A stretch of 64,000 bases of DNA from Lyngbya sp. HA4199-MV5 (GTDB lineage: Bacteria; Cyanobacteriota; Cyanobacteriia; Leptolyngbyales; Leptolyngbyaceae): NCBI GenBank assembly GCA_019359375.1, contig JAHHHL010000035.1, forward strand, positions 1 to 64,000. Reading direction: 5' to 3'. Each line of letters opens with the position of its first letter. Positions within the stretch are counted from its first letter, which is position 1. The translations under genes and the position numbers were made by a program. The notes below the pieces were generated by a model. That model saw only the letters and a program-made list of their open reading frames with translations. It was not told the origin of the DNA and did no database searches. Below, piece by piece: positions 1-64,000 of the stretch.

Positions 1-177
1 TCAAGATTGCCGCAGTGGGTTCTGGTATAGTAAACACAACTTTTCAGGGGTGAGATGGACTTTGTTCCGCTCACCCCATTCTTCTATACCTTGTCCCTCT
101 TCCTCCAAATGGCTAAAGTCGAGCTTATAAGTTCCTTCGTTTTTTCTCACCTGTAGGACTAACGCATCCTTAGGCAT
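1..177 (-). CDS. Small hypothetical protein, 58 aa
   Basis: An ATG at 177 opens a frame that ends with TGA at the first three bases of the window, so it is complete. The 58-residue product is soluble and charged (KNEGTYKLDF, LEEEGQGIEEWGER) with no membrane segment. I do not recognise a family. No strong ribosome binding site lies directly upstream: the only purine-rich run, AGGTGAG, is more than 15 bases from the ATG. The composition looks like a real small protein, but the call rests only on an intact frame at the window edge. It could be noise. Confidence 0.4.
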   Translation of the reverse strand: MPKDALVLQVRKNEGTYKLDFSHLEEEGQGIEEWGERNKVHLTPEKLCLLYQNPLRQS

Positions 178-319
178 GGAAATTAAATAACTTCGCTCAC
201 CTGAGCCTTTTCATTGTACGGGCGCGGCATGCGGCAGATCGCTCTGGGCGAAAGCGAGGACTCTCTACCGAATGCCACGCCCCTACGCACAGAATGACAC
301 CTTCATCAATCCATGATCC

Positions 320-1105
320 TTACGACACCACGAATTGACTGCGCACATCTGCGGGACAGCCCGGTTGCCGTTTTGCTTCTAGATATTCCGCCATGATTTC
401 GTGGTAGCGATCGCGCCCAAAGGTCTGGTAGTGACCGGGATAAACGGTGTCGATCGGTAATTGCTGTAGCCGCTCATACGTCGCAATGTAGCTAGGAATA
501 TCGCTTCCAGGTAATTGATCGAGCAGGTCGCCATCATAAATCACGTCACCCGAAAAGAGTTCCTGGTTTTTGGCATCGTACAACGCAATGCTACCAGGGG
601 AATGTCCCGGCAGATGCAGCACTTCAAAGGCACGATCGCCCAGATCCAGCACATCGCCTTCTTGTAAAAGGTGGGTGGGTTCCGCACGATTGAGCCGATA
701 CTGCATCGCCGTAAAGCCTGCGTAGGGCAATTGCTCAAAGTGTTCATCTAAAACAAAGCCCAACTCGTGGGAGCAGACCGCTGCATGGTTATCGCCCATC
801 CGCAATGCCTCTGCTTCGGCGGGATGAATGGCTCGGTGGTCAAATTCGTGCAGTCCGCCTGCGTGATCGAAGTGAATGTGAGAGGCGATCGCCAGCAGGG
901 GTTTGTCAATCAACGAGGCGATATGCTGTCGCAGACTCGCTACGCCCAAGCCCGTATCAATCAGCAAATCCTGCGTCTGCCCTTTGATGAGCCACAGATT
1001 GGCGCGATTCCACTCCCAATAGTGGACTTCGCTGATGCAGTAAAGACCAGAGTTGATTTGGCGCGTCGCAAACCAGCGATCGCAAACAGGCTTAGAATTC
1101 AACAC
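320..1105 (-). CDS. MBL-fold metallo-hydrolase, 261 aa
   Basis: A stand-alone metallo-beta-lactamase-fold hydrolase, probably cytoplasmic since no signal peptide is seen. The metal-binding signature HxHxDH is at residues 76-81 (SHIHFDHAGG). Further expected ligands are His168 in LPGHSPG, Asp187 in SGDVIYDG and His225 in YPGHYQTF. The length is normal for a single-domain glyoxalase-II-like or lactonase-like member. The substrate cannot be told from sequence, and the family includes thioesterases, lactonases and sulfur dioxygenases. It is transcribed alone; the next gene downstream is the small edge protein on the same strand, 142 bp away. Confidence 0.88.
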   Translation of the reverse strand: MLNSKPVCDRWFATRQINSGLYCISEVHYWEWNRANLWLIKGQTQDLLIDTGLGVASLRQHIASLIDKPLLAIASHIHFDHAGGLHEFDHRAIHPAEAEALRMGDNHAAVCSHELGFVLDEHFEQLPYAGFTAMQYRLNRAEPTHLLQEGDVLDLGDRAFEVLHLPGHSPGSIALYDAKNQELFSGDVIYDGDLLDQLPGSDIPSYIATYERLQQLPIDTVYPGHYQTFGRDRYHEIMAEYLEAKRQPGCPADVRSQFVVS

Positions 1106-1580
1106 GATTAAAGAGGCGACAGATATAGACCTTATAGCAAATTCTCAGACCTCGGAGGTCTTGAACTCGACTTTAGCGAATCAGAAAGAGGACGCGAGCC
1201 GATGAATGAACTGTTCGCGTTCTGCTTGAGGGCATCAAGCCAGAGTTGGGCTGAGAGCCAGTCGGGGAAAAAGCTGCATCTGCCAGAGACAAGCGCGAAC
1301 GGATTGCAAGTGGTCGGAGACGGTCAACTCCGGTTTGGCGTACCCAGCAATGGCATGTGGCGTGAGGGGAGATTGGGCGTGGCGGCGATAGGCGCTTCAG
1401 CCGGTGATCGAAAATACGGGGTCGTGCGGGTGGTGGCGGCTTTGGACGAGACTGAAAGCCGAGATGGGCGTGTTACATACCTACTTCGCCGGGACTTACG
1501 CCTTTGCTCTCAACCCTAAACCCTACGGGCTTTGAACCACTAGAATGAAGGAACGTTCTTCTCACCAACTTTGACCAAAC
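1106..1580. other. Spacer without a confident gene
   Basis: This 475-bp stretch lies between the divergent MBL hydrolase and alpha/beta hydrolase genes, so it should hold promoters for both. I see no clear -10/-35 pair. It contains the palindrome-like repeat at 1147-1161. A 105-codon frame at 1202-1519 has an arginine- and glycine-rich product with no recognisable motif and no ribosome binding site. I translated most of 1200-1520 on the minus strand by eye and did not recognise a transposase. Confidence 0.5.
1147..1161. repeat. AGACCT-CGG-AGGTCT short palindromic repeat
   Basis: Six-base inverted arms (AGACCT/AGGTCT) flank a three-base centre. Thirteen of the bases (ACCTCGGAGGTCT) recur at 57679-57691. 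A variant with centre GCG occurs inside coding sequence at 31621-31635. It looks like a dispersed short palindrome rather than a gene-specific operator. Confidence 0.55.
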
Positions 1581-2516
1581 GTGATAACAACGTCCTTACA
1601 TTGGCGACACCGGGTTGGCAACCAGCGCGACTGGGTTTGGCGCGGTTGGCAAACTCGCTACACGTACCTTCGCGCGGCGCAACCGGGAAGCACCACACCG
1701 CTGATTCTGCTGCACGGGTTTGGAGCCTCGATCGGGCACTGGCGGCATAATCTGGAAGTGCTTGCCGAGCATCACACCGTTTATGCGCTGGATATGCTGG
1801 GCTTTGGTGCTTCTGAAAAAGCCGTGGCTTCCTATGGCACAGATCTCTGGGTGGAGCAGGTTTACGAGTTCTGGAAGACCTTTATCCAAACGCCTGTAGT
1901 GCTGGTGGGCAATTCGATCGGCTCTTTAGTCTGCATGGCAGCAGCGGCAGCCCATCCCGAAATGGTGGCAGGTGTGGTGATGATCAGCCTCCCTGACCTG
2001 TCGATGGAAGAAGAGGCACTGCCAAAACCATTGCGTCCTTTCGTTGGCAATCTCAAACGCTTGATTCTTTCGCCGCCCTTGCTCAAAGCCTTGTTTCCGT
2101 TGGTGCGACGACCAAATTTTGTGCGAACCTGGGCAGCGATCGCCTACGCCCAACCCGATGCTGTCACAGATGAACTCATCGATATTCTGGCGGGACCACC
2201 CCAAGATCGGGGGTCTGCTCAAGCGTTTGCAGCAATCTTCAGGGCTGTCACCGATTCTCGCTACAGCCCTCACATCAAAACCATGCTGCCAACCCTCACG
2301 GTGCCGATGTTGCTCATTTGGGGACAGAACGATCGCATGATTCCCAAGCAGTTTGCGCGTCCGAGTCAGTATGGCGAATACAATCCCAATTTGAAACTGA
2401 TTGAACTGGAAAACGCAGGACATTGCCCTCACGACGAATGCCCAGAGCAGGTGAACGAGGCGCTCCTCAACTGGTTGGGTTCCTGGAAGATGAATCTGGC
2501 AAAAAACAGCCCCTAG
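1581..2516 (+). CDS. Alpha/beta-fold hydrolase, 311 aa
   Basis: A serine hydrolase of the alpha/beta fold. The oxyanion-hole motif HGFGAS is at residues 45-50. The nucleophile elbow GNSIGS has Ser112. The likely acid is Asp251 in WGQNDRMIP and the catalytic His281 lies in AGHCPHDE. No signal peptide is seen. The start is GTG at 1581; there is no obvious strong ribosome binding site. Such proteins are common and often plastid-like in cyanobacteria, with esterase or haloalkane-dehalogenase-like activity suggested, but the substrate is unknown. The 3' end overlaps the convergent small membrane protein gene by four bases. Confidence 0.87.
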   Translation: MITTSLHWRHRVGNQRDWVWRGWQTRYTYLRAAQPGSTTPLILLHGFGASIGHWRHNLEVLAEHHTVYALDMLGFGASEKAVASYGTDLWVEQVYEFWKTFIQTPVVLVGNSIGSLVCMAAAAAHPEMVAGVVMISLPDLSMEEEALPKPLRPFVGNLKRLILSPPLLKALFPLVRRPNFVRTWAAIAYAQPDAVTDELIDILAGPPQDRGSAQAFAAIFRAVTDSRYSPHIKTMLPTLTVPMLLIWGQNDRMIPKQFARPSQYGEYNPNLKLIELENAGHCPHDECPEQVNEALLNWLGSWKMNLAKNSP

Positions 2517-2860
2517 AGATGTAAACAAGCTGACGTGCAGTGATGCTTTGCTCTATACAAAAAGCCCATGATCAGTAAAATTTTGATCATGTAGTTGCAG
2601 CCCCACGCCATGCCCAATCCTCCGACGAAGAAGAGGAGTCGTGCGCTAGTTCTCCCAAGCCTCTTTACCACAGGCTGCACGTTTTCCCTTTCAAAAACCC
2701 AGTTCCAATTAAAGACACCAGCTAATACCCAAAAGAGGCTGCCCACAGTTCCGGCTGCTACTATCAGAGATAATTTGAGCGGCGCACTGCTGGAAATTAA
2801 CCAGACGAAAAGAATGATCATTACAGCTACAAGCCCAAGACCTACGGGAACCCCTTCCAT
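2513..2860 (-). CDS. Small integral membrane protein, 115 aa
   Basis: A predicted inner-membrane protein with about three hydrophobic segments, near residues 4-22, 28-50 and 72-92, separated by a polar stretch rich in Arg and Glu (residues 55-70). I do not recognise a characterised family. The layout of short hydrophobic helices around a conserved-looking Trp/Arg loop is loosely like Imm17-type small membrane proteins, but this is a weak resemblance and no toxin gene lies next to it. It is convergent with, and overlaps by four bases, the alpha/beta hydrolase gene. An overlapping frame at 2709-2939 has no such structure and was set aside. Confidence 0.6.
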   Translation of the reverse strand: MEGVPVGLGLVAVMIILFVWLISSSAPLKLSLIVAAGTVGSLFWVLAGVFNWNWVFERENVQPVVKRLGRTSARLLFFVGGLGMAWGCNYMIKILLIMGFLYRAKHHCTSACLHL

Positions 2861-2966
2861 AAGCTTCTTTCAACCTGATGTACTCAACTAAGTACAGTTT
2901 TCCCAAAGCGTTTGAGATTCTATCGACAGGAAAATTCAAGCTAACTGACTGGTTCCTTTTCTTGCC

Positions 2967-4322
2967 TTACGCAATGCTGCCTCGTTTCCGGGCTTCTTTG
3001 TAGGACGTGCCCACATTTCGCAAGCCGGCGCGGATCATTTGCTGCTCCAACAGAGCAAAAAAGCGGCTGCGATCGCCCCCTCGCACCACTGCCTGATTGT
3101 GTGCTTCTGCCAGTGCCACCGGATAACCGTAACCTTTCTGCACCTGCGCCAATGTGAGGCTAAGCGCTGTATCCAACAACCTGGCATCCTCTGCGACCCA
3201 GGCAGGAAACTCCACACGGGCGATTTCGGTGCCGACATGGACGTAACAGAAGTAGATGTGGTGATCGCTGTAGAGGTCCAGAATGCGGGCAGAACTCTTC
3301 CAGAGAGGGCTTCTCTGTCCTGGTTGTAGCTCGATCGCCCAGAGTGCCGCATCCTTCAATGGCTCCAACACCTGACAGGGTGCATGAGCGAGGGGAAACC
3401 CTTCGCGATCGCCCAATCCAGAACAATGAGTCGCACAATCGGGCGTGTCATACGGGCAGGCTTGCAGGCGCAAAAAGTTGAGCGCTTCTCCACTCCGCGA
3501 GGCACTGATGTAGCCAACTAAAGGAATGCCCAGATCGCGCAGTTTGCTCCATGCATCGAGGATGGGTGGCAGAATGCGATCGCGTGCCTCCCCTGGCAAC
3601 GAGTCGAGGAACCAGTAGATGAGGGAACCATCGACCATGGCGAGGGATGGGGGAGTAGGGAGTAGGGAGTAGGGTTTGGGGTGTAGGGTGTAGGAAAGTT
3701 TTGAGTTTTGAACTGCCTCTCTTGCTTCCTCTGCCTCCCCTGCCCCCTCTGCCTCCCCTGCCCCCTCTGCCTCCCCTGCTCCCCCTCTACCCTCTGCCTT
3801 CTGCCCTCTGCCCTCTGCCTTCACTGCTTCCCCCAACTCCGCCAGCACGATCGCTTCCGACACGGTGCGCCGATAACCCATCCATTCTTCGGTGCGAATG
3901 CCCCATTGCCGTGAGACATACAAATCTTCAGGACGATAAAACACTTCGGGCAGGCTATCGAGGAGCGGTAGACGGTTCTGCCCATAGTGCAGCACAATGC
4001 GACCGACGTTGATCAGATAACAGTAGGCAATTTCGTGATGGCTGGGGGCAATCTGGGAGCCGTCGGTTGCAAGGACGGTATGAGCCGCAGGCGGAGTTGG
4101 AATGCTGACACGAAGATTTAACGGCTCAACAGGGGCAGCCGCCGTAAAACTGAGGCGATCGCGCCAGGTTTGCTGCTGCTCCACCAGATCTGGCTGGTAG
4201 CGGTAGGCCTGACCCAGGAGCGTTTGTGCCCGTTCCAAGCGCTGGCGTGTGGCATTGGCTTCGATCGTCAACTGTTGGCTAATGCCCTGCATCTGTTGGG
4301 CAAGTTTGGTGAGATCAAGCAT
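2967..4322 (-). CDS. nurA: NurA-family 5'-3' nuclease with low-complexity insert, 451 aa
   Basis: A NurA-domain nuclease, in archaea the partner of the HerA ATPase in DNA end resection; no herA is in this window. The N-terminal Asp motif ATDGSQ (Asp87) and the second Asp motif MVDGSLIYW (Asp231) are the expected catalytic acidic sites. A C-terminal motif with LRNVGTSYKEARKRG matches cyanobacterial members by eye. Residues about 168-226 are low complexity (Glu/Gly/Ala runs then Pro/Leu/Ser) and are encoded by the same repeats that fill spacers here. Without them the protein would be about 392 residues. The insert falls between the two Asp motifs, so it is probably a surface loop. Confidence 0.82.
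   Translation of the reverse strand: MLDLTKLAQQMQGISQQLTIEANATRQRLERAQTLLGQAYRYQPDLVEQQQTWRDRLSFTAAAPVEPLNLRVSIPTPPAAHTVLATDGSQIAPSHHEIAYCYLINVGRIVLHYGQNRLPLLDSLPEVFYRPEDLYVSRQWGIRTEEWMGYRRTVSEAIVLAELGEAVKAEGRGQKAEGRGGAGEAEGAGEAEGAGEAEEAREAVQNSKLSYTLHPKPYSLLPTPPSLAMVDGSLIYWFLDSLPGEARDRILPPILDAWSKLRDLGIPLVGYISASRSGEALNFLRLQACPYDTPDCATHCSGLGDREGFPLAHAPCQVLEPLKDAALWAIELQPGQRSPLWKSSARILDLYSDHHIYFCYVHVGTEIARVEFPAWVAEDARLLDTALSLTLAQVQKGYGYPVALAEAHNQAVVRGGDRSRFFALLEQQMIRAGLRNVGTSYKEARKRGSIA
3645..3821. repeat. Low-complexity spacer-type repeat inside nurA
   Basis: On the plus strand this is repeated GGGAGTA and GGTGTAG units followed by CTCTGCC/CCCCTGC tracts, the same material as at 4360-4600, 12445-12487, 15700-15785 and 24960-24995. 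It is about 177 bp, a multiple of three, and carries no stop in the nurA frame. It probably entered the gene and was tolerated. Confidence 0.75.
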
Positions 4323-5016
4323 GAGGGAGGAGGGATGAAGGCTAAAGGCTAAAGGCTAAAAAGCTAGTAGCTGACCGCTGAAGGTTAGGCAGAGGGCAGA
4401 AAGCAGAGGGGGAGCAGGGGAGGCAGGGGAAGGAAGGGAGGATACGGCGAAGCGGAGACACGGGGACACGGGGACAAAAACAACTCAAAACTCTTAACTC
4501 TTAACTCCCAAGCTGACTGCTGAACGCTCTCCCCCTACTCCCTCTGCCCCCTTGCTCCCCCTGCCCCTCCTCTCCCCTCACTCCTCACCCCTCACTTCCT
4601 CCATCATTTTCTAAAATTTTTTGATCAACTCTTCAAATTATGTGTAACATCGCTGGTGAGTAAGTAAGAACGCTACGAAGGAAGAGTCTTTTTTCGGACG
4701 ATCGCAGCCTTAACTACCACAGTGTAAGTGCAATGAATCATTGTTTGCTAATCTGTGGCGAAGAGTGCGATCGATGGCTGAAAAAGCGGTTGTTTAATGC
4801 AAACGTTTTGAACGTTAGAGCGTTGCAACGCAGCACAAACCTTTAATTGTTTTTCTTTGTCAAAAAGCTACAGGCAATGATACTGTTTAAGATTCGTATC
4901 CTTAGCGATTAAATGCTAGATCTAAACTCAACTGGGTATTATATTCTGGCATCTAGACCTTACTTTATCCGTGTCAACAAACCCGTCTTCAACTGTTTAA
5001 GTGAGTAGACAGCATT
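4323..5016. other. Spacer: repeat tract plus pil operon upstream region
   Basis: The first 290 bp are low complexity: GGCTAAA heptamers (three copies from 4340), then CTCCCCCTGCCCC-like runs up to about 4605. The remaining 400 bp are of ordinary composition and AT-rich near 4840-4960. They should carry the promoter of pilMNOQ and possibly of nurA on the other strand. I cannot fix a promoter with confidence. No gene, RNA fold or operator is evident. Confidence 0.6.
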
Positions 5017-6135
5017 GTGGTTAACTCTCTAAAAAATCTGCTTCCTGGAAAGCCTAAGGGCATTGGTATCGAGTTAGCTCCCGATCGGATTAGCGTTGCA
5101 CAGCTACGTAAGCAAGGTCAGGGGTTTAAGCTGGCAACGTTGGCAACGGTTCCGGTGCCAGAGGGTCTCTTTCATGAAGGACAAATTACGGACATTGCGG
5201 GGATGGCTGAGCTGATTCAGTCAACTCTGGCGGAACAGAAGCTCAAGGTGAAACGGGTTGCTACTGCGGTGGCGGGCGGCAGAGACACCGTTACTCGCAT
5301 TATTCCGATTCCAGCGGAGCTAAATGACCAGGAACTGCGGGAGATGGTGCTCAATCAGGAGGCGGGTCTCTACCTCCCCTTCCCTCGTGAAGAGGCAGAT
5401 GTTGACTATCAAAAACTGGGACTGTTTGTTGACGAAGACGGCATCGAGAAGTTTCAGGTTTTGCTAGTAGCAACGCGCAAAGAAATCACCGATTCCTACG
5501 TCCGCACGTTTCAGCAAGCGGGTTTGCAGATCGACGTACTCGAAATCAGCAGCTTCTCGCTCATTCGCACCATTCGAGAGCAACTACGGCAGTTTTCGCC
5601 CCAGGAAGCCGTGGCGATCGTGGATATTGAATTTGAAAGCACGGAGATTTCGATCGCGGTGGATGGCGTGCCTCAATTTTCGCGCACGGTGCCGATCGGG
5701 ACGTATCAAATTCAAAGTGCGCTGTCACGCGCGATGAACCTGCCTCCGTCACGGAGTACCGAACTGCTGCAAAGCATGACGATTCCCGTTAACCCATCCG
5801 ATGGCATGAGTAGTAGTGGCGGCAAAATGGGGGGTAGTAATCCCGGTGCGGCTGCCATGCTGCGGATTATTGGTGAGTTAGCCGATGAGCTACGCCGCTC
5901 GATCGACTTCTATCTCAATCAAGGCGACAACCTGGAAGTGGCGCAACTGCTGCTTGCGGGACCAGGTGGGTCGATCGGGCAGCTAGACGAGTTTTTCACC
6001 CAGCGGCTCAGCCTGCCCAGTAGCCAGATTGATCCGATTTCGGCGCTGGGGTTAGAAGTGACGCAAGACGTGCCACAAGCGCAACGACCGGGGCTAGGAG
6101 TGGTGCTGGGCTTAGGATTACGGGAGGCTCGCTAA
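5017..6135 (+). CDS. pilM: Type IV pilus assembly protein PilM, 372 aa
   Basis: PilM is the actin-like cytoplasmic ATP-binding protein that docks on the N-terminal tail of PilN and links the inner-membrane alignment complex to the pilus motor. The N-terminal strand pair KGIGIELAPDRISVAQL (residues 14-30) is the typical phosphate-1-like entry of this family. The body holds VDIEFESTEISIAVDG and the C-terminal LLLAGPGGSIGQLDEFF nucleotide-binding region. The start is GTG at 5017. It is the first gene of pilM-pilN-pilO-pilQ; pilN begins one base after its stop. In cyanobacteria this complex supports motility and DNA uptake. Confidence 0.95.
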   Translation: MVNSLKNLLPGKPKGIGIELAPDRISVAQLRKQGQGFKLATLATVPVPEGLFHEGQITDIAGMAELIQSTLAEQKLKVKRVATAVAGGRDTVTRIIPIPAELNDQELREMVLNQEAGLYLPFPREEADVDYQKLGLFVDEDGIEKFQVLLVATRKEITDSYVRTFQQAGLQIDVLEISSFSLIRTIREQLRQFSPQEAVAIVDIEFESTEISIAVDGVPQFSRTVPIGTYQIQSALSRAMNLPPSRSTELLQSMTIPVNPSDGMSSSGGKMGGSNPGAAAMLRIIGELADELRRSIDFYLNQGDNLEVAQLLLAGPGGSIGQLDEFFTQRLSLPSSQIDPISALGLEVTQDVPQAQRPGLGVVLGLGLREAR

Positions 6136-6136
6136 A

Positions 6137-6967
6137 ATGTACAGTTTAGATATTAATTTTCTCAACGATCGACCAGAGTATAGACCCGAAGGCGCACGCC
6201 AGAAGACCCGTACAGCGGTGTCAACCGATAGTAAGCGTCCACTCTTTATTGGCGCGGCGGTCGCAGTCGGGTTGATTGGGGCGGCGGTTGGCTCTTTGCT
6301 CTTCTTGCAGGCGCAGAATGCAAGCCTCGAGCAGCGGCAGTCGGAGCTTGACAGCCAGCTTGGTGACTTGACCGCCAAGCAAAAGCAAATTGCTGAGATT
6401 AATGCTCAAACTAAGCAGATTAAGGACGAAACCGGAGCGCTGGCTGGGGTGTTTAATCTGGTCAAACCCTGGTCTGCCATGATGCAAGAAATGCGCGATC
6501 GCATTCCCCCAGGGGTTCAACTTTTGACCATCACCCAGTCAAATCCTAGTGTCCAGGCAGCGGCTCCAGCCCCAAGCCCGTCACCAGGAGCCGCTGCACC
6601 AGCCGTGCCTCCACCCACATCTGTGCTGCAAATTACGGGTCTTGCCAATTCGTTTAATGATGTCAACGACTTTCTGCTGGTGCTGCAAAAATCAAACTTT
6701 CTGAAAGCAGAAAACACCAAATTGGTGAAAGCAACCCTCCAGAAAGAAGCCACCAGAATTGAGCCAATAAGGCTGCAAAATGCTCAACAGCCAGGGCTAA
6801 CCGCCGATCGCCTGCCCCAGTTGCCCAAGCAGGTGGAATTTCAAATTGAAACCGCGCTAAGCGATGTTCCCGCCTCTGATTTGTTGCGCGAGCTTGACCG
6901 GAAAGGGGCTGTGGGGCTAGTAACTCGTATCGAAGATTTGCAACGTAAGGGAGTAATTCAACCATGA
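6137..6967 (+). CDS. pilN: Type IV pilus assembly protein PilN, 276 aa
   Basis: PilN is a bitopic inner-membrane protein that pairs with PilO and binds PilM. The short cytoplasmic N-terminus contains DINFLNDRPEY (residues 5-15), matching the PilM-docking INLLP-like segment. A transmembrane helix spans about 35-57. A coiled coil follows to about residue 95 (EQRQSELDSQLGDLTAKQKQ), then a periplasmic ferredoxin-like domain interrupted by a Pro/Ala/Ser linker near 136-155. The gene starts two bases after pilM ends and overlaps pilO by four bases (ATGA), consistent with translational coupling. Confidence 0.93.
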   Translation: MYSLDINFLNDRPEYRPEGARQKTRTAVSTDSKRPLFIGAAVAVGLIGAAVGSLLFLQAQNASLEQRQSELDSQLGDLTAKQKQIAEINAQTKQIKDETGALAGVFNLVKPWSAMMQEMRDRIPPGVQLLTITQSNPSVQAAAPAPSPSPGAAAPAVPPPTSVLQITGLANSFNDVNDFLLVLQKSNFLKAENTKLVKATLQKEATRIEPIRLQNAQQPGLTADRLPQLPKQVEFQIETALSDVPASDLLRELDRKGAVGLVTRIEDLQRKGVIQP

Positions 6968-7827
6968 CCGCTGGCGGTGATTTTCTTCCCAATGATCCCA
7001 CGCTGGAGGCTGAACCAAGCTATCCAGTCGTGTTTGGAATCGCGCTGACTCCAACCATCCTGGGTATTTTGCTGGCGGTGGGTGGTATTGCGCTTGCAAC
7101 ATACCTGTTTCTCAGTTTCGTGCAGCCAGCCCTGGAGAAATACAACGACCTGAAGCAAAAGGTGCAAACCAAAGAAGAGCAAGTACAGCAGGCAGCAGCG
7201 ATCGCCAAGCAAATTGCTGATGCCAACGCCAACCTTGAAGCTGCTAAAAAGCAACGCTCTGAGGTGCTCAACCTCTTCTCGAATGAATCAACCCTCAATA
7301 CGCTACTGCTGGATCTCAACCGCCAGATTGAAACACGCAATGCAGGCGTTGCCAGACTGGAGCAACAGCGGTTAGCCGCCTGTCCTGCCTGGGTTAGGAA
7401 CAATGTTGAAGAATTTCGTAAAGGTGGTGTTGAACTGGCGCGGCGATCGGCGTTGAAAGAATTTACACCCGATGCCAAAGCGTCAGGTGTGATTACAGAC
7501 AGCGCTTATGGCTCACTGGTCAACAACAAACTAAAGCGTCAGGTTGCGAACGTCAACTTTGAAGGGAACGTGAACCAGACGCAGGCAATTTTCCGTAATA
7601 TCGAGCGTCTACAGCCGTTTCTGGTTTTTAAAGACGTGAAAATCGTGGTTGGGGACGGAACTCAAGCCACTACTAATGTCAATCGCTTGTTTGAGATTCG
7701 AGGCAACACGGTGCAGTTTTTGACGAATTGCCAGCCCGAACCCAAGCTGACGACCTCATTCAAGCTAGAAGCCTTATCGCCCCTAACGCCTGAAGAAGCG
7801 AAAGTTGCCGCGCCCCCCGCAAAGTAG
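6964..7827 (+). CDS. pilO: Type IV pilus assembly protein PilO, 287 aa
   Basis: PilO forms the periplasmic PilN-PilO scaffold between PilM and the PilQ secretin. A cytoplasmic tail of about 22 residues precedes a transmembrane segment at about 23-50. A long coiled coil follows (residues 55-115, many Gln/Lys/Glu and Ala). The C-terminal domain contains NFEGNVNQTQAIFRNIERLQPFLVFKDVKIVVG, typical of PilO-like pseudo-ferredoxin folds. It overlaps pilN by four bases and is followed by pilQ after 95 bp. No pilP is present, as usual in cyanobacteria. Confidence 0.92.
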   Translation: MTAGGDFLPNDPTLEAEPSYPVVFGIALTPTILGILLAVGGIALATYLFLSFVQPALEKYNDLKQKVQTKEEQVQQAAAIAKQIADANANLEAAKKQRSEVLNLFSNESTLNTLLLDLNRQIETRNAGVARLEQQRLAACPAWVRNNVEEFRKGGVELARRSALKEFTPDAKASGVITDSAYGSLVNNKLKRQVANVNFEGNVNQTQAIFRNIERLQPFLVFKDVKIVVGDGTQATTNVNRLFEIRGNTVQFLTNCQPEPKLTTSFKLEALSPLTPEEAKVAAPPAK

Positions 7828-7922
7828 TCTCATCCGTCCAATGTCCCACCTGTAGTGTTGTGGACATACCGCTAAACCCAGCATTCGACCAGTAATCTAA
7901 CGATTTGAGTGAGGAAGGAACC

Positions 7923-10298
7923 GTGAAACAGTGTTTAGGATTCAATAGCATCATGCTGGGTGGAGTGGTTGCACTTATGGCAGTCCAGCCGACGCTAGCC
8001 GCCCCCAATCAGGTGACCGGGGTACAGCTAAATCAAACGTCGTCGGGCGTTGATGTCATGCTGCAAACACAATCGGGCGGACGACCCCAAGTATTTGCTG
8101 TCAATCGCGGCAACAGTTGGACGGCTGATCTTCCCAGTAGTCAGCTTCGTCTGCCCGATGGCAAAAACTTCCGCAAAGAGAACCCGGCTCCGGGCATTGC
8201 TTTGGTCACGGTCGCACCGTTGGATGCCACCAGTGTGCGAGTGACGGTGGTGGGCAAGTCCGGTGCTCCTGTTGGTCAAGTGCTGCGCCCAGAGCAAGGC
8301 GGAGTCAAGCTGAGTGTGAGTCCGTTTGGCACCAAGCAAGCAGCGGCTCCAGCTTCGGCGGCAGCACTGCCATCTCCCGCCCGATCGCTCTCCATGATCG
8401 CCCAGCCTTCATCCCCACCCGTGGCTCCTGCTGCTTCTAGAGTGGCACCGATCGCTGTACCTCTGGCAGAGAAGCCACTGCCAGTGAAACCATTGTCGAT
8501 CGCTCAAACGCCTCAGCCAGCACCATCGGTTAGCCCGTCCCCTTCACCAGCCGCCAGTCCGGCAACAACGCCACCGAGGCAGCCTGCTGTACCCACCAAT
8601 CAAACGGCTCCCTTACTGCCAAACCCAGAAATCCAGATTCAAGGACCCGCAGGCGCACCCGTACCACCCGGTGTACAAAGTGTGTCTCCACGGGCAGTCC
8701 CGCCGCCAGTTGGCGATATTTCAACGGCTCAGGTGGATGCTAGCGGCACCACGATCGATCTCGGTTCGGCAGAGAGAGTGCCTCGTCTGGTGTTGCGGGA
8801 TGCTCCAGCGCGAGAAGTGTTGGGCTTGTTGACACGAGCCGCTGGACTGAACCTTGCGTTTGTGAGTGATCTGCTGGCGCAAGGACAAGCAGGGCAAGGA
8901 GGGCAACCCGGACAACCCGCACAGGCAGGACAGGCTGCCAGCAGCGACGGACCCAGAGTCACGCTCGATATTGAGAATGAGCCTGTGCAGAACGTGTTTA
9001 ACTACGTCCTGCAAATTACGGGCTTGGAAGCAAACCGCGTGGGTCGTACCGTTTTTGTCGGTCCAAAGCTGCCGAACTCGGCTCGCAACATGGTGGTGCG
9101 GAGTGTGCGCTTAAATCAGGCATCGATTACCAGTGCGATTAACTTTTTGGTGACGTTGGGTGCCGAAAGTGCCGTGAGCCGCGATCGCCTGGTGACAAAC
9201 GCGACGGCAGTTCCGGTCGGGCAGTTAGCAGGCGGCAGTGGTTCCGCCATTACGCAGACGCAAACCGCCACAGAATCTCGCATTGAGAATCAACGAGTTA
9301 ACTACCTGGATTCCACGCCGCTGTTGCGGGGTCTACAGATCTCCGGTGATGAGCGCACCAACCAGGTCACACTGGTGGGTGAACCGAAAAAAGTGGGTAT
9401 TGCGATCGCCCAATTAGCGCAGCTTGATATCCGTCGTCGTCAAGTGACCGTCAACGTGCGCGTGGTAGATGTCGATCTGAGCAGTGTCGATCAGTTCTCC
9501 GCCAACTCATCCTTCGGCATTGTAGACAACACCCGTGCGGTGCTGGATGCTGGGACGGCTGTAATCAACTTTGGTCGCACGACACCTGCTACCACCGGAC
9601 TTGGCAGCGGTTTGAGTTCGATCGGCTCGGCTTTAGGTGCTGGTGTGACGGGTGGGTTCGGCTTTGCGAAGAACTTTCTCCTACAGCTCCAGGCATCCAT
9701 CACCAGCGGCAATGCCAAAATCCTGACCGATCCCACGCTGCTAGTGCAGGAAGGACAAACGGCAACGGTCAACGTCACGCAGGAAGTCGTCACCAACCTG
9801 ACCCAGCAGACGACGGCTTCTACCAACTCCACCCAGACCACCATTACGGTTGAAAAAGGACGCGCTGGCTTGATTTTGCCGATTAAGGTCGATCGTATCG
9901 ACGATAACGGCTTCATTTCGCTGTCTGTCGCCCCCTCCGTTTCCCGCATTGGGGCACAGCAGTCTGTCAACATTCAAGGCAGTGTCAACGTCATTAATCT
10001 TTTGACTGAACGTCGCCTTGAATCGGGTCAGGTGCGTCTACGAGATGGACAAACTCTCCTGCTGACAGGCATCATTCAGGATCAAGACCGGGCAACCGTA
10101 ACCAAAGTGCCGATCCTGGGCGACATTCCTATTTTAGGAGCGCTATTCCGCAAAACAAACCGAAGCAATCAGCGGCAAGAAGTCATTGTCATTGTGACCC
10201 CCCGTATTCTGGATGATGGGCAGCAAGCGACATTTGGCTATGGCTACACACCCAGCCCAGCCGTTCAGCAAGTGCTTGACAGTCGAACCAAGCGGTAA
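7923..10298 (+). CDS. pilQ: Type IV pilus secretin PilQ with AMIN domain, 791 aa
   Basis: PilQ forms the outer-membrane secretin ring through which the pilus passes. I choose GTG 7923 because GAGGAAGGA at 7911-7919 sits just upstream and the product then begins with a signal peptide ending near PTLAA; an upstream TTG at 7905 is in frame but would include that site. An AMIN domain (peptidoglycan anchoring) covers about residues 25-130. A long Pro/Ala/Ser linker runs to about 265, with an STN/N0-type domain near 280-385. The secretin core ends with VPILGDIPILGALFRK and VIVIVTPRIL. A glycine/glutamine tract (GQAGQGGQPGQPAQAGQ) interrupts the STN-like domain. Confidence 0.95.
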   Translation: MKQCLGFNSIMLGGVVALMAVQPTLAAPNQVTGVQLNQTSSGVDVMLQTQSGGRPQVFAVNRGNSWTADLPSSQLRLPDGKNFRKENPAPGIALVTVAPLDATSVRVTVVGKSGAPVGQVLRPEQGGVKLSVSPFGTKQAAAPASAAALPSPARSLSMIAQPSSPPVAPAASRVAPIAVPLAEKPLPVKPLSIAQTPQPAPSVSPSPSPAASPATTPPRQPAVPTNQTAPLLPNPEIQIQGPAGAPVPPGVQSVSPRAVPPPVGDISTAQVDASGTTIDLGSAERVPRLVLRDAPAREVLGLLTRAAGLNLAFVSDLLAQGQAGQGGQPGQPAQAGQAASSDGPRVTLDIENEPVQNVFNYVLQITGLEANRVGRTVFVGPKLPNSARNMVVRSVRLNQASITSAINFLVTLGAESAVSRDRLVTNATAVPVGQLAGGSGSAITQTQTATESRIENQRVNYLDSTPLLRGLQISGDERTNQVTLVGEPKKVGIAIAQLAQLDIRRRQVTVNVRVVDVDLSSVDQFSANSSFGIVDNTRAVLDAGTAVINFGRTTPATTGLGSGLSSIGSALGAGVTGGFGFAKNFLLQLQASITSGNAKILTDPTLLVQEGQTATVNVTQEVVTNLTQQTTASTNSTQTTITVEKGRAGLILPIKVDRIDDNGFISLSVAPSVSRIGAQQSVNIQGSVNVINLLTERRLESGQVRLRDGQTLLLTGIIQDQDRATVTKVPILGDIPILGALFRKTNRSNQRQEVIVIVTPRILDDGQQATFGYGYTPSPAVQQVLDSRTKR

Positions 10299-10335
10299 AC
10301 GGCTGCAAAACGGCGCTTAACGCTCAAATCATTCC

Positions 10336-10365
10336 CAAAGGGCATCGCTAGTCGGTGTCCTTTTG
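10336..10365 (+). terminator. Probable terminator after pilQ
   Basis: An imperfect hairpin pairs CAAAGGGCATCG with CGGTGTCCTTTTG around a short loop, about 40 bp after the pilQ stop. It ends in TTTTG. The arms have one bulge and two mismatches or wobble pairs, so confidence is moderate. Confidence 0.5.
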
Positions 10366-10551
10366 TCGTTAGGAGTAAGACCAGTTTGAGCAGACTTCAC
10401 AACACATCGACCCTCTGTAAGGGAGAATGACCGTTCGCCCCTAGCTGCACCATTCTCAAATCAAATTGGTGTAAGAATCTCTCCCAGGCACTATGCCAAT
10501 GGGCAGTGATATCCGCTAGCGTGATAGGCAGTTGTTGCTCTAACGCTCACG

Positions 10552-11904
10552 ATGAATCGTTTAGCCCTTCTAGCACCACTGGGTCTGCTTCTGGTTGCTT
10601 GCCAGACGACTGACACCTCCGGAGCGGTATCCACCGCAGCACCCGCTTCATCTGCCAACCCAGTTCAATCCGGTGAGCCAGACAATGCTAAGGCAGTCCC
10701 AGCACCTGCACGCTTGATTGCAACGCAAGCTCTGTCGCCACAGCCAATCAAAATAACCCCTGCAAGCTTGCCAAAGCCTTACGCCAGCAGCAGTGCCGCA
10801 AAATCGCCTAATGTGATCCCGATTCCAGCCAACCCAACGCTTCGGGTGCCGACAGGTTTTGTGGTGAGCGTCTTTGCAGAAGGGTTGGATCGTCCCCGTT
10901 GGCTAGCGCTCACCCCCACAGGCGACGTGCTGGTGACGGAGACTCGTCAGAACCGCATCCAGCTTTTGCGTGATGCCAATCAAGATGGCGTAGCCGAGGT
11001 TCAAAAAACGTTTGCCACGTCGAAAAATGGCTTGAATATTCCGTTTGGGATGTCGTTTGGCAACGATGCGTTTTTCTTGGGCAATACGGCAGCGGTTTTG
11101 CGCTTTCCCTATCAAAAAGGACAGGAGCAACTAACGGGCACTGGTACCAAGATTACCGATCTACCGGGTGGAGGCTACAACCAGCACTGGACGAGAAATG
11201 TACTCGTTTCGCCCGATCGCACCAAACTTTACGTCTCGATCGGCTCTCAGTCCAACGTGGATGAAGAACCCCTACCGCGTGCGTCTGTGCAGGTGATGAA
11301 TCTGGATGGGAGCGATCGCCAAACCTTTGCCGCTGGTCTGCGGAATCCTGTGGGCTTGGCATTTCATCCCACCACTCGCGAACTGTATGCCACCGTCAAC
11401 GAGCGCGATGGACTGGGCGATGATCTGGTGCCAGATTATTTCACCCGCATTCAGGCAGGGCAGTTTTACGGCTGGCCTTACGCTTATATGACCCCCGATC
11501 GCCTCGATCCAAACCACAGCCAAAACGGGCGCAGCGTTCGTCCTGATTTAGCCGCTCAAACGCGCACCCCTGATGTCCTGTTTCAAGCCCACTCAGCCGC
11601 ATTGGGGGTGCAGTTCTACGCGGGTCAAACCTTTCCGACGAGGTATCGCAATGGGGCTTTTGTCGCCTTTCGGGGGTCATGGAACCGCGATCGAGGCACT
11701 GGCTACAAGGTCGTTTTCGTCCCATTTACAGCCGATGGGCGACCCCAGGACTACTACGAAGACTTTCTCACAGGCTTTCTAGTTAACCCATCCGGTCCGG
11801 ATACCTGGGGCAGACCCGTTGGGTTACTGACGCTTCCCGATGGCAGTCTGCTAGTAACCGAAGAGGCAAATGGGCGGATTTATCGAATTCAGTATCAGGG
11901 ATGA
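10552..11904 (+). CDS. PQQ-dependent sugar dehydrogenase-like lipoprotein, 450 aa
   Basis: A predicted periplasmic or membrane-anchored beta-propeller enzyme of the glucose/sorbosone dehydrogenase family, which oxidises sugars using pyrroloquinoline quinone. The N-terminus is a lipoprotein signal with lipobox LLVAC (Cys17). A linker rich in Ala, Pro and Ser runs to about residue 90. The propeller contains RPRWLALTPTGDVLVTE, VGLAFHPTTRELYATVNERDG and the C-terminal GLLTLPDGSLLVTEEANGRIYRI. Most cyanobacteria are not known to make PQQ, so the natural cofactor or reaction is uncertain. The gene stands alone, about 250 bp after pilQ. Confidence 0.85.
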   Translation: MNRLALLAPLGLLLVACQTTDTSGAVSTAAPASSANPVQSGEPDNAKAVPAPARLIATQALSPQPIKITPASLPKPYASSSAAKSPNVIPIPANPTLRVPTGFVVSVFAEGLDRPRWLALTPTGDVLVTETRQNRIQLLRDANQDGVAEVQKTFATSKNGLNIPFGMSFGNDAFFLGNTAAVLRFPYQKGQEQLTGTGTKITDLPGGGYNQHWTRNVLVSPDRTKLYVSIGSQSNVDEEPLPRASVQVMNLDGSDRQTFAAGLRNPVGLAFHPTTRELYATVNERDGLGDDLVPDYFTRIQAGQFYGWPYAYMTPDRLDPNHSQNGRSVRPDLAAQTRTPDVLFQAHSAALGVQFYAGQTFPTRYRNGAFVAFRGSWNRDRGTGYKVVFVPFTADGRPQDYYEDFLTGFLVNPSGPDTWGRPVGLLTLPDGSLLVTEEANGRIYRIQYQG

Positions 11905-12003
11905 AGGCTAAAGGATGAAGGATGAAGGCTAAAAGTTTGGAGCAGTCATCAGTGATCAGTGAAACAGTCACCAGTGATTCAGTGATTCAGTCATCAGTGA
12001 ACC
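11905..12003. repeat. Short tandem repeats GATGAAGGCTAAA and CAGTGATTCAGT types
   Basis: Directly after the dehydrogenase stop there are three degenerate GGATGAAGGCTAAA units. These are followed by CAGTGATCAGTGAAACAGTCACCAGTGATTCAGTG-like units. They are typical of short tandemly repeated repetitive sequences in cyanobacterial spacers. Confidence 0.6.
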
Positions 12004-12013
12004 ATGAGCATTG

Positions 12014-12291
12014 AGAGGATGTCTGAGAAGTATGAAAGCCTCTTCGCTGCGTTGCTATCTCGCCCTGAACTAGAAGTAATGCCTTCGGCAACGCCATGCG
12101 AACGGGCTAACAGAGGCAAATCCACTCAAGTGGACTCAGTGCTGTTGCCATTGCTTGAGTCCGTTTCAACGGACTTCCTGCCATCAGCCCGTTCGCGTCG
12201 CGTTTCCGTAGCTTTAGCTTCCCGCAGGGTAGGAAATACTTCAGTTCAGGGTAGGTGAGTGCTATCAACGATTGCTTTTCAGACATCCTCT
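12014..12291. mobile_element. MITE-like element, 278 bp, 17-bp inverted ends
   Basis: The left end AGAGGATGTCTGAGAAG (12014-12030) and the reverse complement of the right end, AGAGGATGTCTGAAAAG (12275-12291), match at 16 of 17 positions. A 7-bp direct repeat GAGCATT lies just outside at 12006-12012 and 12294-12300, as expected of a target duplication, with one to two bases between it and the arms. Inside are nested perfect palindromes: GCGAACGGGCT/AGCCCGTTCGC (12098-12108 and 12186-12196), TCCACT-CA-AGTGGA and AGTCCGTT-TC-AACGGACT. No transposase is encoded. The ends resemble IS5-type termini, but the family assignment is inference. Confidence 0.7.
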
Positions 12292-12300
12292 GAGAGCATT

Positions 12301-12487
12301 AGCATCACTGAAAGCTGAAAACCGATGGACTGGCAACTGATGACTGACAACTGATTCTTGGAGACTGATCACTAACTCCTGACTCCTGACTTCGATCGAA
12401 CGGTCACGGTCAGCTTTTTAGCCTTTAGCCTTTAGCCTTTAGCCTTCTGTCCCCCTCCCCCTTCTGCCTCCTGCCCTCTGCCTTTTT
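12301..12487. repeat. Heptanucleotide TTTAGCC x4 and CTCTGCC tract
   Basis: Four exact TTTAGCC heptamers run from 12417 to 12444, preceded by degenerate ACTGATCACT/CTGACTC units and followed by CCCCCTCCCCCTTCTGCC-like low complexity up to the stop of the SH3 lipoprotein gene. The same heptamer appears in reverse orientation (GGCTAAA) at 4340-4360. With the preceding repeats, the whole 11905-12487 spacer is repetitive and holds no credible gene. Confidence 0.7.
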
Positions 12488-13255
12488 CTACTTCACCTGC
12501 ACCGAAAACGCGTAGCGATACCCCCTAAAATTCGACTCTAGTTGAAGGGTATAGTCACCCGTTTGTTCAAGCGGCTCACTCCAACTCGATCGCTTGTCGT
12601 CTTTCTCATGCCCCAGCAAAATCGTGCCATCGGGAGCAATGATCATGGGAAAGGGACCTCGATCGTGGGTGATGGTCAGGGTTTGCCCTTTGCTAGCAGG
12701 GAAAACATAGCGATGGGTGCCCGTACCGACAAAGCGATCGGCAATTTGCTGCGTGGAGGCATCGGCACTCAGGCTCAAGCGTTCTGCTTTCTGGTTGCAG
12801 CTATGAGTAGTTTGCGACTTAGAAATCCAGCCCTTCAGCGGTGATTTAATGCGAAGCCATCCGTCCTGGTCAGCGGCTACAGTGACCAGGGTGTTGTTTT
12901 TCAGTTGACCGACGACATTCTCCCCTTCGGTAGTGGGTGCCGAACGGACGTTGAGCGGTGGATTGGGGTCGTTTACCAGAGCCATCGTGACAAGGCACGT
13001 TTTAGCCGTCTGGTTTTCTGAAGAGGGTTTGCCAGGAGCGGTTTCGGTCGTTTGCTGCTGGGTTGTCGGAGTGGGGGATGCGGCGGACGAAGGGCTAGAA
13101 GCTGGTTGGCTGGCGGGTGACGCGATCGGCGCTGTGCTGGGTGATGTTCCCGATGGTTCGGTCATGGAAGACTGGGAACACGCCACTGTTAGTCCGGCAA
13201 GCGCTGCCAACGAAAGGGCACCTGCCACAGCCAGCACAGAAGCATTCGGTTTCAT
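12488..13255 (-). CDS. SH3-domain lipoprotein, 255 aa
   Basis: A predicted envelope lipoprotein. I take ATG 13255 as the start because the product then opens with a classic signal and lipobox (GLTVAC, Cys26), with AGGAA upstream; a longer frame reaching 13333 adds an Arg-rich leader that would spoil the signal. A Pro/Ser/Thr linker runs to about residue 82. A bacterial SH3 domain follows (PPLNVRSAPTTEGENVVGQL to GWISKSQT), which in other proteins binds cell-wall peptides. The C-terminal 100 residues form a beta-rich module (ADRFVGTGTHRYVFPASKGQ, TGDYTLQLES) resembling pre-peptidase C-terminal or inhibitor-type domains. Confidence 0.8.
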   Translation of the reverse strand: MKPNASVLAVAGALSLAALAGLTVACSQSSMTEPSGTSPSTAPIASPASQPASSPSSAASPTPTTQQQTTETAPGKPSSENQTAKTCLVTMALVNDPNPPLNVRSAPTTEGENVVGQLKNNTLVTVAADQDGWLRIKSPLKGWISKSQTTHSCNQKAERLSLSADASTQQIADRFVGTGTHRYVFPASKGQTLTITHDRGPFPMIIAPDGTILLGHEKDDKRSSWSEPLEQTGDYTLQLESNFRGYRYAFSVQVK

Positions 13256-13472
13256 AAAGGTAGTTCCTGGAAAAGCTCTCGATCGATAGCTACACGGTGC
13301 TAAAAGGCGGCGACGGATAAAGCCAAACCTCATTGTGCAGCTTTTCTAAGTGCAACAGTCGCATGGTTGATTGAGACTGTCACAATTTTGACTGAGATTG
13401 CACCATCACTACCAGCGATCGCCGGGGGATGCAATCTATATTGATCATAGTCGTCATCAGAGGAACCAGGGA

Positions 13473-14843
13473 TTGAGCGAGCAGCCGATTGTCGAACAAG
13501 CGTGGGAAGCCCTTGAAAAATCCGTTATCTATTATCAAGGTGAACCAGTAGGCACGATCGCCGCGAGTGACCCCGATCTTGCGTCGCTAAACTACGATCA
13601 GTGCTTTGTGCGCGATTTTATTTCGTCCGGGTTGCTGTTTTTGATCAAAGGCAAACCCGATATTGTCCGTAATTTTTTGGAAGCGACCCTCCAGCTACAG
13701 CCCAAAACGGGTCAGCTTGATTGCTCTAAACCCAGCCGTGGGCTGATGCCAGCGAGTTTCAAAATTATTTTGCTGAATGGGCAGGAATATCTGAAGGCAG
13801 ACTTTGGCAACCATGCGATCGGTCGGGTTGCGCCTGCTGATGCCTGCCTCTGGTGGATTATTCTCTTACGGGCATACCTCATTTCGACGCAAGACTTTGA
13901 GCTAGTGCAGCGTGCCGATTTTCAGGAAGGCATTCGCGTCAGCCTTGAGCTTTGCCTGGTCACGCGGTTTGATATGTACCCAATGGTGTTGGTGCCCGAT
14001 GGAGCCAGCATGATCGATCGACGGATGGGGCTGTATGGGCATCCGCTCGATATTCAATCACTCTTTTATGCGGCACTGCGAGCCAGCCTGGAGCTATTGA
14101 CACCTAGCCCCTCTAATCAGACAGTCATACAAGCTGTTTGCGGTCGCCTCCCCCTCTTGCTGAAGCAGCTCCGCGAAGATTACTGGCTTGACCCAGAGCG
14201 CCTGAATGTGATTTATCGCTATCAGGTCGAAGAATATGGCGAAGAAGCTCTGAACCAGTTCAATATCTATTCGGATTCCATTCCGTTCTACCGCTTAGCA
14301 CAGTGGGTACCCGACGCAGGTGGTTACCTGGCAGGCAATCTGGGACCTTCCCAGTTAGACTGTCGGTTCTTTTCGTTAGGTAACTTGATGGCAATTATTG
14401 CGTCCCTCACTACCGAGCAACAGTCCCATAAGATTTTGAATTTAATTGAACTACGCTGGAAAGATTTGATCAGCCACATGCCGATGAAACTGTGTTATCC
14501 CGCGCTGGAAGATACGGATTGGCGCATTGTGACGGGTGCCGATCCGAAAAATCGTCCCTGGTCATATCACAATGGCGGTAGCTGGCCTGTGTTGCTATGG
14601 ATGCTTGCCGCCGCCGCTAAAAAAATGAATCGTGGTGAACTGGCGCATCACGCGATCGCCGTCGCTGAGCGTCGTCTGGTACCCGATCAGTGGCCTGAAT
14701 ACTACGATGGACCGGATGGTCGATTGATTGGCAAAGAATCGCGCAAGTATCAAACCTGGACGATTACAGGCTATTTGCTTGCCAAAGAAATTATTGCCAA
14801 TCCCGATCATCTCAAACTCATGACATTCGACCTGGATGTGTGA
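13473..14843 (+). CDS. GH100 alkaline/neutral invertase, 456 aa
   Basis: A glycoside hydrolase family 100 enzyme that hydrolyses cytoplasmic sucrose to glucose and fructose. Signature stretches are YDQCFVRDFISSG, VAPADACLWWIILLRAY, DGASMIDRRMGLYGHPLDIQ as separate blocks, WSYHNGGSWPVLLWML and QTWTITGYLLAKE. The proposed start is TTG 13473, three bases after the purine-rich AGAGGAACCAGG, giving MSEQPIVEQAWE; the frame is open back to a TTG at 13398, which would add 25 residues unlike the family. No signal peptide is seen, as expected. The gene is divergent from the SH3 lipoprotein and 150 bp before the ABC permease. Confidence 0.92.
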   Translation: MSEQPIVEQAWEALEKSVIYYQGEPVGTIAASDPDLASLNYDQCFVRDFISSGLLFLIKGKPDIVRNFLEATLQLQPKTGQLDCSKPSRGLMPASFKIILLNGQEYLKADFGNHAIGRVAPADACLWWIILLRAYLISTQDFELVQRADFQEGIRVSLELCLVTRFDMYPMVLVPDGASMIDRRMGLYGHPLDIQSLFYAALRASLELLTPSPSNQTVIQAVCGRLPLLLKQLREDYWLDPERLNVIYRYQVEEYGEEALNQFNIYSDSIPFYRLAQWVPDAGGYLAGNLGPSQLDCRFFSLGNLMAIIASLTTEQQSHKILNLIELRWKDLISHMPMKLCYPALEDTDWRIVTGADPKNRPWSYHNGGSWPVLLWMLAAAAKKMNRGELAHHAIAVAERRLVPDQWPEYYDGPDGRLIGKESRKYQTWTITGYLLAKEIIANPDHLKLMTFDLDV

Positions 14844-14993
14844 TGACGCTTTATCTCTATTTGCGGTAAATGTGACGCATGTAACAAAAGGGGTTTGATA
14901 GCCACTGTATACAATATGCATCGCTATTTTGGATAGACGAACTCAGGCAGTTCCATACGGAATGGTGAGAATCAGGCTCGTCGGTAGGTGCAT

Positions 14994-15668
14994 ATGGGCT
15001 ATCAGTTTCAGTTTTCCATCGTTTGGGATAATCTGGCGTTACTGTTTGCGGGCGCACTGACAACGTTTAGAATTTCGCTGCTGGCGATCGCCGTTGGCTT
15101 AGTGATCGGCATTATTGGCGCGATTTGTCGCACGTCTGGTAACAAAATTTTGGATGCGATCGCGTTAGCTTACGTTGAAATCATTCGGAACACGCCGTAT
15201 CTGATCCAACTCTTTTTTATCTTTTTTGGGCTACCGAATTTAGGTATCAAGCTCACCGCAGAGCAAGCTGCCATTCTGTCGTTGGCGGTCAATTTTGGTG
15301 CCTACTCTACTGAAATTGTACGGGCTGGGGTGGAGAGCATTGCCAAAGGGCAGGTGGAAGCTGGGATGGCACTTGGCTTCAAGCCCCTGTCGATTTTTCG
15401 TCACATTATTCTTCTACCTGCGCTGGCAAATATCTATCCAGCATTGATTGGGCAGGTGATTTTGGCAGTGTTATTCACTAGCGTGGTGTCGCAAATAGCC
15501 ACGGAAGATTTGACCTTTGTAGGTGATTTTCTCAATGCTCGCAGCTTCCGTAGCTTTGAGATTTACTTTGCGATTTCGCTCATCTATCTGGCGATCGTCT
15601 GGATTATCAAAGGCATATCGTATTTTATCGAGCGACGCTTTTTTGAGTTTGCCAAGTATCGGCGTTAG
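14994..15668 (+). CDS. Polar amino-acid ABC transporter permease, 224 aa
   Basis: An inner-membrane permease of the HisM/GlnP type. About five transmembrane helices are visible, the first near residues 15-40. The EAA loop that contacts the ATPase reads EAGMALGFKPLSIFRHIILLP. IEIIRNTPYLIQLFFIFFGLP-like sequence, split around residue 65, is characteristic of the amino-acid subfamily. ATG 14994 and GTG 14988 are both possible starts. The gene opens a four-gene importer set with a second permease, a binding lipoprotein and an ATPase, all on the plus strand but separated by repeat-filled gaps of about 150 and 330 bp. Confidence 0.9.
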   Translation: MGYQFQFSIVWDNLALLFAGALTTFRISLLAIAVGLVIGIIGAICRTSGNKILDAIALAYVEIIRNTPYLIQLFFIFFGLPNLGIKLTAEQAAILSLAVNFGAYSTEIVRAGVESIAKGQVEAGMALGFKPLSIFRHIILLPALANIYPALIGQVILAVLFTSVVSQIATEDLTFVGDFLNARSFRSFEIYFAISLIYLAIVWIIKGISYFIERRFFEFAKYRR

Positions 15669-15820
15669 GAAAAGCGAGAAAAGTTGTTGGTTGTTAGTTG
15701 TTAGTAAGAGGCAGAGGGCAGAGGGCAAGAGAAGTTGTTGGTTGTTAGTTTTTAGTTGTTAGTAAAAGGCAGAGGGCAGAAGGGACAGTATAAGCTTCGC
15801 TACTGATTGGGAACGTTGAA
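15669..15820. repeat. TTGTTGG/TTGTTAG heptamers and GGCAGAGGGCAGA units, duplicated
   Basis: The spacer between the two permease genes is a near-tandem duplication. A block AGTTGTTGGTTGTTAG plus GGCAGAGGGCAGA occurs at about 15680-15725 and again at about 15733-15782. The same heptamers occur at 16490-16520, 18570-18593, 60595-60620 and 60690-60720. Confidence 0.75.
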
Positions 15821-16474
15821 ATGAATGGATTCACTGTACCGCAGATTTTTTTAAACTTAATCATTGCGGCGAAATGGACGATTATCTTGTCGCTGATTGC
15901 GTTTGTCGTCGGCGGGATTGTGGGTTTTCTGCTGATGCTGATGCGGATTTATCCCAATAAATGGATTCGCGGCTTGAGCTTAATCTATATTGAGTTTTTT
16001 CAAGGCACGCCGTTACTACTGCAACTGTTCCTTGCCTTTTTTGGTGTCTCGGTTGTTTTTGGCATCAATTTCTCGCCGCTGGTTGCCGCCACGATCGCCC
16101 TCACTGCCTTTACCAGTTCGTTTCTAGCAGATATCTGGCGTGGCTCAGTGGAAGCTATTCCCAAAGGACAGTGGGAAGCCGCTTCTGCAATGGGGTTTGG
16201 TTACTTTCAGCAGTTGCGGCTCATCATCTTGCCCCAGGCGTTGAAGCTGTCGATCGCCCCCACCGTTGGTTTTTTAGTGCAGGTTATTAAAGGAACCTCG
16301 CTGGCATCAGTCATCGGCTTCTCGGAAATCTCACGAGTCGCCGCTGAGATTAACAACGTGACATTGAATTCACTCTTGGTCTTTTCGATCGCGGGTCTCA
16401 TTTATTTCATCATTTGCTATCCCCTTTCGACCTGGAGTCAGCGGTTGGAAAAGCAATTGATTTACAAGGCATAG
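15821..16474 (+). CDS. Polar amino-acid ABC transporter permease, 217 aa
   Basis: The second permease subunit of the importer. It has about five transmembrane helices, an early motif FFQGTPLLLQLFLAFFGVS and the EAA loop EAASAMGFGYFQQLRLIILP. Two different permease subunits in one locus point to a heterodimeric pore of the HisQM or GltJK type. The ATG at 15821 follows GGAACGTTGAA, a weak ribosome binding site. Substrate cannot be set precisely; the family carries glutamine, glutamate, arginine or histidine. Confidence 0.9.
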   Translation: MNGFTVPQIFLNLIIAAKWTIILSLIAFVVGGIVGFLLMLMRIYPNKWIRGLSLIYIEFFQGTPLLLQLFLAFFGVSVVFGINFSPLVAATIALTAFTSSFLADIWRGSVEAIPKGQWEAASAMGFGYFQQLRLIILPQALKLSIAPTVGFLVQVIKGTSLASVIGFSEISRVAAEINNVTLNSLLVFSIAGLIYFIICYPLSTWSQRLEKQLIYKA

Positions 16475-16802
16475 TGGGAGGCATGGGAAGTTGTTAGTTG
16501 TTGGTTGTTGGTTGTTAGAAGCAAGGAGGCAGAGGGCAGAAGGCAGAAGGCAGGAGGTAAAAATGAAACTGACTTTTTTTAGTAGGAGTGTTCCATTCTT
16601 AGCATTGAGTTCCATTGGCATCAGATTCGGTAATGGATGAAGCGGATACATTGTCTACAAAGAACAGGAAATCATCCGTTTCATCCGTTCTTATCCGTTG
16701 CTCACCATCGTTCGATCGCATGAAATGGTCCTGCGATTTTGAGTCCGCTTTTTAAGGGTTAATTCCACTATTTAAGACTGTATGGGTGTTGGAGCATCAT
16801 TG
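16475..16802. other. Repeat-filled spacer before the binding-protein gene
   Basis: It holds TTGTTGG-type heptamers and GGCAGAGGGCAGAAGGCAG units at about 16490-16560 and a dispersed repeat at 16636-16702. The remaining sequence up to 16802 is plain, and may hold a promoter for the binding-protein gene, but none is clear. No gene is seen. Confidence 0.6.
16636..16702. repeat. Dispersed repeat GATGAAGCGG...CATCCGTTTCATCCG, copy 1
   Basis: The block begins GATGAAGCGG, passes TTGTCTACA and ends with CATCCGTTTCATCCGTT and TATCCGTTGC. A diverged copy with the same order of motifs lies at 26592-26656, 10 kb away. Both are intergenic. Terminal GATGAAGCGG and CCGTTTCATCCG are partly complementary, so it can fold. 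Confidence 0.6.
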
Positions 16803-17708
16803 ATGAACAGATTACTCAAAATATGTATTCCGAATCAATGGCATCGGGCGATCGCGCTTTTTCTCACCAGCTTACTGCTGACAATTAGCGTGGCTTCTTG
16901 TTCCAGCAGCAACTCGTCCATCACGTCAATGGCAGTGATCAACACGTCTGTGGTTGCGCCGCCCAGTGGTGAACCGGGTAAAACGCTAGACAAGATCATG
17001 GCAGCAGGAAATATCCGAGTTGCGGTGCCCAATGACTTTACGCCGTTTGGGTCGATCGCGCCTAATATGGCACCGCAGGGCTATGACGTTGATGTCGCAG
17101 GCGAGATTGCAAAAGGCATAGGAGTCAAGCTGGAGTTAGTGCCCGTGGTGGGTAATTACCGGATTCCGTTCTTGCAGACCGATCGGGTCGATATTGTGAT
17201 TTCCAGCCTGGGTAAAAATAAGGCGCGTGCCAAAATTATTGATTTCTCCAAGCCCTATGCTCCTTTCTTTTCAGGTGTGTATGGTGGACCTAATTTAAAC
17301 GTTTCCTCGCTGGATGATCTCAAGGGGCACACGCTGGGAGTCGCGCAAGGCTCGTTGGAAGATCTGGAAATCTCTAAGTTGCCGCCTGAGAAAGTGCCTG
17401 TCGTGAAGCGCTTTTCGAGCAATAGTTTAACGGCTTCGGCGTTACTGTCCGGTCAGGTGGAACTGATTGCAACGGGCAACGTGGTCGCTGCCAAAGTCAT
17501 CAAAGACAACCCGAATAGCAAGATTGACAACAAATTCATCATGAAAAATTCTCCTTGCTACGTGGGTGTGCGAAAGGGTGATGCCGCGCTGGTAGCAAAG
17601 CTAGACAACATTATTGATGACATGAAGCAGTCAGGCAAACTGAATGAACTTTCGCTGAAATGGTTTGGCGAACCGTTACCCGATCTCACTCCACCCCCTG
17701 CAAGTTAG
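16803..17708 (+). CDS. ABC transporter amino-acid binding lipoprotein, 301 aa
   Basis: The extracytoplasmic solute-binding protein of the importer (SBP family 3, GlnH/HisJ-like). The start ATG 16803 has GGAG eight bases upstream; an in-frame ATG at 16782 is less likely. A lipobox SVASC places the lipidated Cys at residue 33. The domain contains GYDVDVAGEIAKGIGVKLELVPV (split recognition block), FLQTDRVDIVISSLGKNKAR and the hinge LGVAQGSLEDL. The C-terminal KSGKLNELSLKWFG-like end is standard. The ATPase gene follows after 60 bp. Confidence 0.9.
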   Translation: MNRLLKICIPNQWHRAIALFLTSLLLTISVASCSSSNSSITSMAVINTSVVAPPSGEPGKTLDKIMAAGNIRVAVPNDFTPFGSIAPNMAPQGYDVDVAGEIAKGIGVKLELVPVVGNYRIPFLQTDRVDIVISSLGKNKARAKIIDFSKPYAPFFSGVYGGPNLNVSSLDDLKGHTLGVAQGSLEDLEISKLPPEKVPVVKRFSSNSLTASALLSGQVELIATGNVVAAKVIKDNPNSKIDNKFIMKNSPCYVGVRKGDAALVAKLDNIIDDMKQSGKLNELSLKWFGEPLPDLTPPPAS

Positions 17709-17768
17709 GAACAGTTGGGAGTCAGGAGTCAGTGGGTTGCTCTCATTATCGTAAGGAGATTGTTGGAA

Positions 17769-18554
17769 ATGACGACTCAGCCTGGAACCGCTCAAGCAAA
17801 CGGGGCAACGACAGCTCTAGAACCCATCATTGTTGCCAAAGATGTGGAGAAAACCTATGACAATGGCTTTCATGTGCTGAAGGGCGTGAGCTTAACGGTG
17901 CATAAGGGCGAAGTGGTGGTGCTGATGGGTCCGTCTGGCTCTGGCAAATCGACCTTTATTCGCACCTTTAATGCGCTGGAACCCTATCAGAAAGGCAGCA
18001 TTGAAATTGATGGAATACTGATTTCGCACAATGCCAAGAATATTGAATTGGTGAGGCGCGAAGTGGGGATGGTGTTTCAACAGTTCAATCTGTTTCCCCA
18101 TCTAACAATTTTGGGCAACGTGACGCTGGCACCCATTCACCTGCGCGGCATGTCGAAGGCGGATGCGGACAAGTTAGGCATGGAACTACTGGAGCGAGTG
18201 GGGATTGCTCATCAGGCAAGTAAATATCCCGGTCAGTTGTCGGGTGGACAGCAGCAGCGGGTGGCGATCGCCCGTGCCCTGGCAATGCGCCCCAAAGTGA
18301 TGCTGTTTGATGAACCCACCTCTGCCCTTGACCCTGAAATGGTGCAGGAAGTGTTGCAGGTCATGCGCGGGTTAGCAGAATCGGGTATGACGATGGTTTG
18401 CGTGACGCATGAAGTTGGCTTTGCCCGTGAAGTTGCCGATCGCATCATCTTCCTGGCAGATGGGTTGTTGGTGGAAGACACCACACCAGATCAGTTTTTC
18501 AACAATCCCAGCAACGATCGCACGAAGAAGTTCCTGTCGCAAATTTTGCATTAA
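17769..18554 (+). CDS. Polar amino-acid ABC transporter ATPase (GlnQ/HisP type), 261 aa
   Basis: The cytoplasmic ATPase that powers the importer. It has Walker [11 protein letters not shown]-loop [11 protein letters not shown], signature LSGGQQQR, Walker [13 protein letters not shown] and the switch His in VTHEVGFA. This is the textbook polar amino-acid subfamily. The start is ATG 17769, preceded by TAAGGAG at 17752-17758; an in-frame upstream start at 17715 overlaps repeat-like sequence and would add an unsupported leader. It directly follows its binding protein and precedes a porin gene. Confidence 0.94.
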
Positions 18555-18722
18555 GGCGGTAAGAGTTTTTGGTTGTTAGTTGTTAGTTGTTGGACGAAGG
18601 CAAAAGGCGATATTTGCCTGTTACCAGAGCTAGTTTAATCAGCGACTGAGCGAGAAGCAGAAGGGTTATGCCCTTTCTGTAGAATTCGTTTTGCTTATTT
18701 TTAGGTGTGAGGAGTCGTGGCG

Positions 18723-20387
18723 ATGTCGAATATGATCGGGTCGAACGGTGGATGGTTGATGGGATTGGTGCTACCAGCGCTTTTGGGGACGATCGCTCCA
18801 GCCGCGATCGCCAAACCCATACCTGAGAATGACGCTGAACGGGCGATCGCGCCTGCTCAACTAGCCATACCAACCCCAGCGGTTAGTCAGTTTGCGATCG
18901 ATCGCCTTACCAGTGCCGATGCTGCGATCGTTGGGCAAGTCACATCCGTTTCCCAGCTTTCTGATGTGAAACCAACCGATTGGGCGTTTCAAGCATTGCA
19001 ATCCCTCGTAGAACGCTATGGGTGCATTGTGGGCTATCCCGACAAAACCTACCGTGGCAACCGTGCCCTGAGTCGCTATGAGTTTGCCGCAGGGTTAAAC
19101 GCCTGCATGGATCGCATTAATGAACTGATTGCAGCAGGCACGGCAGATCTGGTGAAAAAAGAAGATTTACTCGCCGTGCAAAAGCTCCAAGAAGAGTTTG
19201 CGGCAGAACTGGCAACCCTGCGTGGTCGGGTGGATGCGTTAGATGCGCGGACTGCCACGCTGGAGAAGCAGCAGTTTTCCACCACCACCAAGCTTAACGG
19301 ACAGGTGATCTTTGCCGTGACGGATGCCTTTGGCGGTGCCAGTCGTAACGGTCAGGATGATAAGTTCAACACGACGCTAAGCGATCGCGTTCGTCTCAAT
19401 TTCAACACCAGCTTTACGGGCAAAGACTTGCTCACCACCCGGATTCAGGCATCGAATGTGATCGATCCACGTCCCGCTACCGACACGGCTCCTGGAAATG
19501 AAGCACGGCTCAGCTTTCAGTCGGGTAGCAATACGTCCAATGCCGCCTTTCTGGGTTTGCTGAAGTATGCGTTTCCGCTGGGCGATCGGGTCAAGATTTA
19601 CGTGGGCACCGGGTTCAATATTGGTTTTATTGATGTCATCGACGATGTTGTGAATCCCCTCGCCAACGACGCGCAGGCAGCGATTTCCCGGTTTGGTCGC
19701 TACAGCCCCATCTATCGTCTGGGTTTTGATACTGGGGCTGCGGTCAATATCAAGCTAGGAGGCGACTTCAAGCTTCAGGCGGGCTATCTGGCAAGTGAAG
19801 CCAGCAACCCAACAGCCGGAAGCGGTTTGTTTAACGGTAACTATGCAGCGCTGGCGCAGGTCGTTTATGCACCCAATTTTGCGACGATCGCCTTCACCTA
19901 CGTCAACGCCTATAGCGATAATGGACTCAATCATGGCACTGGCAGCACGTTATCCAATCTGAGCGGTCGCGCCGTTTCCTCCAACTCTTATGGTGTGGAG
20001 GCAAACTTCAAACTCAGTAAAGGCTTGCAAGTGGGCGGCTGGGTCAGCTTCATGGATGCCAAAGCCCGAACAGGAGCCGCGCGGGGAAATGGCGATGTGT
20101 GGAGCTATGCCGTCACGCTGGCGTTTCCTGACCTGGGCAAGAAAGGGAATCTGGGCGGCATTATTGTGGGGATTGAACCAAAGCTCACTGGCACCGATGC
20201 CCTTTTAAGCGGTTTAACGCGCCGCAGCGACAAAGACACTGGGCTGCATATTGAAGCATTCTACCGCTACGCCGTCACCGAAAATATCTCGATTACGCCT
20301 GGGATTGTCTGGCTTACTGCACCCAATCACAATGATGACAACGACGACATTGTTTTAGGCGTAATCCGCACCACGTTTAGCTTCTAG
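18723..20387 (+). CDS. Iron-uptake porin (SLH domain, OprB-like barrel), 554 aa
   Basis: A cyanobacterial outer-membrane porin. ATG 18723 is chosen because GAGGAG at 18709-18714 sits eight bases upstream. A hydrophobic signal is followed by a linker, then an SLH domain at about residues 80-140 (DVKPTDWAFQALQSLVERYG, YRGNRALSRYEFAAGLNACM), which binds the peptidoglycan-linked polymer. A short coiled coil comes next (LATLRGRVDALDARTATLEKQ). The rest is a beta barrel ending in Phe (VIRTTFSF), the usual C-terminal signal for outer-membrane assembly. Members are reported as iron or inorganic-ion permeable. Its position after an amino-acid importer may be coincidental. Confidence 0.92.
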   Translation: MSNMIGSNGGWLMGLVLPALLGTIAPAAIAKPIPENDAERAIAPAQLAIPTPAVSQFAIDRLTSADAAIVGQVTSVSQLSDVKPTDWAFQALQSLVERYGCIVGYPDKTYRGNRALSRYEFAAGLNACMDRINELIAAGTADLVKKEDLLAVQKLQEEFAAELATLRGRVDALDARTATLEKQQFSTTTKLNGQVIFAVTDAFGGASRNGQDDKFNTTLSDRVRLNFNTSFTGKDLLTTRIQASNVIDPRPATDTAPGNEARLSFQSGSNTSNAAFLGLLKYAFPLGDRVKIYVGTGFNIGFIDVIDDVVNPLANDAQAAISRFGRYSPIYRLGFDTGAAVNIKLGGDFKLQAGYLASEASNPTAGSGLFNGNYAALAQVVYAPNFATIAFTYVNAYSDNGLNHGTGSTLSNLSGRAVSSNSYGVEANFKLSKGLQVGGWVSFMDAKARTGAARGNGDVWSYAVTLAFPDLGKKGNLGGIIVGIEPKLTGTDALLSGLTRRSDKDTGLHIEAFYRYAVTENISITPGIVWLTAPNHNDDNDDIVLGVIRTTFSF

Positions 20388-20391
20388 TTTC

Positions 20392-20418
20392 CATGTGACT
20401 CTAAAGCACGATCACATG
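20392..20418. terminator. Inverted repeat between convergent genes
   Basis: Perfect seven-base arms CATGTGA and TCACATG with a 13-base loop lie between the porin stop and the stop of the ankyrin gene on the opposite strand. There is no T-tract. It may act as a weak bidirectional terminator. Confidence 0.4.
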
Positions 20419-20422
20419 ACTT

Positions 20423-21466
20423 CTACTGGAATGGTTTAGCCCCTCGTTGCTTCAGCAAAGCAACAATATCAGGGTAATTAGCGGCGATCGCATGGTCTAG
20501 TACAGACTGATAACCATATCTTGTTCCGTTTGGTTCTGCAAAACCTTCGCGGCTAGCTGCATTGACGTTTGCTCCCTGAGCTAGCAGCAGTTTAACTATA
20601 GGTAGTGAGCCTTGACGCACGGCAAAGATTAACGGTGTTCGCCCCAAATAATGGGCAGGGTTAACACCTACCTTCTGAGCCAGCAGTTGTTGCACGACCG
20701 CAGTATTACCACGCCAAGCGGCATAGTGGAGGGCTGTCTCTCCGTAAGCACTGATCACCTTTGGGTTTGCACCCCTCTGAAGTAATAGTTCAACCAGTTC
20801 CTCATTGCCATGCGCAATGGCTACCATTAGCACCGTTGTTCCATTCGAGCGATCGCGCTCATTTGGATTTGCCCCCGCTTTAAGAATCAAGCGAATTGCT
20901 TCCAGACGCTGGGCATTTAGCTGAGGAAGCCGCTCTATCCCTGTATCTCGATAGAGACAGGCACCATAGGCATTAGCGGATAGTGCTTCTTGCAAAATTG
21001 AATCTGTCGTATCGTGCTCTTGACGATTGGGGTTGGCTCCGTGCTGAAGCAATAATTGAACAAGCTGGCTATTTCCGTTTCGCACAGCTTGGCGCAAGGG
21101 TAGGAGACCCGCTTCCGCATTTGGATTTGCACCCTGCTTAAACATGAGTTGCATTAACCCTGGCTGATTTAGCTGTACGGCTCTCAAAAGCCCTTCAGAT
21201 TGATCAATATCTTGAGCAGACGCTGACCTCAGCAACTGCTGGACGCGAGCAAAATCTTTTCTCATGAGAGCAAAATTTAATGACTCTGCCATCGTAGGGG
21301 TGTGCTGCGGCGTTAGTGGTGGAGTGGGTCTTGGCTGAGTTAATAGTGGAGTCGGTTTGGGTTGACTTGGTGGAACAACTGAAACTCGATCGTCACAAGC
21401 CACTAGCAAAGTGCCAAGGACGATCGCAATGCCACTATTACCTAGCCATCGCTTTATCTTATTCAT
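20423..21466 (-). CDS. Ankyrin-repeat lipoprotein, 347 aa
   Basis: A predicted lipoprotein: signal peptide with lipobox LLVAC (Cys24), then a Pro/Thr linker with repeated PTPPLTPQ-like units. From about residue 60 to the end there are about seven ankyrin repeats. The consensus is GNxxLVxLLLQxGANPN, best seen as GNSQLVQLLLQHGANPN and GNEELVELLLQRGANP; the third is expanded. Ankyrin repeats bind proteins, and an envelope-facing copy suggests a scaffold or inhibitor role, which is inference. The start ATG follows GAGAGAGTA on the minus strand. It is convergent with the porin gene. Confidence 0.85.
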   Translation of the reverse strand: MNKIKRWLGNSGIAIVLGTLLVACDDRVSVVPPSQPKPTPLLTQPRPTPPLTPQHTPTMAESLNFALMRKDFARVQQLLRSASAQDIDQSEGLLRAVQLNQPGLMQLMFKQGANPNAEAGLLPLRQAVRNGNSQLVQLLLQHGANPNRQEHDTTDSILQEALSANAYGACLYRDTGIERLPQLNAQRLEAIRLILKAGANPNERDRSNGTTVLMVAIAHGNEELVELLLQRGANPKVISAYGETALHYAAWRGNTAVVQQLLAQKVGVNPAHYLGRTPLIFAVRQGSLPIVKLLLAQGANVNAASREGFAEPNGTRYGYQSVLDHAIAANYPDIVALLKQRGAKPFQ

Positions 21467-21817
21467 TACTCTCTCGCCAATAACGGCCGTTTTCTTTTAG
21501 AGTTCCCTAGCTTTGATCAATAGGCGATTGGTTCTGATGTTTCCAAGATTTTTTTGAGGAGCGGAAAACCATCAGAAGATAACTTCAGAATCATGCTACA
21601 AAAGTCGATACTTCCTTCAAAAAATTGACTGAACGATCGCTGACCTGTCGATTTAAACAGATTGTTTCTGTCTACGTGAAGTACTTTAAAGAGTAGCGAT
21701 CGCCTCCCCTCGTTAGATCACCAGACTTAAACCTTCCGTATTCAGAGATACAAAATTCCTTCTCTGACAGCACTTACGCTTGCAAGCAATCTGACAAAGC
21801 AAGCGAGAACGAAGCTA
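21467..21817. other. Divergent promoter region, no gene
   Basis: This 351-bp spacer separates the ankyrin lipoprotein and the flavin monooxygenase, which point away from each other, so it should hold both promoters. It is of ordinary composition, with scattered CGATCG sites. No clear operator, hairpin or small gene is seen. Confidence 0.5.
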
Positions 21818-23101
21818 ATGCAAACGCACTATCCTGTCGTCATTGTCGGCGGTGGTCAAGCTGGTCTATCCATGAGCTATTGCCTGAAAGAACGCGGCAT
21901 TGATCACATCATCTTTGAGAAAAATACGATCGGGTGCTCATGGCGTGACAAGCGGTGGGATTCGTTTTGCCTGGTTACACCCAACTGGCAGTGCAAACTT
22001 CCAGGTTTCCACTATCCCGGTGATGACCCGCATGGCTTCATGCAGCGAGACGAAATTGTGCAATACATTGAGGCATACGCAGCATCGTTTGATCCGCCTG
22101 TGAAAGAAGGCGTTGCTGTGTCAAAGATACAGCGCAACGAGGCGGAAGGCGTGTTTGAAGTGACAACGACGATCGGCAACTATACCGCCGAACAGGTGGT
22201 CATCGCAGTCGGAGGCTATCACATTCCTAAACTGCCGCCGCTTTCAGAACGGCTCCCAGAACACATCGTCCAATTACACTCCTCCGAATACCGTAATCCC
22301 GAATCATTACCCGACGGTGCCGTGCTGGTCGTTGGCACCGGACAATCGGGCTGTCAAATCGCTGAAGATCTCCATCTGGCGGGCAGGCAAGTGCACTTGT
22401 GTGTGGGTAGCGCACCTCGATCGCCCCGTCGCTACCGCGGTAAAGATGTCGTCGATTGGCTCGATCAAATGGGGTATTACGACCTGTCGATCGACGAACA
22501 TCCCCAAAAAGAAAAAGCCCGTACCAATACCAATCACTACGTCACAGGTCGCGGCGGTGGACGCGAAATTGACCTGCGCCAGTTTGCGATCGAAGGCATG
22601 CAGCTACACGGCAGGCTGGAAACCATTCGTGACGGCATACTCGAATTTGCCGACAACCTCAAGCAAAACCTCGATCAAGCCGATGCGGTGGCTGAAAATA
22701 TCAAAAAAGGCATTGATGCCTTCATCGAGAAAAATCACATCCAGGCACCGATCGATCCCCCCTATCAACCTGTGTGGGAACCAGAGCAGCCCGTATCATC
22801 CCTTGCGTTTGAGCCAGCCAATATTACTACTGTGGTCTGGTCTACGGGCTATCACTCCGACTTTAGCTGGATCGAGATTCCCGTCTTTGATGGCAAGGGC
22901 TATCCAGGGCACGATCGCGGGGTAACCACCATACCGGGCTTCTATTTTCTGGGCTTACCGTGGCTCTATACCTGGGGTTCGGGGAGATTCTCCGGCGTAG
23001 CGCGCGATGCCAACTATCTGGCAGACACGATCGCCATGCGCCAAAAAGTCGCCCAACGCAATGACTGGAGCACGATTAATGAGTTTTTGCTTGGCTCATA
23101 A
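21818..23101 (+). CDS. Flavin-dependent monooxygenase/oxidoreductase, 427 aa
   Basis: A two-dinucleotide-binding flavoprotein. The FAD-binding Rossmann motif is VVIVGGGQAGLS (residues 7-18) and the NAD(P)H-binding motif is VLVVGTGQSGCQIAED (from about residue 168). Between them WRDKRWDSFCLVTPNWQ and PHGFMQRDEIVQYIE are typical of FMO-like enzymes. The N-terminal block resembles what I remember of the MSMEG_0569-type oxidoreductases that sit in a conserved nitrilase-containing cluster, but none of the other cluster genes is here, so that assignment is tentative. No signal peptide. A stem-loop follows the stop. The substrate is unknown. Confidence 0.82.
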   Translation: MQTHYPVVIVGGGQAGLSMSYCLKERGIDHIIFEKNTIGCSWRDKRWDSFCLVTPNWQCKLPGFHYPGDDPHGFMQRDEIVQYIEAYAASFDPPVKEGVAVSKIQRNEAEGVFEVTTTIGNYTAEQVVIAVGGYHIPKLPPLSERLPEHIVQLHSSEYRNPESLPDGAVLVVGTGQSGCQIAEDLHLAGRQVHLCVGSAPRSPRRYRGKDVVDWLDQMGYYDLSIDEHPQKEKARTNTNHYVTGRGGGREIDLRQFAIEGMQLHGRLETIRDGILEFADNLKQNLDQADAVAENIKKGIDAFIEKNHIQAPIDPPYQPVWEPEQPVSSLAFEPANITTVVWSTGYHSDFSWIEIPVFDGKGYPGHDRGVTTIPGFYFLGLPWLYTWGSGRFSGVARDANYLADTIAMRQKVAQRNDWSTINEFLLGS

Positions 23102-23114
23102 TCTTTCTAGCCGT

Positions 23115-23145
23115 TGATGGCGGCGACCGTCCTGGCTTGCCATCA
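23115..23145 (+). terminator. Possible terminator after the monooxygenase
   Basis: Perfect seven-base arms TGATGGC (23115-23121) and GCCATCA (23139-23145) lie 14 bp after the stop codon. The sequence after it is CCTTGCTTTAC, a poor T-tract, so function is uncertain. Confidence 0.4.
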
Positions 23146-23522
23146 CCTTGCTTTACAAAGTTTTGCCTATTAACGCGTGCCCAACTGTAAAGCTTTCTTA
23201 GAAGCGTTCTTACACTGTTGTCAAACGATGGAAACCGTGTAATTTTGTGCTAAGAGGATTTAAACGCTTTTAGCGAGAATCGCCAGAACTACTTCCCAGC
23301 AGTTCATCTACGCGTTTTCTCTATTTTTGGTTGAACGTCAAGCAGCCTTAACGCCTAAACGTCTCCTATCCAGCGGTTTCCGCCCTTTGGGATGTTGAGC
23401 CGCAAGCGTATCCGCCAGGGAATTTGATCAAACTAAATAGAGCTTTCTAGTTGCCTTTGGGCAAGGATTGAGGGGATCTGCCAAGTGATTTAATCCAGCA
23501 TCCTTATGTCTCTCAAAGCCTT
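23146..23522. other. Long leader before the diaminobutyrate genes
   Basis: About 380 bp with no gene. It contains several scattered short complementary stretches and AT-rich patches near 23220-23260 that could be a promoter, but I see no recognisable riboswitch class or Fur-type box. The last 20 bases begin a tandem duplication that runs through the start codon of the next gene. Confidence 0.45.
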
Positions 23523-23535
23523 ATGTCTGTCAAAG
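23503..23535. repeat. Tandem duplication across the aminotransferase start
   Basis: CTTATGTCTCTCAAAG (23503-23518) is repeated as CTTATGTCTGTCAAAG (23520-23535), a 17-bp period with one mismatch. Each copy carries an ATG. The first ATG (23506) opens an 11-codon frame whose TGA (23539-23541) overlaps the in-frame ATG at 23538 of the main gene. Confidence 0.7.
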
Positions 23536-24866
23536 CAATGACCGCGCCGATCGACTACCTCAAACGTCAACGAGAAAGAGAATCGAATGCCCGCAGCTAT
23601 CCTAAACGCATTCCGCTTGCAATTAAAGAAGCCAAGGGCATTTATGTCACAGATACTACTGGCAAAACCTATTTCGATTGTTTGACAGCCGCGGGCACAA
23701 TGGCGCTTGGTCACAATCATCCGGTTGTATTGAATGCGCTGCAAACCGCCTTGACCAGTAATTTGCCGTGGCAAACATTAGATATCACGACTCCGATTAA
23801 AGATGAATTTGTCGAAGAAGTTTGGCAAAGCCTTCCCCCGGAGTTTGCCCGACATGCAAAGATTCAATTTTGTGGTCCCAGCGGCTCTGATGCTACAGAA
23901 GCTGCCATCAAGTTAGTCAAAACAGCGACGGGTCGGCGCACCATACTGTCGTTCGATGGAGCATATCATGGCATGACGCACGGTGCGTTGAGCTTAATGG
24001 GCAACGTGTCGCCCAAGCAAGATGTTGCAGCACTGATGCCAGAGGTGCAGTTTTTGCCCTACCCCTACCTCTATCGCTGCCCCTTTGGTTTAGGAGGGGA
24101 AAAAGGCAGTTGGGTAAGCAGCCACTATATTGAATCGATGTTGACTGATCCTGAAAGTGGCATTGTGAAGCCAGCAGGCATGATTTTGGAACTGGTACAG
24201 GGTGAAGGTGGGGTGATACTGGCACCGGATGAATGGGCAAGAGAAATCAGACGGATCACTCAAGAACGCATGATTCCGCTCATTGTGGATGAAATTCAGA
24301 CGGGGTGGGGCAGAACAGGGAAACTCTTTGCGTTTGAGCACAGTGGCATTATTCCCGATGTTTTGCTGCTTTCCAAGGCGATCGGCGGCGGCTTGCCGTT
24401 ATCGGTCATTGTCTATCACGAATCGTTGGATGTGTGGCAGACAGGCGCACACGCAGGCACCTTTCGCGGCAACCAATTAGCGATGGCAACCGGGTTGGCG
24501 GCGATTCGCTACATTCGAGAGAACAACTTGTCAGAACACGCACAGGCAATGGGCGATCGCCTCCTGGCTCATTTACAAACTGTGCAAACGGAACATGATT
24601 GCATTGGTGACGTGCGTGGACGTGGGTTAATGCTGGGTGTGGAAATCGTGAACCCCAGCAAACCCTGCAATGGACTGGGTGTACATCCACATGATTCACA
24701 AAAAGCGCGTGAGATCCAGCAGGCGTGCCTCGATCGCGGTTTAATTTTAGAGCTTGGGGGACGCTACGGTAGCGTGATCCGCTTTTTGTCGCCCCTCATT
24801 GTGACCCCTGAACAAATTGACAGTATTGCAGAAATCTTTCATGCCGCTGTCAAAGCATCTGTTTAG
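23523..24866 (+). CDS. dat: Diaminobutyrate-2-oxoglutarate aminotransferase, 447 aa
   Basis: A class III PLP-dependent transaminase. It has GHNHPVV near the N-terminus, GPSGSDATEAAIKL (cofactor phosphate loop), SFDGAYHGMTHGALS, DEIQTGWGRTG and the Schiff-base Lys in LLLSKAIGGGLP. Within class III the sequence and the adjacent decarboxylase favour L-2,4-diaminobutyrate formation from aspartate semialdehyde and glutamate, as in Dat/RhbA-type enzymes. The start may be ATG 23523 or ATG 23538 (MTAPIDYLKRQ); neither has a strong ribosome binding site. The decarboxylase follows 160 bp downstream, with a repeat in between. Confidence 0.88.
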   Translation: MSVKAMTAPIDYLKRQRERESNARSYPKRIPLAIKEAKGIYVTDTTGKTYFDCLTAAGTMALGHNHPVVLNALQTALTSNLPWQTLDITTPIKDEFVEEVWQSLPPEFARHAKIQFCGPSGSDATEAAIKLVKTATGRRTILSFDGAYHGMTHGALSLMGNVSPKQDVAALMPEVQFLPYPYLYRCPFGLGGEKGSWVSSHYIESMLTDPESGIVKPAGMILELVQGEGGVILAPDEWAREIRRITQERMIPLIVDEIQTGWGRTGKLFAFEHSGIIPDVLLLSKAIGGGLPLSVIVYHESLDVWQTGAHAGTFRGNQLAMATGLAAIRYIRENNLSEHAQAMGDRLLAHLQTVQTEHDCIGDVRGRGLMLGVEIVNPSKPCNGLGVHPHDSQKAREIQQACLDRGLILELGGRYGSVIRFLSPLIVTPEQIDSIAEIFHAAVKASV

Positions 24867-24924
24867 ACCTTTTAACAGATAGCGGTTTTCACCTGTGTGC
24901 GGTACAAGTCTTCCGTTTGAGGGC

Positions 24925-24995
24925 AACAGGAGGCAGAAGGAAAGCCGCTTTTCTCCAGACTTCTGCCCTCTGCCTTCTGCCCTCTGCCTCTTTGC
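24925..24995. repeat. GGCAGAAGG / CTTCTGCCCTCTGCC inverted low-complexity tract
   Basis: GGAGGCAGAAGGAAAG on the left is the approximate complement of the CTTCTGCCCTCTGCCTTCTGCC run on the right, so the tract can fold into an imperfect hairpin between the aminotransferase and decarboxylase genes. It belongs to the same repeat type as the tract inside nurA. Confidence 0.6.
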
Positions 24996-25026
24996 GACTG
25001 TACCTCACTGACTTGAGAACCGCTGT

Positions 25027-26547
25027 ATGACCGTTGACGATCGCCGTTTTGACCACCTTTTCCTGAATCCGTCTGCCGATAGCATCAACAGCTACAAAGC
25101 GGCGATCGCAGACGCAACCGAGATCCTGATTCAATACTTTGCGACCTCCAAGCAAGCCTATAGTGGTCTGATGCCTCAGCAAGGTAAGGTTTCTCAGTCA
25201 GACTTTGAGTTATGTCCTGAACACGGCAATCCCTTGTCAGAGGTCTTGCAGCAGGTTGGAGAAATGGTGATCCAACATTCCGCCAACGTTTCTCATCCGA
25301 CCTGTATTGCACACTTGCACTGTCCAACGTTGATACCATCCCTGGCAGCAGAGGTGTTAATTAGTGCCACCAATCAATCAATGGACTCCTGGGATCAGAG
25401 CCCTGCTGCCACGTTTTTAGAGCAGCGTGTCATCGAAAGTTTGTGTCAGCTCTTTGGCTTTGACCAGCAGGCGGATGGTGTGTTTACCAGTGGTGGCACC
25501 CAATCAAATTTTATGGGGCTGCTGTTAGCCCGCGATCGCTATGCTCAAAGGCACTTCCAATGGTCGATTCAGCAGCAAGGCTTGCCACCTCAAGCGTCCC
25601 AGTTTCGGATCTTGTGTTCTGACGTTGCCCACTTCACGGTTCGCCAAGCTGCTGCGTTACTCGGCTTAGGGCATCAGGCAGTAGTTTCGGTTGCAACCGA
25701 TGCGGACTATCGCTTATCAGTGCCCCACCTGGAGCAGCAGATTATGGCACTCAAGCAGGAAGGGCTGCTGCCGATCGCGATTGTGGCAACGGCTGGCACC
25801 ACGGATTTTGGCAGCATTGACCCACTCCCCAAAATCGCTCGACTGGCTCAAGCCTATGACCTGTGGTTGCATATTGATGCCGCCTATGGTGGAGCGTTGA
25901 TCATGAGTGACACGTATCGTCATTTGTTGAATGGCATTGAGGCGGCTGATTCGTTGACGATCGACTTCCACAAGCTGTTTTATCAACCCATTAGCTGTGG
26001 CGCATTTCTGATTAAAGAACGAGCGCACTTTGATCTACTGAAATTACACGCCGACTATCTCAATCCCGAAACGAATGAGGAGTTAGGCATTCTCGATTTA
26101 GTCGTCAAATCAGTCCAAACAACTCGCAGATTTGATGCACTCAAGCTTTTTATTTCCATGCAATGTCTCGGTCGCAAAACCTTCGCAGACATGATTGAAA
26201 CAACCATCAGCACGGCGCGTGAAACGGCTTCTCTTCTAAAAGCTGATGCGTCTTTTGAGCTTGCCAACGTCCCAACGATCAATGCCGTTGTCTTTCGCTA
26301 CATCCCACCAAAAAAACAGTCTGATTGCACATCGCCTGCCCTGTCCAATCAGATCAATCAATCCATTCGTCTAGAGCTTATTCGACAAGGACAGGCAATC
26401 ATTGCCCAAACTCAAATCGGCACTTTCATTTATTTGAAGTTTACCTTGCTGAATCCTCGTACCACGATCGCCCATACAAAAAGCTTGCTAGAAGAGATTA
26501 GAACGATCGGAAACGTGTTGGAAACCTCTTTGCTGTCTTCCCACTAA
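25027..26547 (+). CDS. ddc: L-2,4-diaminobutyrate decarboxylase, 506 aa
   Basis: A group II PLP-dependent decarboxylase. The Schiff-base Lys lies in DFHKLFYQP, the cofactor-holding Asp in HIDAAYGGAL, and GVFTSGGTQSNFMGLL is the phosphate-binding loop. The N-terminal part with HPTCIAHLHCPTLIPS is typical of the Ddc/glutamate-decarboxylase-like branch. Placed after a diaminobutyrate aminotransferase it is predicted to release CO2 from L-2,4-diaminobutyrate, giving 1,3-diaminopropane. That diamine is a precursor of norspermidine and of citrate-hydroxamate siderophores such as schizokinen; no siderophore synthetase is in the window. A perfect stem-loop covers the stop codon. Confidence 0.88.
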   Translation: MTVDDRRFDHLFLNPSADSINSYKAAIADATEILIQYFATSKQAYSGLMPQQGKVSQSDFELCPEHGNPLSEVLQQVGEMVIQHSANVSHPTCIAHLHCPTLIPSLAAEVLISATNQSMDSWDQSPAATFLEQRVIESLCQLFGFDQQADGVFTSGGTQSNFMGLLLARDRYAQRHFQWSIQQQGLPPQASQFRILCSDVAHFTVRQAAALLGLGHQAVVSVATDADYRLSVPHLEQQIMALKQEGLLPIAIVATAGTTDFGSIDPLPKIARLAQAYDLWLHIDAAYGGALIMSDTYRHLLNGIEAADSLTIDFHKLFYQPISCGAFLIKERAHFDLLKLHADYLNPETNEELGILDLVVKSVQTTRRFDALKLFISMQCLGRKTFADMIETTISTARETASLLKADASFELANVPTINAVVFRYIPPKKQSDCTSPALSNQINQSIRLELIRQGQAIIAQTQIGTFIYLKFTLLNPRTTIAHTKSLLEEIRTIGNVLETSLLSSH

Positions 26548-26574
26548 CTAGCCAGGGTCTTTCATGCTAGTTAG
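26544..26574 (+). terminator. Stem-loop at the end of the decarboxylase gene
   Basis: Perfect nine-base arms CTAACTAGC (26544-26552) and GCTAGTTAG (26566-26574) with a 13-base loop include the TAA stop codon. There is no T-tract, so it may stabilise the mRNA end or terminate weakly. Confidence 0.5.
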
Positions 26575-26591
26575 CAACAGATTTGAGAGCA

Positions 26592-26656
26592 GATGAAGCG
26601 GGCTAGTTGTCTACATAGGGTAGAAGTCATCTGTTTCATCCGTTAACATCCGCTGC
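26592..26656. repeat. Dispersed repeat GATGAAGCGG...CATCTGTTTCATCCG, copy 2
   Basis: This shares with 16636-16702 the ordered motifs GATGAAGCGG, TTGTCTACA, ATC(T/C)GTTTCATCCGTT and ATCCG(T/C)TGC. It has drifted by substitutions and small indels. Confidence 0.6.
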
Positions 26657-26678
26657 AAATAACTTTTTCAAATGGATA

Positions 26679-27269
26679 CTAATTTTGTCCAAACGCCAGT
26701 ATTTGAGCGGCACTAAGCTTAAACCCAGGAATGATGGTTGATACCAGAGGCGTAGCGCCTGTGTAGAGCGTGTCTTCGTATTGTCCGTTCACCCACAGGC
26801 AAAGCGTTACTTGCTGCCGTTCCGGGTCAATAATCCAGTATTCTGCAATCCCTCGCGCCGCGTATTCTGTGCGTTTGTAGCGATAGTCTCGATCGCGATT
26901 TTCTGTCCCTGGTGACACGACCTCAATCACGATCGCGGGGGGTGGCATATCCCGCGTTAAGGTTGCCCGCCTTGCTCCTGCTAAGGCTGCTCGTGATTCT
27001 TCCGTATGCACCAGGAGATCTGGCAATCGACATCTTGCCCGTCGTCCCGTGACTTCAACCTCTGTTCCGACAGCCAGCAACGCAATTGGCAAATGCTTTG
27101 CGAATTCAAACAACAGATATTTGGCAATGCTCAGGTTAACTTGGCTTTCCGGCGGCATTTCGACTAACACTCCATCGACCAGTTCGTAGCGCGTGTCGGT
27201 GCCATCGTCATAAGCGAGGTACTCCTCCATCGTCATTAACTTGGGGACGCTGGGTGCAGTTTGAGTCAT
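26679..27269 (-). CDS. Uma2-family (DUF820) putative restriction-endonuclease-fold protein, 196 aa
   Basis: Uma2 proteins have a PD-(D/E)XK-like fold and are highly amplified in cyanobacteria; their function is not established. Here the family layout is clear: [26 protein letters not shown] at the N-terminus (in two blocks), the central PDLLVH, and [23 protein letters not shown] with the Glu-x-x-Ser and Asp/Lys residues of the presumed active site, then [11 protein letters not shown]. The start ATG 27269 has GGAG upstream; an in-frame TTG 15 bases earlier is less likely. A second Uma2 gene lies immediately upstream on the same strand. Confidence 0.88.
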
Positions 27270-27437
27270 GGCAGGAAGCTCCAAGAATGCCGCTGCAAGG
27301 CTGTCAGTCGAAAACTAGATGCGTCAATCTTAGCAATTCTGGTGCTGCAACGGCGATCGCAGACCGTTCAGTGCCGATTGACAAGCTTATAGCTCAACTC
27401 AGTAGAGAGAAGATTTCACCAATTCTACAAGGATCAG

Positions 27438-28028
27438 CTATTCCGCTAACCAGCCAAACAACGCTCCCACCGTCAACTGAAGATCGGTTGCAAACGATGG
27501 CACGGGTAAACGCTGCTCTGCAATCTCAAATAGTCGAACCGTGCGATCGCCAAAGTAAACAAACACGACTTCTTCTTCTGGGTCAATCAACCAACCCATC
27601 TGAGATCCGTGGTCGAGACAGTGCAAGATATTTCTGATAACTTTGGTAGGACTTTGATCCGGAGACAAAATTTCAATTGTCCAATCAGGAGCAAGCTCAA
27701 ACGAGTTCAAAACCTTACCATTTTCGTCACGCGGAATGCGCTCCCAGGTAAACACAGCTACATCTGGAACGATGGAGCGACCCTCATAGACGCTGCTGCG
27801 GCTTCCCGCAGGGTAAGTGCAGCGTAGCTCAGGGAAAGCACGGGCAATTTTTTTGTCTCGCAAGGGACGATCGAGGGCAAAGGTTAACTCTCGCTGAACA
27901 GTACTATGTTTCCCTTGTGGCATTGGTTTCTGAATGATTTGACCCTTAACGTACTCACTGGCAGGTTTGGTTTCTGGCAGTTGCAAAAATTCTTCTAGCG
28001 TTAGGGACTTAGCGGGAGTTTGAACCAT
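27438..28028 (-). CDS. Uma2-family protein with palindromic-repeat insert, 196 aa
   Basis: A second Uma2 protein, arranged in tandem but not closely similar to its neighbour. It belongs to the subgroup with PAKSLTLEEFLQLPETKPAS, GKHSTVQRELTFAL, GRSIVPDVAVFTW and DWTIEILSPDQSPTKVI. ATG 28028 is preferred over GTG 28037 because GAGGTGAGG is placed upstream of it. Between RCTY and GRSIVPD there are about eleven residues (PAGSRSSVYE) that I do not expect in this subgroup, where RCTFGGRSIVPD-like sequence is usual from memory. They are encoded by a nested palindrome at 27790-27825. Confidence 0.86.
   Translation of the reverse strand: MVQTPAKSLTLEEFLQLPETKPASEYVKGQIIQKPMPQGKHSTVQRELTFALDRPLRDKKIARAFPELRCTYPAGSRSSVYEGRSIVPDVAVFTWERIPRDENGKVLNSFELAPDWTIEILSPDQSPTKVIRNILHCLDHGSQMGWLIDPEEEVVFVYFGDRTVRLFEIAEQRLPVPSFATDLQLTVGALFGWLAE
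27790..27825. repeat. Nested palindromic repeat inside a Uma2 gene
   Basis: Outer arms ACGCTGC (27790-27796) and GCAGCGT (27819-27825) enclose inner arms TGCGG and CCGCA around CTTC. The core CTTCCCGCAGGGTA recurs in the MITE-like element near 12219 and, as TTTCCGCAGGGTA, near 28170. The 36 bp keep the reading frame. Confidence 0.65.
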
Positions 28029-28222
28029 GAGCCTCACCTCTAAGAATGTAGGATTCTAAACTATCATCTTTTGTTGAGGTCGTAATCTCATAAAAATACG
28101 GACTTCCTGATACCAATTCCATGTGAGCTTACATAAAAGAGCAAGTTGGGTTGAGTCAAACGTAGCTTGCTTTCCGCAGGGTAAACCAACAAAGTCCATC
28201 TCTGGCTTGTGGCTACAGCAGC

Positions 28223-29449
28223 TTATGGCTTAATGGTGCTAACGTCCCAAATCCGGGCTGTTCTGTCCGCAGAACCCGTGATCACAAGATTGCCATCAGG
28301 ACTAAAAGCGGCATCGCCAACCTTATCCTTGTGCCCCTTAAGTTCGATAAGCAGGTTGCCAGCGGTATCCCAAATCCGCGCTGTTTTGTCAGCAGAGGCT
28401 GTCACAATACGATCGCCCTGGGGACTAAAACGCGCCTGGTACACGACATCCTTATGCCCTTTTAGTTCGACAAGCTGGTTTCCAGCCATGTCCCAAATCC
28501 GGGCTGTGTGGTCAGCCGATGCGGTCACAAGGCGATCGCTCTGAGGATTAAAATAAGCACTGTGCATGACTCGTGGTTCTTTGTAAGAAAGCAGCGGATG
28601 CTTGAGTTCAGCCAGCAGTTTGCCAGAAGTGTCCCAAACCCGAGCTACGTCCATTCCGGCTGTAGCAACCACAAGTTTACCGTCTGGGCTGAAATCAGCT
28701 TTGGTATGCATAATCCCACGTTGGAGACCCTTAAGCTCGGTAAGTAACTTACCTGAAGTATCCCAGATTCGTATTACACCATCACCAGAAGCCGTCACAA
28801 TGCGATCGCCGTTTGGGTTGAAGTTAGCTCTTAAAACCTGATTAGGTTCTCCTTGTAATTTGGAAAGCAATTTGCTGGAACTAGCCTCAAGGTGAGCCAT
28901 TTTGCTGGTAGAAATGTCGCTTTTGGGCTTAGGAGTCACCCTTAAAACCTTCCCTGGAGGTTCTTTGAGTTCGGTCAGCAAATGACCAGAAGTATCCCAA
29001 ATTTGAACACTCTTGCCGGAAGAAGCGGTAATAATGCGATCGCCCTTTGGGTTGAAATGAGCATCGTAAACAACGCCCTTACCGCCTTTGAGTTCAGCCA
29101 GTAATTGACCAGAAGTATTCCAAATTCGAGTGGACTTAGATTTCGTAACAACGCGATCGCCTTGAGGACTGAAATCGGCACCGATCGCCCAGTCAATACC
29201 TTCTTTAAACGAGGCTAACCGCTTACCCGATAGATTCCAAAGTCTAACCGTCTGATCCCTTGAGGTAGTGAGAACTTGGTCTCCCTTGTAGTTAAACTTA
29301 GTTCTGAACACGTTGTCGCTATGAGGTAGGACGACTGATTTTAGCGGCGGTTCGCTCTTGAATTGAAATGCAGTGATCATTGCGATAGCTACCAGCGTCA
29401 AGAATGTTCCTGCTAGAAGCCTCCACCGTCGATAATTTTTTCTTGCCAT
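28223..29449 (-). CDS. Membrane-anchored WD40-repeat protein, 408 aa
   Basis: A short basic N-terminus (MARKNYRRWR) and one hydrophobic helix at about residues 11-28 anchor a WD40 beta-propeller. Eight clear repeats end in RLWN, RIWN, QIWD, RIWD, RVWD or RIWD. A ninth unit between the third and fourth clear repeats (about residues 155-190, KVLRVTPKPKSDISTS to LLSKLQGE) has lost the Trp-Asp signature and seems degenerate. Such repeats scaffold protein complexes. No ATPase or kinase domain is fused, unlike many cyanobacterial WD40 proteins. Several repeats are very similar at DNA level, as expected from recent duplication. Confidence 0.88.
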   Translation of the reverse strand: MARKNYRRWRLLAGTFLTLVAIAMITAFQFKSEPPLKSVVLPHSDNVFRTKFNYKGDQVLTTSRDQTVRLWNLSGKRLASFKEGIDWAIGADFSPQGDRVVTKSKSTRIWNTSGQLLAELKGGKGVVYDAHFNPKGDRIITASSGKSVQIWDTSGHLLTELKEPPGKVLRVTPKPKSDISTSKMAHLEASSSKLLSKLQGEPNQVLRANFNPNGDRIVTASGDGVIRIWDTSGKLLTELKGLQRGIMHTKADFSPDGKLVVATAGMDVARVWDTSGKLLAELKHPLLSYKEPRVMHSAYFNPQSDRLVTASADHTARIWDMAGNQLVELKGHKDVVYQARFSPQGDRIVTASADKTARIWDTAGNLLIELKGHKDKVGDAAFSPDGNLVITGSADRTARIWDVSTIKP

Positions 29450-29690
29450 TGCGTCTCCAGCAAAGCGCTATTTCCCTTGCTGGTTAGTGTTCCCATTAAA
29501 CGACTCAAGCAGCTTGAGGAAGCTTCAAACCTCAATGCTTAAGCAATTATTTGTCTTGACGGATCTTTAGTTTTGGCGATCAATCTACTGGTTAGGTACA
29601 AAAAACCGATCGCATTTTGTTTGAATTAGTACTGTCTATGTGCTACATTGAATACATAAGTAGTGTTCCAAAGCACACACCCAGGGCTAA

Positions 29691-30203
29691 ATGATGATAG
29701 AGCGCGTTTTTAGAGATGACAACGTGACGCAAGCAGACGTTCAAGACAAGGCAGCGCTACAGGCAGCCACAAAACAGGCAGCCAAAGAACCCTTTTTGCC
29801 AGTAATGCGTGAGCTTGCCCGGACGTTTCAAGCGTTTAGCGCCTACGATGAAGAGCATATTCGGCAGCTAGATTTGACGGCTCCTCAGTTTGATGTCATC
29901 TGTACACTGGGCAATACAGACGGCATGACAATGGGGCAACTTGCCGAAAAAACGCTGGTGACGAAAGGAACGCTAACAGGCATTATCGATCGCCTGGAGC
30001 GCAAAGGCTTAGTACGGCGTGAAGTGCCACCCGAAAACCGACGCTGCTTTATGATTGTGCTGACCCTAGAAGGCGATCGCGTCTTTGAAAAAGTCTTTCC
30101 GGCACACATTGCTTACCTGAAGGAGCGGTTTAGTCAGCTCAACGAGCAAGAGCTAACGGAGATTGAACAGGCACTCAAAAAGCTGCGAAACCTGTTCTCC
30201 TGA
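29691..30203 (+). CDS. MarR-family transcriptional regulator, 170 aa
   Basis: A winged helix-turn-helix regulator. After a variable N-terminus of about 45 residues, the core has LTAPQFDVICTLGNTDGMTM, the recognition helix region LVTKGTLTGIIDRLERKGLV, and the wing RREVPPENRRCFMIVLTLEGD. MarR proteins bind palindromic operators as dimers and respond to small aromatic ligands or oxidants. Only one Cys is seen in the wing region (Cys at RRCF), which could sense oxidation, but this is speculative. The gene lies 119 bp before an RHH-like gene and a methyltransferase gene, which it could control. The spacer upstream, near 29640-29665, has weak dyad symmetry. Confidence 0.9.
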   Translation: MMIERVFRDDNVTQADVQDKAALQAATKQAAKEPFLPVMRELARTFQAFSAYDEEHIRQLDLTAPQFDVICTLGNTDGMTMGQLAEKTLVTKGTLTGIIDRLERKGLVRREVPPENRRCFMIVLTLEGDRVFEKVFPAHIAYLKERFSQLNEQELTEIEQALKKLRNLFS

Positions 30204-30321
30204 TCGGTTTGGCAGCGGGTTTGGCACAAAATCAGTCGGATGATTTGCACGATCGCTTGCATAACCGACTCAACATACTACACTTGTATTACGAACTGTC
30301 CACCTTAGAAGGAGTCCCGTA

Positions 30322-30657
30322 ATGCATACACTTACCCGCACCGCCACCACTGACATGGAAGTCACCAGCATTCGTCTGGAGCGGGAGTTAAAAGAAAAAC
30401 TCAAAGAACTCTCCGGCAATCAGGGCTATCAGGCACTCATCCGCGATATCCTCTGGCAATATGTGCAGCAAAAATCGGGAGACTATCCGCTGCAAGCTCT
30501 CCCCAAAATCCGCGTCACGATACCTGCCACTGCTCGTCAGGAAGAACGCTGTATGCTCACAGGCAAAATCATTCAGCCCAATGAACCGATGCTGTTGGGG
30601 CTGACGACAACCGGAGGCATGGTGCCCCTCAGTACCAGCAGCTTGCAGGACGGTTAG
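30322..30657 (+). CDS. RHH-like small protein, 111 aa
   Basis: The N-terminal half reads like a ribbon-helix-helix DNA-binding domain: a strand EVTSIRLERELKEKLKEL, then helices with NQGYQALIRDILWQYVQ. The C-terminal half (ARQEERCMLTGKIIQPNEP, LLGLTTTGGMVPLS) is a separate small beta-rich module that I cannot name. The ATG has a strong AGAAGGAG ribosome binding site upstream. The methyltransferase gene starts two bases after its stop, so they are probably co-translated. A repressor role is likely but the target is unknown. Confidence 0.72.
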   Translation: MHTLTRTATTDMEVTSIRLERELKEKLKELSGNQGYQALIRDILWQYVQQKSGDYPLQALPKIRVTIPATARQEERCMLTGKIIQPNEPMLLGLTTTGGMVPLSTSSLQDG

Positions 30658-30659
30658 GT

Positions 30660-31421
30660 ATGAGAACCGATCAGATTTGGCAAAACCGCACCGTGGCGGA
30701 AAGCTTTTTGACGGGGGTACGCGGTGCCATTCCGTTTGCCACTGAGCAGATCGATATCGCCCTGCGTGTGTTGGATCAATTGCAGATCCCCATTCAACAA
30801 GTGGCTGATCTGGGCTGCGGGGATGGCACGATCGCCCATGCCCTTCTCACCCATTACCCAGAAGCTCACGTCACCGCGATCGATTTTTCAGAACCCATGC
30901 TAGAGCAGGCAACGCAACGCTTGCAGCCCTTTGGCGATCGGGTCACGCTGCTTCAGGCAGACTTGTACACGCCCGATTGGCAGGAAAGCTTGGGCAAGCA
31001 ACCAGAGGGCAAGCAACCAGAGGGCAAGCAACCAGAGGGCACCTTTGACGCGATCGTGTCTGGCTACTGCATTCACCATTTGCCGGACGATCGCAAGCAG
31101 GCACTTTATCGCGAAATCTTCCATTTGCTGCGATCGGGGGGCGCTTTCCTCAACATCGAACACGTTGCCTCTGCATCCCCCTGGGTCGAAACACTTTTTA
31201 ACGACACGCTTGTAGAATCCATTTATCAATGGCATCAGTCGCAAGATGGAGTTTTGTCACGAGAGGAGGTAGGGCAACGGTTTGTGTATCGAGAGGATAA
31301 AAAGGCAAATATCCTTGCCCCGGTGGAGTTACAGTGCGAATGGCTGCGAGCGATCGGCTTTCAACACGCGGACTGTTTCTTCAAGTTTTTTGAACTTAGT
31401 GTCTTTGGCGGTGTTCGTTGA
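30660..31421 (+). CDS. Class I SAM-dependent methyltransferase, 253 aa
   Basis: A Rossmann-fold methyltransferase. Motif I is VADLGCGDGTIAHAL (about residues 47-61), followed by VTAIDFSEPMLEQA with the acidic ribose-binding residue, and FDAIVSGYCIHHLPDD as motif IV. A triplicated GKQPE unit (about residues 112-126) lies between motifs II and IV and comes from a 15-bp tandem repeat. The substrate is not evident; it may be a small metabolite. It is coupled to the RHH-like gene two bases upstream, with the MarR gene before that. Confidence 0.87.
   Translation: MRTDQIWQNRTVAESFLTGVRGAIPFATEQIDIALRVLDQLQIPIQQVADLGCGDGTIAHALLTHYPEAHVTAIDFSEPMLEQATQRLQPFGDRVTLLQADLYTPDWQESLGKQPEGKQPEGKQPEGTFDAIVSGYCIHHLPDDRKQALYREIFHLLRSGGAFLNIEHVASASPWVETLFNDTLVESIYQWHQSQDGVLSREEVGQRFVYREDKKANILAPVELQCEWLRAIGFQHADCFFKFFELSVFGGVR
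30993..31037. repeat. Three exact 15-bp tandem repeats in the methyltransferase gene
   Basis: The unit GGCAAGCAACCAGAG is present three times without a mismatch and encodes GKQPE repeats. Exact identity suggests recent slippage, so copy number may vary between strains. Confidence 0.9.
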
Positions 31422-31554
31422 CCGGAATGGGGCGATCGCTGTTGTAGAGTTTGATAGAAATACTTCTAGCAAAGAATAGACTGTTGCGAAGGGTTGCAAA
31501 ACCGCTGATCTCCCAGCAGTCTGTCCTCTACAACTATCCACACAAGGTTATCGT

Positions 31555-33186
31555 ATGCCCTCAGATCAAAAACCACCGGAACAAACACCCATTGCAAATA
31601 CTGCTGCCAGTGCTTCCACAAGACCTGCGAGGTCTGGAGAGCGGTCTTCCACGACAAATCCGTCTAGTGGAGCAGCCGCAACCACACGTCCGCCAAGCGC
31701 GACGACCACTACAGATGTGCCCTTGCGAGAGCCAAAAGCGATCGATATCAGCCGCTTCAATGCACTCACGGGCGATTGGAAAGGCAAACCCGTCGAAGAT
31801 TTAAAGCGCCTGTTTACCAAGCAAGTCATTCTCGATGACACCACTACGATCGACGTGCCCACGATCGCCGTTCCAGGCTATATCGGCATTGCTGACTCAG
31901 TAAGCGTCACCGATCCAGCAGGCAATACCGTCTCTGGTCACGCCGACATTGCCAAATTTCTTGCCAGAGATGGGTTACTCATTTGTACCTATCAGTGGCA
32001 CAAAGAGCGCTACGGCATCCCGATCGATACACGCCAACCGATGAGTAAGGAACTCTTTCAAGAAGCCTTTATGAAAAATGAAGGTCATCATGCTGGCGCG
32101 ATCGCCCCTGCTCAACGGTTGGACGCAACTGGAAAGCTGATCGACTCCTTCGGCACCTTCAACGAACCAAATGACTACCATCGGGGCATGTATGGCAAAG
32201 ACGGGTATGTGGCAGTCGCACAACGTCTTGTCTTTCCATCCTTTGTCACACCCGAACAAGCACGCGGCTACACCAACTCCATCATTAACTGGTTTGCACT
32301 GCTCAATCCCTTTGCCCAGTTTCCGAAAGACTATAACGGCGGCGACCCCACGCGAGTGTCCGATCGTGCAGCCCTCAAGGAGTTTTTGAAACACGGTCTA
32401 CTTGCGACAGTTGGCGATCCACGAGCACTCACCTTTTTTAGCGACCCCGCCAATCAGACTTATTGTGCCGAGTTCATGTTTATCGGCTTGAATACGCCCG
32501 TTTATCCTTTCAACTTGAAGACCATTACCAGCTTGCTAGATGGCGATAGCTTTAAGGCAAAGCAAGTTCTGGGTCTGCAAGAAATGCAAAATAATAAAAA
32601 GGCAAACCTCCTCAGCACAAAAACTGGGAACCCGGAATTCAAAGCCTTCAACATCCCCATGCCTCCTGTACCAGAGGATCTGCCACCACTGGATGAGCTG
32701 ATGGCGCGAAATGGGCAGACGATCGCGCCCAATAGCCTACCCTTTCCACCGTTCAAGATTTCGCAAGTGATCCGTCGTGCCTACCACACCCTGCTACCTC
32801 GCCATAAGTTTGGGGATGAAAAGCTGATCGATGCCCAGGCAAGACTCTTTAAGTTTATGGAGCCTGCCCTCCTCCAACAGTTGGGGCTGCAAGGTCTGCC
32901 ATCAAGCAACCCAAAAGTGGCTGGTGTCAAACAGTTTGTTGAGCAAGTCAGCGAGCAACTTGACAAGTCCTACAGCTCAGCTACCGAGTTTGATGCCGCG
33001 ATGGATACCATGATGCAAAAAGCCGATGAACTACTGGTCGGTGCAGGCGATCGCGAATATTTTGTACCACCTCGCATCTACGTCGATCTGGGTCAAAACG
33101 ATGGTGACGACAACTTGCCGCAAGGGTGGGGCTTCAAGCTAGAAACCGTTGGTGCGCTCGTCGCTCGTGGCGTGATTCGAGGCTAA
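31555..33186 (+). CDS. Large protein of unknown function, 543 aa
   Basis: I do not recognise a family with confidence. The first 60 residues are Pro/Ser/Thr-rich and disordered (EQTPIANTAASASTRPARSG). From about residue 60 the sequence looks like a globular soluble protein with no signal or membrane segment. Notable blocks are HKERYGIPIDTRQPMSKE, MKNEGHHAGAIAPAQRLD, NQTYCAEFMFIGLNTPVYPF and RAYHTLLPRHKFGDE. The pair GHHAG plus YCAEF faintly recalls permuted NlpC/P60 cysteine hydrolases such as YiiX, but this is a guess. The gene stands alone, 133 bp after the methyltransferase, and ends with a strong terminator. Confidence 0.7.
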   Translation: MPSDQKPPEQTPIANTAASASTRPARSGERSSTTNPSSGAAATTRPPSATTTTDVPLREPKAIDISRFNALTGDWKGKPVEDLKRLFTKQVILDDTTTIDVPTIAVPGYIGIADSVSVTDPAGNTVSGHADIAKFLARDGLLICTYQWHKERYGIPIDTRQPMSKELFQEAFMKNEGHHAGAIAPAQRLDATGKLIDSFGTFNEPNDYHRGMYGKDGYVAVAQRLVFPSFVTPEQARGYTNSIINWFALLNPFAQFPKDYNGGDPTRVSDRAALKEFLKHGLLATVGDPRALTFFSDPANQTYCAEFMFIGLNTPVYPFNLKTITSLLDGDSFKAKQVLGLQEMQNNKKANLLSTKTGNPEFKAFNIPMPPVPEDLPPLDELMARNGQTIAPNSLPFPPFKISQVIRRAYHTLLPRHKFGDEKLIDAQARLFKFMEPALLQQLGLQGLPSSNPKVAGVKQFVEQVSEQLDKSYSSATEFDAAMDTMMQKADELLVGAGDREYFVPPRIYVDLGQNDGDDNLPQGWGFKLETVGALVARGVIRG

Positions 33187-33228
33187 CCCACGCAAGCACA
33201 GAACAGTATGTGATGCGACATTGCTAAC

Positions 33229-33266
33229 AAAGAGGTGAGGAAGATGAAGGACTTCCCACCTCTTTT
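33229..33266 (+). terminator. Rho-independent terminator
   Basis: AAAGAGGTGAGGAAG pairs with CTTCCCACCTCTTT around a short ATGAAGGA loop, with one bulged base, and is followed by TTTTTGG. It lies 43 bp after the stop of the 543-residue protein gene. Confidence 0.75.
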
Positions 33267-33547
33267 TGGTTAAAAATGCTAATCAGGGGAGGACGCGATC
33301 GTCGAAACAGCTCCTATGCGGAAAGCCGTACTACGAGGCTCAAATGTCTACAGAGAAGTCACTTTAAAGGACGGTTCCCCTCCACGATCGCTTCCCCAAA
33401 AGCCTCATTTTCTCAGTACGATCGTGATAGATGCGTTGGGTGTCTCTCATGCAAATTGGTCGTTTCTTTTCGTTGCAGCAGGGGCGAGTGGGGCAATATT
33501 TAGCGCCCAGGGTTTTGGTTGTGCGATCGCCCTTTCGAGCCGCATCA
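33267..33547. other. Spacer with unsupported short frames
   Basis: After the terminator there are about 280 bp before the next likely start. Two overlapping frames (33276-33503 and 33316-33573) have Arg/Ser-rich products with no ribosome binding site or motif. I treat the stretch as non-coding upstream region of the small-gene group. Confidence 0.45.
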
Positions 33548-33802
33548 ATGACCCTTTGTTACTTTGGCTTTGATCACCTCAAGCAAGCGCAGACGTTCGC
33601 ACAAACGCTTGCCCGTATGGGTGCCAGCTTTCAAATTCGTCGCAGCCGGATCATGCCGCAAGCTTACGAAATTCGGTTACGCGGACACAGTGACCTGGCA
33701 CGGACGTTAGCGTACTGGGAACGGCAGGGCGAACGGCGAGTTCTGTCTGGTGCTCAAACGCCCGCTCCGTCGAGTGATGAAAGGAGTGCGATCGCGGCTT
33801 AA
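33548..33802 (+). CDS. Small protein of unknown function, 84 aa
   Basis: I choose ATG 33548, giving MTLCYFGFDHLKQAQTFAQT. The frame is open upstream to 33431, but that part is Arg-rich and looks non-coding. The product looks like a compact alpha/beta domain of about 65 residues (AQTLARMGASFQIRRSRIMP, YEIRLRGHSDLARTLAYWER) followed by a disordered tail. No family is recognised. It is the first of four small plus-strand genes in 1.6 kb, with no annotated neighbour to give a role. Confidence 0.55.
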   Translation: MTLCYFGFDHLKQAQTFAQTLARMGASFQIRRSRIMPQAYEIRLRGHSDLARTLAYWERQGERRVLSGAQTPAPSSDERSAIAA

Positions 33803-33835
33803 AGGGCACTTGCAACCTGGGGATAAACCGATTAG

Positions 33836-33855
33836 AATAGTACATATATACTATT
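33836..33855. promoter_or_regulatory. AATAGT-N8-ACTATT dyad upstream of a small gene
   Basis: Six-base inverted arms surround an AT-rich centre (ACATATAT reading) 15 bp before the ATG of the 89-residue protein gene. It overlaps the place where a -10 box would lie (TATACTATT), so it could be an operator or simply an AT-rich promoter. Confidence 0.4.
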
Positions 33856-33869
33856 AAAGCTCACGCCCC

Positions 33870-34139
33870 ATGACGAAACACTACATTCTCAACCTTGATC
33901 CAAACGCCAAATACGATTGGGATCGCCGCACCCTGCGCGACCCCATCACGGCAGATCATCCCGCTCTAGCTGATCTCATTGCTCAGGAAGTCGGGGAAGA
34001 TCCTGGCTCTTACCTGATTGCCGTCAGCATCGAAGTCAAAGTATTAGAAAAAGTCGCCAACGAGCAAGTGAAGCAGACCGCGGCTCCAGTCGTATCTTCT
34101 CGTCCTCAACTGCCTCAGCGTGCAGAATTGGTTGCCTGA
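33870..34139 (+). CDS. Small protein of unknown function, 89 aa
   Basis: The product begins MTKHYILNLDPNAKYDWDRR and has an acidic middle (DHPALADLIAQEVGEDPGSY), a strand-like segment LIAVSIEVKVLEKV and a Pro/Gln/Ser tail. It is soluble and unlike any family I know. It is preceded by an AT-rich dyad that may be its promoter or operator. Codon use and composition match the neighbours. It follows the 84-residue gene after 67 bp and precedes the coiled-coil gene after 120 bp. Confidence 0.6.
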   Translation: MTKHYILNLDPNAKYDWDRRTLRDPITADHPALADLIAQEVGEDPGSYLIAVSIEVKVLEKVANEQVKQTAAPVVSSRPQLPQRAELVA

Positions 34140-34259
34140 GAGCCAACGGTTTGTCGTTTAAGCGGTTTGCCTGGGCAATGCATACAACTCTCATGAAATG
34201 CAGTCATGAGCGGGACTGATGACGGTAGAACACAGCACTTAAAATTTGAGGATTAATCC

Positions 34260-34634
34260 ATGAAACTTGGTCTCAGTCAATATCCCAGCGCGATCGCGCA
34301 AGCGGCTCAAGCCGTCAACGAATTTGAATACCAGATTGGCGAAGTCCGCCAGCACCTTGCTCGACTCGAAGGCAATGCTGAAATGGTCGTCGCCTTTGAA
34401 ACCGGGCTTAAGAACGACAATCAGCGGAAGGCACGCCGTTTTGAAGTACTGCAAGTGAATCAGGAGTACCAACGTGCCCTGGATGCGCTGAACCGTCTTT
34501 CTACCGAGAAGGCAAACGCCTTGGCACGGTTAGAGCATCTCCGCAATGAGTTCAGCGTTGCCAAGCTCGAAACCCGGTTGACGATCGCTCAAAAGCTAAC
34601 GGGCTTAGAGTCACGCGAACTTGTTGGACTGTAA
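34260..34634 (+). CDS. Coiled-coil small protein of unknown function, 124 aa
   Basis: Nearly the whole product is predicted helical with heptad-like hydrophobic spacing: AVNEFEYQIGEVRQHLARLE, then a polar middle NDNQRKARRF, then LDALNRLSTEKANALARLEH and LETRLTIAQKLTG. This is the form of a two-helix antiparallel coiled coil. No family is recognised. The ATG has GAGGATTAATCC upstream. Part of the same four-gene group of unknowns; it could be structural or an adaptor. Confidence 0.65.
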   Translation: MKLGLSQYPSAIAQAAQAVNEFEYQIGEVRQHLARLEGNAEMVVAFETGLKNDNQRKARRFEVLQVNQEYQRALDALNRLSTEKANALARLEHLRNEFSVAKLETRLTIAQKLTGLESRELVGL

Positions 34635-34730
34635 CGATTGTCTGCTGTAACGATCGTGCGATTGTCTACAAGGTGAAACGGCACGGCTGCGAAGTGCTAC
34701 GATCGCGCAAGCCGTACTGCCTGCCGACCT

Positions 34731-35111
34731 ATGCCCATTACTGTGACACCCGAAGAGATCGCGCAATTCCGAGTTGATCTGGCAGATTACCCCGATGCGC
34801 TAACCGCTCTCAACGAAATTGAGGACTGTGAAGGCGATCTGGAAGATGCCGCGATCGCGCTGGCGATTCAAGTAGGGCAAGAACCCGACACAAACGATCG
34901 CTGGATTGAAGGGGTCGCTAAGCAGTGGCGGCACATTCTTTGTCGTGCTGACCTGAAAGAGAGCCTGGAGGACGGTTTGACGGGTAATTTACTACTGACC
35001 CTGACTGAACACACAATGCTGCCCCTTAAGCTAGCCACACCTGTTGCGATTTTTGTGGTGAAAACAGGTGTGCAAGCCTTTTGTCGATCATTTGAGGCAA
35101 AGATTCGGTAA
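34731..35111 (+). CDS. Small acidic protein of unknown function, 126 aa
   Basis: The N-terminal half is strongly acidic and helical (TPEEIAQFRVDLADYPDALT, EDCEGDLEDAAIALAIQVGQ). The C-terminal half is more hydrophobic, with LLLTLTEHTMLPLKLATPVA and a final helix VVKTGVQAFCRSF that may be membrane-associated or buried. I do not recognise a family, although the product looks like conserved cyanobacterial hypotheticals. Last of the four-gene group; the aspartoacylase gene follows after about 220 bp. Confidence 0.65.
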   Translation: MPITVTPEEIAQFRVDLADYPDALTALNEIEDCEGDLEDAAIALAIQVGQEPDTNDRWIEGVAKQWRHILCRADLKESLEDGLTGNLLLTLTEHTMLPLKLATPVAIFVVKTGVQAFCRSFEAKIR

Positions 35112-35333
35112 CGTCACTCTACGCAAAGCGTTGTTTGAGAAAAAGGCTGCAATTTTTGACCAGGAGGTAACTGCGGTTACGGAAGTGTAGCGATCGCCAT
35201 TGTCATGCATAAAGGTATGTTCGGCTTTGCATAATGGTTTCAATGAGTATTAATGTGAGTGTCACACTTGCAGAATGCTAAAAACCATGATCCAGAAAGC
35301 CACTCCAAGGAAGCAACATGCATGGAGGCAACC

Positions 35334-36221
35334 ATGATTCGACGCGTTGCCGTGGTGGGAGGTACACATGGGAATGAGCTGACTGGGGTTTACCTCATTA
35401 AGAAGTTTGAGCAGTTTCCAGCCCTGCTGCGGCGATCGAGCTTTGAGACGATCGTCCTTTTAGCCAATCCTGAAGCGGCGGCAAGCAATCGGCGCTATAT
35501 CGATCGTGATTTAAATCGGTGTTTTGCTCAGGCAGACTTAGCCAATCCCGCGTTGACCACCTATGAAGACAGGCGTGCAAAGGCTATCGTGGCACAGTTA
35601 GGACCGAGAGAACAGCCCCAGGTGGATGTCATTCTCGATCTCCACAGCACCACATCGAATATGGGGTTGTCTCTTTTACCCTCCAGTAGGCACCCCTTCA
35701 ATTTGCGTCTGGCTGCTTATTTGAGCGCTCTTTATCCTGCGGTACGTGTCTGCTGCGGGGTGCAGTGCGATCAGGATACGCCACTGCTGCGATCGCTCAC
35801 TCCCCTGGGCTTCACGCTTGAGGTAGGCGCGATCGCGCAAGGGGTTTTGGATGCACACTACTTTCAACAAACCGAGCAGTTGATTCATGCCATTTTGGAT
35901 TACATTGACGCGAGCAATCAGGGACAACCGCCACCTGCACCAGAGACCTTGAAGGTTTATCAGGCGATCGCATCTGTAGATTACCCGCGTAATGATGCAG
36001 GCGAACTGCACGCCATGATCCATCCACAGCTTCAGCATCGGGATTATGAACCGCTCCATCCCGGCGCACCGATGTTTCTTACGTTCAGCGGTGAAACACT
36101 GCCGTATGAAGGCGAGAACATCGTCTTTCCGGTCTTTATCAACGAAGCCGCTTATTACGAAAAAGGGATCGCAATGGTGCTAACTGAAAAACAGGAAATG
36201 ACTATCCCGAATGAGTGCTAA
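35334..36221 (+). CDS. Aspartoacylase-like Zn carboxypeptidase-fold amidohydrolase, 295 aa
   Basis: An AspA/AstE-family enzyme that removes the acyl group from N-acyl amino acids (N-acetylaspartate in the animal enzyme). Zn ligands are seen as GTHGNELTG (His12, Glu15) and LDLHSTTSNMG; the general-base Glu lies in TLEVGAIAQGV. The catalytic Arg motif DRDLNRCF is present. I choose ATG 35334 because GGAGG (35324-35328) is ideally placed; in-frame upstream starts at 35259 and 35322 would add a polar leader. The length is normal for aspartoacylases. A 131-bp mobile element lies downstream. The physiological substrate in cyanobacteria is not established. Confidence 0.9.
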   Translation: MIRRVAVVGGTHGNELTGVYLIKKFEQFPALLRRSSFETIVLLANPEAAASNRRYIDRDLNRCFAQADLANPALTTYEDRRAKAIVAQLGPREQPQVDVILDLHSTTSNMGLSLLPSSRHPFNLRLAAYLSALYPAVRVCCGVQCDQDTPLLRSLTPLGFTLEVGAIAQGVLDAHYFQQTEQLIHAILDYIDASNQGQPPPAPETLKVYQAIASVDYPRNDAGELHAMIHPQLQHRDYEPLHPGAPMFLTFSGETLPYEGENIVFPVFINEAAYYEKGIAMVLTEKQEMTIPNEC

Positions 36222-36308
36222 GGATCGTGAATTAAATAACTTGTAATTCTGAGTAGGATGCCGTTAGCGTAGCGTAACGCATCGACTCCAAGCTTTGATG
36301 TGTTATGG

Positions 36309-36439
36309 CTAGGGGCTGTCATCAATTACGACTACACATGACTTGCAGCAAGGGTTCCAGCCCCTAGCCTGATGTGTTGGGACGGGCGTGACACTGCTGA
36401 TGCTGCAAGGTTTCGGAGCTGATTGATGACACGCCCTAG
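36309..36439 (-). mobile_element. 131-bp CTAG-bounded MITE-like repeat, copy A (inverted)
   Basis: Same element as at 55591-55721 and 62254-62384 but in the opposite orientation. Reading the reverse complement, it opens with CTAGGGCGTGTCATCAAT and closes with GATGACAGCCCCTAG. It lies in the spacer between the convergent aspartoacylase and gyrA genes, so its hairpins may also act at mRNA 3' ends. The rest of this 326-bp spacer has short GCGTAACGC-type palindromes and no gene. Confidence 0.8.
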
Positions 36440-36547
36440 CGCCTAACACATCCTACCAAAGTCGATCTTATTTAATTCTCATTCCTAAGGGCAACGCGTA
36501 GCGTCACTCAGCGCCTAAGCAACGCTATGCTTTCCCCAACAGCCCCG

Positions 36548-39307
36548 CTAGTCTTCAATCTCATCAACGTCTTCAATCAAATCGATGTGTTCACTCGCAT
36601 CCACATCGAGCAAAGGCACCGCATCGCTGGCATCAACGGGAAGAATCAGGGCTTCTTCACTGATGCCAGTTTCTTCGCTGCCAGCCTCTTCACTGCCAGT
36701 CTCTTCGCCTGTAGAAGCGGGAACGAGTGCAACAGCGGCGATCGCGTCGTCGTCATCCAACCGCTGCACGCGTACTCCCGTAGCTGATCGCGATTGGGAC
36801 GAGATGGCATCCACCGATTGGCGAATAATAATGCCCCGGTTGGTCACCATCATCAGTTCAGCGCCTTCGTTGACGATATGGAGAGCCGCCAGCCGATCGC
36901 CCTTCTTGCGAAACTTGGTAGCAACTAGCCCCATTCCGGCACGATTTTGCAGGCGGAACTGGGAGACGGGCACGCGCTTGCCATAGCCGCCCATTGTGAC
37001 GACGAGAATCCACGGACCCAACTGACTGCTGGTAGCTGATGGCTGCTCACCATCCCCATTGTCGGTGTCCAACAATTCACCATTGAGTTCACTGGTCAGT
37101 TCTTCAGCTTCTGGTTCTACGTCCGATTCCAAGACTTGCGCCAGATCTGCCACGATCTGACTGGGCAGAATGTCCATGCCAACAAGTCGATCGCCCTCCC
37201 GCAGAGACATCGATCGCACCCCTCGCGTCGCACGACCCAAAGGACGGAGTTGCTCATGGCTGGCGCGGAAGTGAATCGATCGTCCCAAACTGGAGCCGAT
37301 AATGATGCTGTCATCTACCCGCGCACGGCGCACCCAGCGCAGTTCGTCTCCCTCCTCCAGAGAAATCGCAATCAAGCCATTGGCGCGAATGTTGCTAAAC
37401 GCCGTCAGCGCCGTTTTTTTGATGTAGCCATTGCGGGTCAGCATCACCAGGTACTCGTCTTCGCTGAACGCTGTGACGGGGATGAATGCCGTAATTTTTT
37501 CCTCGCGGGGGATGGGCAGCATTTGCACGATCGGCGTACCGCGTGATGTGCGTGAGCCAACGGGAATCTGGTACGCCTTGAGGGCATAGACGACTCCACG
37601 ATCGCTAAAAAAGAGAACGCTGTCGTGATCACAGCAGGTCAGAAAATGCTCGACCCCATCATCTTCTTTCATCCGGGCACCTGCTTTGCCCCGCGTGGCA
37701 CGGCTTTGAGCTTCAAAGGTGTTGACGGGCATCCGCTTTAAATAGCCCTGTTCGGTCAGCAGAATGACGGCTTTTTCGTTGGCAATCAGGTCAATGTCGC
37801 CCAATTCGTCTTCTGATTGCTCGATGATGGTGCGGCGAGGAGTGGCGTGCTTGGCACGAATTTCCGTGATTTCAGTCACGATGATGTCAAGGATACGTTC
37901 CCGTCGCGCCAAAATGTCGCGCAAGTCGGTGATTTGCACTTGCAGATCTTCGTGTTCGCGCTGAATCTTCTCGGCTTCCAGGGCGGTCAGGCGACGGAGT
38001 TGCATTTGCAGAATGGCATCTGCCTGCGGTTCCGATAGTCCGTAGGAGTCGATCAGTTCTTGCTTAGCAGTGGGTGCGTCCGCCGCATGGCGAATCAGGT
38101 TGATGATGGCATCCAGATTGCCCAGCGCAATCAGCAAGCCCTGTAAGAGGTGATCGCGCTCTTCAGCCTTCCGCAGGTAGTAGCGAGTCCGGCGCGTGAT
38201 CGCATCCACACGAAAATCCAGGAACACTTCCAGGAAGTGCTTGAGCGTCAACAACTGGGGTTCGCGGTTCACCAGCGCCAGCATGTTGGCACCAAAGTTT
38301 GCTTGGAGCGGCGTTTGCTTGTAGAGGTTGTTCAAGACGACGCGGGGATAGGCATCGCGCTTGAGTTCGATCACCACGCGCATGCCATCCCGATCGCTCT
38401 CGTCCCGAATATCCGAAATGCCTTCTAAGCGCTGCTCATTCACCATCTCCGCGATTTTTTCAATGAGCGCGGCTTTGTTGGTCTGATAGGGCAGTTCGGT
38501 AATGATGATGGCTTCTCGATCGGGGCGACCGCGATGCTCGATCGTTTCAATTTGCGCCACACCCCGCATGATGATGGAGCCGCGCCCGGTGGTGTATGCT
38601 TCCCGAATCCCTGTTCTGCCGAGAATTTGGGCACCTGTAGGAAAATCGGGACCGGGAATGTACTGCATCAACTCCAGATCCGTCAGATCAGGATTTTGAA
38701 TCAAGGCAGTCAGCCCATCAATCAATTCACCCAGGTTATGAGGTGGAATGTTCGTCGCCATCCCTACCGCAATCCCCGATGAGCCATTCAACAGCAGTTG
38801 GGGAATGCGGGCGGGCATGACGAGCGGTTCTTGCTGCGACCCGTCATAGTTCGCGCCAAAGTCTACAGTTTCCGCTTCAATGTCTTGCAGCAGGGCATCG
38901 GTGGTGAGGGACTGCAAGCGACATTCGGTATACCGCATCGCGGCGGGTGGATCGTTGTCTACCGAGCCGAAGTTCCCGTGACCGTTGATGAGGGGCGATC
39001 GCATGGAAAAATCTTGCGCCATCCGCACCAGGGCATCGTAAACAGCCGTATCGCCGTGAGGATGGTATTTACCGATGACATCCCCCACCACGCGGGCGCA
39101 TTTACGGAAGGGGCGATCGGGCGATAAGCCCAGTTCGTGCATGGCATACAAAATGCGACGATGCACAGGCTTCAAGCCATCTCTGGCATCGGGAAGCGCC
39201 CGCCCCACAATCACGCTCATCGCGTATTCCAGGTAGGATCGGGACATCTCGTTCCGCAAATCCGTCGGAACAATCCGATCCTGAGGCGTATCCTGGGAAA
39301 AGGTCAT
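36548..39307 (-). CDS. gyrA: DNA gyrase subunit A, 919 aa
   Basis: GyrA forms the DNA breakage-reunion core of gyrase, which introduces negative supercoils with GyrB. The catalytic Tyr126 lies in AAMRYTECR, and the [16 protein letters not shown] block marks the quinolone pocket. The C-terminal pinwheel has blades such as [20 protein letters not shown] and [12 protein letters not shown]. At the GyrA-box position I read [10 protein letters not shown] rather than the enterobacterial QRRGGKG. The last 60 residues are very acidic with [17 protein letters not shown] 39307 is chosen for its upstream GGAG; the frame extends to ATG 39373, which lacks a good site. Confidence 0.94.
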
Positions 39308-39675
39308 AGTGCGAAAAGCTCCAAAACGCAAGCTGTTAACCGCGACAGGGGACACAAAAGTCCTTTCCTGCATACGGCAGCCGCACCGATCAAGATGCGA
39401 TCACTTGTACCTCTCAATTGTATCATCGATCGCCAATTTCAGCCGTTCCAGCCCTGCCAGCCGCTTGAGCCAGAAACCTTACTGAGAGAGCGTTTCAAAC
39501 GACGGGCTTTGGCTCCCAGAATCGCGCTGCGTGAGACTTGTATTGAGACTGGGTATAGCAAAGGATAGAGGCGATCGTCGTGACGTTTGGAGAAGATTTG
39601 TAGGGTAGAAAATCTGTAGGGACGTTACATGTAACGTCCCTACAGATATAAGAGATTCAGATGGCGGCATGGTTG
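39308..39675. other. gyrA upstream spacer
   Basis: It contains the gyrA promoter region on the minus strand and a perfect 36-bp palindrome at 39612-39647. No gene is seen; short frames here overlap the palindrome and have no motif. Confidence 0.5.
39612..39647. repeat. Perfect 36-bp palindrome
   Basis: The half site ATCTGTAGGGACGTTACA is followed exactly by its reverse complement, with no loop. It lies 29 bp from the stop of the DUF4386 gene (minus strand), so it could be a transcription terminator hairpin for that gene or a dispersed palindrome. The related GTAGGGGCATACGG half site forms the palindrome at 57731-57758. Confidence 0.9.
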
Positions 39676-40401
39676 CTAGGTTTTCGGCACCACCCGCTGG
39701 GGAGGTACTCGCAGAAGTGACACTCCCACCATCAGCAACCAGATTTCCCACAACACGAAGCCGATTACCGTAGTCTTCAACACAGGCAGGGCGGGCATTA
39801 CCGTTGCCAACAGTTCACTTTGCCCCACCAGTAAGAGCGGCACCGTCAGCACACCAAAGCCAATCAGCCATCCAGGAAGCAGTCGTGAGTGACGCATCGC
39901 CAGCCCAATGCCCAGCGTCCAGCAAGCAAGCAACGTCTGTCCCAGATGTTCGCCCAGCGCCACACCGCCGTACTGATGCACCGCTTGATAGACCACGCTA
40001 ACGGCTTCGCGGGTTGTCTCGGTTGCCTTCGGGTCGGTGTACAGGTTCGCCAGGACGGGAATGACAAAGACCCAGCGCATCAGTCCCACGGCTTGCACCG
40101 CTCCTGACAGCACGCCCATTGTGGTGGCGATCGCCAGGTACGGCGTATCTTCTCGCACTAGAATTTGATGCAACAGCACGCTGGCTGGAATGAACAGCAA
40201 GGCAGCTAACCCAAAGCTAAACCAGGTGAGAATCAACCCCCCACCGCCCGCTTGAAACTGCGTGAGTACATACCCAACGGGCTTGCGAAGAATCGCATCG
40301 TACTCAAAGTTTTGGATCAGCAGCGTATAGGGAATGTTCAACAAGACGACGAGCGAAATGATCAATAGCCCCGTGGTTCTGACCAGTCGTAAACGATTCA
40401 T
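39676..40401 (-). CDS. DUF4386-family membrane protein, 241 aa
   Basis: An integral membrane protein with about six hydrophobic helices. Its layout, with RTTGLLIISLVVLLNIPYTL at the N-terminus, a lumen-side loop DAILRKP, and the middle VYQAVHQYGGVALGEHLGQT, matches the DUF4386 family, whose function is unknown. It lies 66 bp downstream of the cupin gene on the same strand and probably forms a two-gene unit with it. An AraC-type regulator diverges from this pair. Confidence 0.8.
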   Translation of the reverse strand: MNRLRLVRTTGLLIISLVVLLNIPYTLLIQNFEYDAILRKPVGYVLTQFQAGGGGLILTWFSFGLAALLFIPASVLLHQILVREDTPYLAIATTMGVLSGAVQAVGLMRWVFVIPVLANLYTDPKATETTREAVSVVYQAVHQYGGVALGEHLGQTLLACWTLGIGLAMRHSRLLPGWLIGFGVLTVPLLLVGQSELLATVMPALPVLKTTVIGFVLWEIWLLMVGVSLLRVPPQRVVPKT

Positions 40402-40467
40402 GGAAGCCTCCCCAAACGACTAAGGTGATGATGAGTAAGCCAGCATCCAGGCTGCGCTGTAAGGATT

Positions 40468-41103
40468 TCATTGGGCACGGCTCTGATCGCCCGCATTCCG
40501 ATCGCCCACGTTCCAATACTTGAGAAGCGATCGCTCTGTTCTCAACAATCGAGCCAGCCGCGCCAGGGTTCCCACAAGCAGCCGTTGCACGGTGGACGGC
40601 ACTCCCACCAGCACAATGTCTCCGTGCTTCAGCAATAGCGCCAGATGCAGCAGATTGGTGGGCATCCCCTCGTGGTTCACCTTGCCATCGATCGCCAAGC
40701 CAAACATGCCTCGAATAAACCGCTCAAAGCCTTCAGAGGGACGGTTCTCGCTGGTAAATGTCACCCATTCACCAGAAGCATTACGAAAACTGTGATGCAT
40801 ACCTGGCGGTACATGCAGGCTGTCTCCAACCTGTAGGGTACGACGATTTCCCTTGCGACCCACTTCCATCTCCAGGCTGCCAGCCAGCACGGTGAAGGTT
40901 TCACTCATGCGCGTGTGGTAGTGCAAAGGGCTGCCGCTGGCACCAGGAGGCAGGTCAAACCGAAACTTGGCGTAAGTGCCGCCGCTGGTCTCAGAGGAAT
41001 GCAGAATGGTCATGCGATCGCCCGTTACAGGGTTCAGAATGACTTCGGGTGATGCAGGGGCTATCGCGGGGTTGGACAACGTTTGAGCAGAAATGGATTT
41101 CAT
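40468..41103 (-). CDS. Cupin-domain protein, 211 aa
   Basis: A single-cupin protein. Cupin motif 1 is GSPLHYHTRMSETFTVLAGS, with two His and one Glu as metal ligands, and motif 2 is GDSLHVPPGMHHSFRN with the third His. The C-terminal 80 residues are helical (LHLALLLKHGDIVLVGVPST). Such proteins may be sensors, isomerases or dioxygenases; the substrate is unknown. The start ATG 41103 has AAGGAG upstream. It is divergent from an AraC-type regulator and shares a likely operon with the DUF4386 gene. Confidence 0.87.
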   Translation of the reverse strand: MKSISAQTLSNPAIAPASPEVILNPVTGDRMTILHSSETSGGTYAKFRFDLPPGASGSPLHYHTRMSETFTVLAGSLEMEVGRKGNRRTLQVGDSLHVPPGMHHSFRNASGEWVTFTSENRPSEGFERFIRGMFGLAIDGKVNHEGMPTNLLHLALLLKHGDIVLVGVPSTVQRLLVGTLARLARLLRTERSLLKYWNVGDRNAGDQSRAQ

Positions 41104-41277
41104 GGTAAAAAGCTCCTTTAAGGGATGGATGCAATGCCCTGCAAGATTGGCTTTTCGCCGTTGCGGTTGCTGGAGGCATCGCTGTTTGCTGACCCTTTAA
41201 CGATAGGATTTCGGCACGATACTCCCTTGACAGGTGCCGCCAAGAAATTGACCGATCGTGCCGTTCTTCACCCTGTT

Positions 41278-42306
41278 ATGAAAGAAGCCACATTCTCCAT
41301 TTACATCGCTCGTGGCATTGTGCAATTTGCCGCCGCCAGGTATGGCGTTGAGGTCGATCGCCTCTGTGCCGCTGCAGGGCTGGAGCCAGACACCCTTAAA
41401 CTGCCTGATCAACAAATCACGGGCACCGTGCAAAGTGCCCTCTGGCGAGAAGCGGTCAGGCTCACAGGGGACGATCATCTGGGCTTGCATCTGGGCGAAG
41501 TGTTTAATCTGGCGACCTTCGGCATAGTGGGCTACGTGCTGGTCAACTGCCAAACCTTTGAGGAGGTACTGAACAAGCTGTCGCGCTATACCCGCTTATT
41601 CAGCCAGGGCGCACAGATCCACATCTCGGTTACGGAGGGCTTTGTGTTTTGTGACTGCCTCATCGTGGAGCATCTCAAAAATTACCTGATGGAAACCCCC
41701 CAACACGCTATCGAAAGCACGTTTGCCTCCTTAATGACCGCCACGATCGCGCTCACGGGCAAACCCCTTCGTCCTCACGCCATCTGGTTTCAACACGCGC
41801 CCCCAGTCGATACCACAGAACATCAGCGCATCTTTCAAACGGGGCTTCACTTCTCCATGCCCACCAATCGTATTATTTTCGCGGTCGATCGCCTGCAATG
41901 GTCGGTACTCTCGGCAAATGCAACTTTACTCTCAGTCTTTGAACAACACGCAGAAGGAATGCTTGCGGCATTGAATCGCGGGGATGACTACACGAAACAG
42001 ACTGTGCAAGCGATCGCTCAACACCTGAAAGGGGAACTGCCAACCATTGATGCGATCGCCCACAGCCTAGCCATCAGCGTTCGTCAGCTACAGCGAGAGC
42101 TACAGACTGAAGGCACAACCTACCAACAGCTATTGGATGAAACGCGTCAAGCACTCGCCCAACGTCATTTGAGCAATCCGGCTACTCCCATTCATGATGT
42201 GGCGTTTTTGCTGGGCTTCTCGGAACCCAGTGCCTTCCATCGTGCCTTCAAACGCTGGACAGGACAAACCCCACGCGCCTATCGTTTAGCGGCTGGGAAG
42301 GGGTGA
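41278..42306 (+). CDS. AraC-family transcriptional regulator, 342 aa
   Basis: A regulator with an N-terminal arabinose-binding-like (AraC_binding 2/OruR type) domain of about 200 residues and a C-terminal AraC helix-turn-helix pair. The DNA-binding part shows IDAIAHSLAISVRQLQREL and the second helix pair PIHDVAFLLGFSEPSAFHRA followed by FKRWTGQTPRAYR. ATG 41278 gives a family-sized protein; the longer frame from 41125 overlaps the cupin promoter region. It is divergent from the cupin-DUF4386 pair, so it most likely controls it in response to a small effector. Confidence 0.9.
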   Translation: MKEATFSIYIARGIVQFAAARYGVEVDRLCAAAGLEPDTLKLPDQQITGTVQSALWREAVRLTGDDHLGLHLGEVFNLATFGIVGYVLVNCQTFEEVLNKLSRYTRLFSQGAQIHISVTEGFVFCDCLIVEHLKNYLMETPQHAIESTFASLMTATIALTGKPLRPHAIWFQHAPPVDTTEHQRIFQTGLHFSMPTNRIIFAVDRLQWSVLSANATLLSVFEQHAEGMLAALNRGDDYTKQTVQAIAQHLKGELPTIDAIAHSLAISVRQLQRELQTEGTTYQQLLDETRQALAQRHLSNPATPIHDVAFLLGFSEPSAFHRAFKRWTGQTPRAYRLAAGKG

Positions 42307-42370
42307 GGGACGATCGCTCAAGCCATTGCCTCTGTTAGCATAGAGCCACTTCCTCTGACGCTAACGCTCT

Positions 42371-42622
42371 ATGTATCAAGTCACCAGCGATTACGCGCAG
42401 AACCACTTCAACGAAATTCTCGATCGCGCCAGTCAAGATCCTGAAGGAGTCGCGATCGTGCAAGCAAACAAAAGCTTTGTGCTCATGAGCCAGAAGGAAC
42501 TTGAAGGCTTGATTGAAACGATTGAGTTACTGAACGATCCAATCCTGCTAGCCGACATTCAACAGGCACGACAAGACTATAGCCGAGGTGAAGTCTTAAC
42601 AGCCGATCAGGTCTTTAGTTGA
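42371..42622 (+). CDS. Phd/YefM-family antitoxin, 83 aa
   Basis: The small N-terminal domain MYQVTSDYAQNHFNEILDRA followed by EGVAIVQANKSFVLMSQKEL is typical of Phd/YefM antitoxins, which bind their own promoter and neutralise a RelE/Txe or Doc toxin through the C-terminal tail. The tail here is LADIQQARQDYSRGEVLTADQ. No toxin gene follows: 42623-42784 has no frame longer than about 24 codons from an ATG, and no RelE or Doc motif. The antitoxin seems to be an orphan or to act in trans. Confidence 0.85.
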   Translation: MYQVTSDYAQNHFNEILDRASQDPEGVAIVQANKSFVLMSQKELEGLIETIELLNDPILLADIQQARQDYSRGEVLTADQVFS

Positions 42623-42784
42623 GCCTATGGAATCGTTTCTAAGAGATTGCGCCACCGCTTTGCTAATCGCGCCATATTACCTGCTCACCCACACAACATG
42701 AGGCACTTAAAAATTCTAGAAAGCTTGATTCTGTTCTGTTGCAAGCTCTTTTTCTGATTCTTTTGCCTTGGTGAATCATTCAGG

Positions 42785-43564
42785 TTAGAAGCTGCGATCG
42801 TGCTTTCTTGATAGCCGATCGCTCAATAGTTGCCAGCCAAACAAGATCAGAAAGGCAGGGTTATTCACCAAGTAGCGTCGCCATAACCGCCCTGGCTCCA
42901 TTGCAAAGCGATACAGCCATTCCAAGCCCCATGCCATCATCCAATCTGGTGCCTGCGACACTGCGCCACTGTGAAAGCTAAACGCCGCTCCCACACCGAT
43001 CATGACTGCTTGTAAAACTCCCTGCTGCCGAGACATCCAGGCTTCCTGCTTGGGACACCCTAACCCCACAAAGACGACAGCCGCACCAGAGGCGTGAATG
43101 CGATCGCAATCGGCTTTCTCTTCTTCCGATGTGAGAGGGCGGAATGGTGGTGCATAAATTCCTGCAATCACCAGCCCTGAAAAGCGGTCTTGAAGCCGTT
43201 GCTGAAGCGTTTCGAGCATCGGTTTTGTGCCGCCATACAGATAGATTGGCATCCCCGTTTGCGCCGCTCGATCGCACCATGCCAGCATTAAATCCGGTCC
43301 ATACACCCGCTGTTGCTGTTTGATTCCTAACAGCCGCAACCCCATCACCAACGGCATTCCATCGGGTGTCACCAAGGCGGCTCCATTAATCACCTTTTGG
43401 AACGATCGCTGCCAATAGCCCGTCATCACCACATGCACATTCGCCGCCACGACGTAGCACGAGCGTTTTGCCGTTGCCCAGGCTTGAATGCGATCGCACG
43501 CATCTGCGTAACTGGTCGCATCAACCCGCGTTCTCAAGATGTATCGTGACAAAAGAGAAGCCAT
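42785..43564 (-). CDS. WecG/TagA/CpsF-family glycosyltransferase, 259 aa
   Basis: A GT26 enzyme that adds an N-acetylmannosamine-type or glucosyl-type sugar to a lipid-linked intermediate in polysaccharide synthesis. Family marks are VVAANVHVVMTGY, PDGMPLVMGLRLLG, RVYGPDLMLAWCDRA, VFVGLGCPKQEAWM and the amphipathic C-terminus WGLEWLYRFAMEPGRLWRRY. ATG 43564 is used; a TTG just upstream is in frame. It is the last gene (3' end) of the minus-strand cluster that runs from 51447 to 42785 and includes a flippase and several other glycosyltransferases. Confidence 0.92.
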   Translation of the reverse strand: MASLLSRYILRTRVDATSYADACDRIQAWATAKRSCYVVAANVHVVMTGYWQRSFQKVINGAALVTPDGMPLVMGLRLLGIKQQQRVYGPDLMLAWCDRAAQTGMPIYLYGGTKPMLETLQQRLQDRFSGLVIAGIYAPPFRPLTSEEEKADCDRIHASGAAVVFVGLGCPKQEAWMSRQQGVLQAVMIGVGAAFSFHSGAVSQAPDWMMAWGLEWLYRFAMEPGRLWRRYLVNNPAFLILFGWQLLSDRLSRKHDRSF

Positions 43565-43588
43565 CAAAAGTTAAAAATAATGAACGAG

Positions 43589-44221
43589 CTAAATAGATTC
43601 ATAAAATTCCTGTCGAATGCTTTCGAGAGCTTTTTGCAGCCCATCAGCGTGTATCCAGCCAACATAGCCAGCAAAGCAACATGATCCATTCTGATCGACG
43701 ACAAAGACATGATTTACACCAACAGGATTTTTCCAGGTTTGAATTGTCATACCATCGCTAAAAGCAATCAGTGGAGAAGCGTATTGAACCTGCGTTTTAT
43801 TTGCAGATGTCATACCAGGAACTGATTGCAATCGACTGACAAGCTTCATAACGTTTAATGCATTTGGATCTTGCTCAATATTCAATTCGATCGTTGCAAT
43901 ATTGTGCTTGCTATTGCCAAGAAGAACCGCTCCATTTTGAGCGTAAGAACCAAATAGTTTCCCATTAACGTAAAGCTCAAACCGACCACACCAATCTTTA
44001 TCTGCCAAGCCTCGACGAAAACGTTCTGGAAAGGCATAGGTTTTCACAAAGAGATGAAGGATATTTATCCCAGCTTCCATTACAGAAGAAATGTTTGTTT
44101 TAGCGGCAACTTGCAGAGCAAAATGATGCTGATTGACTGTGGCAAACGCCTCATCACGGATTTCAAGAGGACGAATTTCAATCGTGCTGGTGTTGTAGGC
44201 AGACAGTTTGCTCGTTGTCAT
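43589..44221 (-). CDS. Unknown protein in the polysaccharide cluster, 210 aa
   Basis: I do not recognise this protein. It is soluble with no signal or membrane segment. Visible blocks are NISSVMEAGINILHLFVKTY, FPERFRRGLADKDWCGRFEL, YVNGKLFGSYAQNG and CCFAGYVGWIHADGLQKALE. Codon use and base composition are more AT-rich than the neighbours, with fewer HIP1 sites, which may mean late acquisition. Its place between the WecG-type and GT4 genes, on the same strand with 24-30 bp gaps, suggests a role in the same pathway, but that is inference. Confidence 0.65.
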   Translation of the reverse strand: MTTSKLSAYNTSTIEIRPLEIRDEAFATVNQHHFALQVAAKTNISSVMEAGINILHLFVKTYAFPERFRRGLADKDWCGRFELYVNGKLFGSYAQNGAVLLGNSKHNIATIELNIEQDPNALNVMKLVSRLQSVPGMTSANKTQVQYASPLIAFSDGMTIQTWKNPVGVNHVFVVDQNGSCCFAGYVGWIHADGLQKALESIRQEFYESI

Positions 44222-44250
44222 TGTTTCAAGTGCTTCTTTTAATGACTCTG

Positions 44251-45429
44251 CTAGATCAGCGTTTCATACACTTGCTCTACAAGTTCAGCAAGCTTATGCC
44301 ACGTAAAGCGCGATTCCACCTTTTGCTTTCCAGAGGCTCCCATTGCGATCGCTTGCGTTGGGTTGGCTAACAGGTGCAGGATACGATCGGCAATTTGCGC
44401 AGGCTCCTGGGCAGTGAGTAAGCCATCCGCGCCATCGCAAATTACTTCTGCAACGGCTGGAATATTGCAGCCAATCACAGGTTTCCCAAAACTCCAGGCT
44501 TCGGTATACACGCCGCCAAAGCTTTCTTGACTCGACGGAACGCAGAGGAGGGTACAGGCAGCCAGCGCGTTGGTTTTAGTTTGCAGATCAACATTACCCA
44601 CGCGATGAATGCGGCGATCGCTCACCTGAGCAAATGCCTTCTCCGAATCAGCAACGGGTGGTCCCATGAAAACAAATTGCGCGTCCGGCACCTTCTGCCA
44701 CACGATGGGAGCGGCTTGCAGCATTTGTTGATAGCCCTTGTAGGGATAGTGTTGTCCTAGAAACAGGACGATCGGCTCCTCCAGCCCATACTGCTTTAGA
44801 AAGGCGGCTGGATCGGTCGTGGGCGCTAACACGGGACCAACGCCTGTTACCGTAATGCGTTCTTCCCGCACACCCAATGCCATCAGAATGCGCTTTTCTG
44901 CTTGCGTCAGGGCAATGACGGCATCTGCCATCTGATACAGCCGCAGGTAGGCTCGATAGCGCCAACCCACCCAACGGGGATGATGCACTGGTGTGAGTAC
45001 AAAGGGACGATCGTACCGTTTTGCTGCCTGGTACGAAGCATAGCTCAAGCCCTCACGCCCAATACGAATGTTATGCACCACGTCTGCTTTGGCAGCGTAG
45101 GTCGTGATGTGGGTTTCTAACAAGTTGGCGATCGGCGGCAGCGCCACATTCATCAACGGGTAATACAGCGGCACATAAGGAGCCAGCCTGAGTTTTTCCC
45201 ACACCGATAGCCCAATGCGATGCACAGGAATGCGATCGGTGATGTAATCCTTGCTGGTTGAAGGTGCCCGCAGCGTTGTGCCCAGGAGCCAATCTGTACG
45301 ATTGCGATCCCAATGGCTGACTACCTGGATGGCATGTCGCGCTTGCAACTGCTGCGCCAGGATGTGTTGATGGAGTTGGGCACCACCAACGTAGGGAGGA
45401 TAGGCTGTGAGGGTGTAAAGCAGTTGCAT
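44251..45429 (-). CDS. Glycosyltransferase family 4, 392 aa
   Basis: A GT-B-fold retaining glycosyltransferase. The N-terminal glycine loop is YPPYVGGAQLHQH, the C-terminal half contains VLFLGQHYPYKGYQQMLQAA and the sugar-nucleotide site SSQESFGGVYTEAWSFGKPV with the conserved E-x7-E pattern, followed by PAVAEVICDGADGLL. It should transfer a hexose or similar sugar to a growing lipid-linked oligosaccharide at the inner face of the plasma membrane. It lies four bases downstream of the GT2 gene at 45434, so the two are probably co-translated. Confidence 0.92.
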   Translation of the reverse strand: MQLLYTLTAYPPYVGGAQLHQHILAQQLQARHAIQVVSHWDRNRTDWLLGTTLRAPSTSKDYITDRIPVHRIGLSVWEKLRLAPYVPLYYPLMNVALPPIANLLETHITTYAAKADVVHNIRIGREGLSYASYQAAKRYDRPFVLTPVHHPRWVGWRYRAYLRLYQMADAVIALTQAEKRILMALGVREERITVTGVGPVLAPTTDPAAFLKQYGLEEPIVLFLGQHYPYKGYQQMLQAAPIVWQKVPDAQFVFMGPPVADSEKAFAQVSDRRIHRVGNVDLQTKTNALAACTLLCVPSSQESFGGVYTEAWSFGKPVIGCNIPAVAEVICDGADGLLTAQEPAQIADRILHLLANPTQAIAMGASGKQKVESRFTWHKLAELVEQVYETLI

Positions 45430-45433
45430 GGCA

Positions 45434-46318
45434 TCATCGGGGGGAGATTGTTTGCCGTGAACCCAGTTGGAGGAATCGCATGAACCATTGCCCGATCTTG
45501 ACCGAGAAAATCAAGCTGCCTGCAACCGCACCGTACTTTTGCAGGTAGTAAAAGCACTGAGTGGGCAAGAAGTAAAACGATTTTTTGTTGAGAAACACGG
45601 TGTAGAAATCTTCCAACCACGATCGCGGCGAGCCTGGTTGACCCAGAAAATCCTCCAGTTGGGCTTTGATCACTCCGTCATGATCAATCCTGGCAGCACC
45701 CAAAATATACGCTGGAAAGCCCATACGAGTTGCTTTTAAGATATACATACTGTCGCCATGATAGTGAGGAAAGCGACGCGCATCGGGTAAGCCAATTTGC
45801 TCTACAACCGCAATTGGAGTGGCAACACAGTGTCCACTCATTTCATCCACCTCGATCGTCTCCCCAGGCTTTGCTGCCCTTCGTTCGCGCCCCTTCGCGC
45901 CAGTAGCGTGGAGTGCGTTGCTTTCTGCGTCATAGCAAGCTGCTCCGACGATCGTCTGTGGGTGTTGCTGCCAAAACTCAACCAGCCGAGCGAGTGCATC
46001 GGGGTGAGGAATGCAGTCATCATTCAACCAGATGATCAGTTCTGCCCCTTGCTCGCGTGCATACGCCATCCCCTGAGCGATCGCCCCTGTCCACCACAAG
46101 GTTCCATCTCCCTGTAACACAGCGACAGTGTCATACAGTGCGTGGATTGCTTCACCAGTCCCATCTGTAGAGCCATCATCGATCACAACGACAGCATAAC
46201 GGGCTAAGTCTCCTTGCTGCTTTAACCGTGCCAAACAAGACAACGTGACCGCCTTACGGTTATGCACTGGAATGAGGATAAAAACAGACGTTGCTTGAGG
46301 CTTTTGGGGTTGAGACAT
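45434..46318 (-). CDS. Glycosyltransferase family 2 (rhamnosyl-type), 294 aa
   Basis: A GT-A-fold enzyme. The N-terminal nucleotide-binding region FILIPVHNRKAVTLSCLARL and VVVIDDGSTDGT are followed by the metal-binding DxD-like site IIWLNDDCIPHPD. The segment GHCVATPIAVVEQIGLPDAR and the later FPHYHGDSMYILKAT recall GT2 members that use dTDP-rhamnose or related donors, but the donor is not proved. It is co-directional with the GT4 genes on either side (gap 4 bp downstream and 42 bp upstream). Confidence 0.9.
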   Translation of the reverse strand: MSQPQKPQATSVFILIPVHNRKAVTLSCLARLKQQGDLARYAVVVIDDGSTDGTGEAIHALYDTVAVLQGDGTLWWTGAIAQGMAYAREQGAELIIWLNDDCIPHPDALARLVEFWQQHPQTIVGAACYDAESNALHATGAKGRERRAAKPGETIEVDEMSGHCVATPIAVVEQIGLPDARRFPHYHGDSMYILKATRMGFPAYILGAARIDHDGVIKAQLEDFLGQPGSPRSWLEDFYTVFLNKKSFYFLPTQCFYYLQKYGAVAGSLIFSVKIGQWFMRFLQLGSRQTISPR

Positions 46319-46360
46319 TTGGGAGTTAAATGCCCTTTTTTGGACGCTTTGACGGTTGAA

Positions 46361-47467
46361 CTAAAGCAAAGAAGTGTAAATATCTGCGGTCTGCCTAGCA
46401 CAGCTTTCCCAGGAAAAACGCTTGACTCTCTGTTTCCCTAACTGAATGAGCGCTTGAGTGCGTTCAGGTGCATACAAAACGCCCTCAATCGCATCAGTAA
46501 TACTCTCCGGTGAGTCAGGATCAAAAAAGGCTGCGGCATCACCAACCACTTCAGGGATGGAACTACGATCGCTACAAACGACTGGGCAATTACAAGACAT
46601 TGCCTCAAGCGGAGCAATGCCAAACCCTTCGTAGAGTGATGGATAAATAAATGCAGACGCATGGGTGTATAAAGCACTCAGCATAACATCATCTCCCCTG
46701 ATGTATTGAACCTGCTCTGGCAGTAATTTGTGTTTAGAAAACTGCTCTCTTTCCGCTTGAGAAAAGGGCAATCCCCCAAAGCAAACTAAGCTAAAGTCAC
46801 GCTTGAGATGCTTTGAGTGAGCGTAGGCTTCCAGGAGCCTTGAAAAGTTTTTGTACTCCCCACGATGCCCAACATAAAGAATATAGGGGCGAAGAGACTC
46901 ACCTCGAATCAGAGGTTTTTGTGGCATTGGTTGAATGGAACAACCCAAGTGAGTGACAAATACTGTTTGTGGATTGATGTCGAATCTTTCCAGCAAGTCT
47001 TGGCGCGTATTTTCAGAAACGCAAATAATGGCATCCGCCTGCTGAATCGCCCTTTTTTTATACAAAGCGGTCAAATCGCTGGGTGGAAAAGCATGTCCAA
47101 ATTTTTCATGGATCAAGTCATGAATGGTAATCACGGTCTTCGCTTTTTTAGATGAGATCCTGGCAAGCGAATAGTAGGTTTCATGGACCAAATCTGGGCA
47201 GAGTTTCTTTAAAATTACGCTTGATATGCCTCGATTGATGGTCGCTCGGAGTCGTACTGTCCTGGCAATTTCAGGGATGGGATAACCAACGAGATGCTGG
47301 GGGGCAAGCTTTTTGAGGTATTGGTTGACGTAGAGCGGGGCGAGCACTGTAGTGCTGAATTGATCTGACTGTGCAAAGTGAGACGCTAATTCATAAAAAT
47401 AGCGCGAAATGCCGCCATAGCGCTGAGACAGAAAAATTTGACAGTCATAGACGATCGTTGCTTTCAT
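46361..47467 (-). CDS. Glycosyltransferase family 4, 368 aa
   Basis: A second GT4 enzyme of the cluster, of the mannosyltransferase-like subgroup. The start of the protein, SQRYGGISRYFYELASHF, is the typical acceptor-side loop. The donor half has YILYVGHRGEYKNFSRLLEA and YPSLYEGFGIAPLEAMSCNC with the E-x7-E signature (partly in the latter), then PVVCSDRSSIPEVVGDAAAF. It is cytoplasmic and peripheral. The gene is 22 bp downstream of the methyltransferase gene on the same strand. Confidence 0.92.
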   Translation of the reverse strand: MKATIVYDCQIFLSQRYGGISRYFYELASHFAQSDQFSTTVLAPLYVNQYLKKLAPQHLVGYPIPEIARTVRLRATINRGISSVILKKLCPDLVHETYYSLARISSKKAKTVITIHDLIHEKFGHAFPPSDLTALYKKRAIQQADAIICVSENTRQDLLERFDINPQTVFVTHLGCSIQPMPQKPLIRGESLRPYILYVGHRGEYKNFSRLLEAYAHSKHLKRDFSLVCFGGLPFSQAEREQFSKHKLLPEQVQYIRGDDVMLSALYTHASAFIYPSLYEGFGIAPLEAMSCNCPVVCSDRSSIPEVVGDAAAFFDPDSPESITDAIEGVLYAPERTQALIQLGKQRVKRFSWESCARQTADIYTSLL

Positions 47468-47488
47468 GAGCGCATTTATACGTTGATG

Positions 47489-48265
47489 TCAGCTTATGAG
47501 CTTTTGATGATCGCTTAAGGTTTTCGATCGCATCTTCTTCTTAACATAGAGATTGAGTAAAATCCGCAAACGGCTGGTGAGCAATCGAAAGGTAAGAGGG
47601 TGAATTTTTTGGTTAGTGAAAATATGGAAATTTTCACACGTTAAAAACGTTAAAGATAACGCCTCTGCTAAATATATAAGCGTTTTGTTTTGATAAAAAG
47701 AGATATGTTGTCCAGAGCTAAAAGCGTAATAGTGCCAGTCTTTGGGCATTGGCGGAGCTTGATGAAACAATTCAGTAGAAAAGATAATAGTTGAAGCACC
47801 CGTCTTCACCAGAGAAGACTTTAAAAAATCTAATGGATCGTAAAGATGTTCTAAGACTTCAAACGCTGTAATGGCATTAAACGGTGGCATGGCTTCAGTG
47901 GCTTCAAAGCCCTGAGCAAATAAATTTTCGCAGTACGGATCAGACCAGTACGCATCAAACCCAATATCGCGTAAAAGGCGCGTTAAGATACCGTAGCCTC
48001 CGCCAAGATCGAGGTACTTTCCCTGTCGATCGCACAAAAAGAAAAGCGTACAAGATAGTAATTTTGATAGGGTGATATTGCGTTGAATTAAACCTGTATC
48101 GGCGCTTGCGATCGCGCTCTGATAGGCTTCATCTAACCAATAGGGCTTCTCAGTTTGTAGCAGCCCACAAGTATCGCAATAGAAGTAATCAACGCGATGC
48201 TTCCGAAGCACGGTTGCTTGAAACGAGAACCGCTGTTGATTGAAGCAAATAGGACATTGTTTCAT
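47489..48265 (-). CDS. Class I SAM methyltransferase with N-terminal Zn ribbon, 258 aa
   Basis: The protein opens with four Cys in CPICFNQQ and FYCDTCGLLQ, a zinc-ribbon typical of methyltransferases in polysaccharide and sugar-modification clusters. The Rossmann part has LDLGGGYGILTRLLRD (motif I) and AITAFEVLEHLYDPLDFLKS. The C-terminal part is helical and basic. It may O-methylate a sugar or a terminal residue of the glycan. The 3' end of the upstream glycosyltransferase gene overlaps its start by four bases, indicating coupling. The gene is more AT-rich than its neighbours. Confidence 0.87.
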   Translation of the reverse strand: MKQCPICFNQQRFSFQATVLRKHRVDYFYCDTCGLLQTEKPYWLDEAYQSAIASADTGLIQRNITLSKLLSCTLFFLCDRQGKYLDLGGGYGILTRLLRDIGFDAYWSDPYCENLFAQGFEATEAMPPFNAITAFEVLEHLYDPLDFLKSSLVKTGASTIIFSTELFHQAPPMPKDWHYYAFSSGQHISFYQNKTLIYLAEALSLTFLTCENFHIFTNQKIHPLTFRLLTSRLRILLNLYVKKKMRSKTLSDHQKLIS

Positions 48266-49179
48266 TGTATTACCGTCCTGATTATGGACTTCAATGTTGC
48301 CTTAAATGCTGTTAGTTGATTGGACTGATCTGCCAGTCGATGAGTGCGTTCATCTGCCTGTATATCTCGAATGACAAAAGCTGGATGCTGTAAGGGAAAT
48401 GGCATCGCTTCACTAGGTAAGTTGCTCAGTCGATTAGCCCCTATTGTGTGTGTTGCCTCTGAGCCAAATCCAATATTAGACACTAAATTGACATTGGGCA
48501 AAAGGGTTAAGCCACTTTGGATCCAGCAAGCAAACGTCCATTGATAATCCCAGGTGTCTATATGACCACTTGAGACAGCATCAAAGATTTCTGTCCAGTA
48601 TTTAACAGCACGATGATCTTCCAACAAATCCTGTAGCCAATTGCCTTGTTTAACCATTGACCAGAGAGACATTTCGACATCATAGAAACGCCATGCACGT
48701 CGCCAGGAAGCCCACCCCCAACAGTGGTTATACCGTGAAAAGTAATAGCTATCGTCTGTACGACGGTGCCCAAATTGAAAGTTATCGCCCGAAATTGCCA
48801 TCATGCGCTCATCGTGGCGATAGTGGTCTAAAAGCTCCTCACAGAAAGGGAAAAACGTAGGGTGAGGTAAACAGTCATCTTCTAAAACGATCGCGTCTTC
48901 CACCGTGTCAAAAACCCAATCTAACCCGCTAGAAACTCGTCGTTTGCAGCCCAGGTTAATGTCAGAAAAATTGGTTAAAACCTGACACTGCCAATCGACT
49001 TGCTGAATGATGGCACGCGTTTGGGCACAGAGGTCTGCTTCACCAGGGCGATCGCGTCGCGCACCATCTGCAACCACAAGCAGCATTGCGGGTTTTGCCT
49101 GACGGATCGCATCAAACACTCTTTGCGTGAGTTGTGGACGGTTGAAGATAAAAAACGCCACTGGAGTTGCAAGAGTCAT
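48262..49179 (-). CDS. GT-A glycosyltransferase, GNT-I/HlpA-like, 305 aa
   Basis: The pattern AFFIFNRPQLTQRVFDAIRQ at the start, LVVADGARRDRPGE, then AIVLEDDCLPHPTFFPFCEE (metal site EDD) and RYNHCWGWASWRRAWRFYD is that of bacterial proteins related to the N-acetylglucosaminyltransferase I fold. They are sometimes annotated hemolytic protein HlpA-like. The donor and acceptor are unknown. It overlaps the genes on both sides by four bases (ATGA junctions), so translation is probably coupled across three genes. Confidence 0.86.
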   Translation of the reverse strand: MTLATPVAFFIFNRPQLTQRVFDAIRQAKPAMLLVVADGARRDRPGEADLCAQTRAIIQQVDWQCQVLTNFSDINLGCKRRVSSGLDWVFDTVEDAIVLEDDCLPHPTFFPFCEELLDHYRHDERMMAISGDNFQFGHRRTDDSYYFSRYNHCWGWASWRRAWRFYDVEMSLWSMVKQGNWLQDLLEDHRAVKYWTEIFDAVSSGHIDTWDYQWTFACWIQSGLTLLPNVNLVSNIGFGSEATHTIGANRLSNLPSEAMPFPLQHPAFVIRDIQADERTHRLADQSNQLTAFKATLKSIIRTVIQ

Positions 49180-50054
49180 GGAGTTGCTTCCAGGCTTGAC
49201 GGTATTGGGCGTGAGTTGTGTTGCAGCACCGTTTGGCTATCGCGGTACAGCATATAAAACGGTAAGAGCATGTCTAGCCAAAGAAGTTCATAGTGTCGTC
49301 TCTGCCAGTCGTGGTTGAAAACATCCACAAATTGCCTGAAGTGTTGGTACTGGTAACGGAGAAAGGGTTTGAGCTGAACACGATCGAAAGCGGCACGCGA
49401 ACCAAACCGCCAGTAGCGCCAGTAGTTATCCAAAATTGAGGGCACTGTATCACAGCGTTTATGGCTCACGATCGCGCCTGGTTCATACATGGCGTTATAG
49501 CCCGCTGCCATGAGACGACCTGACAAATCCGCATCTTCGCCGTTCGTCCGCAGTTGCTCATTGTAGCCACCGATTTGCTTGAGGGCAGCTTTGCGAATGA
49601 GGGTGTTGTTGCCAAACATGAAGCTCGGATTTTTCACCACTGCTTCGCCCCAATCCTGGGTCATGTGGGACTTACGCCAGCGATCGGCAACTGAATCGAG
49701 CACAGTTTCCACCAGTCGCCCACCCGCGATCGCGACCGTTTCATCATCAAACAGCGGCACCAGTCGTTCTAGCCAGTGTGGATCGGGAACGCAATCGGCA
49801 TCCAGTGACGCAACCAGTTCATTGCGAGCATGGTGGAATGCCGTATTGCGTGCGGCTGCTAACCCTTTGTTGACCTCATGCCGAATGACTCGCACCGGAT
49901 AATGAGCCGCAAGATCAAGGGTGCGATCGCGACAACCATCATCAATCAGCAGAATCTCATCTACTGCATAGGTTTGCTTCAGCACGGCTTCAATGCAGGA
50001 CGCAATGTAGTCCTCCACGTTGTAGCAGGGAATGTAGAGGGAGATTTTGTGCAT
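49176..50054 (-). CDS. Glycosyltransferase family 2, 292 aa
   Basis: A canonical GT2 enzyme: SLYIPCYNVEDYIASCIEAV, ILLIDDGCRDRTLD, NKGLAAARNTAFHHARNELV and the metal site SLDADCVPDPHWLERL, then the acceptor loop NGEDADLSGRLMAAGYNA with the ED catalytic base. The C-terminal region has a hydrophobic tail (LLWLDMLLPFYMLYR) that may attach to the membrane. It lies 22 bp downstream of the flippase gene and overlaps the next glycosyltransferase gene by four bases. Confidence 0.92.
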   Translation of the reverse strand: MHKISLYIPCYNVEDYIASCIEAVLKQTYAVDEILLIDDGCRDRTLDLAAHYPVRVIRHEVNKGLAAARNTAFHHARNELVASLDADCVPDPHWLERLVPLFDDETVAIAGGRLVETVLDSVADRWRKSHMTQDWGEAVVKNPSFMFGNNTLIRKAALKQIGGYNEQLRTNGEDADLSGRLMAAGYNAMYEPGAIVSHKRCDTVPSILDNYWRYWRFGSRAAFDRVQLKPFLRYQYQHFRQFVDVFNHDWQRRHYELLWLDMLLPFYMLYRDSQTVLQHNSRPIPSSLEATP

Positions 50055-50076
50055 GGACGTTTTTTAGAACCTTCTT

Positions 50077-51447
50077 TCAGGCTTTCAGGTAGCTAAGCGG
50101 ATTCAGTGCCTTGAGCTGGAGAGAAAAGATAATGTGTGTCCGGTGATCGATCGCATTTAGAAGGAGAGCAATAACCGCATAAGAAATCAGGGTTGCAATA
50201 GCAGCACCTGTACCAGCATAAAGAGGAATCAAAACAAGATTTAAAAGAACATTGATCACAGCACCAATAACGGTTCTCTGTAGAGAAAGCTTTGTTAAAT
50301 TTTCAGCTAGATTCCAGGGACTCTGAGCGACTCCCCAAAAAACGAACAACGATGCCCAAATGTGAATTGAGAGAATGAGTCCAGCCTCAGCATAGCTGGC
50401 TCCAAACAAGGTATTGATCAAGAGATGAGAGAGAAAAGTAACCGGAAGAGCAATACCGAACGTTAAGCCTGTCATCAGGTTAAAGAGTTGTTGTAACCGT
50501 TGATAATAAAGCGCTTCATTGATTGCCTTTGCTTCAATAATGGCAGGCGATGCAGAAGCGACGATCGCCGTGGGAATAAAGTACCAGACTTCTGAAATGC
50601 GGGTAGCGGCGGCATAGATACCAACGGCGTGATTGCCCACCATTTCACCCAACATAAACTGGTCAATTTTCATGTAGATCATGATGGCAAGACCGGAGAG
50701 AATCAGTGCCCAGCTATCGACAAGAAGGGATTTTGCTCGCGCAAAGTTTACCTTCCAGGCTTGCAGGCGTTGACCTGTCGTTTGGTAAGCCACCATCAGC
50801 CCAATCGACGCGATCGCGCCTTCTATCAGCCCTGGCCAGGCGAACGCGATCAGCGGTGCGTGTCGTTGAATCAACACCAGGCGCATTAAAGTCGCCAGCA
50901 CAAACGACAGGTTACGAGCGTAGACCACATACTTTGACTGCACTCGCGACTGAAACCAGAAGTCGATCGTATCCACCGCTTGCAGCACCATGCTTCCGGC
51001 GACGATGCCCACCAGCCACTGGTCGAGTCGATCGCCCGGACGCAGGCAGACGATCACACCTAGCGCTGCCAAAAAAGTGAATGACCCAGCCAGCAGCTTG
51101 AGAAAAAAAGTCGTGCCCAGCGTCTCATTCTGACAGTCGGGATCCCGCACCAAATCCCGCACCACAATGCCGTCTAAGCCCAGCCCTGCCAGCGGAGTCC
51201 ACAGCGCCACAAACGCAAACACATAATTAAATAAGCCAAATTGTTCGGGTCCCAAATAGCGAGCAACCCAAACGCCCACAATCAGCCCAGCCCCCATACG
51301 AAGGAGGCGATCGGCAAACAGCCACCCCGTATTGCTCAGAATTTTTTGTAGCGTATAGCGTCCGTCCAGCTTGGAACGGAGGGAGGGCGGCAAAAACTGA
51401 ATCCAGGCTTGGTTCATGGGGGCGAAGGCAGTCATCAAAACAGCCAT
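50077..51447 (-). CDS. Polysaccharide flippase (Wzx-like), 456 aa
   Basis: A polytopic membrane protein of the MATE/Wzx superfamily with about 12-14 helices. Family marks are the N-terminal NTGWLFADRLLRMGAGLIVG, VARYLGPEQFGLFNYVFAF and internal pairs of helices with charged residues such as MIYMKIDQFMLGEMVGNHAV and GIYAAATRISEVWYFIPTAI. It should move the lipid-linked glycan across the plasma membrane for export. It is the first gene of the minus-strand cluster. The start ATG 51447 has AGTCATGG context and a possible later ATG at 51435. Confidence 0.9.
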   Translation of the reverse strand: MAVLMTAFAPMNQAWIQFLPPSLRSKLDGRYTLQKILSNTGWLFADRLLRMGAGLIVGVWVARYLGPEQFGLFNYVFAFVALWTPLAGLGLDGIVVRDLVRDPDCQNETLGTTFFLKLLAGSFTFLAALGVIVCLRPGDRLDQWLVGIVAGSMVLQAVDTIDFWFQSRVQSKYVVYARNLSFVLATLMRLVLIQRHAPLIAFAWPGLIEGAIASIGLMVAYQTTGQRLQAWKVNFARAKSLLVDSWALILSGLAIMIYMKIDQFMLGEMVGNHAVGIYAAATRISEVWYFIPTAIVASASPAIIEAKAINEALYYQRLQQLFNLMTGLTFGIALPVTFLSHLLINTLFGASYAEAGLILSIHIWASLFVFWGVAQSPWNLAENLTKLSLQRTVIGAVINVLLNLVLIPLYAGTGAAIATLISYAVIALLLNAIDHRTHIIFSLQLKALNPLSYLKA

Positions 51448-51666
51448 GACTGCTTAACAAATGAGGCTTGCTTCAGAGTGCCCTAAAGGATCGGTCGAGC
51501 GATCGCGGGCGCATGTTCTTTCACAAAGGTAACGGAAGCGTGGGCAATCGAGGCGTTTATGATGGGTCAGGGTTGCCTTGAGGTGGGTGCGATCGTCTGC
51601 AAATTGTTGTCTTTCAAACCGTTGAATCTGTCAATCGTTTAAGTCTTGGTTAGGTGAGTAATAGCC

Positions 51667-54537
51667 ATGTACCGAATGACGCTAGCCCTGATGATGACGG
51701 CACTCTGCCCATTAGGAGTGCTACCTGTTAGGGCTGATGCATCACCGATCGCCCCACGCTTTGCTCAAGCAGACTCCCGCCAGGTGCAAGCCGATCGCTT
51801 ACTGGAGCAGGGAACCCAGCAGTATCGCACCGGGCAACCAACGGAGGCAATCGCCACCCTTCAGCAGGTATTAACCCTGTATCAAGCGTTGGCAGACCAG
51901 CCCAAAATCGTCAAAACTTTGCGGAATTTAGGCAACGCTTACTACGTGATGACGAACTACAGTCAGGCCATCGCGTACTATCAGCAAAGTCTTGAACTGG
52001 CACGAAAGAATGGCGATCGCGCAGGAGAAGCCGCCGCACTGGGAAACCTGGGCGTGATTGCCATCAATTTAGGCGAGACAGCAAAGGCAACCACCTACTA
52101 CCAGCAAGCATTACTGCTCTATCGGGAAACTAAAGACCGTCAGGGAGAAGGGCAGACGATCGGCAACCTGGCTCAACTTGCCTATAATCGGGGCGATTAT
52201 CCGGGTGCGATCGCCGCCTACGAACAAGCCATTGCGATCGCTCGCGAGATCACTGATCGTCAGCTAGAGGCAAATAGCCTGGGTAGCCTGGGAGTGGTGT
52301 ACTACAGCCTGAGCGACTATGCCAAAGCGATTACCTATTCACAGCAGCAGTTAACGATCGCCAGAAGTTTGCAGGATCGGTTGGGCGAGTCAGCCGCGCT
52401 CAATAATTTGGGCAATACCTTTTATGCGCTCGGTGATTATGGTCAGGCGATCGCCTTTTTAGATCAGCGGTTGATGCTTTCGCACGAAATTGAGGATCGC
52501 CTGGGTGAAGCGCAGGCGCTTGGCAATCTCAGCGGTCTTTACTCTGACCTGGGCGACTACTCTAGAGCGATTGGATATGCGTTTAAAGGGTTGGCGATCG
52601 CTACAGCCATCCAAAATTCAGCCATGGAAGCGCCATTTCTCACCAAGTTAGGCAATCTTTACTACGTCAGCCAGAATTTTCCAAAGGCGATCGAGTATCA
52701 CGAAAAGCGGTTGACTGTGGCGCGCGCAACCAACGATGCGAACAGTATCGGCATTTCGTTCACAAACCTGGGCAACGTATATCGCTCGATGGGGCAGTAC
52801 GCGAAAGCGATCGACTATCACCAGCAAGCACTCGTACTAGCCCGTCAGACGAACGACAAACCGGGTGAAAGCACGATTTTGGCAAACCTGGGAGTGGAAT
52901 ACGACGAGCAGGGGCAGTTTGATCAGGCGATCGCTACCCATCGGCAGGCATTGGCGATCTCACGGGCCATTCAAGATCCCGCCACCGAAGGACTGGTGTT
53001 GAACAATTTAGGCAACACGCTCTTCAAGGCGAAAAAGTATGCAGAAGCCGAGGCAACCTTACAGGCAGGGCTAAAAACCTGGGAGTCGCTGCGGGCAAAC
53101 CTGGGCAACAACGATCGCAATCAGATTTCGCTGTTTGATCAACAAGTGCGAACCTACCGCCTGTTACAGCGGGTTCTGGTCGCTCAAAAGAAGACTGATG
53201 CGGCGTTAGAGATTGCCGAACGGGGACGGGCACGCGCTTTTGTGCAACTGCTGGCGCGGCGACTGGCAGAGAGTGATCCTCATCCAAACGCACGATCGCC
53301 CTTGACGAATGACCCCCCTCCGACGATCGCGCAAATCAAGCAAATCGCCAAAGCCCAAAACTCAACCCTGGTGCAATATTCCATCACCTACGAAGATCGG
53401 TTGGTGAACGGCAAGATCAGTCCCCGCGAAGCAGCGCTCTACATCTGGGTGATTGCCCCCAACGGCACCATTACCTTTCGCACCGTCAACCTCACTGCAC
53501 TGGGAACGGATTTTGCGATCGACGAATTAGTCTCCAACAGCCGAGAAGGCATGGGCGTAAGTGGACGCGGCACGGCTGGAACCCCATCACAAGTAGCCGA
53601 AACGCCATCAGTTCGACGTGCTCGACGTGCCACTACGCAACTGTACACGTTGCTGATTCAGCCGATCGCCGATGCCCTACCCACCGATCCCAATGCCCGT
53701 GTCACCTTCATTCCCCAGCGATCGCTCTTTCTGGTGCCCTTTGCCGCCCTGCAAGATCCATCTGGTCAATATCTGATCCAGCGTCATACCATTCTGACGG
53801 CACCATCGATTCAGGTGTTGGGGTTGACGCAGCAGCAGAGAGAGAGGAGAGGAGAGAGGGGTGAGGAGAGAGGGGTGAGAAAACAGGGAACGGCTCCCGA
53901 CTCCCGACTCCCGACTCCCCACTCCCTCGTCGTCGGCAATCCCACCATGCCGTTCGTGTCTCTACAAAACGGGGAACCACCAGAGCAGTTAGCAAGTTTG
54001 CCTGGGGCAGAACTGGAAGCAATGGCGATCGCGCCGCTTCTTGGCACACAGGCGATTACAGGCGATCGAGCGACCAAAGCAGCGATCGTGCAACAAATGC
54101 CGCAGGAGCGGATCATTCACCTGGCAACGCATGGGCTGCTGGATGATTTTAAAGGGTTGGGCATTCCCGGGGCGATCGCGCTGGCTCCCTCTGGTAGTGA
54201 TAATGGGTTGCTCACTGCCGATGAGATTCTGGATCTGAAATTGAACGCGGAACTCGTTGTGTTGAGTGCGTGTGATACGGGTCGAGGACGGTTGACGGGC
54301 GATGGCGTGATTGGGCTATCGCGATCGTTTATTGCGGCTGGCGTTCCCAGTCTCGTTGTTTCTCTCTGGGCAGTTCCCGATGCATCCACCGCGTTTCTGA
54401 TGACCGAGTTTTACCAGAATTTTCAAAAAAAGCCTGACAAAGCGCAGGCGCTGCGACAAGCCATGCTAGCTACGCTGAAGAAATATCCCAACCCTAAAGA
54501 ATGGGCAGCCTTCACGCTCATCGGGGAAGCGGAGTAG
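51667..54537 (+). CDS. TPR-CHAT protein (caspase-like), 956 aa
   Basis: A signal peptide (ALMMTALCPLGVLPVRADA) is followed by about ten to eleven tetratricopeptide repeats of the GNLGxxYxxLGDYxxAIxYxQQ type (residues about 45-470). The CHAT domain, related to caspases and separase, covers about 600-956. The presumed dyad is His in IHLATHGLLDD and Cys in VLSACDTGRGRLTGDGVIGL. The end FTLIGEAE is typical. Residues near 724-750 (RERRGERGEERGVRKQG, SRLPTPHS) are a low-complexity loop encoded by spacer-type repeats. Such proteins are numerous in cyanobacteria; substrates are unknown. The signal peptide suggests action outside the cytoplasm. Confidence 0.93.
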   Translation: MYRMTLALMMTALCPLGVLPVRADASPIAPRFAQADSRQVQADRLLEQGTQQYRTGQPTEAIATLQQVLTLYQALADQPKIVKTLRNLGNAYYVMTNYSQAIAYYQQSLELARKNGDRAGEAAALGNLGVIAINLGETAKATTYYQQALLLYRETKDRQGEGQTIGNLAQLAYNRGDYPGAIAAYEQAIAIAREITDRQLEANSLGSLGVVYYSLSDYAKAITYSQQQLTIARSLQDRLGESAALNNLGNTFYALGDYGQAIAFLDQRLMLSHEIEDRLGEAQALGNLSGLYSDLGDYSRAIGYAFKGLAIATAIQNSAMEAPFLTKLGNLYYVSQNFPKAIEYHEKRLTVARATNDANSIGISFTNLGNVYRSMGQYAKAIDYHQQALVLARQTNDKPGESTILANLGVEYDEQGQFDQAIATHRQALAISRAIQDPATEGLVLNNLGNTLFKAKKYAEAEATLQAGLKTWESLRANLGNNDRNQISLFDQQVRTYRLLQRVLVAQKKTDAALEIAERGRARAFVQLLARRLAESDPHPNARSPLTNDPPPTIAQIKQIAKAQNSTLVQYSITYEDRLVNGKISPREAALYIWVIAPNGTITFRTVNLTALGTDFAIDELVSNSREGMGVSGRGTAGTPSQVAETPSVRRARRATTQLYTLLIQPIADALPTDPNARVTFIPQRSLFLVPFAALQDPSGQYLIQRHTILTAPSIQVLGLTQQQRERRGERGEERGVRKQGTAPDSRLPTPHSLVVGNPTMPFVSLQNGEPPEQLASLPGAELEAMAIAPLLGTQAITGDRATKAAIVQQMPQERIIHLATHGLLDDFKGLGIPGAIALAPSGSDNGLLTADEILDLKLNAELVVLSACDTGRGRLTGDGVIGLSRSFIAAGVPSLVVSLWAVPDASTAFLMTEFYQNFQKKPDKAQALRQAMLATLKKYPNPKEWAAFTLIGEAE
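53836..53930. repeat. GAGAGAGG and GACTCCC repeats inside the CHAT gene
   Basis: Purine-rich units GAGAGAGGGGTGAGG are repeated, then the heptamer CGACTCC occurs three times (from about 53898) and CCACTCCC follows. The tract keeps frame and lies in the CHAT domain before VVGNPTMPF. The same type of sequence fills spacers at 4500-4600 and 12340-12400. Confidence 0.75.
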
Positions 54538-54727
54538 GGGAGAGATGCTGGTTGTTAGGAGATTTTCATCAAACGAAATACCCGTAGGGGCAGGTTTGAC
54601 ACTAAAGTGACTGGGTACAGAGAAACTGCTGGCAAAACTTGCCCTCTACCAAACGGTACATTCTTTCTTGGAGATCTCCGAAGCTCTCTGTGTCGATCCT
54701 TAATCTAGTTGCTTAAAGCGCTTTCTT

Positions 54728-55594
54728 ATGAAGTTTTCTTTTCTCGTTTTGCTGCTCTTTGCTGGTGAACAGGTGCTACTGGATAGCGTTTTGCCCTCCA
54801 AGGCTTACGAACTCTCTTCTCCAAATCCATCTGTCATCACATCAGAAGGAGTCACGATCGATCGTCTTGCGTTGTCTCCCAAACCACCCGTGAACGATCG
54901 CGTCCTCATAGAACCCAAAACCGTCACCTTTACCCGTGGCAAAAAGGGACAAGATTATCCCGATTACAAAGAAGCCACTATCAAATATCCGCAGGTAGCC
55001 GGACTGACGGATCAAACTGTATTGCAAAACGTGCAAACAGCCGTCAGCCTCAAAAGCGTCATTGGGCAATCACTCAACGAGTTGCGAACCGAGTTTTTGG
55101 AAAGCTGGTGGCTGAGCGAAATTGACTACACGGTTAACTACAACCAGAACTCGCTGCTGGATCTCACGTTTACGATTAGCGGTGTGGGAGCCTATCCCAG
55201 TACCTATGAAAAGCATCGGCTGGTAAGCTTAAAAACGGGCAAAGCCCTCAGAGCAACGGATGTGTTTAAGAAGGAAGCTTTTGGCACGATCGCTGTGATG
55301 GTAGATAAAGCCATGCAAGCCGAAATGAAAGCGGCGATCGCAAGCGGGGATCAGGGTGGTGCCGATATCCGCGATCAACTCGCGAACAAACGCTTTCAAA
55401 TCAAAAATCTCAATGCTTTTTCGATTAGCGATCAGGGAGTCACGTTTCTTTACGACTTTGGCTTTCCCCATGTCATCAAAGCGCTGGAGCCATCTGGTCG
55501 GTACTTTTTTAGCTACGACCAGCTCAAGACCTGCATCAAACCAGATGGTGCGCTAGGTGTTTTTCTACCCACGGCGGCTGGTACGAGAGGCTAG
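54728..55594 (+). CDS. DUF3298/RsiV-like secreted protein, 288 aa
   Basis: The N-terminus MKFSFLVLLLFAGEQVLLDS with SKAYELSS is a signal peptide. The middle has a PdaC/DUF4163-like part (TIKYPQVAGLTDQTVLQNVQ, SWWLSEIDYTVNYNQNSLLD, LTFTISGVGAYPSTYEKHRL) and the end a DUF3298-like part (FSISDQGVTFLYDFGFPHVI, GRYFFSYDQLKTCIKPDGAL). These domains are found in secreted or membrane-attached proteins such as RsiV. The TAG stop codon (55592-55594) lies in the first four bases of the 131-bp mobile element, so the original C-terminus may have differed. It is alone after the CHAT gene. Confidence 0.78.
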   Translation: MKFSFLVLLLFAGEQVLLDSVLPSKAYELSSPNPSVITSEGVTIDRLALSPKPPVNDRVLIEPKTVTFTRGKKGQDYPDYKEATIKYPQVAGLTDQTVLQNVQTAVSLKSVIGQSLNELRTEFLESWWLSEIDYTVNYNQNSLLDLTFTISGVGAYPSTYEKHRLVSLKTGKALRATDVFKKEAFGTIAVMVDKAMQAEMKAAIASGDQGGADIRDQLANKRFQIKNLNAFSISDQGVTFLYDFGFPHVIKALEPSGRYFFSYDQLKTCIKPDGALGVFLPTAAGTRG

Positions 55595-55721
55595 GGCGTG
55601 TCATCAATTAGCTCCGAAACCTTGCAATATCAGCAGTGTCACGCCCGTCCCCACGCACCAGGCTAGGGGCTGGAACCCTTTCTGTAAGCAATGTGTAGTA
55701 TTAATTGATGACAGCCCCTAG
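55591..55721 (+). mobile_element. 131-bp CTAG-bounded MITE-like repeat, copy B
   Basis: Opens CTAGGGCGTGTCATCAATTA and closes with the imperfect complement TAATTGATGACAGCCCCTAG: about 18 of 20 pairs. It contains two internal hairpins: GGGCGTG with CACGCCC in the left half, and CTAGGGGCTG with CAGCCCCTAG in the right half. It differs from copy C at about nine positions. It provides the stop of the upstream gene and ends 56 bp before the H-NOX start. Confidence 0.82.
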
Positions 55722-55777
55722 GCGAAACACCTCAGGTTTAACGCTTAGTTCCGTTTAAAGGAAAACTAGGAGGGTCT

Positions 55778-56356
55778 ATGTATGGATTGGTGAACAAAGC
55801 GATCGAGGGCATGATCCGGAGCCAGTTTGGGGACGAAACCTGGGATGTTATCAAACAAACCGCCGCTGTACCAGTGGATGTTTTTATTAGCATGGAAGCC
55901 TACCCAGATGACATGACCCACCGCTTAGTGAAAGCTGCCAGCCAGGTTCTGGGCTTGCCTACTACAGACATCATGCAAGCTTTCGGTGAATACTGGGTAC
56001 AATACACAGCACAAGAAGGATACGGTGAACTCTTAGAAATGGCTGGCGATACGTTGCCAGATTTTTTGCAAAATCTGGATAATCTCCATGCGCATGTGGG
56101 TGTCGTGTTTCCTCAACTCCAACCGCCATCGTTTCAATGTACTGAGTTAGAACCAGAATCGCTCAATCTGCACTATCGTTCAACTCGCGAAGGGTTAGCT
56201 GAGATGGTGATTGGATTGGTGAAGGGATTGGGAAGACGGTTTCAAACACCAGTGAATATCAGTCAAATTCAAAGCCGTCAAGCAGGTGCCGAACACGACG
56301 AGTTTTTGGTGCGTTATCAATCCACCCCAATCGACCATGACTCATTTTCCCCTTAG
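55778..56356 (+). CDS. H-NOX heme nitric-oxide/oxygen binding protein, 192 aa
   Basis: A stand-alone H-NOX domain, a heme sensor of NO (and in some of O2). The proximal heme ligand is most likely His104 in NLHAHVGVVFPQLQPPSF. The conserved Tyr-x-Ser-x-Arg motif that binds the heme propionates is seen as YRSTR (residues 133-137). The N-terminal start MYGLVNKAIEGMIRSQFGDE is typical. A strong ribosome binding site AGGAGGG precedes the ATG. Its 3' end overlaps the kinase gene by 20 bases. This is the arrangement of Nostoc H-NOX and its neighbour, and the partner is presumably the kinase. No distal Tyr is obvious, favouring NO sensing. Confidence 0.94.
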   Translation: MYGLVNKAIEGMIRSQFGDETWDVIKQTAAVPVDVFISMEAYPDDMTHRLVKAASQVLGLPTTDIMQAFGEYWVQYTAQEGYGELLEMAGDTLPDFLQNLDNLHAHVGVVFPQLQPPSFQCTELEPESLNLHYRSTREGLAEMVIGLVKGLGRRFQTPVNISQIQSRQAGAEHDEFLVRYQSTPIDHDSFSP

Positions 56357-57653
56357 CTTGTCGCCAGAACTATTTGCACAGGCATTTCCCTTTCACCTTG
56401 TCATGAGTCGAGATCTAACCATCTTGCAAGCGGGTGAAGTATTGCAGCGAATCATACCGCAGCCTTTGATTAGCAGTCAGCTTGACCAGCACTTTTGTAT
56501 CCACCGACCGCTCATTCCGACTGCGTTTGCGGCCATTCTTCAACAAACCCGATCGCTGTTCCTATTGGAGTTACTGCACCACCCCATGCAGCTAAAGGGG
56601 CAGATGATGTACTGCAAGGAGCAAGCGCTTCTGTTCTTTCTTGGCTCTCCCTGGCTCACAAACACGGCTGGACTTAGCCCACTGGGGCTTAAGTTGAAAG
56701 ATTTCGCGATTCACGATCCCGTCGTGGATTTTCTGTTTTTGCTACAGGCTCAAACCATTGCTCTGGCAGAGATGAAGGAACTAACTGAGCAGCTTTCTCA
56801 CCAGCAAGCCCAACTGCAAGCTGAAATGGCTGAACGGCAACAAGCCGAGCGTCAGGCTCAACTGTATCAGGCATCCCAACTGCAAGTGAGAGAGCTGGAA
56901 AAACTCAATCAGTTGAAAGATGACTTTTTGAGTACCGTTTCTCACGAATTGCGCACGCCAATTTCTAACATGAAAATGGCAATTCATCTCTTGAAACTAT
57001 CTCCTACTGAAGCTCAGCGAAGCCGTTATTTAGAAATCTTGCAAGCCGAATGTACGAGGGAAGCACATCTGATTGATGATCTACTTGATTTACAACTTCT
57101 AGAATCAGGTAGCAAATCGTTAAAACTGACGACTATTCATCTCAAAAACTGGCTCAACACCATCATTGACCCGTTTCGAGAACGAACGCAAGCCTGCCAA
57201 CAAACGTTGCAAATTAACCTAGACAACGAGCTTCCCGACTTAGTTTCAGATCCCACTTGTTTGGAACGGATTCTGGCAGAGCTGTTAAATAATGCCTGCA
57301 AATATACGCCCCCTGGTGAAAACATTACGGTTACGGCCCAGATGCATCCCTGTGCAGACGATCGCCATGCAGCAAACGCTATTGCTTCTGAGCCAGAAAA
57401 CTGTATCCTCCTGAGCGTCTGTAATTCAGGAGTAGAAATTCCAGCGCAAGAGTTACCGCTCATTTTTGAGAAGTTTTATCGTATTCCTGGCAGTGATCCG
57501 TGGAAGCGGGGTGGCACAGGCTTGGGGTTGGCGCTAGTGCAGAAACTGGTGGCACATTTGGGCGGTAGTCTTCATGCTGAAAGTGGTACCAACCAAACCT
57601 GGTTCACCGTGAAGTTGCCAATCACATTCTCAAGTCTGATTGAGCAGAGCTAG
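56337..57653 (+). CDS. HNOBA-domain sensor histidine kinase, 438 aa
   Basis: The N-terminal 130 residues, ELFAQAFPFHLVMSRDLTIL and LQRIIPQPL, are an HNOBA (heme NO binding associated) PAS-like domain that interacts with H-NOX. A coiled coil follows at about 140-200 (SHQQAQLQAEMAERQQAERQ). The phosphoacceptor His203 lies in VSHELRTPISN. The ATPase domain has ELLNNACKYTPPGE (N box), VCNSGVEIPAQELPLIFEKF and GGTGLGLALVQKLVAH. No transmembrane segment is seen, so it is cytoplasmic. ATG 56337 is within the H-NOX gene; a frame from 56286 overlaps more deeply and is unlikely. No response regulator gene is adjacent. Confidence 0.93.
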   Translation: MTHFPLSLSPELFAQAFPFHLVMSRDLTILQAGEVLQRIIPQPLISSQLDQHFCIHRPLIPTAFAAILQQTRSLFLLELLHHPMQLKGQMMYCKEQALLFFLGSPWLTNTAGLSPLGLKLKDFAIHDPVVDFLFLLQAQTIALAEMKELTEQLSHQQAQLQAEMAERQQAERQAQLYQASQLQVRELEKLNQLKDDFLSTVSHELRTPISNMKMAIHLLKLSPTEAQRSRYLEILQAECTREAHLIDDLLDLQLLESGSKSLKLTTIHLKNWLNTIIDPFRERTQACQQTLQINLDNELPDLVSDPTCLERILAELLNNACKYTPPGENITVTAQMHPCADDRHAANAIASEPENCILLSVCNSGVEIPAQELPLIFEKFYRIPGSDPWKRGGTGLGLALVQKLVAHLGGSLHAESGTNQTWFTVKLPITFSSLIEQS

Positions 57654-57690
57654 GCATAGGACTCACGCCTTGACCAAAACCTCGGAGGTC

Positions 57691-57789
57691 TAATACCAGT
57701 TCCAAAAGATTGCACTACAGATAATTGTCTGTAGGGGCATACGGCCGTATGCCCCTACTTTGTAAATAGAATTTAGAGAATTGGTATAA
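57691..57789. repeat. MITE-like repeat with inner 28-bp palindrome
   Basis: Outer arms TAATACCAGTTC (57691-57702) and GAATTGGTATAA (57778-57789) are inverted and near-complementary. At the centre is a perfect 28-bp palindrome (57731-57758) with half site GTAGGGGCATACGG. The element lies between the convergent kinase and SIMPL genes and may serve as a terminator. TATACCAATTC-type ends are common in cyanobacterial spacers. Confidence 0.65.
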
Positions 57790-57832
57790 GCCTGATTGAC
57801 TTTTTCTGGTATGCCGAAAGGCTTTACGCAAG

Positions 57833-58714
57833 CTAGGGCTTGATCGCACGCGTGACGCTGACCTTACTTCTGACCTGCACTTCTGGCTGCTTTGATGGAT
57901 CGTAAGGAGGCGTTGCATCGTCGATCGCGATCGGCACACCCATATTCGGCACTCCCACTTTAGAGCCACAGCCGATCGAGTTTGGCGATCCTTCCAGCGG
58001 CTGTACCGTCACCGACAGCAACTCACCCATCTGAACGTTCACATCTTGAGCCAGAGAGGTTAACTGCTCCTGAGCATCGCTTAGGGCAAGACGACGCGCC
58101 GATCGCTGCACAACCTGGCAATTGTTGACCGCATACCCCGCACCAGTACTTTGCAGAAAGAACGATTGATTAGACTGAAGCGCCTGATCAACCGTTAGCA
58201 CCGTCTTTTGGAGTCCCTCCTGCGTTGGTTTTTCTACCTTCACTAACAGCCTGGGGCTTTGAAGCGAACTGGTTTGCAACGTGATGTTGCGGGAGGGAAT
58301 ACCAAGCTCTGTCAGGGCTTTTACGACTGGCTGTAGAGCGGTTTCGGTGGCTTTTCTGGCAGCTTCAATCGATACACCCGTTGTCGCGCGATCGGATGCG
58401 GTTGCAGCGTCTCGACGACCAAACAAAAACTCCAGCAGGGCGACATCAGCGGGTGCCATCACCTGTCCCAGTCCAATAACGGTGAGCGATCGGCGTTCTG
58501 TCACAACCTCAACGCAGCCACCAGGCTTCTTTGCCGTAGCGGCTGTATTGGTTGGGGGACAGTTCATCACGGCTGGTTTGGCAACGGGTTGCTCAGCAAG
58601 CGTCTGTTCCCTCACAGTAGCACCTTCAGTCTGCGCTGGCTGCACGGTACCCAGGCTGAGAATCGTTAAGGTTGAAAGTAGGGAAAGCGCCGCGAATGGG
58701 TTCCGTCGTCTCAT
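57833..58714 (-). CDS. SIMPL-domain (DUF541) periplasmic protein, 293 aa
   Basis: ATG 58714 gives a signal peptide (RRRNPFAALSLLSTLTILSL, then VQPAQTEG); the frame is open to 58831 but the extra leader would break this. GAGGA lies upstream. The SIMPL domain is visible from about residue 78: LTVIGLGQVMAPADVALLEF, IPSRNITLQTSSLQSPR, and LALSDAQEQLTSLAQDVNVQ near the C-terminus, ending VQVRSKVSVTRAIKP. Members are oxidative-stress-related or unknown; the name comes from an IRAK1-binding protein. A Cys pair in NCPPTN...GGCVEVV is present near the mature N-terminus. Downstream is the convergent H-NOX kinase. Confidence 0.86.
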   Translation of the reverse strand: MRRRNPFAALSLLSTLTILSLGTVQPAQTEGATVREQTLAEQPVAKPAVMNCPPTNTAATAKKPGGCVEVVTERRSLTVIGLGQVMAPADVALLEFLFGRRDAATASDRATTGVSIEAARKATETALQPVVKALTELGIPSRNITLQTSSLQSPRLLVKVEKPTQEGLQKTVLTVDQALQSNQSFFLQSTGAGYAVNNCQVVQRSARRLALSDAQEQLTSLAQDVNVQMGELLSVTVQPLEGSPNSIGCGSKVGVPNMGVPIAIDDATPPYDPSKQPEVQVRSKVSVTRAIKP

Positions 58715-58798
58715 GCCAAAAGCGTCCTCATGATTGCTCTGAAAATGTATGGCTCTCACCCTACACCCTACACCCCACACCCTTTTCATACACAAACA

Positions 58799-58837
58799 AG
58801 GGGTGCGGGACAGTTGGTCAACGTTCCTCACACCCCT
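58799..58837 (-). terminator. Probable terminator of the pnt operon
   Basis: On the minus strand AGGGGTGTGAGG pairs with CCCGCACCCCT (seven exact pairs at the base, then imperfect) and is followed by TTGTTTGTG. It lies 31 bp after the pntB stop and upstream of the SIMPL gene. Confidence 0.5.
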
Positions 58838-58867
58838 ATGAATGGTTTAACTGACGGACGATCGCCG

Positions 58868-60283
58868 CTAAAGTTCCTTCACTGATGACACCAGTTGCGC
58901 CACCATATCTTTCGCGCTGCCAAACAGCATCATGGTTTTGTCTTTGTAGAACAGTTCGTTCTCCACGCCAGCAAACCCGTTGCTCATACCGCGCTTGATG
59001 ACGATCGTGTGATGGGCGCGATCGACTTCAAGGATCGGCATCCCGTAAATGGGGCTACCCGCATCGCTCCGAGCTGCTGGATTAACCACATCGTTCGCGC
59101 CAATGACCAGTGCTACATCCGTGCGATCGAACTCTGGATTGATATCATCCATGTCGTAAAGCTGAGGGTAGGGCACATTTGCCTCTGCCAGCAGCACGTT
59201 CATGTGTCCCGGCATCCGACCCGCAACTGGATGAATGGCGTATTTTACATCCACACCCAACCGCTCTAGCTGGTCAGCCAGTTCACGTACCGCGTGTTGC
59301 GCTTGAGCGACCGCCATCCCATAACCGGGCACAATCACGACCGATTTGGCATAGCCCAGCATCATTGCGCCTTCTTCGGAATCGATGGTTTTCAGCACCT
59401 TATCCTGAGTGCTGCCAGTTGCGCCGCCTGTTACTTTTTTGCCTGAACCAAACGCACTGAACAGTACGTTCGTGATCGATCGGTTCATCGCCTTACACAT
59501 AATCTCGGTCAGAATGATGCCCGATGCGCCAACCAATGCACCCGAAATAATCAGCATATTGTTCATCAGCACAAAACCCGCTGCACTCGCTGCCAGTCCC
59601 GAAAAAGAGTTCAGGAGCGAGATGACGACAGGGGTATCCGCACCGCCGATCGGCAGCACAAATAGCACACCCAACACCAGCGAAACGCCGACCAGCGCCA
59701 AAAAGACCGTTGCATCTTGAGGATTGACAACCAAATAGACGCTGCCTGCCAGAAAGCCCGCTAGCAGAGTGATGTTAAACGGTTGCTGAAACGGAAAGGT
59801 AATGGGCGCGCCCGTAATCAGCCCTTGCAGTTTCACAAACGCCAGCAAACTTCCAGTGAACGTAATGCCACCAATCAATACACTGAGAATGATAGTGATC
59901 GTTTCATCGACTGGAATGGCAGCAGTACCGTGAATTACTTTCCAGAATTCCCCCACAGCGACGAGTGCCGAAGCCGCACCACCAAAACCGTTCAGCAAAC
60001 CCACCATCTGCGGCATGGCGGTCATTTCGACCCGTTGTGCCATAATCGCCCCGATCGCCGACCCGATCGCAATGCCCAGCAGCACCATTTCGTAGTTCAG
60101 CACGGCTCGATCGAGCAGCGTCGCTACGATCGCAATCAACATGCCGATCGCCGCCAGCAAATTGCCTTTTCGCGCTGTGGCAGGCGAACCCAGTTGCTTT
60201 AAGCCAATAATAAAGAGGGCGGAGGCGGTGAGATAGCTAAGTTGTATACCCGTCGGCAAAAATGTCCACAAAGAATCCATCAC
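58868..60283 (-). CDS. pntB: NAD(P) transhydrogenase subunit beta, 471 aa
   Basis: PntB carries the membrane domain (about nine helices, residues 10-260) and the NADP(H)-binding domain III. Domain III shows VIVPGYGMAVAQAQHAVREL, HPVAGRMPGHMNVLLAEA and IGANDVVNPAARSD. It couples hydride transfer from NADH to NADP+ with proton entry. The start overlaps the stop of pntA2 by four bases. Standard length and full motif set. In cyanobacteria this enzyme supports NADPH supply under heterotrophic or mixotrophic growth. Confidence 0.96.
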   Translation of the reverse strand: MMDSLWTFLPTGIQLSYLTASALFIIGLKQLGSPATARKGNLLAAIGMLIAIVATLLDRAVLNYEMVLLGIAIGSAIGAIMAQRVEMTAMPQMVGLLNGFGGAASALVAVGEFWKVIHGTAAIPVDETITIILSVLIGGITFTGSLLAFVKLQGLITGAPITFPFQQPFNITLLAGFLAGSVYLVVNPQDATVFLALVGVSLVLGVLFVLPIGGADTPVVISLLNSFSGLAASAAGFVLMNNMLIISGALVGASGIILTEIMCKAMNRSITNVLFSAFGSGKKVTGGATGSTQDKVLKTIDSEEGAMMLGYAKSVVIVPGYGMAVAQAQHAVRELADQLERLGVDVKYAIHPVAGRMPGHMNVLLAEANVPYPQLYDMDDINPEFDRTDVALVIGANDVVNPAARSDAGSPIYGMPILEVDRAHHTIVIKRGMSNGFAGVENELFYKDKTMMLFGSAKDMVAQLVSSVKEL

Positions 60284-60573
60284 GCTTTCACCTCTTTTTT
60301 CTTAAACATTTGCAGCATGCGATCGGTGACTAAAAAACCACCCACCACGTTGATCGTTGCCAACACTACCGCAATCAACCCAAGAATAACGGTGAGGCTC
60401 CAATTGCGATCGCCTGCTACCAGGAGCGCACCGACGATCGCGATCCCCGAAATCGCATTCGATCCCGACATCAACGGCGTATGAAGCGTCGGCGGAATCT
60501 TATTAATCACTTCAAAGCCAATAAATGATGCCAGCACGAACACAACCAGTCCGGCAATTAATCCTTCTGCCAT
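60280..60573 (-). CDS. pntA2: NAD(P) transhydrogenase subunit alpha-2 (PntAB), 97 aa
   Basis: This short subunit holds only the membrane helices of the alpha chain: three hydrophobic segments (IAGLVVFVLASFIGFEVI, ISGIAIVGALLVAG, VILGLIAVVLATINVVGG). The polar conserved stretch KIPPTLHTPLMSGSNAI links helices one and two. The split of PntA into a soluble and a membrane polypeptide is usual in cyanobacteria and many alphaproteobacteria. It overlaps pntB by four bases and is separated from pntA1 by 150 bp of repeat sequence. Confidence 0.95.
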   Translation of the reverse strand: MAEGLIAGLVVFVLASFIGFEVINKIPPTLHTPLMSGSNAISGIAIVGALLVAGDRNWSLTVILGLIAVVLATINVVGGFLVTDRMLQMFKKKEVKA

Positions 60574-60594
60574 TGCTAAAACTCCAATATAGTT

Positions 60595-60722
60595 TTTAGT
60601 TTTTAGTTGTTGGTTGTTAGTAAGAGTTTTTTAAAAACGCAAACGGTTTAGGTGTCTTCAGTCACCGCTCTTTAGTTGTTAACAAAGAACCTCTAACAAC
60701 TAACAACCAACAACCAACAACT
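60595..60722. repeat. Inverted TTGTTGG-heptamer repeats between pntA1 and pntA2
   Basis: GTTGTTGGTTGTTAG (60606-60620) and its exact complement CTAACAACCAACAAC (60700-60714) form 15-bp arms around about 80 bases. Other units of the same heptamer surround both arms. The loop holds TTGTTAACAA and ordinary sequence. This inverted pair lies in the intercistronic gap of the pnt operon. Confidence 0.8.
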
Positions 60723-60723
60723 T

Positions 60724-61884
60724 CTACTTCACTGCCACAGGTTCGTTCAACAGATCCCGCACGCGCTGATTTCGCACTTCGCCAGCATGAGCCACACAGG
60801 TACTGCTGATAATGTCATCCTCAAAATTCAGAGCCAGCGCACCGTCTTTAATCAGATATTGCACCAGCGTTAAAAGATTTTTGGCGTACATCTGGCTGGC
60901 GTGGACTGGCATCGTAGACGGCAAGTTGGTAGGACCAATAATCGTCACGCCATTGCGAACCACATCTTTACCCGCTTCCGAGCCTTCACAGTTGCCGCCT
61001 TGCTCAGCCGCCATATCAACCACGACAGAACCGGGCTTCATCTGGGCAAGCATGTCTGCTGTGACGAGTTGGGGTGCCTTACGACCGGGTACTTGCGCCG
61101 TGGTGATCACAATATCTGAAAGCTTGACGTGTTCCGCGATCGCTGCCTGGGTCTTTTGTTTGGCAACCTCTGAAACTTCTTTGGCATAGCCACCCGCTGC
61201 TACCGTCTCTTCTTCCAGTTTCACCTCAACAAACTTAGCGCCCAAGCTTTGTACTTCTTCTTTCACCGCAGGGCGAATGTCAAAGGCTTCGACCACCGCA
61301 CCGAGACGACGCGCTGTGGCGATCGCCTGTAGCCCAGCCACCCCTGCGCCAATCACAAATACCTTTGCCGGAGGAATCGTGCCCGCTGCCGTCGTCAGCA
61401 TCGGGAAGAATTTGGGTAAGGCTGCTGCTGCAATCAAAGTTGCTTTATAGCCCGCCACACCCGCTTGAGACGACAGTGCATCCATGCTCTGTGCCCGACT
61501 GGTGCGTGGGATCAATTCAATACTCAGGGCAGTCACCTTGCGATCGGCGAGCCGTTTAATTAACGCTGGGCTACCGAGTGGATCGAGAAAGCTAATCAGC
61601 GTTGCGCCTTCGTGCAGCAAGTCGGTTTCGTGCTGCCCATTTTCCCGTTCGCGTGGTGGGCTGACCTTGAGCAAGATGTCTGCTTCACCCCATAGCTGTG
61701 CTGTATCTGACACGATCGTGGCTCCAGCGGCTGCATAGGCAGCGTCAGGAAAAAACGCCTTTTCGCCTGCACCTGCTTCTATCCAAACCTCTATCCCCTG
61801 TTTGACCAGCCGACTCACCGTATCTGGGATCAACGCTACCCGGCGCTCTCCCATCTCTATTTCCTTCGCAACACCAATCTTCAT
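60724..61884 (-). CDS. pntA1: NAD(P) transhydrogenase subunit alpha-1 (soluble), 386 aa
   Basis: The soluble NAD(H)-binding domain I. It begins MKIGVAKEIEMGERRVALIP, has the second segment RTSRAQSMDALSSQAGVAGY, the NAD-binding KVFVIGAGVAGLQAIATARR with the D-loop acidic residue in VEAFDIRP, and PGSVVVDMAAEQGGNCEGSE. ATG 61884 is preceded by AAAAGGAGC. Length is normal. It is the first gene of pntA1-pntA2-pntB. Two direct 11-bp repeats lie 49 to 76 bases upstream. Confidence 0.96.
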   Translation of the reverse strand: MKIGVAKEIEMGERRVALIPDTVSRLVKQGIEVWIEAGAGEKAFFPDAAYAAAGATIVSDTAQLWGEADILLKVSPPRERENGQHETDLLHEGATLISFLDPLGSPALIKRLADRKVTALSIELIPRTSRAQSMDALSSQAGVAGYKATLIAAAALPKFFPMLTTAAGTIPPAKVFVIGAGVAGLQAIATARRLGAVVEAFDIRPAVKEEVQSLGAKFVEVKLEEETVAAGGYAKEVSEVAKQKTQAAIAEHVKLSDIVITTAQVPGRKAPQLVTADMLAQMKPGSVVVDMAAEQGGNCEGSEAGKDVVRNGVTIIGPTNLPSTMPVHASQMYAKNLLTLVQYLIKDGALALNFEDDIISSTCVAHAGEVRNQRVRDLLNEPVAVK

Positions 61885-61932
61885 GAATGCTCCTTTTCAG
61901 ACAGTGATTTTTCTAGGCAGATATTGTTTCGT

Positions 61933-61960
61933 ATCGCTCAGAGTGTTGGATCGCTCAGAG
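61933..61960. promoter_or_regulatory. Direct repeat ATCGCTCAGAG upstream of pntA1
   Basis: The 11-mer ATCGCTCAGAG occurs at 61933-61943 and 61950-61960, a 17-bp period, 49 to 76 bp upstream of the pntA1 start. It could be a binding site for a regulator that touches successive turns, or chance duplication. Confidence 0.4.
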
Positions 61961-62253
61961 GCACACCGCAATCTTGCCTGAAGGCTTAAGCGTTTACTTT
62001 GAGTCATTTAGCCTGCGGAGATGTTGGCGACCCCAATGTCCGTTCGCTAAGGTTGCTGAACCGGAGCGTTCGATCGCTCTACGGCGATCGCATCGACCCT
62101 GTATCCTAAGGTTGTTTACTCAAAACGCATTCAGTTCTTTACCTTGTCTTATGATTCTGGCTTATCGATCGAGTTGCCACTCATAATAAAAATTTTTCTA
62201 TCAAATGGTTTCTTTTTACAACGCTTCATTACCGCCCTGTAATAAGACATTTT

Positions 62254-62384
62254 CTAGGGCGTGTCATCAATTAGTCCCGAAACTTTGCAATATCAGCAGT
62301 GTCACGCCCGTCCCAACACACCAAGCTAGGGGCTGGAACCCTTGCTGCAAGCAATGTGTAGTATTAATTGACGACAGCCCCTAG
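62254..62384 (+). mobile_element. 131-bp CTAG-bounded MITE-like repeat, copy C
   Basis: Same length and orientation as copy B at 55591 and about 93 percent identical by eye. Left end CTAGGGCGTGTCATCAATTA, right end TAATTGACGACAGCCCCTAG. It is inserted in the pntA1/DUF2808 spacer about 290 bp before the DUF2808 gene. Flanks on either side of CTAG are unrelated between copies (ATTT and TCAC here). Confidence 0.82.
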
Positions 62385-62592
62385 TCACGGCACTTCTACT
62401 TAGTCAGGGCACTTTTAGCAGCAAGTACCGTCTGAATCTGAATGATTGCAAGGTGCTTTCGACCAGATAGCCATTTCGGCTAACCATGATGGCTGTTGAA
62501 GTGCCACTTCGGTCAGTCGTGGTCTAGGTCACCTTGAGCTGAGACATTGGAAGTCAAGGCGCTGGGGATAAGCGATAATACTCATTAACCTT

Positions 62593-62620
62593 GATAGAGT
62601 CTATCCTGATAGAGTCTATG
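62593..62620. promoter_or_regulatory. Tandem GATAGAGTCTATC palindromes
   Basis: GATAGAGTCTATC (62593-62605), a perfect 13-bp dyad, is followed at 15-bp spacing by GATAGAGTCTATG (62608-62620), with one changed base. They lie 57 to 84 bp before the DUF2808 start, where an operator would be placed. The regulator is unknown. Confidence 0.5.
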
Positions 62621-62676
62621 TAGCGCGAAGCTTAGCAATCTGTTCACTAAATCTCTGCTCATTGAGTAATCCGACT

Positions 62677-63213
62677 ATGTTTCCTAGAATCTCTGTTAAA
62701 CGTGCGTTGTCTGGGCTAGCGATCGCAGGCGTACTGGTCGCAGGGCTACCGCTGCTGAGTGTTGCCCAAGGGTTGCCTGGTCTCACCATTTTTGGTGGTG
62801 TCAAGGGTGAAGATAACTTGAACTATCGCCTGGACTTTGGTGGCAGAGCGAACGTTGCGGGTGAGCGCTATCGCTTGAGAATTCCGGCAAAAAAAATGAA
62901 GCTGGCAGTGGCTCAGTTCTCGATCGCCTACCCCGATTACTTTAGAGGCGAATTCGACCCCAAAGATGTGGAAGTCATTGTCAAAGATAAATCAGTGAAG
63001 CTCCAGGAAGTGAACTGGAATAAGGAAAATAACTTTATCGAAATTTTCCCCGCTGAACCCGTGCCAGCAGGTAGCAGCGTCGAAATTCAGCTTGCGAATG
63101 TGCGCAATCCCAACTCGGGCGTGTACTACTTCAACTGCCAGGTACTCTCACCTGGAGATACCCCGCTTCTACGCTACCTTGGCACCTGGGTGATTTCGAT
63201 CGACAACGGTTAA
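62677..63213 (+). CDS. DUF2808 secreted protein, 178 aa
   Basis: A small exported protein of unknown function found almost only in cyanobacteria. The signal peptide is RALSGLAIAGVLVAGLPLLS ending at VAQG. The domain shows DFGGRANVAGERYRLRIPAK, VAQFSIAYPDYFRGEFDPKD, and VEVIVKDKSVKLQEVNWNKE, all typical. I take ATG 62677 because the signal is best placed; an in-frame TTG at 62662 lies 15 bases earlier. It precedes rpmH by 150 bp on the same strand. Paired palindromes upstream may control it. Confidence 0.88.
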   Translation: MFPRISVKRALSGLAIAGVLVAGLPLLSVAQGLPGLTIFGGVKGEDNLNYRLDFGGRANVAGERYRLRIPAKKMKLAVAQFSIAYPDYFRGEFDPKDVEVIVKDKSVKLQEVNWNKENNFIEIFPAEPVPAGSSVEIQLANVRNPNSGVYYFNCQVLSPGDTPLLRYLGTWVISIDNG

Positions 63214-63363
63214 ACGCCGCTTTGACCAGGTGAGCAGGCAGGTTGGCGATCGACAATCCGCGCGATTTCGCATTACATATGGCGTTGCCTGCTCTTGCAA
63301 TGGTACGATTAAAGACTGTGGCTTTTTTAAGCTTTTCAAGGGGAACTGCGGGAGACGCGAACA

Positions 63364-63504
63364 ATGACAAAACGAACTTTAGGCGGCACCAGTCGCAAAC
63401 GAAAGAGAACGTCTGGTTTTCGAGCACGCATGCGTACTGCAACGGGTCGGCGCGTCATTCAGGCACGTAGAAGCAAAGGGCGCTTCCGGCTGGCTGTCGC
63501 TTAG
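63364..63504 (+). CDS. rpmH: 50S ribosomal protein L34, 46 aa
   Basis: The very basic 46-residue product, [20 protein letters not shown] and ending with [10 protein letters not shown], is bacterial L34, with the invariant RTSGFRARM and [13 protein letters not shown] blocks. The start ATG 63364 follows GGGAGACGCGAACA. It sits 27 bp upstream of rnpA, the usual gene pair near the ribosomal protein and membrane-insertase genes. L34 is a component of the large ribosomal subunit. Confidence 0.97.
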
Positions 63505-63530
63505 ATTCGGCACGTTTCAACGTAGACGAC

Positions 63531-63938
63531 GTGGCACTCTCCAAGACAAACCGTCTTAGATCCAGACATGACTTTAACGCGGTCTACCGTAAAGGCAGGC
63601 GACGAAAGTCCCAGTATCTGACGTTAGTGGTACGACAGCGCCTACCCGCAGCCTCCAGTCACGATGACGAATTAAACCCGTTAGCTACGGTTGCAATTGC
63701 GCCAGAGCCAACACGGGTAGGCATCTCCATTAGCCAGAAGGTCAGTAAGCGTGCTGTTGTCCGTAATCGCATCAAGCGGTGGCTTCGGGTAGCGGCACGC
63801 GTTTTGCTGCCAAGGTTTCCAACGGGGTGGGATATGATCGTGATTGTGCATCCAGAAGCAACGCAGTGCGATTATCGACAATTTCTGCAAGAATTAGAGC
63901 AGTTGCTGATAAAGGCTGAGGTATGCGATGGGCATTAG
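63531..63938 (+). CDS. rnpA: Ribonuclease P protein component, 135 aa
   Basis: RnpA binds the RNase P RNA and helps 5' maturation of tRNA. The start is GTG 63531 (MALSKTNRLRSRHDFNAVYR). The RNR motif that contacts RNA is SKRAVVRNRIKRWLRVAARV. LPRFPTGWDMIVIVHPEATQ and DYRQFLQELEQLL complete the fold. A short insert near residues 42-63 (LPAASSHDDELNPLATVA) is within the variation of cyanobacterial members. The 3' end overlaps the PH-domain gene by 11 bases. Confidence 0.96.
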   Translation: MALSKTNRLRSRHDFNAVYRKGRRRKSQYLTLVVRQRLPAASSHDDELNPLATVAIAPEPTRVGISISQKVSKRAVVRNRIKRWLRVAARVLLPRFPTGWDMIVIVHPEATQCDYRQFLQELEQLLIKAEVCDGH

Positions 63939-64000
63939 CGAAGATATTTACTATGAAGGCGGTCCTCATGTGGGGGATTTAATCGTGAACCTGCTGTTGG
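63928..64000 (+). CDS. PH-domain (bPH2-type) membrane protein, 5' part
   Basis: Only the first 24 codons are in the window: MGISEDIYYEGGPHVGDLIV, then NLLL. The YYEGGPHVGDLI block is the start of the conserved PH-domain protein that follows rnpA in many cyanobacteria, upstream of the yidC insertase gene. Full-length members have two transmembrane helices and a PH-like domain. The ATG overlaps the rnpA stop by 11 bases, suggesting coupling. Assignment is from recall of that gene order. Confidence 0.75.
   Translation, partial: MGISEDIYYEGGPHVGDLIVNLLL

Follow-up and report, generated by a model that had tools for sequence, protein, structure and literature searches.

MITEs are normally seen as shrunken relatives of one parent transposon. 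The small non-coding repeats of cyanobacteria are said to include the small dispersed repeats (SDRs) of Elhai et al. 2008 and the Nezha MITE of Zhou et al. 2008. REPINs are inverted pairs of palindromic units, according to the part of PMC3116915 used here. The element described below lies in the window, by which we mean the whole stretch of 64,000 nucleotides of Lyngbya sp. HA4199-MV5 DNA that was analysed. Its ends are of the IS5 type, and its interior resembles the bodies of elements that have ends of four types: B (IS5-type, the ends of the window element), E (TAGGGCGTGTTTTAAAAC), C (TTAACTSAGATCTTGCACC) and A (IS4-like).

Results

The genome amounts to 6.9 Mb in 95 contigs. A glucose/sorbosone-dehydrogenase-like gene (10552-11904, +) and an SH3-domain gene (12488-13333, -) border the 583-bp spacer that holds the element. 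The best named match of a neighbouring gene is in Stenomitos rutilans, at 91% identity in the best segment, and points to a probably Stenomitos-like cyanobacterium. The two border genes remain neighbours in 5 of the 12 ortholog loci compared, and the spacer measures 69-191 bp there, against 583 bp here. The spacer is itself a dispersed repeat, with a paralog in contig C95 (locus L004) of the same genome. Both window 11900-12420 and L004 contain this spacer repeat, which is rich in CAGTGATCAGTG and GATGAAGG units. The features are as follows, with window coordinates and strand.

11900-12011, no strand: left part of the dispersed spacer repeat (compared with L004, 11900-11977 is 87% and 11995-12020 is 96% alike)
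12012-12014, no strand: left copy of the 3-bp target duplication TGA, from flank comparison and the empty site L004
12015-12290, no strand: whole element, 276 bp, with IS5-type terminal inverted repeats
12015-12031, plus: left terminal inverted repeat GAGGATGTCTGAGAAGT
12032-12060, plus: left subterminal arm, similar to that of many elements that share the body and have B, A or E ends
12062-12107, plus: hairpin H1, its stem probably lengthened by 12077-12102
12118-12136, plus: hairpin H2 (TCCACT...AGTGGA)
12158-12175, minus: hairpin H3 (AGTCCGTT...AACGGACT), inverted counterpart of H2
12187-12251, minus: hairpin H4, inverted counterpart of H1, its stem probably lengthened by 12190-12236
12190-12236, plus: small dispersed repeat inside H4, with 87-91% alike stretches of 45-47 nt in genomes G023 and G032 (L011, L014, L026)
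12252-12273, plus: right subterminal arm, weakly like B-ended elements, best in G033
12274-12290, minus: right terminal inverted repeat, GAGGATGTCTGAAAAGC on the minus strand
12291-12293, no strand: right copy of the 3-bp target duplication TGA, from flank comparison
12294-12392, no strand: right part of the same spacer repeat, with the second GAGCATT at its start (12291-12392 is 79% like L004)

Borders and target site

A sequence-only reading of the window had proposed 17-bp inverted ends flanked by GAGCATT as a 7-bp direct repeat. The inverted ends are present, as 12014-12030 and 12275-12291 agree at 16 of 17 positions, and both carry the exact 13-mer AGAGGATGTCTGA, which matches nowhere else in the window at up to two mismatches. 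The GAGCATT pair is present as well, at 12006-12012 and 12294-12300. It brackets 12013-12293 on either side, which favors a 7-bp target duplication and an element that is not of the IS5 type. However, the empty site that had been suggested as a check was found in contig C95 (L004), and it carries GAGCATT twice where a single copy had been predicted. This paralogous spacer reads ...CATGAGCATTGAGAGCATTGGCATC... without the element and contains an uninterrupted GAGCATTGAGAGCATT. Because it runs through in this way, the GAGCATT pair is old target sequence, and because both copies were present before the insertion, the duplication consists of the TGA at 12012-12014 and 12291-12293, which leaves an element of 276 bp (12015-12290). 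TNA is also found on both sides in 13 of the 16 other B elements. The 7-bp duplication was discarded on the evidence of the empty site, and an element of another type with such a duplication is hardly tenable.

IS5-type ends and their transposases

A genome search for the ends, set beforehand as a test, found other elements with such ends: the end pattern AGAGGATGTCTGAGAAGT has 41 matches in the genome at up to three mismatches, and 6 when it is read backwards. Among 17 distinct B-type elements that measure 100-400 bp and have both ends, taken from all loci fetched by then, 11 have identical 3-bp flanks and 14 have TNA on both sides. At L059 and L060, the transposases adjoining such ends belong to the IS5 family (DUF4096, DDE_Tnp_1, NF033580). 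Loci fetched using L060 as the query yielded eight elements with paired ends 908-915 bp apart and an L060-related transposase. Identical TNA flanks are seen in seven of the eight, one lies in this genome (L210), and the ends of all eight are at least 2 of 16 positions off those of the window element. Flanks are unequal in two further IS5-family places, L204 (928 bp, TAA/TTA) and L211 (1011 bp, TTG/TTA; the same single place as L217). The nearest B-ended IS is L211, with 1-2 differences in 16 and a transposase frame that is split in two pieces. Window 12015-12030 differs from the ends of the paired IS5-family elements L194, L195, L197, L210 and L211 at 1-4 of 16 positions, as counted by eye. 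A 975-bp end pairing in L196, with 9 mismatches, was discounted as chance. The search for a transposase gene with the same ends, also proposed in the sequence-only reading, thus turned up IS5-family elements with TNA flanks and similar ends, at least 1 of 16 positions off.

The inverted repeats of the window element resemble IS5-family ends, and its target is a TNA with a 3-bp duplication (TGA/TGA). With similar ends, TNA flanks and an empty site all found, the idea of an IS5-like MITE has held up, and by its ends and target the window element is classed as a MITE of the IS5 type.

B ends in this genome also enclose a GGATGAAACGGAT-type hairpin in elements of about 140 bp (L035, L044, L048, L053, L063) and, at L054, a CCCCCCTTAAGAAGGGGGG hairpin. 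The window contains two other sets of repeats. A 131-bp family is represented by 55591-55721 and 62254-62384, the copies being 93% alike, with CTAGGGCGTGTCATCAATTA at one border and TAATTGATGACAGCCCCTAG, or nearly so, at the other. It differs in sequence from the 12015-12290 element, in support of the sequence-only reading, which had called the two unrelated; its TAGGGCGTG end is similar to the E-type ends that the body has in relatives. Three 64-nt direct repeats with 123-bp spacing lie at 28244-28553, perhaps within a gene, which is a guess.

Structure of the four-hairpin body

The nested palindromes that had been pointed out in the interior are real, and so is the 11-bp perfect pair GCGAACGGGCT (12098-12108) and AGCCCGTTCGC (12186-12196) with its 77-base loop. 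The 56-nt arms 12083-12138 and 12156-12211 are 71% complementary. The strand 12006-12300 folds with -64.8 kcal/mol, compared to -39.3 (sd 3.9) for shuffled sequences (z -6.6), and none of 200 shuffles was as good. The body consists of a two-hairpin unit, H1 (GCCC...GGGC) and H2 (AGTCC...GGACT), and then a similar unit in inverted orientation.

One long hairpin and four local hairpins both fit the data. On eight bodies, RNAalifold returned the long hairpin together with some of the inner stems. Of 102 bodies, 77 could be parsed, and in these both H1 and H4 fold; many of the 25 that could not be parsed are extended. The fold mark of -2 kcal/mol is one that shuffled copies reach in 65% of cases (means -9.6 versus -3.1). 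In the A-ended parsed bodies, H1 and H4 both fold in 33 of 33 and are counterparts of each other in 0 of 33. Where the ends are B, C or E, the pairing of H1 with H4 is the stronger one, and 12 of 23 B-ended bodies have exact counterparts.

A 56-nt unit model, R1, was made from 25 half-units. In the R1 alignment 92.5% of cells pair, and the covariation score is 0.326, against at most 0.075 with slid partners; none of 500 shuffles reached it. Further pair types are no more numerous in R1 than in shuffles, 402 of 500 of which attain the same count. The covariation indicates that the palindromes are kept, and selection or correction by template switching would both explain this. Template switching can keep palindromes perfect without selection.

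The covariation of two local hairpins, and the folding of both H1 and H4 in all parsed A-ended bodies though they are not copies of each other, would also be expected if the hairpins had a task in the host at the level of RNA or DNA, such as termination, and were kept for that, with the transposon ends as carriers. There is no Rfam match at E values up to 1, however, and the nine placeable A copies all lie between reading frames, with none inside and no orientation pattern (4 >>, 2 ><, 2 <>, 1 <<). Palindromes that template switching could keep perfect need no such function, and we regard a host function as quite unlikely. Any role of the hairpins is putative.

Copies of the body and their ends

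A profile search with R1 in the own genome located 47 places with 92 half-unit hits in all, usually a plus-strand hit and then a minus-strand one. Across the phylum, at least 29 of the 146 genomes sampled have R1 hits, and seven relatives have from at least 33 to at least 150 per genome; the copy numbers in both sets are lower bounds. Of these seven relatives, G011 is the richest in half-units among the matches listed. For end typing, 107 loci were entered, 5 were without a pair and 102 were typed. The 40 loci from relatives came from the top of the listed R1 matches and are not a random sample, and two places were entered twice (L023 is L246, and L010 is L264, with identical tree rows).

The 47 places in the own genome have A ends on both sides in 37 cases (35 under other limits), A on one side in 6, B in 1, C in 2 (one of them one-sided) and untyped ends in 1. 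The window copy is the only one of the 47 with B ends. In relatives the body is found in B ends (mostly G011 and G033), in C ends (e.g. G001 and G009) and in E ends (G009, G011 and G025). More distant genomes have the body near a further end type, GTAGGGGTTTAGCA..GCTCATTGGTGTCAACTTAA (L111, L113, L125 and L122; G115, G100, G141 and G178), which in some loci is one-sided or partial only. Partners for the C and E ends were sought by end patterns only, and none is put forward. The E ends resemble the B ends and the two may be one lineage; because of this resemblance, changes between B and E may be drift. The firm contrast is that between A and B, which differ in transposase family and in duplication length.

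Type A ends (CTGRTTGACTGACAAA) occur 132 times at up to two mismatches, compared to once in the control. Of 46 A-ended elements measured, a set that takes in the IS L182 and elements whose interior is different, 27 show a 9-bp duplication with no more than one mismatch (20 perfect), whilst the offset control gave 0 of 46. Some of the other A-ended elements fit a duplication of 8 or 10 bp. L182 is a 1287-bp element with A ends and a 389-aa transposase related to the IS4 family, which matches NF033591 with an E value of 1.9e-39 and 135.7 bits, below the cut-off of 152. No duplication was found at L182 itself. The size of 1287 bp, the CT-starting ends and the 9-bp duplication fit the IS10 row in Table 1, the portion of PMC2266710 relied on here. 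A ends in the own genome also surround a different hairpin, built on GTAGGTTGGGT (L183-L187, L191, L192).

Is the body a REPIN?

The body, like a REPIN, is an inverted pair of palindromic units, and it is high in copy number and widespread. It could thus be a mobile REPIN-like unit that is moved by a Y1 (RAYT/IS200-type) transposase, the DDE transposon ends being secondary. RAYT matches above the cut-off are present in 11 of 16 genomes searched, and at one G009 locus (L028/L359) two half-units flank an IS200-like frame. Yet of 30 loci fetched around RAYT-family matches in the 16 genomes, one weak IS200-like case (L359, 27 bits against a cut-off of 80) has a half-unit, so that an association with a RAYT gene was not found in these loci. 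A sequence-only model picked up no unit near the 11 Y1 matches of the own genome, and G011, with at least 150 half-unit matches, is without a RAYT match at E 0.001. Y1 enzymes are also not known to make 9-bp duplications. A RAYT/REPIN origin was looked for and found no support, and we hold it to be very unlikely. At L028 (719-1359, G009), a 168-aa IS200-like frame lies between inverted half-units; an IS200 may have inserted in a body, or it may be otherwise, and this is a single case.

Evidence for and against exchange of ends

The left arm of the window element without its end (12033-12066) is alike above the shuffled maximum in 35 of 52 B-ended, 41 of 94 A-ended, 12 of 14 E-ended and 2 of 22 C-ended arms. 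The same comparison for the right arm gave 8 of 52, 0 of 94, 0 of 14 and 2 of 22, respectively. These figures bear on the suggestion, made in the sequence-only reading, that an IS5-like element had captured other palindromes, in which case the likeness to IS4-ended elements would be due to independent capture of the same common hairpins. Such capture is in keeping with IS5-type ends at TNA, with the mixing of ends and hairpins in the own genome (B ends with other hairpins, A ends with a different one), and with the matches of 12077-12102 and 12190-12236 to repeats elsewhere. Repeated independent capture does not, however, predict a likeness of A-, B- and E-ended elements that takes in the left subterminal arm as well as the hairpins and reaches nearly to the ends, although this counterpoint holds for the left arm alone, the right arm showing little. 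The suggestion survives in part: the outer-hairpin extensions (12077-12102 and 12190-12236) look captured, but the four-hairpin body occurs in at least 29 of 146 genomes and, in this genome, mostly in other ends. We consider independent capture of the hairpins unlikely.

A tree of 99 bodies was calculated from 124 columns, a small number for that many rows, with three bodies longer than 200 nt dropped and the window body entered as 12061-12244. The labels A, B, C and E need 9 changes on this tree, where the minimum possible is 3. The B label undergoes 12 gains or losses, 8 of which are forced by well-supported branches. A supported clade (96/86) of six G009 bodies contains three with E, two with C and one with B ends, the B member (L012) being typed on weak ends. 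End labels are nevertheless strongly clustered (19 changes for five labels, compared to a shuffled mean of 47.8), and exchange is thus at best rare relative to copying. The row of the window element has a branch 0.45 long and its placement is unsure. The end types and the body lineages do not fully coincide.

Inspection of the window body part by part revealed different nearest relatives. For the compact part 12103-12190, the best likeness is to bodies from other genera with E or B ends (L010 with 74 of 88 positions, L012 and L015 with 70 of 88). The stretch 12061-12102 is nearest to the C-ended own-genus copy L008 (41 of 42 bases), and 12190-12236 to the C-ended own-genus copies L135 (44 of 47), L023 and L007 (43 of 47 each). 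In G032, L270 is the same place as L026, and the stretch like 12190-12236 lies there in the same gene neighbourhood. A gain of small dispersed repeats in the stems of H1 and H4 is more probable than a swap of the whole interior. A derivation of the whole window interior from C-ended copies was dropped, as the comparison ties only the arm extensions to C. Because the likeness to C is confined to these extensions, there is no direct proof of an exchange between B and C ends.

Discussion

The reading that we prefer for the ends, the TNA duplication, the empty site, the body shared across ends and duplication lengths, and the covarying hairpins is that the window element is a non-autonomous IS5-type insertion carrying a MITE body that has changed transposase vehicles. 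We give this a probability of roughly 0.7. Its two GAGGATGTCTGA ends stand at a TNA (here TGA) within the older spacer repeat into which it inserted, and an IS5-family transposase probably mobilised it in trans. The cargo is a conserved body made of one two-hairpin unit and its inverted repetition. The presence of this body in IS4-type ends, with a duplication of about 9 bp, and in further end types suggests changes of vehicle over its history, and the ends may have been replaced by recombination or template switching between bodies. The outer stems of the window copy would later have been lengthened by small dispersed repeats common to the C-ended copies of its own genus.

A wider reading is possible but far from secure. 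The four-hairpin body, inverted two by two, may be an old selfish entity that persists by swapping its ends, and that has ridden IS5-type, IS4-type and at least two other transposases; the hairpins would be its lasting identity and the ends replaceable. If this is true, a body that stays stable while its ends change breaks the rule of one MITE, one transposase, and explains how small elements survive past the loss of their helper. Sequenced genomes, in which one body occurs with several kinds of ends and with duplications of various lengths, would then offer a natural series for the study of end exchange. In the literature searched, coverage of which was thin, we found no description of end exchange in bacterial MITEs or of such a body, and the body or parts of it may already be described.

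Several known systems share features with the element. Like the cyanobacterial SDRs and the Nezha MITE, it is small, non-coding and cyanobacterial, a likeness in general description. The body shares with the REPIN/RAYT system the inverted pair of palindromic units (in the part of PMC3116915 used here), whereas it has two hairpins per unit and is surrounded by DDE-type ends and duplications. The A-ended MITEs carry the same kind of body and are comparable to the IS4 family, IS10 subgroup, and its derived MITEs, the fit of the A ends to that subgroup being by size, ends and MITE duplications alone. The window copy differs from these in having other ends; CT ends and a 9-bp duplication are absent from it and present in sister bodies. 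With the IS5-family MITEs associated with an NF033580-type transposase it shares similar inverted ends, TNA flanks, small size and an interior in which no gene was found. It differs from them in that its interior is a four-hairpin body common to elements with other ends.
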